A stretch of 21,915 bases of DNA from a virus: positions 1-21,915 of IMG/VR virus record IMGVR_UViG_3300036800_000527; one strand, written 5' to 3'. Each line of letters begins with the position of its first letter. Position 1 is the first letter of the stretch. The notes beneath the pieces are model-generated. The model was not told where the DNA came from, did not search any database, and saw only the letters and a list, made by a program, of their open reading frames with translations. Position numbers and translations under genes: made by a program. Positions 1 to 21,915 of this stretch are shown here, piece after piece.

Positions 1-39
1 TCCACGTCTGCAAATGTTTTCTCTTCTAGGTGGGACGGC

Positions 40-54
40 GTTCGGATTCCGAAC
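40..54. other. 15 bp inverted repeat, possible operator
   Basis: Two perfect 6 bp arms, GTTCGG and CCGAAC, surround a 3 bp centre (ATT). The site lies about 105 bp upstream of the small zinc-ribbon gene. It could be a protein-binding palindrome, but a 6 bp inverted repeat also arises by chance. The rest of positions 1-158 shows no gene that I can support. Confidence 0.2.
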
Positions 55-158
55 GATGGTGCTTCGCATTTCAACGACAGTAGAGGTTGGCCGGTAGTTC
101 CCTTAACGCTTGCCGATGGGGCGAGCGTGGTTGTGTACATTCGAGCGAAAGGCATCCA

Positions 159-299
159 ATGCGTCTGCTAAAAGCAATCGGGTTTACTTTCTCGATGATG
201 GTATACGGCACTATGATCGCTTGTAAGAAGTGTAAGCGGTCTTTCGATAAAGTAGCCCACAACGGCTATTGCCCGTTCTGCGGGGAGAACAATAACTGA
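159..299 (+). CDS. Small zinc-ribbon protein
   Basis: The predicted product is 46 residues. Its C-terminal half has two CxxC pairs (CKKC and CPFC) about 16 residues apart, the usual layout of a zinc ribbon that binds one zinc ion. The N-terminal part (roughly residues 2-20) is hydrophobic and could be a membrane segment or simply upstream read-through. I chose the ATG at 159 because GAAAGG lies about 7 bases before it; a shorter form starting further in would still keep the ribbon. The gene is convergent with the minus-strand gene ending at 325, with only 25 bp between them. Function unknown; the ribbon is seen in the sequence, its partner is not. Confidence 0.45.
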   Translation: MRLLKAIGFTFSMMVYGTMIACKKCKRSFDKVAHNGYCPFCGENNN

Positions 300-324
300 T
301 TTTCATTTCGGAGGGCTGACGATT

Positions 325-816
325 TCACTCGGAATCCCTTGCTTTCGATTTCCTCGGCTCGTCACGGATGATCTGGACGATGCGAGTCAGGATCGCCTTG
401 AGGCGTGGGGGAAGGTATTCCGGCAACGTGTCGCGGGCCGGGGTTTTCTTATTCGTGACGTTCAGCAAAATTCCGAGCATTCCCCAATCCTCGTCCTTGA
501 TGATCTGTGCTGCGTCCTCAATGTCCTCGGACTTGATTAGAACCTTTATCAACTCATGTTGAAGTCTGAGAGCGATGCTGACGTGCATCAGGTTCCCCAT
601 TGCTTCGGCAACGGCCTCATCGGTCAGGTAAACGCAACCGGAATCCGGGTTGATCGTGATCGTCCCATCTTCGGTAATCGAGAACCCCCATTCGTTTTCT
701 CGTTCGCAACCGGGAAGGCCGTTTAGTTCCAGAACGTCGGCGACTGAGTAGACCTCAAATGTCATGGCAGGATTGTAATCGGATCCGCTGGCGGGAAGAA
801 ACGCAAGGTTTGACAC
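325..816 (-). CDS. Protein of unknown function
   Basis: An open frame encoding about 163 residues, not recognised as any family. It is mixed alpha/beta in character: a beta-rich first half with WGFSITEDGTITINPDSG, then a helical second half and a basic, charged C-terminus (DEPRKSKARDSE). I chose the GTG at 816 because AGGA sits 9 bases upstream, inside the end of the 87 bp repeat. An ATG at 765 has no clear ribosome binding site but remains possible. The frame also stays open through the repeat to a GTG at 876. It runs in the same direction as the phage late operon and would directly follow it if the plus-strand cassette were removed, so it may be a phage gene cut off from its operon by the insertion. 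Confidence 0.55.
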   Translation of the reverse strand: MSNLAFLPASGSDYNPAMTFEVYSVADVLELNGLPGCERENEWGFSITEDGTITINPDSGCVYLTDEAVAEAMGNLMHVSIALRLQHELIKVLIKSEDIEDAAQIIKDEDWGMLGILLNVTNKKTPARDTLPEYLPPRLKAILTRIVQIIRDEPRKSKARDSE

Positions 817-820
817 ACCC

Positions 821-907
821 TGCCGTCCTGATACCGTTCGTTCGTCGGCGTCGATGCGGCTAAGGTATCCCCCCACCTACTGCCAGCGTCACGCCGACTT
901 TTTCATT
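821..907. repeat. Direct repeat copy 1, 87 bp, left border of cassette
   Basis: This matches positions 3181-3270 at about 80 of 90 aligned columns (7 mismatches, 3 single-base gaps), in the same orientation. The right-hand 35 bp is almost identical, ending in CGCCGACTTTTTCATT. On the plus strand, arms GTCGGCGT (844-851) and ACGCCGAC (891-898) form a perfect 8 bp inverted repeat followed by five T, and AGGT/ACCT can pair inside the loop, so the element could act as a plus-strand terminator. On the minus strand it carries the likely ribosome binding site of the 325-816 gene. It could also be a recombination site. Confidence 0.85.
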
Positions 908-957
908 GGCGGGCGAAAGATATTGCACGTCTGCGAGTCCTCCTTTGGGAGCCTGCG

Positions 958-1503
958 ATGGGTTGGGAAGCCACACTCCGGAAACGGCTAGATGAGGTTG
1001 AAGGGAAACCGTCTAAAGGGGTGGCCGTGTCGATCAAAGTGCGCATAATGGGCGGATGCTTTCACCGGCAACACTCCCCGGAAGCGTATCGGATCATCGA
1101 CCACGCTCTAAGTGATTTCCCTCCTGCCGATGGTCGCTTTGAAGAGCATGAAACCGGCCCCGAACTTCTCGTGCTTTTCGGCCTGACTACGGCAGGGTTG
1201 GTGCTGACGAAGAGCGTTATTGATCTCGTCACAACGATTATCAAAGCACGTTCGGAAGGGCAGAAAAAGGGAGATCATCCTCGTGATTCCATTGAACTAA
1301 TCGTCCGGGGTTTTGACACCGAAGGGAAGATGTTCGAGGAGAAGGTGATGAGGATCAACGCCGGGGAGGATGTCGCCCGTGCGGCGGTCGAAAAAGCACT
1401 CGGCATCGGATTACAAAAGCAATCCCCGGTGAAGAAACAGAACGTGCTGACCTCTCCGGTCAAGGCGTCAACAAAGAAGAAGAACCGGAAGAAGAAGAGA
1501 TAA
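958..1503 (+). CDS. Cassette gene 1: unknown protein with a hydrophobic helix and basic tail
   Basis: This 181-residue protein opens the five-gene plus-strand cassette. A first beta-type region (residues about 23-60) is followed by a hydrophobic, membrane-like helix near residues 70-93 (LLVLFGLTTAGLVL is its core). Then comes a second beta stretch (SIELIVRGFDTEG), a helix, and a Lys/Arg-rich tail from about residue 155. The layout of beta segment, hydrophobic helix, beta segment vaguely resembles the EACC1-type small domains of bacterial conflict systems, but that is a weak impression, not a match I can demonstrate. The ATG at 958 has GGGAG about 6 bases upstream. The next gene starts 8 bp after its stop. 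Role unknown. Confidence 0.7.
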   Translation: MGWEATLRKRLDEVEGKPSKGVAVSIKVRIMGGCFHRQHSPEAYRIIDHALSDFPPADGRFEEHETGPELLVLFGLTTAGLVLTKSVIDLVTTIIKARSEGQKKGDHPRDSIELIVRGFDTEGKMFEEKVMRINAGEDVARAAVEKALGIGLQKQSPVKKQNVLTSPVKASTKKKNRKKKR

Positions 1504-1511
1504 CGTGTCCC

Positions 1512-2258
1512 ATGCCGCAAACCCTTCCCCTGTTTGGTCGCTTTGCCTCTCTCATTCGTGGGCTGCCGGGACGCGATTTAGTCGAGTCCGATCTCGTCCC
1601 CTTCAAGTTAGCCAGCGGTGACTCGGTGGAGATTTTCTATGCTCCATTCGACTGGTTGAACCTTTCGGCCCGCGTCGTTATTTGCGGCATCACGCCGGGC
1701 CGTAACTCCATGTTGTTGGCGTTGAAAACTTCGGCGGCTGCTCTGCGGGCTGGTGCGTCCCATGAGGATGCGGCCCGCAAAGGCAAGCAGACGGGTTCGT
1801 TCTCGAACATGCGGAAGAACCTTATTTTCCGTCTCGATGCAATCGGCGTTCATGTCGCTCTCAAATTGGATTCCACGGCCCGTCTATTTTCCGACCGCGC
1901 GGACCTTCTTCACACCACGTCGGCAGTTTGTTATCCCGTGTTCAAGGATGGCGAAAACTACAACGGATATTCGCCTCGCCTTTCGCGTCACCCCCTTCTA
2001 AAGAGGTTCATCACCGAATACCTGACACCTGAAATCGTTCAATTTCCTCGTGCGATCTTCGTCCCCAACGGGCCTGCCGTTGCTGAGGCGCTTCTGATGG
2101 CGGGTGTCGATGAGCGGCGATGTCTCTGCGGATTCCCTCATGCGTCGAATGGTCCCGGCGCAAAGGATCGAGCGGCTAAATTTGAACAGGAACGTGAACA
2201 GATGATGAGCAAGGTGGCGGCATGGGCTTCGGGTAGCGATCTGATTTCGGAAGGGTAG
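1512..2258 (+). CDS. Uracil-DNA-glycosylase-superfamily protein
   Basis: The 248-residue product carries the landmarks of the UDG fold. These are a motif-A-like GITPGRNSM after a hydrophobic strand (residues 59-67), a central TTSAVCYPVF segment (135-144), a FVPNGPAVAEAL strand-turn-helix (183-194), and GFPHASNGPG (207-216) in the place of the motif-B loop that reads into the minor groove. Family members remove uracil or other modified bases from DNA, leaving an abasic site. No iron-sulphur Cys set is evident. Motif A lacks the acidic residue of classical UNG, so the target base cannot be named. A glycosylase attacking modified phage DNA (as Brig1 does) is a conceivable role. It is the second gene of the cassette, 8 bp after gene 1. 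Confidence 0.75.
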   Translation: MPQTLPLFGRFASLIRGLPGRDLVESDLVPFKLASGDSVEIFYAPFDWLNLSARVVICGITPGRNSMLLALKTSAAALRAGASHEDAARKGKQTGSFSNMRKNLIFRLDAIGVHVALKLDSTARLFSDRADLLHTTSAVCYPVFKDGENYNGYSPRLSRHPLLKRFITEYLTPEIVQFPRAIFVPNGPAVAEALLMAGVDERRCLCGFPHASNGPGAKDRAAKFEQEREQMMSKVAAWASGSDLISEG

Positions 2259-2268
2259 AATCTCCGAA

Positions 2269-2586
2269 ATGAGACCTAATGATCCTTCACGGGTCGAAAG
2301 CTTTGACCTCCGACAATTGGCCGAAGGTAAAAAGTTAGGATTGCAGCCGCTTCACGTTATTTGCTATGACCACGAAATGAATCGAGGCACTTCCGAGGGA
2401 GTTTCTCTTATCGTGTTCGTACGTTTCGTGCCACGGGTGGGAGAGTCAATCTGTTTGGAAGATGGCACTCTTTGCGAAGTTGAAGAGGTTTATCATAAGG
2501 CTCGTCGGCTTCCGAACAAGCTGGTTGAATTGGTGGCCACGGTTGGGGCATTTCGCATTCCGCGCACCAAGATCGCTGAGGCGTGA
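2269..2586 (+). CDS. Cassette gene 3: small beta-type protein, function unknown
   Basis: A 105-residue protein. The centre (residues about 44-75) reads as alternating beta strands with tight turns: VSLIVFVRFVPRVGE, then ICLEDGTLCEVEEVYHK. That suggests a small beta barrel of the kind often found in short phage and Planctomycetes-like accessory proteins. No catalytic motif was recognised. It starts 10 bp after the UDG-like gene and ends 3 bp before gene 4, so it is almost certainly co-transcribed. The ribosome binding site is weak, with AAGGG only at a long distance, so translation may depend on the gene before it. Confidence 0.65.
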   Translation: MRPNDPSRVESFDLRQLAEGKKLGLQPLHVICYDHEMNRGTSEGVSLIVFVRFVPRVGESICLEDGTLCEVEEVYHKARRLPNKLVELVATVGAFRIPRTKIAEA

Positions 2587-2589
2587 TTC

Positions 2590-3018
2590 ATGGGCAAGGG
2601 TGGTCGAATTCTCGCGGCGGTCGCACTCGCGGGCTTTTCCGTCGCCTTCTCGTGGCGATACCTCCAAACCTACGGACGTGCCGAACAATCTTCTGGTCCA
2701 GTTTCATCGCCCGTCGTTCCGGCGGCGAACGATCCCCACTTCCGTGAATCGCTCGTGTCGAACATGGCCAAAGAAATCACCGGGGCCGTGATGCGATACC
2801 GTTCCGATCACGGCGAGTTTCCCCCGGTCGATGGGTTCTGGACGGCCATCGGGATAGCTCCCCTCCACAACCCTTTGAACGGCAGTGACAAAGTGGTCCC
2901 GATGTCGTCGGATCGGGATGCGGACTACAGCGCCGTAGGGTGGGTATATTCAGAACGTGGCGGCGTGGTTTTTCCGGGCGTGGTCTTCAATGCCTCTCGG
3001 CCTGCCACACAGCCATGA
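2590..3018 (+). CDS. Membrane-anchored pseudopilin-like protein
   Basis: The 142-residue product has an N-terminal transmembrane segment (about residues 6-22, ILAAVALAGFSVAFSW) after a short basic start, then a linker rich in Pro, Ser and Val. The globular domain has helix ITGAVMRYRSDHGEFPP (about 64-80), then NPLNG and a strand region with WVYSERGGVVFPG. That order (helix, Tyr-Arg-x-x-x-Gly-x-x-Pro-Pro, an NPLN loop, a final W-x-Y strand) resembles the C-terminal domain of GspG-like type II secretion pseudopilins. There is no clear prepilin peptidase site, so it may be a permanently anchored relative. Fourth gene of the cassette; its stop overlaps the next start. Confidence 0.6.
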   Translation: MGKGGRILAAVALAGFSVAFSWRYLQTYGRAEQSSGPVSSPVVPAANDPHFRESLVSNMAKEITGAVMRYRSDHGEFPPVDGFWTAIGIAPLHNPLNGSDKVVPMSSDRDADYSAVGWVYSERGGVVFPGVVFNASRPATQP

Positions 3019-3176
3019 TGATCTTGTGGATTATCCTCTCGGGCGTCGTGGCTCTCCTAGGGTGGGGCTGGCTGGTCGGTCGTCTGCTCGGCCTCGATGA
3101 CGGTCCCCCTCCGGGCTGGGACGATTACCCTGTCGATTCGGAATGGCCGGTCGATTGGGACCAATTCCCCGAATAA
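3015..3176 (+). CDS. Small membrane protein with acidic tail
   Basis: A 53-residue product beginning at the ATG that overlaps the previous stop by four bases (ATGA), which points to coupled translation. Residues 2-25 form one very hydrophobic helix (ILWIILSGVVALLGWGWLVG). The rest is short, acidic and rich in Pro, Trp and Asp (PPPGWDDYPVDSEWPVDWDQF). It probably sits in the membrane with the acidic tail in solution, and could partner the membrane-anchored product of the gene before it. No known family was recognised. The frame is open further upstream (from 2940), but that part lies inside gene 4. The right-hand copy of the direct repeat begins 4 bp after the stop. Confidence 0.6.
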   Translation: MMILWIILSGVVALLGWGWLVGRLLGLDDGPPPGWDDYPVDSEWPVDWDQFPE

Positions 3177-3180
3177 TCAC

Positions 3181-3270
3181 TGCCGTCCTGATACGGTTCT
3201 TTTGTGGGCGTCGATAGCGTCTAAGGTTTTCCCCCCCACCTACTGCCAGCGTTACGCCGACTTTTTCATT
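3181..3270. repeat. Direct repeat copy 2, 90 bp, right border of cassette
   Basis: The second copy of the 821-907 element, same orientation, about 89% identical. It fills the whole gap between the stop of the last cassette gene (3176) and the stop of the minus-strand phage gene (3269-3271). The plus-strand end again reads ACGCCGAC followed by five T. Its left pairing arm has one changed base compared with copy 1, so the stem is weaker here, but AGGT/ACCT inside the loop is kept. The position directly after a convergent gene pair suits a terminator, and the paired direct orientation suits a recombination scar. Both readings are inference. Confidence 0.85.
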
Positions 3271-3568
3271 ACTTCTCGAAGGCAAGAGGATTCTTGATAA
3301 TTTCCTCAAGCTTCGCAATCTTCTGCCTCGCAATCCGGATGATGTACTCGCTTGCCTCTGCGCCGCTCTGAAACACTTCCTCGACTTTGCATCTCTTCGT
3401 CCGAAATCCCTTCGGATTGACCCTGCTTTGAACGTCCAAAGAAACCGGTTCGGTCCAATTTGTCGGGTCCACCCCGGTCACCGTCCCTTCCCAGATCGAA
3501 GGTAATTCAGAATATTCGCTCCACATCACAACAATTACTTTTTGCTTCGGCTGGATGTGCTTGTCCAT
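3269..3568 (-). CDS. Small protein of unknown function, end of late operon
   Basis: A 99-residue protein starting at the ATG at 3568, which has AGGAAAGAG just upstream; the longer open frame to 3778 is GC-rich read-through overlapping the neighbouring gene. The first half looks like a small beta barrel (VIVVMWSEYSELPSIWEGTV), the second half a charged helix (ASEYIIRIARQKIAKLEEIIK). This is the last minus-strand gene before the cassette; its stop codon lies at the very edge of repeat copy 2. Function not recognised. Confidence 0.65.
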   Translation of the reverse strand: MDKHIQPKQKVIVVMWSEYSELPSIWEGTVTGVDPTNWTEPVSLDVQSRVNPKGFRTKRCKVEEVFQSGAEASEYIIRIARQKIAKLEEIIKNPLAFEK

Positions 3569-3620
3569 TGGCTCTTTCCTTTTCCTCGCTCGCCATTCTA
3601 ACGGCGACGTGGGCGGGGTT

Positions 3621-3854
3621 CTAGCTCGTTGCCCGCTTGGCACGGCTACACCCACAGTCTTTGGGCTGCGAGGTCGTCGGAAACAATCCGGGGGCGGGCG
3701 GCTGCTGCCGTTCCTCCGCTTCAAACTTCCCCTTCGGACAATTCCCCTGCCGGGCATGCTCGATAATGTCCACCCCATCGACGGTACAGGCGCATGGTCC
3801 GTTGCATGCGGCCTGCCTCATGGGGCATCGGTGGCATACGTGGATATTTAACAA
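3621..3854 (-). CDS. Small Cys-rich protein, putative metal binder
   Basis: A 77-residue product. It has CHRC near the start, then ACNGPCAC, a region DGVDIIEHA, NCPKGKF, a Pro-rich linker and CGC near the end, about eight Cys in all. The CxxC and Cx3CxC groupings suggest zinc or iron binding or disulfides. The only start that keeps the first CxxC is a TTG at 3854 overlapping the previous gene's stop, with GGGAG about 9 bases before it; starting at the internal ATG would lose the pair. The spacing after the Cys-rich tail protein suggests translational coupling. Function unknown; possibly linked to maturation of, or contact with, its Cys-rich neighbour. Confidence 0.6.
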   Translation of the reverse strand: MLNIHVCHRCPMRQAACNGPCACTVDGVDIIEHARQGNCPKGKFEAEERQQPPAPGLFPTTSQPKDCGCSRAKRATS

Positions 3855-4429
3855 GGCGTCACGCTCCCGGTTCCCCCGGTCCCGAGCGTGTAAATCGTCG
3901 GCCCGGTCCCCGCACAACCGCACGTCGTCAAGGCGTTGTTCACGGTGAAGGTGACGCAACAGGGCGTGGTCGTGTAGGTCGCATTGAAGAGAAGAATCTG
4001 ATTGCTGGCGTCGGTGATTTGAAGTTTGAATTGCGTGGTGCTAGTCCTGACAAGCTGAATTGCAAAACCGAACCCTGCGCTTCCGCCCGTGCATGTCGTA
4101 CTCGCGTACTCCGTCCCTGTGGTCGGAACGGACGGGGAAAAGCACGTCCACGCGCATGACCCGTTACGGCTCAAAAGATACGTCCCGTTGATGGTGCTGC
4201 CTGCGGTGATTTGCATCGACAGGCCAGTTGCGGGACAACTGACACACCCGGCGCAGAGCGTGATTCCCGCAAAAGTGACGTGGTATTGTGTGGGCGTGTC
4301 GCCCAGCGTGCAAAGCGAGCATGCCGTACCGCTGATACAGGCGCATCCGGCGGCGCAGCAGCACGCTGAATTGAATGCAATCCCGCCCCCAGCTTTCCAG
4401 AGGATTCCCGCCCCCGATTTCCAGTACAT
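3848..4429 (-). CDS. Cys-rich putative tail or adhesin protein
   Basis: About 193 residues with 18 Cys (close to 9%), many clustered: CCC, CxxxC and CxxC groups in the first 60 residues, a later CC pair, CGC, and a Cys as the last residue. Between them the sequence is rich in Thr, Ser, Gly and short beta strands (FKLQITDASNQILLFNATY), typical of phage fibre or adhesin domains. I start at the ATG at 4429, five bases after AAGGGG; a GTG two codons upstream (4435) is possible. It is the third gene after the tape measure, where tail-tip and host-binding proteins lie. Receptor binding is inferred from place and composition only. Confidence 0.7.
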   Translation of the reverse strand: MYWKSGAGILWKAGGGIAFNSACCCAAGCACISGTACSLCTLGDTPTQYHVTFAGITLCAGCVSCPATGLSMQITAGSTINGTYLLSRNGSCAWTCFSPSVPTTGTEYASTTCTGGSAGFGFAIQLVRTSTTQFKLQITDASNQILLFNATYTTTPCCVTFTVNNALTTCGCAGTGPTIYTLGTGGTGSVTPC

Positions 4430-4438
4430 TCCCACCCC

Positions 4439-5164
4439 TTAGCAGGTCGAACCCGTGTAGATCGTGGTCCATCCGCTCTTCGTTCCGGCGTCCAGAACCA
4501 ATTGCGTTTGGGTCTTCACCTGTAGCTGTTGCGACCCATCGACTACCTGAAAGTCCGTTATGTTCGTGACGACGGTTCCGGTCGGGCGCTCCTGAGCAAC
4601 CGAATACAGGTGAACGGTTCCTCCCGAATCGCAATAGGCAATGCCGGGGCTTTTCGCGGACGGGGTGATGTACTGACAGTTTGAGTAACGGGTCACGTCG
4701 GGCGTCAGACTGCTGGCGATTACATCGGTCCCCGTCTCGTCGTAAACCGTGTAGGTGAAGCTGCACGTCGTTCCCGCCGACATGCTTCCCGCAATCCCCC
4801 CGGAAACGGAAACCTTCACCGGGAAAATCTCGGCTGGCGTCTTAAATTGATAGATGTTGTTGCCGACGTAGGTCAACCAAACGAAAACATTCATGGGGCA
4901 CGGAAAGGCGTTGGCTTCGTAAGCGTTGGCGGTTCCTGCTGGCGGTGTACTGCCGGGCCAAACGGTGGGCACGCCCGATGAGTTGACGTAATATTTTGTC
5001 CACGAATAAGCGGCGGGCGTGGCTCCATTCGATGCCGTTATCTTGACAAGAAATTCGGGCAATGAACCACGGCGATAATCTTCGGGCGATGGCAAATGCG
5101 TTACTTTTTCCGTGGTCCGCACGGCTTGCCCGATACGCTGAATGTCTTTTCGTCCAAACATCAT
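4439..5164 (-). CDS. Putative tail-tip protein
   Basis: A 241-residue, largely beta protein (segments such as FPVKVSVSGGIAGSM and CSFTYTVYDETGTDV) with six Cys, one of them the final residue. Its ending (TTIYTGSTC) recalls the end of the next protein (PTIYTLGTGG through to TPC), suggesting related C-terminal modules. The N-terminus is helical and charged, starting MMFGRKDIQRIGQAVR. An AAGGGGG ribosome binding site precedes two adjacent ATG codons. Position between the large post-tape-measure protein and the Cys-rich protein supports a virion role at the tail tip; no enzymatic motif is visible. Confidence 0.7.
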   Translation of the reverse strand: MMFGRKDIQRIGQAVRTTEKVTHLPSPEDYRRGSLPEFLVKITASNGATPAAYSWTKYYVNSSGVPTVWPGSTPPAGTANAYEANAFPCPMNVFVWLTYVGNNIYQFKTPAEIFPVKVSVSGGIAGSMSAGTTCSFTYTVYDETGTDVIASSLTPDVTRYSNCQYITPSAKSPGIAYCDSGGTVHLYSVAQERPTGTVVTNITDFQVVDGSQQLQVKTQTQLVLDAGTKSGWTTIYTGSTC

Positions 5165-5170
5165 TCCCCC

Positions 5171-6220
5171 TTACGTGAACGGATTGACCGGCACGCCTAT
5201 GCCGCTCCAACTTGCTCCGTTTAACACCTGATACCCGGCGGGCGGTCCTGCTGGATAAATGATGGCGGCACTTCCCCCATTCGTGGTTCCGTCCCCGTTC
5301 AACAATCCGCCCGATGCGTCAAGAAATACCGGCCCATAGACGCCTGTAACCGGGTCTGTGTAGTTGATGATTTTGCCCGTGCCACTGTCCTTGTAACGAT
5401 AACCGTAATTGAACGGCTGGAAGTTCCATGTCAAACCGTCGTTCCTAAATTTCATGGGAACGGTGATTCGCCAATACTGAATCAGCGTCCCCGAATAAGT
5501 CTCAAACGTTTCCTCGGCAGTGATTTTCCCGATGACGCCTGAGTAAGCGGCCTGCCCCCATATCGCTGCGGAATTCGTCGTGAAGCTGTACGTCTGTGCC
5601 GTCGCCATTGGATTGCTGCTGACGTTCCACGAAACTTGTAGCTCGCATCCGGGCACGTAGAATTCAGGTAGATTTTCGTAGAAGTCCCCCACCGCATTGA
5701 CGATGGGATTTCCATTCACGTCTTGCCTGCGAACCTCGGTAAGCTCGATGCCTCCACCTGTTACGATGGCCGGTCGTGACAATGGCGATAGGTCCAAACG
5801 ATCCGGTGTAATCGGGCTGAAAGTTGCGACGTAACGAAACACTCCCGGCGATGCCGTGGTGCCGTTTCCGCCAAACCAATTTATTGCGGTGTGCGAGCAA
5901 TAAACGAGTCCTGATGCTCCTGACGCATAATCCCCGTACCACGGAAAGCCTAAGGTGCTCGCTGATGCTGTCAGATAGATAGGATCAAACGTCCCGACAT
6001 ATTGGGCGTTGTACGTAACGACAATCGACGTTCCAACATGGTCGGTTGATGTCGATATACTTTCCACTCGGATGCTGCCCGAGGTGATTGTGAGGGGCGG
6101 CGTCCCTGACAGCATTATTTTGGGCTTTAGTTCGCGGTGCTTTTCAAGATAGGCTTGCAAGCCGTCCCATGTGTTTCGGGTGAAACCAAAGTCTTGTTTT
6201 CTTACTTCGATTTGATCCAT
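5171..6220 (-). CDS. Large beta-rich tail protein
   Basis: A 349-residue protein immediately after the tape measure (2 bp beyond its stop), the place of distal tail or baseplate hub proteins in siphophages. After a short helical N-terminus (about residues 1-32) the sequence is mainly beta, rich in Thr, Ser, Gly and aromatic residues, as in phage structural proteins. Examples are WYGDYASGASGLVY and IQYWRITVPMKFRNDGLTW. I do not recognise a named family. Distal tail or hub function is inferred from gene order alone. Confidence 0.7.
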   Translation of the reverse strand: MDQIEVRKQDFGFTRNTWDGLQAYLEKHRELKPKIMLSGTPPLTITSGSIRVESISTSTDHVGTSIVVTYNAQYVGTFDPIYLTASASTLGFPWYGDYASGASGLVYCSHTAINWFGGNGTTASPGVFRYVATFSPITPDRLDLSPLSRPAIVTGGGIELTEVRRQDVNGNPIVNAVGDFYENLPEFYVPGCELQVSWNVSSNPMATAQTYSFTTNSAAIWGQAAYSGVIGKITAEETFETYSGTLIQYWRITVPMKFRNDGLTWNFQPFNYGYRYKDSGTGKIINYTDPVTGVYGPVFLDASGGLLNGDGTTNGGSAAIIYPAGPPAGYQVLNGASWSGIGVPVNPFT

Positions 6221-6221
6221 T

Positions 6222-8150
6222 TTACGCCACCGTCATTTTCATTTTCGTTGCCGGTTTTGGGGCCAGTTTCTTATCCAAGTCCGCAATGATCTGGTTGGCC
6301 TTTAATTGGGCGTTCAATTGTGCCTGCGCAAGTTGCTCTTTCTTGTCGTGGCCTCTGTGATTGATTTCGTTCATCAGTTTGAACGCTTCTTGGCTGCCCC
6401 TCGTCACTGCCCCCTGTGTGTCGTGCTTTTCCCCGTGCAGTTCACTTTCTTTTTTCGCCGCTGCCGATGCAAATTCCTGTGCCGTTATGCGGCCGGTGTC
6501 ATATAGCTTTTTCAGGTCTTGCAATGCCTGCTGTTCCTTTTGAAGCGGCGTCAATGCGTCTTCCTTGGCTTTCTTCGCTGCCTCGTCCAGTTTCTTTGCC
6601 TCTTCCTTGGCGGCGTTGGTGTCTTCAATCGCCTTTTGCAATCGCTTGGCCTCTTCGATCTGGCCTGCGGTCGCTCCCTTTTGCTGTAGGTCGTCCACCA
6701 ACTTCCCGCCTTGGTCCATCCCGGCCTGCCGGGCGTCTTTGCGAAGCTGGTCAAGGGTCTTCACAACCTCGGCCTGCTGTTTCAGGATGTCGAGTTGCTT
6801 CGCCAGTGCATCGGCCTCCGCAAGCTGGGCGTCTGTGGCTCCTGCTTGCTTCAATTCGTATAGCTTTTTCAACCCCTCGCTCTGGCCGAACGTGTCAATT
6901 TCCTTGTGAAGATCGGCGATGATCGTGGCGATTTTCTTTAGGTTCTCGTCACTGTTGGCGGGCGGGGTGAAAGCGGTCTTCATCGACTCACGGGCCTTGA
7001 TCGCCTCTTGACTCGTGGCGTTGGCCTTGCTCTTCACGCTGTCGAACCACTCGAAAGCCTTGGCGGCGGTCCTGCCACTGAACGCCTCGTCTGCATCCTT
7101 CATCGAAGCGGCGAAAAGCTCTTTCGCTTTTGCCTTCATGTGGTCGGCGGCGGCGTCTATTCCAGACGTGTCGATCTTGTGGCCGAATACGTGTTCCGAT
7201 ACCCATGCGCCTGCCTTCGCCAGCGCATTGAAAGCCTCGATAAGTCCGAAGATCGCCCATGCGCCACCACTGCCGAATAGTTCAATCTCGGCCTTGCCAA
7301 TTTTGATGACAGTGGCAACGCCTGCGGCGGCATAGGCAACAACTTGCATTGCCCCGCCGAGAATCTTTTGCATCCGGTTGCCTTCCTCGGCCCATGCAAT
7401 GATTCTGTTCGCTACGTCTTCGACGTAGGGCGATAAACCGGCTGCGATGTGCTGGGCCAAACCTGAAACGGCATCCTGCACCTTCTGGACGGCTTGCCCG
7501 GCTCTGAGGGTGTTTTCAGCGTCAACACTGGAAAGCGTGATTCCGAGCTTGTCGGCCTCGGCTCCCATCCGATCTAAACCGGCGGCTCCCTGCTCCAATA
7601 GCGGCTTTAGTTCTGCCCCGCTCTTCCCGAAAATCGCCACCTCGGCTGCGGCTCTGGCGGCGGGGTTCTGAATTTCTGAAATGGTCTGTGCGATGGATCG
7701 GAATTGATCGGCGGGGTTCTGGTTGATTAACTCGCTGACATTGAATCCCATCTTTTGAAGTTTTGCCGCTGCTTCCCCGCCTTCCGTTGCGGCCTTGCCT
7801 ATCTCTTCCTGAGATTTCATCATCGCTTTGGAAAGCGTCTCGGCATCAACCCCGGTTTGCTTTGCGGCGAAACCCAAACGTGAAAAGGCTTCGGTGGTGA
7901 CTGATAGACGATTGGCTTCGTGCGCCAGACGTGTTACTTCTTCGGCCCCTGATTTCAGGGCGGCAACCATTCCGATTCCTGCGGCGGCAACGGCGGCACC
8001 TGCGGCTAAGAATGCGCCGCCGACCTTGCCCCCTAATCCGCCGAAAGCAGAACCGATAGAACCGGCATCATCTTTGACGGCCTTTGAACCGGCGAAATAT
8101 CCGGCGGTGGCTGCCCCGAAATTTATGAGAACCGATCCAACCGTACTCAC
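6222..8150 (-). CDS. Tape measure protein
   Basis: The tape measure fixes tail length and is injected with the DNA. The product is about 642 residues, the longest of the tail module, as expected. It has a Gly/Ala-rich hydrophobic start (FAGSKAVKD to about residue 60), the familiar TEAFSRLGFAAKQTGVD segment of TP901/lambda-type tape measures, a central hydrophobic helix pair (about 270-310), and long coiled-coil stretches rich in Lys, Glu and Ala to the end. No peptidase domain was seen. I take the GTG at 8150: AGAGGGGG lies just upstream and GTGA overlaps the chaperone stop. At roughly 1.5 angstrom per residue the tail would be near 95 nm (estimate). Confidence 0.92.
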   Translation of the reverse strand: MSTVGSVLINFGAATAGYFAGSKAVKDDAGSIGSAFGGLGGKVGGAFLAAGAAVAAAGIGMVAALKSGAEEVTRLAHEANRLSVTTEAFSRLGFAAKQTGVDAETLSKAMMKSQEEIGKAATEGGEAAAKLQKMGFNVSELINQNPADQFRSIAQTISEIQNPAARAAAEVAIFGKSGAELKPLLEQGAAGLDRMGAEADKLGITLSSVDAENTLRAGQAVQKVQDAVSGLAQHIAAGLSPYVEDVANRIIAWAEEGNRMQKILGGAMQVVAYAAAGVATVIKIGKAEIELFGSGGAWAIFGLIEAFNALAKAGAWVSEHVFGHKIDTSGIDAAADHMKAKAKELFAASMKDADEAFSGRTAAKAFEWFDSVKSKANATSQEAIKARESMKTAFTPPANSDENLKKIATIIADLHKEIDTFGQSEGLKKLYELKQAGATDAQLAEADALAKQLDILKQQAEVVKTLDQLRKDARQAGMDQGGKLVDDLQQKGATAGQIEEAKRLQKAIEDTNAAKEEAKKLDEAAKKAKEDALTPLQKEQQALQDLKKLYDTGRITAQEFASAAAKKESELHGEKHDTQGAVTRGSQEAFKLMNEINHRGHDKKEQLAQAQLNAQLKANQIIADLDKKLAPKPATKMKMTVA

Positions 8151-8832
8151 GGTTTCCCCCTCTGCTGCTGCTCGTACCACCTATCGAACTCGTCGCTTAA
8201 CTGCTCGTCACTCTTCGCTTGTGTCCATGCGGCATAATCTGGTGTCCAGTCCTTCACCGTTGTCGCTTCGGTGTCGGGGTGACGATTCAAGTTGAACGTG
8301 AGATTCGACAACGACGCTAAACTGTTTTCGATCCGCTCCCCGTCCCAAAGCGGGTCGATAAGGTGCAGCGCCCGATACTCTGCTATCTCTTTCGCCGACG
8401 TGGTGCGAAGTAAATCGGCGTGACTGACACCACGCATCAAAGCAAGTCGCAACGAAAACCGCCGTTGCGGGCGGTTTACAAGTTTTTTGCCAAGTCTTCC
8501 ACGTCCTTAGCGGTGACGGCATTCAACTTTTCCGCAATCTTGTAAAGCCTCTCGATGACTCGATTGTTCTTGGTGCCCAGTTCCTCGGCCTGCTCATCGG
8601 TGAATGCTCGTTGCCCGGCCTCATCGACTAAACAACGTGCTAACAAACGAGCACGAATGTTCTTCCGATTAACTTCCACGTTGCTTCCGTTCACGGCGTA
8701 CGTTTCACACTGCCACGAATCAATTTCGGCGGCGGTGACGGATCGGATGTAAACCGTGCAATCCCATTCGGGAACGGGCACGGCTTCACGCTGGCAATCG
8801 ACTGCGTTGTTGATTATATCTCGTAGATTCAT
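8147..8832 (-). CDS. gpGT-type tail assembly chaperone made by -1 frameshift
   Basis: A fused product of about 228 residues arises if ribosomes slip back one base at 8482. The first 117 codons are those of the upstream chaperone; the frame then continues to 8147. The extension has the features of gpT-like domains: LRLALMRGVSHADLLRTTSA, then AEYRALHLIDPLWDGERIE, and a charged C-terminus. In lambda and relatives gpGT binds the tape measure and tail tube during tail assembly and is absent from the virion. The separate start in the second frame (TTG at 8452) has no good ribosome binding site, which supports translation by frameshift. The stop overlaps the tape measure start. Confidence 0.88.
8456..8488 (-). 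promoter_or_regulatory. Programmed -1 frameshift signal
   Basis: On the minus strand the last codons of the first frame are GCA AAA AAC TTG TAA, giving the classic slippery heptamer A AAA AAC (8482-8488) in the right register, two codons before the stop. Four bases on, AAACCGCC and GGCGGTTT form a perfect 8 bp stem with a 6-base loop (8456-8477), a fitting stimulatory hairpin. Slipping by -1 opens exactly the frame of the gpT-like extension. Confidence 0.9.
8476..8832 (-). CDS. gpG-type tail assembly chaperone
   Basis: This is the 118-residue unshifted product. It has the usual features of the short tail chaperone between the tail tube and tape measure genes: an N-terminal DIINNAVD helix, a beta pair (DCTVYIRSVTAAEID), a helix with ARLLARCLVDEAGQRAFTDEQAEEL, and a C-terminal helix ending AKDVEDLAKNL. 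It would be made in large excess over the frameshifted form. The C-terminal codons contain the slippery site. Assignment rests on position, size and the frameshift; sequence alone is poorly conserved in this family. Confidence 0.85.
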   Translation of the reverse strand: MNLRDIINNAVDCQREAVPVPEWDCTVYIRSVTAAEIDSWQCETYAVNGSNVEVNRKNIRARLLARCLVDEAGQRAFTDEQAEELGTKNNRVIERLYKIAEKLNAVTAKDVEDLAKNL

Positions 8833-8841
8833 GCGTCCCCT

Positions 8842-9246
8842 TTATGGCCCGGTGATGGTCAAAGTCGTGCCCAAACCGAGTTCCGGTACGGTCCCGGTCA
8901 GGGTTCCGCTCGACACTACGTCACTCGATGCCCTTACTTTGATCTTGCACTTGATCTTGTCTTTCACGCTGACTTCAAGGCCGTAGCTGTTAATCCAGCC
9001 TGACCACGTATCAACTTGAGCGCTGGGATACGTGACGGCAAAAGTGGCGGGAACGTTTTTCAAGGCACGAATTGCGGCGGCTTGGGTCGGCAAAAACATA
9101 ACGTCGATTTCGCCCTCTCCGTAGTTCGGCACGCCCGGAATATAGGTATCGGCCGTGTCATTCATGCCGGTAACTTCCACGTCTTTTCCTGACCATGTGG
9201 GAAGTTTGATTGATTCAACTTTAACAACTGCGATAGGTGTAGACAT
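8842..9246 (-). CDS. Major tail tube protein
   Basis: A 134-residue beta-rich protein of the gpV/TP901 tail tube type, which stacks as hexamer rings around the tape measure. Visible traits are an early LPTWSGKDVEVTGMNDTADTY segment, YGEGEIDVMF, a strand-rich middle with WSGWINSYGLEV, and KIKCKIKVRASSDV near the C-terminus. It has no C-terminal Ig-like domain. The ATG at 9246 has GAGGGA five bases upstream, but lies in the 3' arm of a perfect hairpin that could control its expression. Gene order (after tail completion, before the frameshifted chaperones) fits. Confidence 0.85.
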   Translation of the reverse strand: MSTPIAVVKVESIKLPTWSGKDVEVTGMNDTADTYIPGVPNYGEGEIDVMFLPTQAAAIRALKNVPATFAVTYPSAQVDTWSGWINSYGLEVSVKDKIKCKIKVRASSDVVSSGTLTGTVPELGLGTTLTITGP

Positions 9247-9280
9247 TGCATTCCCTCTAAAAAAGGTCTATGCAATGTCT
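9241..9280 (-). promoter_or_regulatory. Hairpin covering the tail tube start codon
   Basis: Arms AGACATTGCAT and ATGCAATGTCT (minus-strand reading) are perfect 11 bp complements separated by 18 bases. The start ATG (9246-9244) is inside the 3' arm and the ribosome binding site AGAGGGA is in the loop, next to a run of six U. No U tract follows the stem, so it is unlikely to be a terminator. Translational control of the tail tube gene is inferred. Confidence 0.65.
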
Positions 9281-9306
9281 TTCGCTTTTGAGGCGTGAGA
9301 ATCCTT

Positions 9307-9744
9307 CTATCCGACGATGCAAACTTTGAACGTTAATTCTTTTACGTAGTACAAAATGGTTGCCATGTCGGTATCAACGAAATGATCCTCGGCAACCTCG
9401 CTGAGAAAACATCCCTGTACGCTGGTCGCTCCCCACGTTCCACGGGTGCCGTCCAGTGCCGTTGCAAGTTGTTTTGCCAGTGCGTCGGCGGCGTCGTAAT
9501 CTTCCGCAACGCATAGGATTTTAACGTCAAGGGTCGATGTCCCTGCGGGTCCGTCCAGTCCCATGTCTGGCTCGTAATTTTGACAATCGTAAACGATCTG
9601 CGGGTAAGGGGCGGGGTAAAGATCGTCGGGCATCCGAACATAGTTCGGGTAGATGCGCAACGTCCCATCGCTGGCGTTTGAAAGTCCAAGTGAAAGGGAA
9701 GTGTTTAGGCTCTGAAGTTGTGCGAATACCGATGAACCGATCAT
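9307..9744 (-). CDS. Tail completion protein, DUF3168-like
   Basis: A 145-residue protein between the gp10-like protein and the tail tube, the standard place for the tail terminator/completion protein (lambda gpU, SPP1 gp17 and DUF3168 types), which closes the tail tube and docks it to the head. Features fit: an N-terminal helix, a YPAPYPQIVYDCQ strand segment near residues 42-54, TSTLDVKILCVAEDYDAADALAKQLATAL (strand then helix, split here by family habit), and a closing strand pair YYVKELTFKV. The start overlaps the previous stop by four bases. Confidence 0.78.
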   Translation of the reverse strand: MIGSSVFAQLQSLNTSLSLGLSNASDGTLRIYPNYVRMPDDLYPAPYPQIVYDCQNYEPDMGLDGPAGTSTLDVKILCVAEDYDAADALAKQLATALDGTRGTWGATSVQGCFLSEVAEDHFVDTDMATILYYVKELTFKVCIVG

Positions 9745-10178
9745 CCCCTATTCCCCTCTGTCTCGATGAAGTTTATTATCGTTTGGCGGAAGATGTCTAC
9801 CGCCCCCGGTGCTGTCGCTTCGTATGCCTTTTCAAGCCATGTATTCGGCGCTACCTGCTTCCGCTCGCTGCCAAGTTGCCGCTTGCCGATCTTGTGGCCG
9901 AATGCGACGAATGCGGCGTAAAACGTCGGTCCCGTGAACCATTTTTTTCCTATGCCCACGTTCATGCGGAAGACGCCTTTTTTGACGCCTGCCGATTTCA
10001 GCTTGACGTTTTCTTGGGTGCGGCCTGTCGGCCCTACGGGTGCGGTGGAAACTGCCAGTCGCAAGGTGGGCTTGGCGCTCGCTCTCAGTGATTGACGAAT
10101 CCCCTTGCGCTGTAACTTCCGGTCAAGCTCGTCCAGTCCCGTAACGGCGTCTTTTACGTTGGCTTTGATCCCCTCCAC
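9741..10178 (-). CDS. HK97 gp10-like tail component
   Basis: A 145-residue protein with the clear traits of the HK97-gp10 family: an N-terminal helix with GLDELDRKLQRKGIRQSLR, then STAPVGPTGRTQENVKLK, the FYAAFVAFGHKIG motif (aromatic, small, FGH) near residues 86-98, and a C-terminal PNTWLEKAYEAT helix. Members sit at the head-tail joint and are needed to finish tails. The start is GTG at 10178, with a run of G about 5 bases upstream. Confidence 0.87.
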   Translation of the reverse strand: MEGIKANVKDAVTGLDELDRKLQRKGIRQSLRASAKPTLRLAVSTAPVGPTGRTQENVKLKSAGVKKGVFRMNVGIGKKWFTGPTFYAAFVAFGHKIGKRQLGSERKQVAPNTWLEKAYEATAPGAVDIFRQTIINFIETEGNRG

Positions 10179-10187
10179 CTTGCCCCC

Positions 10188-10538
10188 CTATCCAACAACT
10201 TTGACGTTGCAAAGAATGTCTAATTCGGCGTGCCTTTCGAGTACATCCACGACTTGGAAAATCTCGTAAATAATCCCCTCGTGTACGATCTGGCATGATG
10301 CGGGCTTGACATCCTCAACGAAACGCATCGTGATTTGATGAGACAGGACACGCCCTTTTGTTCGGGCTGCTGCTATCTCCACGTTGCGGCCTCGCAACGG
10401 CTTTACCTCGGCCGGAATGTCGCAATCTGTGGCCGTCCATACGTCGGTTGTCTGGCCGGTCGCTGATTGCGCCTGCCCGGTGATGCGTTCGATGGTGACG
10501 GAATGGATTAAGCGGCCTGCGGGCGTAAATTCAATCAT
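10188..10538 (-). CDS. Head closure (head-tail adaptor) protein
   Basis: A 116-residue beta protein of the SPP1 gp16/phage head-tail joining type, which closes the connector channel after packaging. Diagnostic stretches are an early HSVTIERITG, then a middle WTATDCDIPAEVKPLRGRN, a HQITMRFVEDVKPASCQIVHEG pattern broken into strands, and a final strand LDILCNVKVVG. It overlaps the connector gene stop by four bases (ATGC type), as is usual in compact head operons. Confidence 0.82.
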   Translation of the reverse strand: MIEFTPAGRLIHSVTIERITGQAQSATGQTTDVWTATDCDIPAEVKPLRGRNVEIAAARTKGRVLSHQITMRFVEDVKPASCQIVHEGIIYEIFQVVDVLERHAELDILCNVKVVG

Positions 10539-11116
10539 GCTACAACCGTGCCCCGTCCCTTAAAGCGGTAGAATTCTTCGATCTTGTGAATCGGATTCGC
10601 CGCTAGGTTGCTGGTGTTTTCCCTGACCATGTAGGACGTTGCTACATCTACTCGGATCGCCTGAATAATCGATGGCGGTATCGTTCCGAATCCGGCCTGA
10701 TAGACCACGGTGATAGGGCATTGGCTGGCGATGATCGGTTGCAACGGAATGACAAAATCGGCATTGCCTGCCGTGTGCCTCTCGTAGCTCACGGCGTTGC
10801 TGTTCGCATCGGTGACACTGGTAATGCTAAGGATCGGCCCCCGTGGAAGCTGCCAGCGTAAGCGGCCCGTCCACTGGTCAAGATAGTTCCATTCGGCGGC
10901 TCGCCATCCTCCAACATCTTGAATATCGAAAATCGCCGTGATGGTCTGTGGTGACAGTGCGCATTCCATGAATGTTTCCGCCCGGTCATAAGCGGCGGGC
11001 AAAAGATCGTTCATTATGTAGGCTTGATCTTTCAAGCCTCCCGGCCTGACGTGGTGCTTCAACTGTTCCCATGTGAGAACGGCTGACGATGGCGGGGTTG
11101 TAACGGCCCATTGCAC
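10535..11116 (-). CDS. Head-tail connector protein (gp6/phiE125 gp8-like)
   Basis: A 193-residue protein with the layout of gp6-like connectors. It starts with WEQLKHHVRPGG, then a helix pair (DLLPAAYDRAETFMECAL), a beta middle with LRWQLPRGPILSITSV, and late IPPSIIQAIRVDVATSYMVRE ending in a basic tail. The LPRxPILSITSV motif and the PPxIxxAI motif are typical of this family. Members form a ring under the portal and add the binding surface for the closure protein. Confidence 0.85.
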   Translation of the reverse strand: MQWAVTTPPSSAVLTWEQLKHHVRPGGLKDQAYIMNDLLPAAYDRAETFMECALSPQTITAIFDIQDVGGWRAAEWNYLDQWTGRLRWQLPRGPILSITSVTDANSNAVSYERHTAGNADFVIPLQPIIASQCPITVVYQAGFGTIPPSIIQAIRVDVATSYMVRENTSNLAANPIHKIEEFYRFKGRGTVVA

Positions 11117-11120
11117 GGCT

Positions 11121-11297
11121 TTAATCCTTTTTCTTCTCGACGGGCTTCGTCTCTGCCTTTGGCGCTTCGATCACCAGTTCGGCAAGCGCACCCCGCAAGA
11201 ATTCTTCGGCGGTCTTCTCTTGAACGTCGTAAACACGGCCCTCGACAAAGCTCTTCTTCGAGGCGTGTGCGAAGTTTTCTAATGCTTTGATTTTCAT
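11121..11297 (-). CDS. Small head-region protein
   Basis: A 58-residue protein starting MKIKALENFAHASKK, with AGGAA seven bases before its ATG. The segment FVEGRVYDVQEKTAEEFLRGALAEL followed by a Lys/Glu tail (quoted as FVEGRVYDVQE and TAEEFLRGALAEL) is typical of short proteins found between capsid and connector genes in HK97-like phages. Those are often annotated as gp6-like or of unknown function. The longer frame upstream runs through the capsid terminator and is not credible as coding. Confidence 0.7.
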   Translation of the reverse strand: MKIKALENFAHASKKSFVEGRVYDVQEKTAEEFLRGALAELVIEAPKAETKPVEKKKD

Positions 11298-11317
11298 ACT
11301 GATTTCCTGTCTGTAAA

Positions 11318-11352
11318 AAGAGAAAAACGCAAGGCCGCTGTTAAGCGGCCTT
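11318..11352 (-). terminator. Rho-independent terminator after the capsid gene
   Basis: In minus-strand reading, AAGGCCGCT and AGCGGCCTT pair perfectly (9 bp) around a 4-base loop (11331-11352) and are followed by GCG and then a run of T (11323-11327), with more T further on. It lies 20 bp after the capsid stop. It probably lowers transcription of connector and tail genes relative to capsid. Confidence 0.75.
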
Positions 11353-11371
11353 ACGCTGAATCGGTTACTGA

Positions 11372-12583
11372 TTAGGTTCCCGCAACGAACTTGACCACGG
11401 CGGCGGGAACGTATCCCCACCCTTGGTAACGGACGTTGTTCAAGCCAGTCATATCCACGTTGTTCGGTGAATCGACGTACTTGATGAGCTTTTCCTGTTC
11501 ATCTCTGAGCCGGAATCCGGTGAAGGAAACAGCGTATCCGAGAATGTTTCCGGCGGTCCCGAAACCTTGGAAGCTGTCATGCTTGAAAACTGGAACGCCC
11601 TTGTAGGCTTTGAAAGATTCATCTTGAATCGTGAACATTTCAAAGATCGGGCGTCCATTGCTATCAAGCAGACTTTCGCAAGCGTTGTAAACGTCCATGT
11701 TGAGGAAGATCACCTTGTTCGCATCATAAAACAGGTTGAAAGCGTGAATGAGGCTGTCGAGGTTTGCGAGCGAAACCGTGTTATGCGTTGGGCTGGTGAC
11801 GCTTTGCGTAATCGAACCGTCCGCAATCAATGCGGCGGAAATCGCCGATGCGAATCCGTACTCACGTGCGCCTTGAAGGGCTGGCAACGTGCTGGTCGTC
11901 ACGTCAAACGACTGAGCATTAATCATCTCGTTGCTGTACCAATAGGTCTTCGACTGGTAGCCGTGTGCGGCCAAAGTGATATTTCCGATTGATGGGTTGG
12001 CATCATTCTGAGTGTTCTGCGTACCTTCGGGAATCGCCCCGCCAGACGTGGACGAAATGACCGGCGAAACTGCTGGTGCGGTGTTGCCGTAGCTCTCTGG
12101 CTTGAAACCAAGCTTCTCGGCTGCGGCTCGGTAACAGTTGTATTTGATCGGAGTAATCGGGCTGGTGACTACCTGCGGAACGATGGCGCTGTTACCTGAT
12201 ACGGTAATCGTGGCGTAGTCTTCCCGTTCGTCGCCTCGTACCCATGAAGACAGTCCGCTGGCGTATTCGTCACGGCTGTAGGAATCCCGTGGCTTAGATG
12301 CGAGTTCTGCGGCGATATGATCGGGGGTCTTTTGAACCGGCACGGCCTTGGCGGTCACTTTGCTGCCGTCCTTTGGCTCTTCCTTCGTGAATGCGAAACG
12401 GGCGAGCTTTTCGCTGGCCTCGATGTCACTTCTTAGTTTTTCCAGTCGAGCAAAACGGGCATCCTGTGCCTTAGTATCCTCGTCGGTGGGCTGGGCGTCG
12501 GCGGCGCTGTACTTCTCGACGTGTGCGGTAGCTTCATCGTGAAGCTTCTTCATTTCCTCTCGTGCGGTCTTGATGTCAAACAT
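11372..12583 (-). CDS. Major capsid protein, HK97 fold
   Basis: A 403-residue protein with the HK97-type plan. Residues about 1-100 are a charged coiled-coil scaffold (delta) domain (ARLEKLRSDIEASEKLARF). The mature part follows from around YASGLSSWVRGD (about 107-118). Recognisable parts are STSGGAIPEGTQNTQ (E-loop/N-arm region), a spine-helix region with PALQGAREYGFASAISAAL, FLNMDVYNACESLLDSNGR, GVPVFKHDSF, and a final P-domain strand GYVPAAVVKFVAGT. The delta domain is presumably removed by the protease encoded just upstream. An AGGA sits about nine bases before the ATG. Confidence 0.95.
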   Translation of the reverse strand: MFDIKTAREEMKKLHDEATAHVEKYSAADAQPTDEDTKAQDARFARLEKLRSDIEASEKLARFAFTKEEPKDGSKVTAKAVPVQKTPDHIAAELASKPRDSYSRDEYASGLSSWVRGDEREDYATITVSGNSAIVPQVVTSPITPIKYNCYRAAAEKLGFKPESYGNTAPAVSPVISSTSGGAIPEGTQNTQNDANPSIGNITLAAHGYQSKTYWYSNEMINAQSFDVTTSTLPALQGAREYGFASAISAALIADGSITQSVTSPTHNTVSLANLDSLIHAFNLFYDANKVIFLNMDVYNACESLLDSNGRPIFEMFTIQDESFKAYKGVPVFKHDSFQGFGTAGNILGYAVSFTGFRLRDEQEKLIKYVDSPNNVDMTGLNNVRYQGWGYVPAAVVKFVAGT

Positions 12584-12631
12584 TGTGATGAGTCCTAATG
12601 CGGCCTCTCACAACCCCCCGAATCTCTGCCG

Positions 12632-13288
12632 TCACGGTCGTAGCAAGGCCAAACGAAATTTGTCTAATCTGTCTTTCTGAGACTTCATGGCGTATTCCTT
12701 CTGTGCCTGCGAAGAATTTTTCAACTCGTTCGCTTTGTCACTCGTCACGACGTTGGTTTCTGTCATGGCGGGAAGAATGGTCAAGCTGATTTCGTCAGCA
12801 ATGAACCTCGTCACGTCGATAACCTTTGGATCGTCGGTGCGGTCGTAAGCGACTCGACGGCCTCCGAATGACATCCCCGTAACAAGCCGATCCTTTACCC
12901 GCTGATATGCGTTGGTGCCGTCCGTGGTCTGGTCAAGGTCGATGGTGGCCTTTGCCCCGTAATCGTCCTCTTCAATCTTCAACGTGGTATTGGCCGTGGA
13001 TGACAACGGCGTTCCGTAATCGTGATGCCACAGGGCTGTGGTCGGGTCTGTCCAGACGATTGAACCTCTTGCGAAGCGGTGGCGGAAGCCGTCACGCCTT
13101 GGGCTGCTGACGGCTCCCCAAACGACGGCATAGGCCACAAGCTGCCGTTTGCCGTCTTGTTCGATGATCTGGACGGGCTGGCCGTCGTCTTCCGTGTCGT
13201 CCCCGTCTGGTGCGTCTGGTGTTGCCGCTGCTGGCGGGATGACGAAGGAATCGTATTCCTCACGTTCGTTAAGCTGTTGGTCGTGCAT
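12632..13288 (-). CDS. HK97-family prohead protease
   Basis: A serine protease (U35 type) that matures the prohead by cutting the capsid delta domain. In the 218-residue product I see VAYAVVWGAVSSPRRDGF (about 51-68), the catalytic His in WHHDYG (88-89), the catalytic Ser in GMSFGG (140) and the later acidic-then-strand DEISLT (165-170), in the family order. An acidic, low-complexity stretch (residues 25-37) precedes the fold. The ATG at 13288 has GGGGGAG four bases upstream; a TTG five codons earlier is less likely. The gene overlaps the portal stop by 20 bp. Confidence 0.92.
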   Translation of the reverse strand: MHDQQLNEREEYDSFVIPPAAATPDAPDGDDTEDDGQPVQIIEQDGKRQLVAYAVVWGAVSSPRRDGFRHRFARGSIVWTDPTTALWHHDYGTPLSSTANTTLKIEEDDYGAKATIDLDQTTDGTNAYQRVKDRLVTGMSFGGRRVAYDRTDDPKVIDVTRFIADEISLTILPAMTETNVVTSDKANELKNSSQAQKEYAMKSQKDRLDKFRLALLRP

Positions 13289-14795
13289 GAATCTCCCCCA
13301 CAATCTGGATTAGCTCTTTCGGCTGGTGGCCTGCGGCTCGGCTGCGGATTTCGCCGCTGTATCTCTCGGCAATGGCGGCAACGTCCAGCGTTTGGCCAGT
13401 GACTGCCTTCATCGTTTGTGCCACTGGTGCGAGCGCCTCCGCTGCATAGCTGGCCTGCGACTCTGCTAACGTGTTCGTGTAGATCACCCTTTCGGCCTCT
13501 GGCTTCTTACTGGCCGTTTCCAGTGCCTTTGATGCCTTGGCCTCCACTCGGCCGGCTGCGGCCTCGATAAGCGGCCTGAATGCTTCGTATCGGTCTGGTG
13601 CTGGCTTGACGCTGTGTGTCTCTGATTCTGCCTGCGAAGGGCTTTCCGATTCTGTTGCGACGTGCGAAGGAACCAAGAGTTTGTCGGCGGCTGGATCGGC
13701 AATGGGTTGTTCGCCGATCTGCTGGCGTCCCTCGTTCCGGGTCAACAATCCGCCTGCAACGCCTTGGGTGGCAACCGTCATTTCAACGGCGGTATCACCA
13801 CGAATAAGCGCAGACGTATCAAGGTGAATCGTGTAACCGGCTGCAATCTCGTCTTCTGACAGAAGTTTCATGGTCAATTCATCTTCGATATTTTCGATGC
13901 GGGTTCGGAACGTGAATCGAATCACGTCCTGCCCTAATGCCTCGACACTGGCGGCGTTGTATTTCGTGTCAATCGTGTCCATTAGAAACTGTTGGGGCAC
14001 GCCCGTTATCTGAGAAACCTTTTTCGTTATCGCTTCGTCCTGCTCGATCAGTTGCATTTGCTGGGCGCTGCCGGTCTGGCTCTTCATCGTTGCGCCGCCG
14101 GTCAATAGGATTAAATCCTTGTCGGCCGTCTCGGCACGAAATGTCTTCATGGCATCGACAATTTCCCTTTGTTGGTCTTTCGTCGTGCCTGCGGGAACCT
14201 CGATAGATGCTTTCACGACGCTGCCCTTTAGCGTGTATTTTGTCATAAAGATTTGAAGGGCTTGCGCTCTCTGAAACGTCGTGCCAAAAAGCTGATAAGG
14301 GGCGTACCCGACCAAACCGTCATAACAAAGACCGGGCTTGTAATGGAGGATGTCGGCGGCGGGTATTGGTTTCTTCGTTGAGGCGTGCCAATAGAAAAGC
14401 TGGGCGTCGAAGATGTCGCCCGCATCTGGTATCAAACGGAACGGCGTCACGTCGTCGGGAGATAGGTTGTAGAGACCGGCGATAAGGGGGCTGGTAGGCG
14501 TCTCACGACGAACGAAAGCATATCCGTTGCCTCGGTTCTCTCCATCCAAATACCATTGACGCCAAAACGCAAAAGCCGATTGCGGTAGACTGTTCGCACG
14601 CCTCGAAAGAATCGGGTCAAGGTCGTGGTCTTCGCTGATTTTTACGTAGTGCTGATTGACTCCTATTGGAAAGCTGGCAAGGTTTCCAGACAGAAAATCC
14701 ATCGCTCTCGCATACGATGGGATTTGTAACATCGTGAACGATGAGACGTTGAGCATGGGCAATGATGTGCGACCGAATACGATTTCAGTTTCCAC
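13269..14795 (-). CDS. Portal protein, HK97 type
   Basis: A 508-residue protein forming the dodecameric DNA entry ring. Family marks are YARAMDFLSGNLASFPIGV near the start, then WRQWYLDGENRGNGYAFVRR, LSPDDVTPF, ADILHYKPG, GYAPYQLFGTTFQRA and FMTKYTLKGSVVKAS. Later come VPQQFLMDTIDTKYNAASVEA and the LLTRNEGRQQIGEQPI clip/wing region. A C-terminal extension from about residue 390, rich in Ala, Glu and Ser, is longer than usual and ends in a helical segment with IQIVGEIHARPTA. The start is GTG at 14795 after AGGGGAGGAG. Confidence 0.94.
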   Translation of the reverse strand: METEIVFGRTSLPMLNVSSFTMLQIPSYARAMDFLSGNLASFPIGVNQHYVKISEDHDLDPILSRRANSLPQSAFAFWRQWYLDGENRGNGYAFVRRETPTSPLIAGLYNLSPDDVTPFRLIPDAGDIFDAQLFYWHASTKKPIPAADILHYKPGLCYDGLVGYAPYQLFGTTFQRAQALQIFMTKYTLKGSVVKASIEVPAGTTKDQQREIVDAMKTFRAETADKDLILLTGGATMKSQTGSAQQMQLIEQDEAITKKVSQITGVPQQFLMDTIDTKYNAASVEALGQDVIRFTFRTRIENIEDELTMKLLSEDEIAAGYTIHLDTSALIRGDTAVEMTVATQGVAGGLLTRNEGRQQIGEQPIADPAADKLLVPSHVATESESPSQAESETHSVKPAPDRYEAFRPLIEAAAGRVEAKASKALETASKKPEAERVIYTNTLAESQASYAAEALAPVAQTMKAVTGQTLDVAAIAERYSGEIRSRAAGHQPKELIQIVGEIHARPTA

Positions 14796-14847
14796 TGGTT
14801 ATTTCTCCTCCCCTTTGTTCGCTGGTTGACGTGATAAATCCTGCCTG

Positions 14848-16743
14848 CTAATCCAACGAGAAGGCTTCTGCCCCGACGTGTGCGGTCTGTGCGAATTGAT
14901 GCCGTCTGGCCTCGGTCAAGGCGGTTACAAGGGCGCTCACAAAGTCGATTTTGCTCGCCCGCTTGCCAGCATATTTCCCCTTGGCGTTCGGTTTGATCGG
15001 CCAATATTGGCCGTGCTGATTGGTCGTTATCTCGACATTCGAGCAACAAAATTGAGCAACTGGATTGATCGGCAGTGCGATAGATTGCTCTTGCAATCGG
15101 CGGTCAAGCTCTTCGCATCCTGCCGATACGGTGTATCCCTGTGCCACTGGCCTGCATTCGATCCCTGCGGCCTTTAGAAGCTCGATCACTCCCCCCTGAT
15201 ATGCACGGTCATAACAGACGGCGGCGATTGGGTGGCTCTTGTGGCTCTCGATGATCGTCGCTGCAATCCGCTGTTGCACGTCGATTGAGATCGTCCGCTC
15301 GTCCAGCAACGTGATTGCCTTTTGTTCGTCCCATTCGCTGTACGGATGCAAGTCTTTGGCCTCGTACTTCTCTGCCGTCTGCCTCGGCAACCAAAAGCGG
15401 CAATCCGTGTGAAACTTGGGGGCGGTGACGAAAACATCCGTCATGGCGCAAAGGTCGTCCCCGTTCGATAAGTCAAGTCCGACGTATCGGGCTGCTCCCT
15501 CCACTGCCTGCCGGTCAAGGGGCTGGCTCGCCCGGCGAACCACGTCCATATCAAGCCATTTGTCCGATGCTGTTACCCATTGGGACAAATACAGGCGGCG
15601 GTATCGGGCCTCGCCCTTTGCCTGCTCTGGTTTGATGGCATCGAATGAAACGATTGCGGGTATCGACGGGTTGGCGGCTCGTGCGGCGTCTTCTGATTTC
15701 CAGTCGAGTGATTTGGGCGATTCAAAGATGACCGGCAAGAGCGCTTTATCTTCCGTGGTCCCTGCGAGTACGGCGGTAGCTCGTTCGTGCAACTTCCATG
15801 CAAAGGAATTTCTATCGGCGGCGGCGTTGGTGTCGATGAGCAAAAGCGGCTGACTGCGTTTGAAGAGATTGGCACAAAGCATATCAAAAGCGTGTGCGGT
15901 GGCGGCGGGCCATTCGTGAATTTCCGATGCGAGGATTGCCGATGGTCGTGCGCCGGATCGCCCGTTTGGTTTCCCGCTGACGATTCCCCACTTGGAATAC
16001 TTCGGGGCGTCGATGACGTATTGCTTCGGGTCAATCTGCGGATGGTCCCGCAACTGCGGATGTTCGTTGATGTACTTTTTCCCGGCGTCGAAAGTTAGAT
16101 TGGCCTGCTCGAAGGATGACGCCATTGATATGACGTGTGCGCCTGCCTCCCCATCCCCCAACAAAAGATACAAGCCGATGGCGGCAAGTAAGGGCGTTTT
16201 CCCGGCTCCCTTCGCACTGATAAGGTAAAGTTCCCTGAAGCGCCGTAGGTGGTCCGCTCGTCTCTTCCATCCGAACAAAGTTCGGATTAGCTGCTGCTGC
16301 CAGTGGAGTAAGTCAAACGACTTGCCTGCCCATTTCCCTTCGTAGTGCCTGCAAAACTTCGCAATGAATTTGATCGGCTTTTCGGCGGCGTCGGGGTCGT
16401 AATAAAACTCTTCGTCCTCGATGGGCTGCAATGTGCCGGTTGCGGTCGTCGGCTCCTGTTTTTCGATTCGTGCCTCAAGCCAGTTGTGGCAAGGCAAACA
16501 AACGGCCATGAATCCAGACGGGTCGAATCGCCGTTCCCATCCCTCGGGCGTATCAATCGGTATCTTGTGGTGAACATGCTCGGCAACAACCTTTTGGCAT
16601 CGCTCGCAAGTCGGGTGTTCACGGATGAAGGCGGTGCGTGCGCCCGATGGTCCCCGCCACGCTGCTGAGTTGTAAAACTGGCGGCTCTTTTCGTTGCGGA
16701 CGTGCTTGTTGTAGTAGGCTGCTGATCCCCCCTGAGACGGCAT
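14848..16743 (-). CDS. Large terminase with fused N-terminal HNH nuclease
   Basis: The packaging motor, 631 residues. Residues about 20-95 are an HNH endonuclease: C46/C49, the HHK motif at 58-60, C82/C85 with H86. The terminase ATPase follows: adenine-binding segment near HWQQQLIRTLFGW (147-159), Walker A SAKGAGKT (176-183), a Walker B-like strand ILASEIHEW (270-278). The RNase-H-like nuclease carries D424 (VGLDLS), D512 (CYDRAY) and D600 (KIDFVSA). In HK97-like cos phages the HNH protein is normally a separate gene next to the terminase and is needed for cos cutting; here both are one chain. The start overlaps the small terminase stop (TAATG). Confidence 0.93.
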   Translation of the reverse strand: MPSQGGSAAYYNKHVRNEKSRQFYNSAAWRGPSGARTAFIREHPTCERCQKVVAEHVHHKIPIDTPEGWERRFDPSGFMAVCLPCHNWLEARIEKQEPTTATGTLQPIEDEEFYYDPDAAEKPIKFIAKFCRHYEGKWAGKSFDLLHWQQQLIRTLFGWKRRADHLRRFRELYLISAKGAGKTPLLAAIGLYLLLGDGEAGAHVISMASSFEQANLTFDAGKKYINEHPQLRDHPQIDPKQYVIDAPKYSKWGIVSGKPNGRSGARPSAILASEIHEWPAATAHAFDMLCANLFKRSQPLLLIDTNAAADRNSFAWKLHERATAVLAGTTEDKALLPVIFESPKSLDWKSEDAARAANPSIPAIVSFDAIKPEQAKGEARYRRLYLSQWVTASDKWLDMDVVRRASQPLDRQAVEGAARYVGLDLSNGDDLCAMTDVFVTAPKFHTDCRFWLPRQTAEKYEAKDLHPYSEWDEQKAITLLDERTISIDVQQRIAATIIESHKSHPIAAVCYDRAYQGGVIELLKAAGIECRPVAQGYTVSAGCEELDRRLQEQSIALPINPVAQFCCSNVEITTNQHGQYWPIKPNAKGKYAGKRASKIDFVSALVTALTEARRHQFAQTAHVGAEAFSLD

Positions 16744-17081
16744 TAAAATTCAATCCTCGTATCTTCGATGTCGGCCTTTTTCTTTGGGGCGTTCTTTGCC
16801 CGGCTGGCTGGCGTCAACTGGAATGCCTCAATCAGCTTCGTCACGGTCATGCGGGCCTTGTCTCTTATCTTCGTGTAAGGGTTCGGCCCCGGATACCCAT
16901 TCGGCAGTTTGATAACGGTTCCGTTTTTCTGGATGTGCCGTTCGGCGTCGTGCATTTCTGCCCATGCCAGCGAAAGAACCGTTAGCGCTGCCCGATCTGC
17001 CTCACTCACTTCGCCGATTTGTTCTGAGAACATATGCCAAGCAAGCAAGGCATCCCCTGATAGTTCTTCTGGTGCATTCAT
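16743..17081 (-). CDS. Small terminase subunit, P27 family
   Basis: A 112-residue protein that recognises the packaging site and recruits the large subunit. Family signature: LLAWHMFSEQI, then ADRAALTVLSLAWAEMHDAE, then NGYPGPNPYTKIRDKARM and the closing LTPASRAK motif, followed by a basic, Lys-rich tail. It directly precedes and overlaps the large terminase gene, as in most HK97-like phages, and starts at ATG 17081. Confidence 0.92.
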   Translation of the reverse strand: MNAPEELSGDALLAWHMFSEQIGEVSEADRAALTVLSLAWAEMHDAERHIQKNGTVIKLPNGYPGPNPYTKIRDKARMTVTKLIEAFQLTPASRAKNAPKKKADIEDTRIEF

Positions 17082-17125
17082 TCTGTTTCATTCTGCAAAG
17101 ATGTGTTGCGGTCCTTCGTCCACGT

Positions 17126-17785
17126 CTACGCTCGTTGCATCTGTGAGACGTGAAAACCGTAAACGTCACGACTGCCGAAAATGCAAACTTGCTCAACCGT
17201 CTTGGCCGATCTGGTGTTGGCCGATCCCTCGGCCGTCACGGTCCTGCCGTCTGACAGTCGGCAACAAAGCAACTTTGTGTGGCTTCGGATTGCGAACATT
17301 TTGATTCCCCTTGGCTCGAAAAGATCACGGGCATAGTCGTAGATGGCGGTAGATGTTTTCGAGAAGTAATGGCTGCAAAGCACGGTCAATTTCTTCACCT
17401 GTTTTGCATCGAAAAGGCTTGCCCATTCGTTGGCGTTTTCTTTTGAAAATGTCAGCGTTGCGATATGGCATTCGTCAATCCCTGTGGGCGCTGCCAGTTC
17501 CAGAACGGCGGGAAGGATATGCCCCATGCTGTGCTGTCCACCGATCCACAGATGTAACGATTCCTTGGCCGATGGAAGCTCCCCGATTGCCTTGGCCATG
17601 CTCTTAATGCCCGTGGTGTCTCGGCAATAATGAATCGGTGCGGCGGTCCTGATGCTGCCGTCAAGCTGGGCGTGTTCCCCATAGGTGCCCGTCGAATAAA
17701 CCGATCCCCACGGCTGAGATAATCCCTCGATAGCGAATTCCGCTAAACCTTCGATGGGCTGTAGGTGGTCTAATGGGCTGCTCAA
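17126..17785 (-). CDS. Phospholipase-D-fold protein beside the terminase genes
   Basis: A 219-residue protein with one HKD-type motif near the C-terminus: H169 and K171 in SHTKLL, then GSAN (187-190) and TRSAKTVEQ. The Asp expected four residues after the Lys is Arg here, with Asp 179 three residues later, so the motif is slightly unusual. The N-terminal half has LWIGGQHSMGHILPAVLEL (79-97) and strand-helix alternation. Single-motif members act as dimers and include nucleases (Nuc, BfiI). The start is TTG at 17785, six bases after AGGGGG. It sits 44 bp upstream of the small terminase, so a DNA-end or packaging role is plausible but unproven. Confidence 0.75.
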   Translation of the reverse strand: MSSPLDHLQPIEGLAEFAIEGLSQPWGSVYSTGTYGEHAQLDGSIRTAAPIHYCRDTTGIKSMAKAIGELPSAKESLHLWIGGQHSMGHILPAVLELAAPTGIDECHIATLTFSKENANEWASLFDAKQVKKLTVLCSHYFSKTSTAIYDYARDLFEPRGIKMFAIRSHTKLLCCRLSDGRTVTAEGSANTRSAKTVEQVCIFGSRDVYGFHVSQMQRA

Positions 17786-17945
17786 CTGAATCCCCCTATG
17801 GTCGAAAATGCTTCAAAAAAACGTGCGACAGGTGGTTGTCGATCTGCGGCGGCAGGTGTTTTGTCTTTTGATGGGGGGGGATTTTGCCCAAAATTCCGCC
17901 AATTTCCGCGCACAATTTCCGTCCACCATGCCTCGATTCGCCCGC
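17786..17945. other. Noncoding gap upstream of the packaging genes, candidate cos or control site
   Basis: In this 160 bp gap I see a run of eight G (17873-17880), an inverted repeat ATTTTG-CC-CAAAAT (17881-17894), and three closely spaced copies of AAnTTCCG starting at 17891, 17901 and 17914. Two of these copies share CAATTTCCG exactly. In cos phages with an HNH terminase the cos site usually lies just upstream of the small terminase gene. A 66-residue minus-strand frame crosses the gap but has no ribosome binding site. Confidence 0.4.
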
Positions 17946-18311
17946 TTATGCACTGAAGACATTCACGGCGTACAGTTCCCAAAGCAGGAAGAACGAATCA
18001 CCTGCTACGGGCGTTACGATTGCTTCCACCCTGTACGTTGCGGCTGTCGGCCATGCCGATCCCGGCACGGCAATCGAGACGTTGTAACCTACGGAATCCT
18101 GCGTCCATGCTGGCGACGTTTGCAGCGTGTCGTATATGGTCGTGTCCCCGCTCGGCAATGTGACAGACAAGGCGGCTGTCTCGGCATTGTAAACATTCAC
18201 GACGATGCCGGACGTGGTGGCGTTGGTGAGGTAATTCCCCTGCCCGTCCTGCACTCGTGCGAGAAGAACGGCTCCCGATTCTGCGATTACCCTTCCCCGT
18301 TGAACGATCAT
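17946..18311 (-). CDS. Beta-rich protein, probably structural
   Basis: A 121-residue protein read as a beta sandwich. After the start MIVQRGRVIAESGAVLLARV comes QDGQGNYLTNATTSGIVVNV, a strand with SVTLPSGDTTIYDTL, a WTQDSVGYNVSIAVPG segment and a closing pair with YRVEAIVTP and FLLWELYAVNV. This Ig-like pattern is common in small phage virion decorations or baseplate parts. No catalytic residues were recognised. The start overlaps the stop of the small upstream gene by four bases (ATGA), so they form one unit. Function unknown. Confidence 0.6.
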   Translation of the reverse strand: MIVQRGRVIAESGAVLLARVQDGQGNYLTNATTSGIVVNVYNAETAALSVTLPSGDTTIYDTLQTSPAWTQDSVGYNVSIAVPGSAWPTAATYRVEAIVTPVAGDSFFLLWELYAVNVFSA

Positions 18312-18478
18312 TGCGGTACGCTCCTCATGGTCTGGTCCTGTTCTGCGATCATCACTTGATACTGTGCCGACGTAAGCAAGGCATAGATAAGTGCATTCGG
18401 GCTGCCTGCTCCGATCACGACTTGTGCGGCGACGACGCCGGGCAAGTAAATTTGCGTCACTGGATTCGTTATCGTCAT
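18308..18478 (-). CDS. Small protein of unknown function
   Basis: A 56-residue product beginning MTITNPVTQIYLPGVV at an ATG with GAGGGG five bases before it. An open frame extends upstream to 18685, but that part overlaps the AP2 gene and is a shadow. The sequence is mildly hydrophobic (AAQVVIGAGSPNALIYALLT) and not an obvious membrane helix. It is coupled to the beta-rich protein that follows it. Function not recognised. Confidence 0.6.
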   Translation of the reverse strand: MTITNPVTQIYLPGVVAAQVVIGAGSPNALIYALLTSAQYQVMIAEQDQTMRSVPQ

Positions 18479-18564
18479 TCGTTCCCCTCGAATTGCTCTG
18501 GCGACTGCCAACGGGTCATTCAATGCGTATCGCGAAGGGTGCAGAAACCAAGATTCATACGGTT

Positions 18565-19473
18565 CTACTTCGCGGTATGGGCTGCGGATTCCTCCCATGC
18601 TCGTCGGGCTGCGCGTGCCTTTTCTTCGGTGTCGAAAAATCCCAAGTGGATTTTTCGCTGGTGGCGGCAACCGTTTGCCTTCCACTTTTTGACGCGAGTG
18701 TCGTAAAGCACTCCTCCGGGCTTTCGCTTCGCTTTGGATTCCTTCAGCCGTTCAATCGTTTCCACCGGGTGTGCCTCAGCCTCCGCAACGGCTGCGGTGG
18801 CGGCGTCGGACGTGAGGTAGTGGCCAAGGAAATACTGCGTTCCGTGGTAGCAGAAGTCGGCTCTCCACCGATTGCGGGTCGCGTAGTGACTTGCCCCGCG
18901 TAGGCCGCTCTCGATTCGTCCGGTTCGGTATGCCCGTCGAATGCCCAAACGCTCCCAGCGTTCAAGTTTGGCGGCGGCTGCTACGGCCTCCAATGCGTTT
19001 CGCTCTTCAACCCATGCCAGACGATGTTCGATTTCCTTTCGCTGCTCTTCGATGTCGCGGGGGCGTGGAACGTGGAACCGCGTCTTCACCGGCGGCTCGT
19101 CCGTCGCGGGCGGCTCGTCCTCATAGGGTGCGCGAAGATGGGCGTATCGGTGGGCGTCGGAAACAAATTGTGCGAACGTCCCTTCATCTAGGTCGCGAAA
19201 ACATGACGCATCTATGGATGCCATGCACGCATAGGTCGGGCGTTTTTGTTCGGCATAAAACTCGCATGCGTCCCGAAGGATGTTCGGCAACGTCCCCTCT
19301 TCGGCGGCTTCGATGCTGAGGAATAATTCCAGAAGTAAATCTTGAAGATTGTCCGGGCTTCCTTTGGCCAATTTTCTCAGGTAGGGCGTGACGGCTTCGA
19401 CAATTCGAGCGTAGGCGTGTTCTCGTTCGCGTCCTGTCGCGGTTCGGAGGATTCGGAGGGCGTCGTCGAGCAA
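18565..19473 (-). CDS. DNA-binding protein with two AP2 domains and a sigma-like N-terminus
   Basis: A 302-residue protein. Two AP2/ERF-type DNA-binding domains stand in tandem at the C-terminus. The first is at about 190-235 (WRADF, then YFLGHYLTSDAATAAVAEAE), the second at about 253-296 (WKANG, then IHLGFFDTEEKARAARRAW), each with the AP2 order of three strands plus helix. The first 80 residues (LRKLAKGSPDNLQDLLLELF, later DACEFYAEQKRP) resemble region 2 of ECF-type sigma factors, a tentative reading; no region 4 was recognised. A coiled-coil linker (140-180) joins them. No HNH nuclease, the usual partner of phage AP2 domains, is present. The start is TTG at 19473 right after the previous stop, with GGAGG seven bases before it. 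Confidence 0.7.
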   Translation of the reverse strand: MLDDALRILRTATGREREHAYARIVEAVTPYLRKLAKGSPDNLQDLLLELFLSIEAAEEGTLPNILRDACEFYAEQKRPTYACMASIDASCFRDLDEGTFAQFVSDAHRYAHLRAPYEDEPPATDEPPVKTRFHVPRPRDIEEQRKEIEHRLAWVEERNALEAVAAAAKLERWERLGIRRAYRTGRIESGLRGASHYATRNRWRADFCYHGTQYFLGHYLTSDAATAAVAEAEAHPVETIERLKESKAKRKPGGVLYDTRVKKWKANGCRHQRKIHLGFFDTEEKARAARRAWEESAAHTAK

Positions 19474-19809
19474 CTATTGGCCTCCAACCTTACGGTCGAT
19501 GCGTCCAAGGATCGTCACGGCCACGTCCAGCTTACGATTGAGGTCCGTGATACTTTGGTCAGTGGTTTCGTCGTGCGTTCTGCTTCGTTCGATTTGCGTC
19601 TCGTCCGTTCGTAGACGTTGCTCGATTTCGAGTTTGTTACTCTCGACCACGGCTTTTAGCTGCACGATTTCGGAACGGATGGCGGCGGCATGCCAGACGA
19701 TGGTGCCGATGGTCGTGAGGGTCGCTAAGAAGAGGGGTATCCATCGGCGGATTCCGTCGAACGTGACGGGCTGCTCGTCGTGGTGGTCGTGCTGGTCGTG
19801 CTGGGTCAT
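19474..19809 (-). CDS. Membrane-anchored coiled-coil protein
   Basis: A 111-residue protein with a His/Asp-rich N-terminus (HDQHDHHDE), one transmembrane helix at about 23-44 (WIPLFLATLTTIGTIVWHAA) and a long coiled coil from about 45 to the end (IVQLKAVVESNKLEIEQRL). Size and shape resemble XhlA-type or holin-associated phage membrane proteins, but I cannot show it is a holin, and no endolysin lies beside it. AAGAAGG precedes the ATG. It is the first gene after the terminator and hairpin region. Confidence 0.65.
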   Translation of the reverse strand: MTQHDQHDHHDEQPVTFDGIRRWIPLFLATLTTIGTIVWHAAAIRSEIVQLKAVVESNKLEIEQRLRTDETQIERSRTHDETTDQSITDLNRKLDVAVTILGRIDRKVGGQ

Positions 19810-19858
19810 GCCCTTCTTATTCGACGTGGGGAATCAAATGTCCTGCTGAGTGCGCATG

Positions 19859-19899
19859 AAAAAGCGCCACCGGAACATGACCTTTTCCCGGTGGCGCTT
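19859..19899 (-). terminator. Strong rho-independent terminator
   Basis: In minus-strand reading, AAGCGCCACCGG and CCGGTGGCGCTT form a perfect 12 bp stem (19862-19873 with 19888-19899) around a 14-base loop. The stem's last two T plus three more (19859-19861) make a run of five. It probably ends the primase transcript or separates early from late transcription. Confidence 0.85.
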
Positions 19900-19904
19900 C
19901 AAAA

Positions 19905-20060
19905 AGTCCGCGAACGTCGCGGGGTTGTTTCCATGAGCGCCGCCGCATCGCTCGTTGCGGCGGCACTCTTCCAAAGGGACTACCGCATGGCAGCGGCATC
20001 TCTTCATTCAAAGGTGGCGGGCGAATCCCCTCCTCAAAAACATTCAGAATCGCCCGCCAC
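19905..20060. other. Series of hairpins in the noncoding gap, possible structured RNA
   Basis: After the terminator stem the same 256 bp gap holds four more inverted repeats. They are CCGCGA/TCGCGG with a 3-base loop (19908-19922), GCCGCCGCA/TGCGGCGGC with an 8-base loop (19939-19964), CCGC/GCGG with a 6-base loop (19983-19996), and GTGGCGGGCGA/TCGCCCGCCAC with a 25-base loop (20014-20060). No credible gene is present on either strand. It could be a phage RNA, an operator cluster or a replication origin next to the primase genes. Confidence 0.5.
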
Positions 20061-20065
20061 ATAGG

Positions 20066-20428
20066 TCAACGGAATTGCCATTCGTCGTCGGGATGTATGA
20101 ATGATGGCCTCTCTTTGCTCCGGATGATCGCTTCGGCCTCTGCTTCGGCTTTGGCGACTGCTTCCCGGTCGGGCGGCTCTTCACCCTTCAGGCTGTATTC
20201 CTGTGCTCTCAGAAGCGTTTCCAGCGTGCTTTTGCGGTGGGCAATCCAGTAGGAAGCATCGTCGTTGTCTATTGCTTCGCGTACGATCTTCCGAACGCGG
20301 TCCTGCAACTGACTGTTGTCGTGCTGGTAATAGAGCAATTTGATAAGGGCAGGCATCTTCTGTGCCCTGATCTTCTCTGCCCATGCGATTTGTTTCGGTG
20401 TTCCGGTCATGTTCTTTTTATCGACCAT
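20066..20428 (-). CDS. Small helical protein, function unknown
   Basis: A 120-residue, mostly helical protein. It has the segment TGTPKQIAWAEKIRAQKM near the N-terminus, a motif I have a general memory of from short phage and plasmid proteins of unknown role. A Trp-containing segment SYWIAHRKSTLETLL follows, then a Glu/Ala-rich helix and a closing FIHPDDEWQF. I start at the ATG at 20428, which shares its A with the primase stop (TGATG); a TTG one codon earlier (20431) also works. Coupling to the primase gene suggests a replication-linked role, which is inference. Confidence 0.6.
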   Translation of the reverse strand: MVDKKNMTGTPKQIAWAEKIRAQKMPALIKLLYYQHDNSQLQDRVRKIVREAIDNDDASYWIAHRKSTLETLLRAQEYSLKGEEPPDREAVAKAEAEAEAIIRSKERPSFIHPDDEWQFR

Positions 20429-21915
20429 CAAACTAATAATTCGTGTCGCGTTGTCTCGCGGGTTATCGCGTCTACCTCGTCCTGCACGGCGTCAATGATC
20501 TTCGCGTCTCCCACGTATTCCACCTTCACGCCGTTGGCGAATTTGACGAACTCCGCATACCTCCAATGATGACGGCCTATGCTGTACTTCTGAGCAACCC
20601 CGGTTCCGTCCTTACTGGGAATGTATCGACGGTCCAGACATTCGATCAGCCCGGCGTCCAGAAGGGTTGTTCTGATGGCGAGAATCTTATTTCTTCTCTT
20701 ACAAGTCCGGTCCGTGAGTCCTTCGGCGTTCAACTTCTCAAACATCTGCATGATGGCGTCGTAACCTATCGACCACTGACGGCGGGGGTTCTCGTGCGTC
20801 TGGAAGCTGTTGACTGTGTAGGCGTAGAGGGCGATGCAGAGGTCTTCGGCGGAAACACCCTCTTCTGTGCTTGATGTTTGTGTATCACAGTGGGTTTCGA
20901 CCGCGTGCATAAGCTGGGGTTTCACCTCCGCATAGCCTCCGTCTCCCTGCCGGTCGGGGTCGAACTTCCTGCTCCTGAACCGAATCACGTCTTTCGCTCG
21001 CTTGGTGCGTGCGGGGTGGGTGGCGCCGGCGACGTAAACGGTCTCGTAATGGGCCAGAAGTTCATCAAAGGTGGGAAGGCGGTGGTGATTCTCAGTGAAC
21101 GTGAAGCATGCGGCGTTCATGCGTTTGAAGGCGCAATTCTCGTCCTTGGGGACGGGTCTGCTCTTACGGTGGCGGCGGGAAGGCGGGAGAGGCTCTACTG
21201 TGCTTGATGTTTGTGTATCAAAGTCAAACTCCTCCATCGCGTCCGCGTCATTTACGATGCTTTTGAAGGCTGCCAGCAAATAAACCGGCATCGCGCGTAA
21301 TCTGTTCACGTCGGCCATTCCCCCGGTGCATAAAGGGGCTTGGAAGGGCTTGGCGCGACTCGTAAGCTTGTTCCCCTGCCAGAGATTGAAGCGGCCTGAG
21401 AGTTCAACTTTCGCGTCGAAAGTATCGGAAACAACCCGCTGAAGCTTGGTTTCCGCGAGGTCCATAAGGACGTTGAATCTCGCCCGGTTGCAATGGCCTA
21501 CCCTGACGGCGACATACAGGTGATAACCTCGTCTCGACGGCTCAAGGTAGGAGTCGGGGAAGTAGGTGGATTGAATCCACCGGGCGGCGTCAAGGGCGTC
21601 CGTTTCTCCATGATGGGCGTCGATGTCGATCATCAGTAAGGCAAGTCCGGTTCCACGGGCGGGCCTGACGTGGGCCTCCTCATGGCCTTGCAGATGACGC
21701 TGAATCATTGTCTGCGTGATACGTTGCGGCCATATGCCCGGTCCTCCCTCAAGTTCCCACTCCTGATTGACGGCGGGAACACTGCCGTCACGGGCGCGGT
21801 AATTCCAATCCGTCCGGTCGATCAACTGATAAATCCAGCGTGCGTAAGCTCTGGTCGTGGGCGTGTACTTCGGTGGCTTGCTTCTGCTGCGTTTGCTGCG
21901 TTTGCTGCTGCCCAT
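20428..21915 (-). CDS. Primase of the archaeo-eukaryotic primase (AEP) type, may be partial
   Basis: At least 495 residues. The N-terminus is very basic (MGSSKRSKRSRSK). The AEP catalytic core is visible: the DxD pair in LALLMIDIDAHHG (D97, D99), a GYH motif in PSRRGYHLYVAV (130-132, the sXH-like motif), and the third-motif region DAKVELSGRFNLWQ (167-180). The C-terminal half carries charged helices and a likely winged-helix segment (about 390-450). It should make primers for phage DNA replication. The ATG coincides with the window edge, so the true start may be further right. The codons for DTQTSST occur twice as a nearly perfect DNA repeat 333 bp apart. Confidence 0.82.
   Translation of the reverse strand: MGSSKRSKRSRSKPPKYTPTTRAYARWIYQLIDRTDWNYRARDGSVPAVNQEWELEGGPGIWPQRITQTMIQRHLQGHEEAHVRPARGTGLALLMIDIDAHHGETDALDAARWIQSTYFPDSYLEPSRRGYHLYVAVRVGHCNRARFNVLMDLAETKLQRVVSDTFDAKVELSGRFNLWQGNKLTSRAKPFQAPLCTGGMADVNRLRAMPVYLLAAFKSIVNDADAMEEFDFDTQTSSTVEPLPPSRRHRKSRPVPKDENCAFKRMNAACFTFTENHHRLPTFDELLAHYETVYVAGATHPARTKRAKDVIRFRSRKFDPDRQGDGGYAEVKPQLMHAVETHCDTQTSSTEEGVSAEDLCIALYAYTVNSFQTHENPRRQWSIGYDAIMQMFEKLNAEGLTDRTCKRRNKILAIRTTLLDAGLIECLDRRYIPSKDGTGVAQKYSIGRHHWRYAEFVKFANGVKVEYVGDAKIIDAVQDEVDAITRETTRHELLV
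20861..20891. repeat. In-gene direct repeat, left copy
   Basis: Thirty-one bases matching 21194-21224 at 29 positions; the central 23 (CTGTGCTTGATG onward) are identical. On the minus strand it encodes DTQTSST in the primase frame, around residues 343-349. The codons (ACA, CAA, TCA) are more A-rich than their surroundings. Confidence 0.85.
21194..21224. repeat. In-gene direct repeat, right copy
   Basis: The second copy of the 31-base element, in the same orientation and reading frame, exactly 333 bp (111 codons) from the first. It encodes DTQTSST around residues 232-238 of the primase, just after the catalytic core. Together the copies bracket a segment of about 100 residues. Confidence 0.85.

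Follow-up and report, generated by a model that had tools for sequence, protein, structure and literature searches.

Two hairpin-bearing spacer copies flank a five-gene operon where a phage late operon ends

Why is a five-gene operon at the end of a phage late operon, oriented against the late genes, bordered on both sides by nearly the same spacer? We investigated this question in IMGVR_UViG_3300036800_000527, a linear viral record of 21,915 bases that is probably a fragment; the window discussed below is this whole record. Its minus strand carries genes for terminase, portal, protease, major head protein, connectors, major tail protein and tape-measure protein. In this siphovirus-like phage, the cassette sits where the minus-strand late operon ends. 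A swappable cargo slot, created by insertion at the repeat, had been proposed for this locus. Our data lead to a related reading, to which we give a probability of about one half: p1–p5 would be an accessory ('moron'-like) operon lodged between two hairpin-bearing spacer copies through recombination.

Other parts of the record also deserve description. The large terminase (14848-16743, minus strand) has an HNH-endonuclease-like domain fused at its N-terminus, with PHROG HNH families matching within residues 7-118 and TerL from about residue 98. The C-terminus of the product of 18565-19473 (minus strand) weakly matches an AP2 DNA-binding domain (E 0.00095, which falls short of the Pfam cut-off), and a late-operon gene at 3848-4435 (minus strand) encodes a 195-aa cysteine-rich protein of no known family. 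A second direct repeat, of 32 nt and 94% identity (20860-20891 and 21193-21224, spacing 333 nt), lies inside a primase-like ORF (20428-21915), where it corresponds to a motif duplicated around DTQTSST in the protein.

The repeat pair and its neighbouring genes

Self-BLAST of the window aligned the two repeat copies with 81 of 91 columns identical (89%) and 3 gap columns (E 4e-26, 113 bits). The next-best direct repeat in the window scored 50 bits, and the best of 30 dinucleotide-shuffled windows reached 36.5 bits. These results confirm the repeats originally placed at 821-907 and 3181-3270 with about 89% identity, with edges one base further out (820 and 3180; Table 1). The record contains two copies. 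Differences between them are concentrated in the middle 37 columns, which hold 9 of the 10, with 1 of the 10 in the outer 54 columns (Fisher p = 0.001). We also considered the repeat as a coding remnant, given that frames are open on both strands; this was rejected because the substitutions, judged by eye, are mostly non-synonymous.

Table 1. Features at the left end of the window, with coordinates in the 21,915-base record.
Feature	Coordinates	Strand	Description
Partial ORF	1-171	+	Window's left end
Small zinc-ribbon-like ORF	159..299	+	Left of gene B
Gene B	325..816	-	Start ATG765 or GTG816; codon usage late-gene-like
Repeat copy 1	820..907	+	Divergent region between gene B and p1; 55-nt hairpin 844-898, then TTTTT
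p1	958..1503	+	181 aa; no relative found; low-confidence alpha/beta model
p2	1512..2258	+	248 aa; uracil-DNA-glycosylase superfamily protein (predicted)
p3	2269..2586	+	105 aa; no family match
p4	2590..3018	+	142 aa; hydrophobic stretch at N-terminus; no relative found
p5	3015..3176	+	53 aa; ATGA overlap with p4
Repeat copy 2	3180..3270	+	Fills convergent gap, p5 stop to gene A stop; hairpin decayed
Gene A	3269..3568	-	Last late-operon gene before cassette; stop overlaps copy 2

The five cassette genes are tightly packed on the plus strand between 958 and 3176, confirming that an operon runs here against the phage genes. Copy 2 starts 3 nt past the p5 stop codon, and its other end overlaps the gene A stop codon (3269-3271). 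The last cassette gene had been described as ending 4 bp before the right repeat; the closeness holds, and the gap is 3 nt by the revised edges. On the other side, gene B has a possible GTG start (816-814) that lies 3 nt outside the left edge of copy 1, and a Shine-Dalgarno-like AGGA lies 9 nt upstream of this candidate start, inside copy 1. Measured from ATG765, the divergent region between gene B and p1 is 192 bases long and contains copy 1. The geometry of the proposal is also borne out: removal of the cassette and one repeat (2,363 bases) leaves gene A, one repeat and gene B. Since the repeat is far above chance and its edges coincide with gene ends, these data support recombination at the repeat.

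Codon usage of the cassette deviates strongly from that of all the late genes (chi2 160; late-gene blocks reach at most 85), and genes A and B do not differ from the late genes (p = 0.92). The late-like usage of these two flanking genes supports the moron-like reading of the operon between them. We rejected the cassette's codon usage as proof of foreign origin, because the deviation vanishes when the late genes are strand-swapped: at four-fold third positions, the cassette then fits them (p = 0.22). The plus strand is rich in T along its whole length. Since the deviation reflects strand asymmetry, composition gives no sign of recent import. The codon deviation is best read as a strand effect, in a cassette that looks at home in the replicon. 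With 11% divergence between the repeat copies, the simplest view is that the event is old, or that the exchange took place between two spacers that were already different.

The p2 protein and its relatives on mobile DNA

PF03167, the UDG superfamily profile, matched 6 of 7 members of the p2 family (best E 9e-5), although the sequence of p2 itself fell short of E = 1. The AlphaFold2 model of p2 has a pLDDT of 88 and a pTM of 0.88. The VIA-align 2 matches listed for it, with Z from 10.8 to 8.7, are nearly all UDG (including family 4), UdgX, SMUG1 and TDG structures; the top entry is titled only 'conserved protein', and Sulfolobus UDG 4ZBY matched with Z 10.2. Foldseek alone gave marginal E-values, the best being 0.003 for a SMUG1. 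Motif 1 (G-x-x-P-G) reads G-[IL]-T-P-G in all members of both alignments, p2 included. Motif 2, of the H-P-S type, is HAS in p2 and mostly HPSG in its relatives. Known families do not usually have Thr as the third residue of motif 1. As judged from the model and the motifs, p2 is a UDG-superfamily protein with the UDG alpha/beta fold, and the predicted enzyme most likely removes an altered base from DNA.

Relatives of p2 were found in 26 PLSDB records, on plasmids of Proteobacteria and Firmicutes (32-45% identity among the matches listed), and on six other viral contigs; they align across most of their length. Several of the plasmid relatives have tyrosine-type or other recombinases within a few genes. 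Other plasmid neighbours include regulators, toxin-antitoxin pairs and a cytosine methyltransferase with a Vsr nuclease, and further plasmid neighbourhoods have none of these. On the viral contigs, neighbours identified from their translations include methyltransferases, head-tail genes and a DEAD-box helicase. The p2 family is absent from PHROGs, so p2 is not common phage equipment. A comparison with PADLOC gave no convincing match, one member reaching E 0.011 against 'E1-E2'. By sequence comparison, then, the relatives of p2 on mobile DNA support cargo status for the cassette.

Some of these neighbourhoods have features of their own. On one viral contig (L099:3980-5146), a p2 relative with an extra C-terminal extension lies directly behind terminase and head-tail connector genes and by a DEAD-box helicase; this may be a case of such cargo at a different place in a late operon. 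On a second viral contig (L097:1233-4813), the p2 relative adjoins two ParB-fused DNA methyltransferase ORFs. Two Thauera plasmids (L102:5663-6768 and L005:5664-6768) share a 270-nt ORF and a p2 relative at equal spacing, and the first of them has tyrosine recombinases on both sides.

Among the cassette proteins, p2 alone could be given a name. Neither p1, p3, p4 and p5 nor genes A and B belong to a family in Pfam, PHROGs or PADLOC, and no plasmid relatives of p1 or p4 were found. The smallest product, p5, is probably a small membrane protein. A resemblance of p1 to an EACC1-like component was considered and rejected, with no support from Pfam and a p1 model too weak to search. Since p1, p3, p4 and p5 are all orphans, their cargo status rests on p2 and on their position.

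Origin of the arrangement

No related phage with an empty site (gene A, one repeat, gene B) or with alternative cargo was found in the collections searched (IMG/VR, INPHARED and PLSDB). The 24-base core of the repeat had no exact match in IMG/VR, and a 17-base core found two unrelated contigs in which similarity ended at the seed. A similarity search of INPHARED with the repeat returned nothing, as did an Rfam search; PLSDB gave partial matches only (E near 1), and 39 other viral records, related or cargo-bearing, gave 19-base matches only. Among 84,980 genomes, the 24-base core had one match, of 25 bases, inside a tyrosine-recombinase-like ORF of an actinobacterial MAG. The chance expectation for a 24-base match is about 0.002 (257e9 x 2 / 4^24), and more in GC-rich DNA. 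As the surroundings are without similarity, we rejected this match as a true relative and attribute it probably to chance.

Searches with phage proteins gave a similar picture. No close viral relatives turned up in single-protein searches with a tail protein, TerL, p2 and gene B. In INPHARED, neither gene B nor the major head protein had a match, and the best of the 581 relatives in the terminase alignment is about 31% identical. By these comparisons the phage belongs to an unsampled group. For the insertion originally predicted, the geometry and the cargo character of at least one gene (p2) fit, whereas repeat-sharing phages or close relatives were not found. Also counted against it are the limitation to two copies on one fragment and the lack of a recognised recombinase among the window ORFs scanned; with the window a fragment, such a gene could lie elsewhere.

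We propose that p1–p5 entered, or was assembled, at the late-operon end by recombination at the spacer. The probable route would be homologous exchange between similar, non-identical spacers, one contributed by each parent; another would be an old insertion with duplication of the spacer. Copy 2 would now separate two convergent operons, while copy 1, placed in the control region from which gene B and p1 diverge, may supply the ribosome-binding site of gene B. A UDG-superfamily cargo enzyme could be of use in repair, or in competition with other phages whose DNA is modified. From this one contig, a swappable cargo slot is plausible.

A different reading starts from the hairpin: the repeat could be a working regulatory element put to use in two places (an intrinsic terminator on the plus strand, or an operator or leader), copied by local duplication and with no role in exchange. 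On the plus strand, both copies contain an inverted repeat followed by TTTTT, and the RNA of copy 1 folds into its 55-nt hairpin at -29.9 kcal/mol (z -5.8), with no shuffle equally good. Copy 2 sits exactly where p1–p5 needs a terminator, and a C to T change in its 3' arm still permits a G-U pair on the plus strand. However, the good hairpin lies in the divergent region, where there is little to terminate, and the fold of the copy that follows the operon is no more stable than those of shuffles (-14.2 kcal/mol, z -0.2). A pure terminator is expected to retain both stem arms. Furthermore, the best-conserved parts of the repeat are its ends, and conserved sequence extends 24 nt upstream of the hairpin and into the loop. 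Since conservation goes beyond what a terminator needs and the copy 2 hairpin has decayed, it appears that the two copies share ancestry and not only function; the borders favor shared descent with some constraint on the ends. A consensus terminator scan picked neither full hairpin, although with a simple stem model and loops limited to 8 bases it could have missed them. The terminator used twice, which the original prediction had offered as its alternative, is thus weakened by a strong hairpin in the divergent copy and a decayed one behind the operon, and the wider regulatory reading is possible but rather doubtful.

Two further readings concern what moved and by which machinery. Because of the plus-strand genes at 1-299, which were missed in the first description of this DNA, gene B stands alone on the minus strand, with plus-strand stretches on either side. 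This suggests a mirror reading worth keeping, in which gene B and copy 1 are the inserted piece, and the plus-strand genes at 1-299 and p1–p5 were once one operon up to copy 2. However, gene B has late-gene codon usage and forms a continuous minus-strand arrangement with gene A, so we consider this unlikely. Alternatively, the repeats could be sites of a site-specific recombinase (folded and attC-like, or tyrosine-recombinase att), in a phage with exchangeable cassettes. The conserved ends, the variable middle with its length change and the internal dyad symmetry recall integron cassettes; the cassette terminates right before the 3' site, and p2 relatives lie near recombinases on plasmids. Against this, the ends show no GTTRRRY/RYYYAAC cores, the window (a fragment) has no recognised integrase, there are two copies only, and the hairpin of copy 2 is largely lost. 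We regard such sites as very unlikely here. A still bolder version, in which the repeat is the recombination site of a new phage cassette-exchange system, with fixed ends and a variable middle, and the lineage gains and loses cargo operons that include a new antiphage base-excising branch, is highly improbable.

If it is true that the spacer marks both cargo borders in this unsampled phage group, the spacer would be a simple search handle for cargo slots and also for new antiphage or repair genes.

Comparison with known systems

Morons are accessory phage genes that bring their own expression signals. The moron-like reading agrees with this in that an accessory operon follows the late operon on the other strand, and a hairpin element with a T-run stands at its end. 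Unlike in morons, both borders here share an 88-91 bp element, and there are five genes rather than one or two. Terminator-like elements are present, whereas a scan of positions 1-5000 for sigma70-like promoters found none.

Repeated intergenic stem-loops at the borders of variable genes, proposed as exchange sites, also occur in T4-type phages, whose genes are shuffled through promoter-terminator stem-loop cassettes called PeSLs (Arbiol 2010 and Comeau 2014, as cited in PMC4503421). A PeSL combines an early promoter with a stem-loop and recurs in many intergenic copies. Compared with PeSLs as described there, the element in this record differs in having two copies, with no early promoter detected, in a phage that is not T4-like and for which no shuffled relatives were seen. 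In the proposed reading the module works like a moron or like one bordered by PeSLs, but given this copy number and promoter result, we do not file it as a PeSL. The extended start-associated sequences (ESAS) of cluster K mycobacteriophages are 13 bp sequences plus 17 bp inverted repeats, present in many copies per genome and tied to gene starts (PMC3203893). They resemble our repeat as intergenic elements with an imperfect inverted repeat, and copy 1 is just upstream of a possible gene start; copy 2, in contrast, falls between two stop codons.

Integron cassettes likewise carry an imperfect dyad element after their genes, and their insertion leaves like elements on both sides. The original statement that the repeat ends do not match integron attC sites was upheld by eye, with no RYYYAAC/GTTRRRY cores. 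With no attC core sites, no IntI recognised in this window fragment and two copies only, the cassette is not filed as an integron.

For p2, the closest described functional models are Brig1 and Brig3, antiphage DNA glycosylases of the UDG superfamily, with a reported Dali Z of 9.2 for Brig1 against 4ZBY (PMC11078745, PMC13160076). The likeness is one of fold and setting: both have a UDG-superfamily fold, predicted in the case of p2, and members of the p2 family lie on mobile DNA, some of them close to genes for DNA modification. Representing a UDG-superfamily branch that occurs across plasmids and phages and is missing from PHROGs and PADLOC, p2 is a candidate for glycosylase-based phage defence, a new field.
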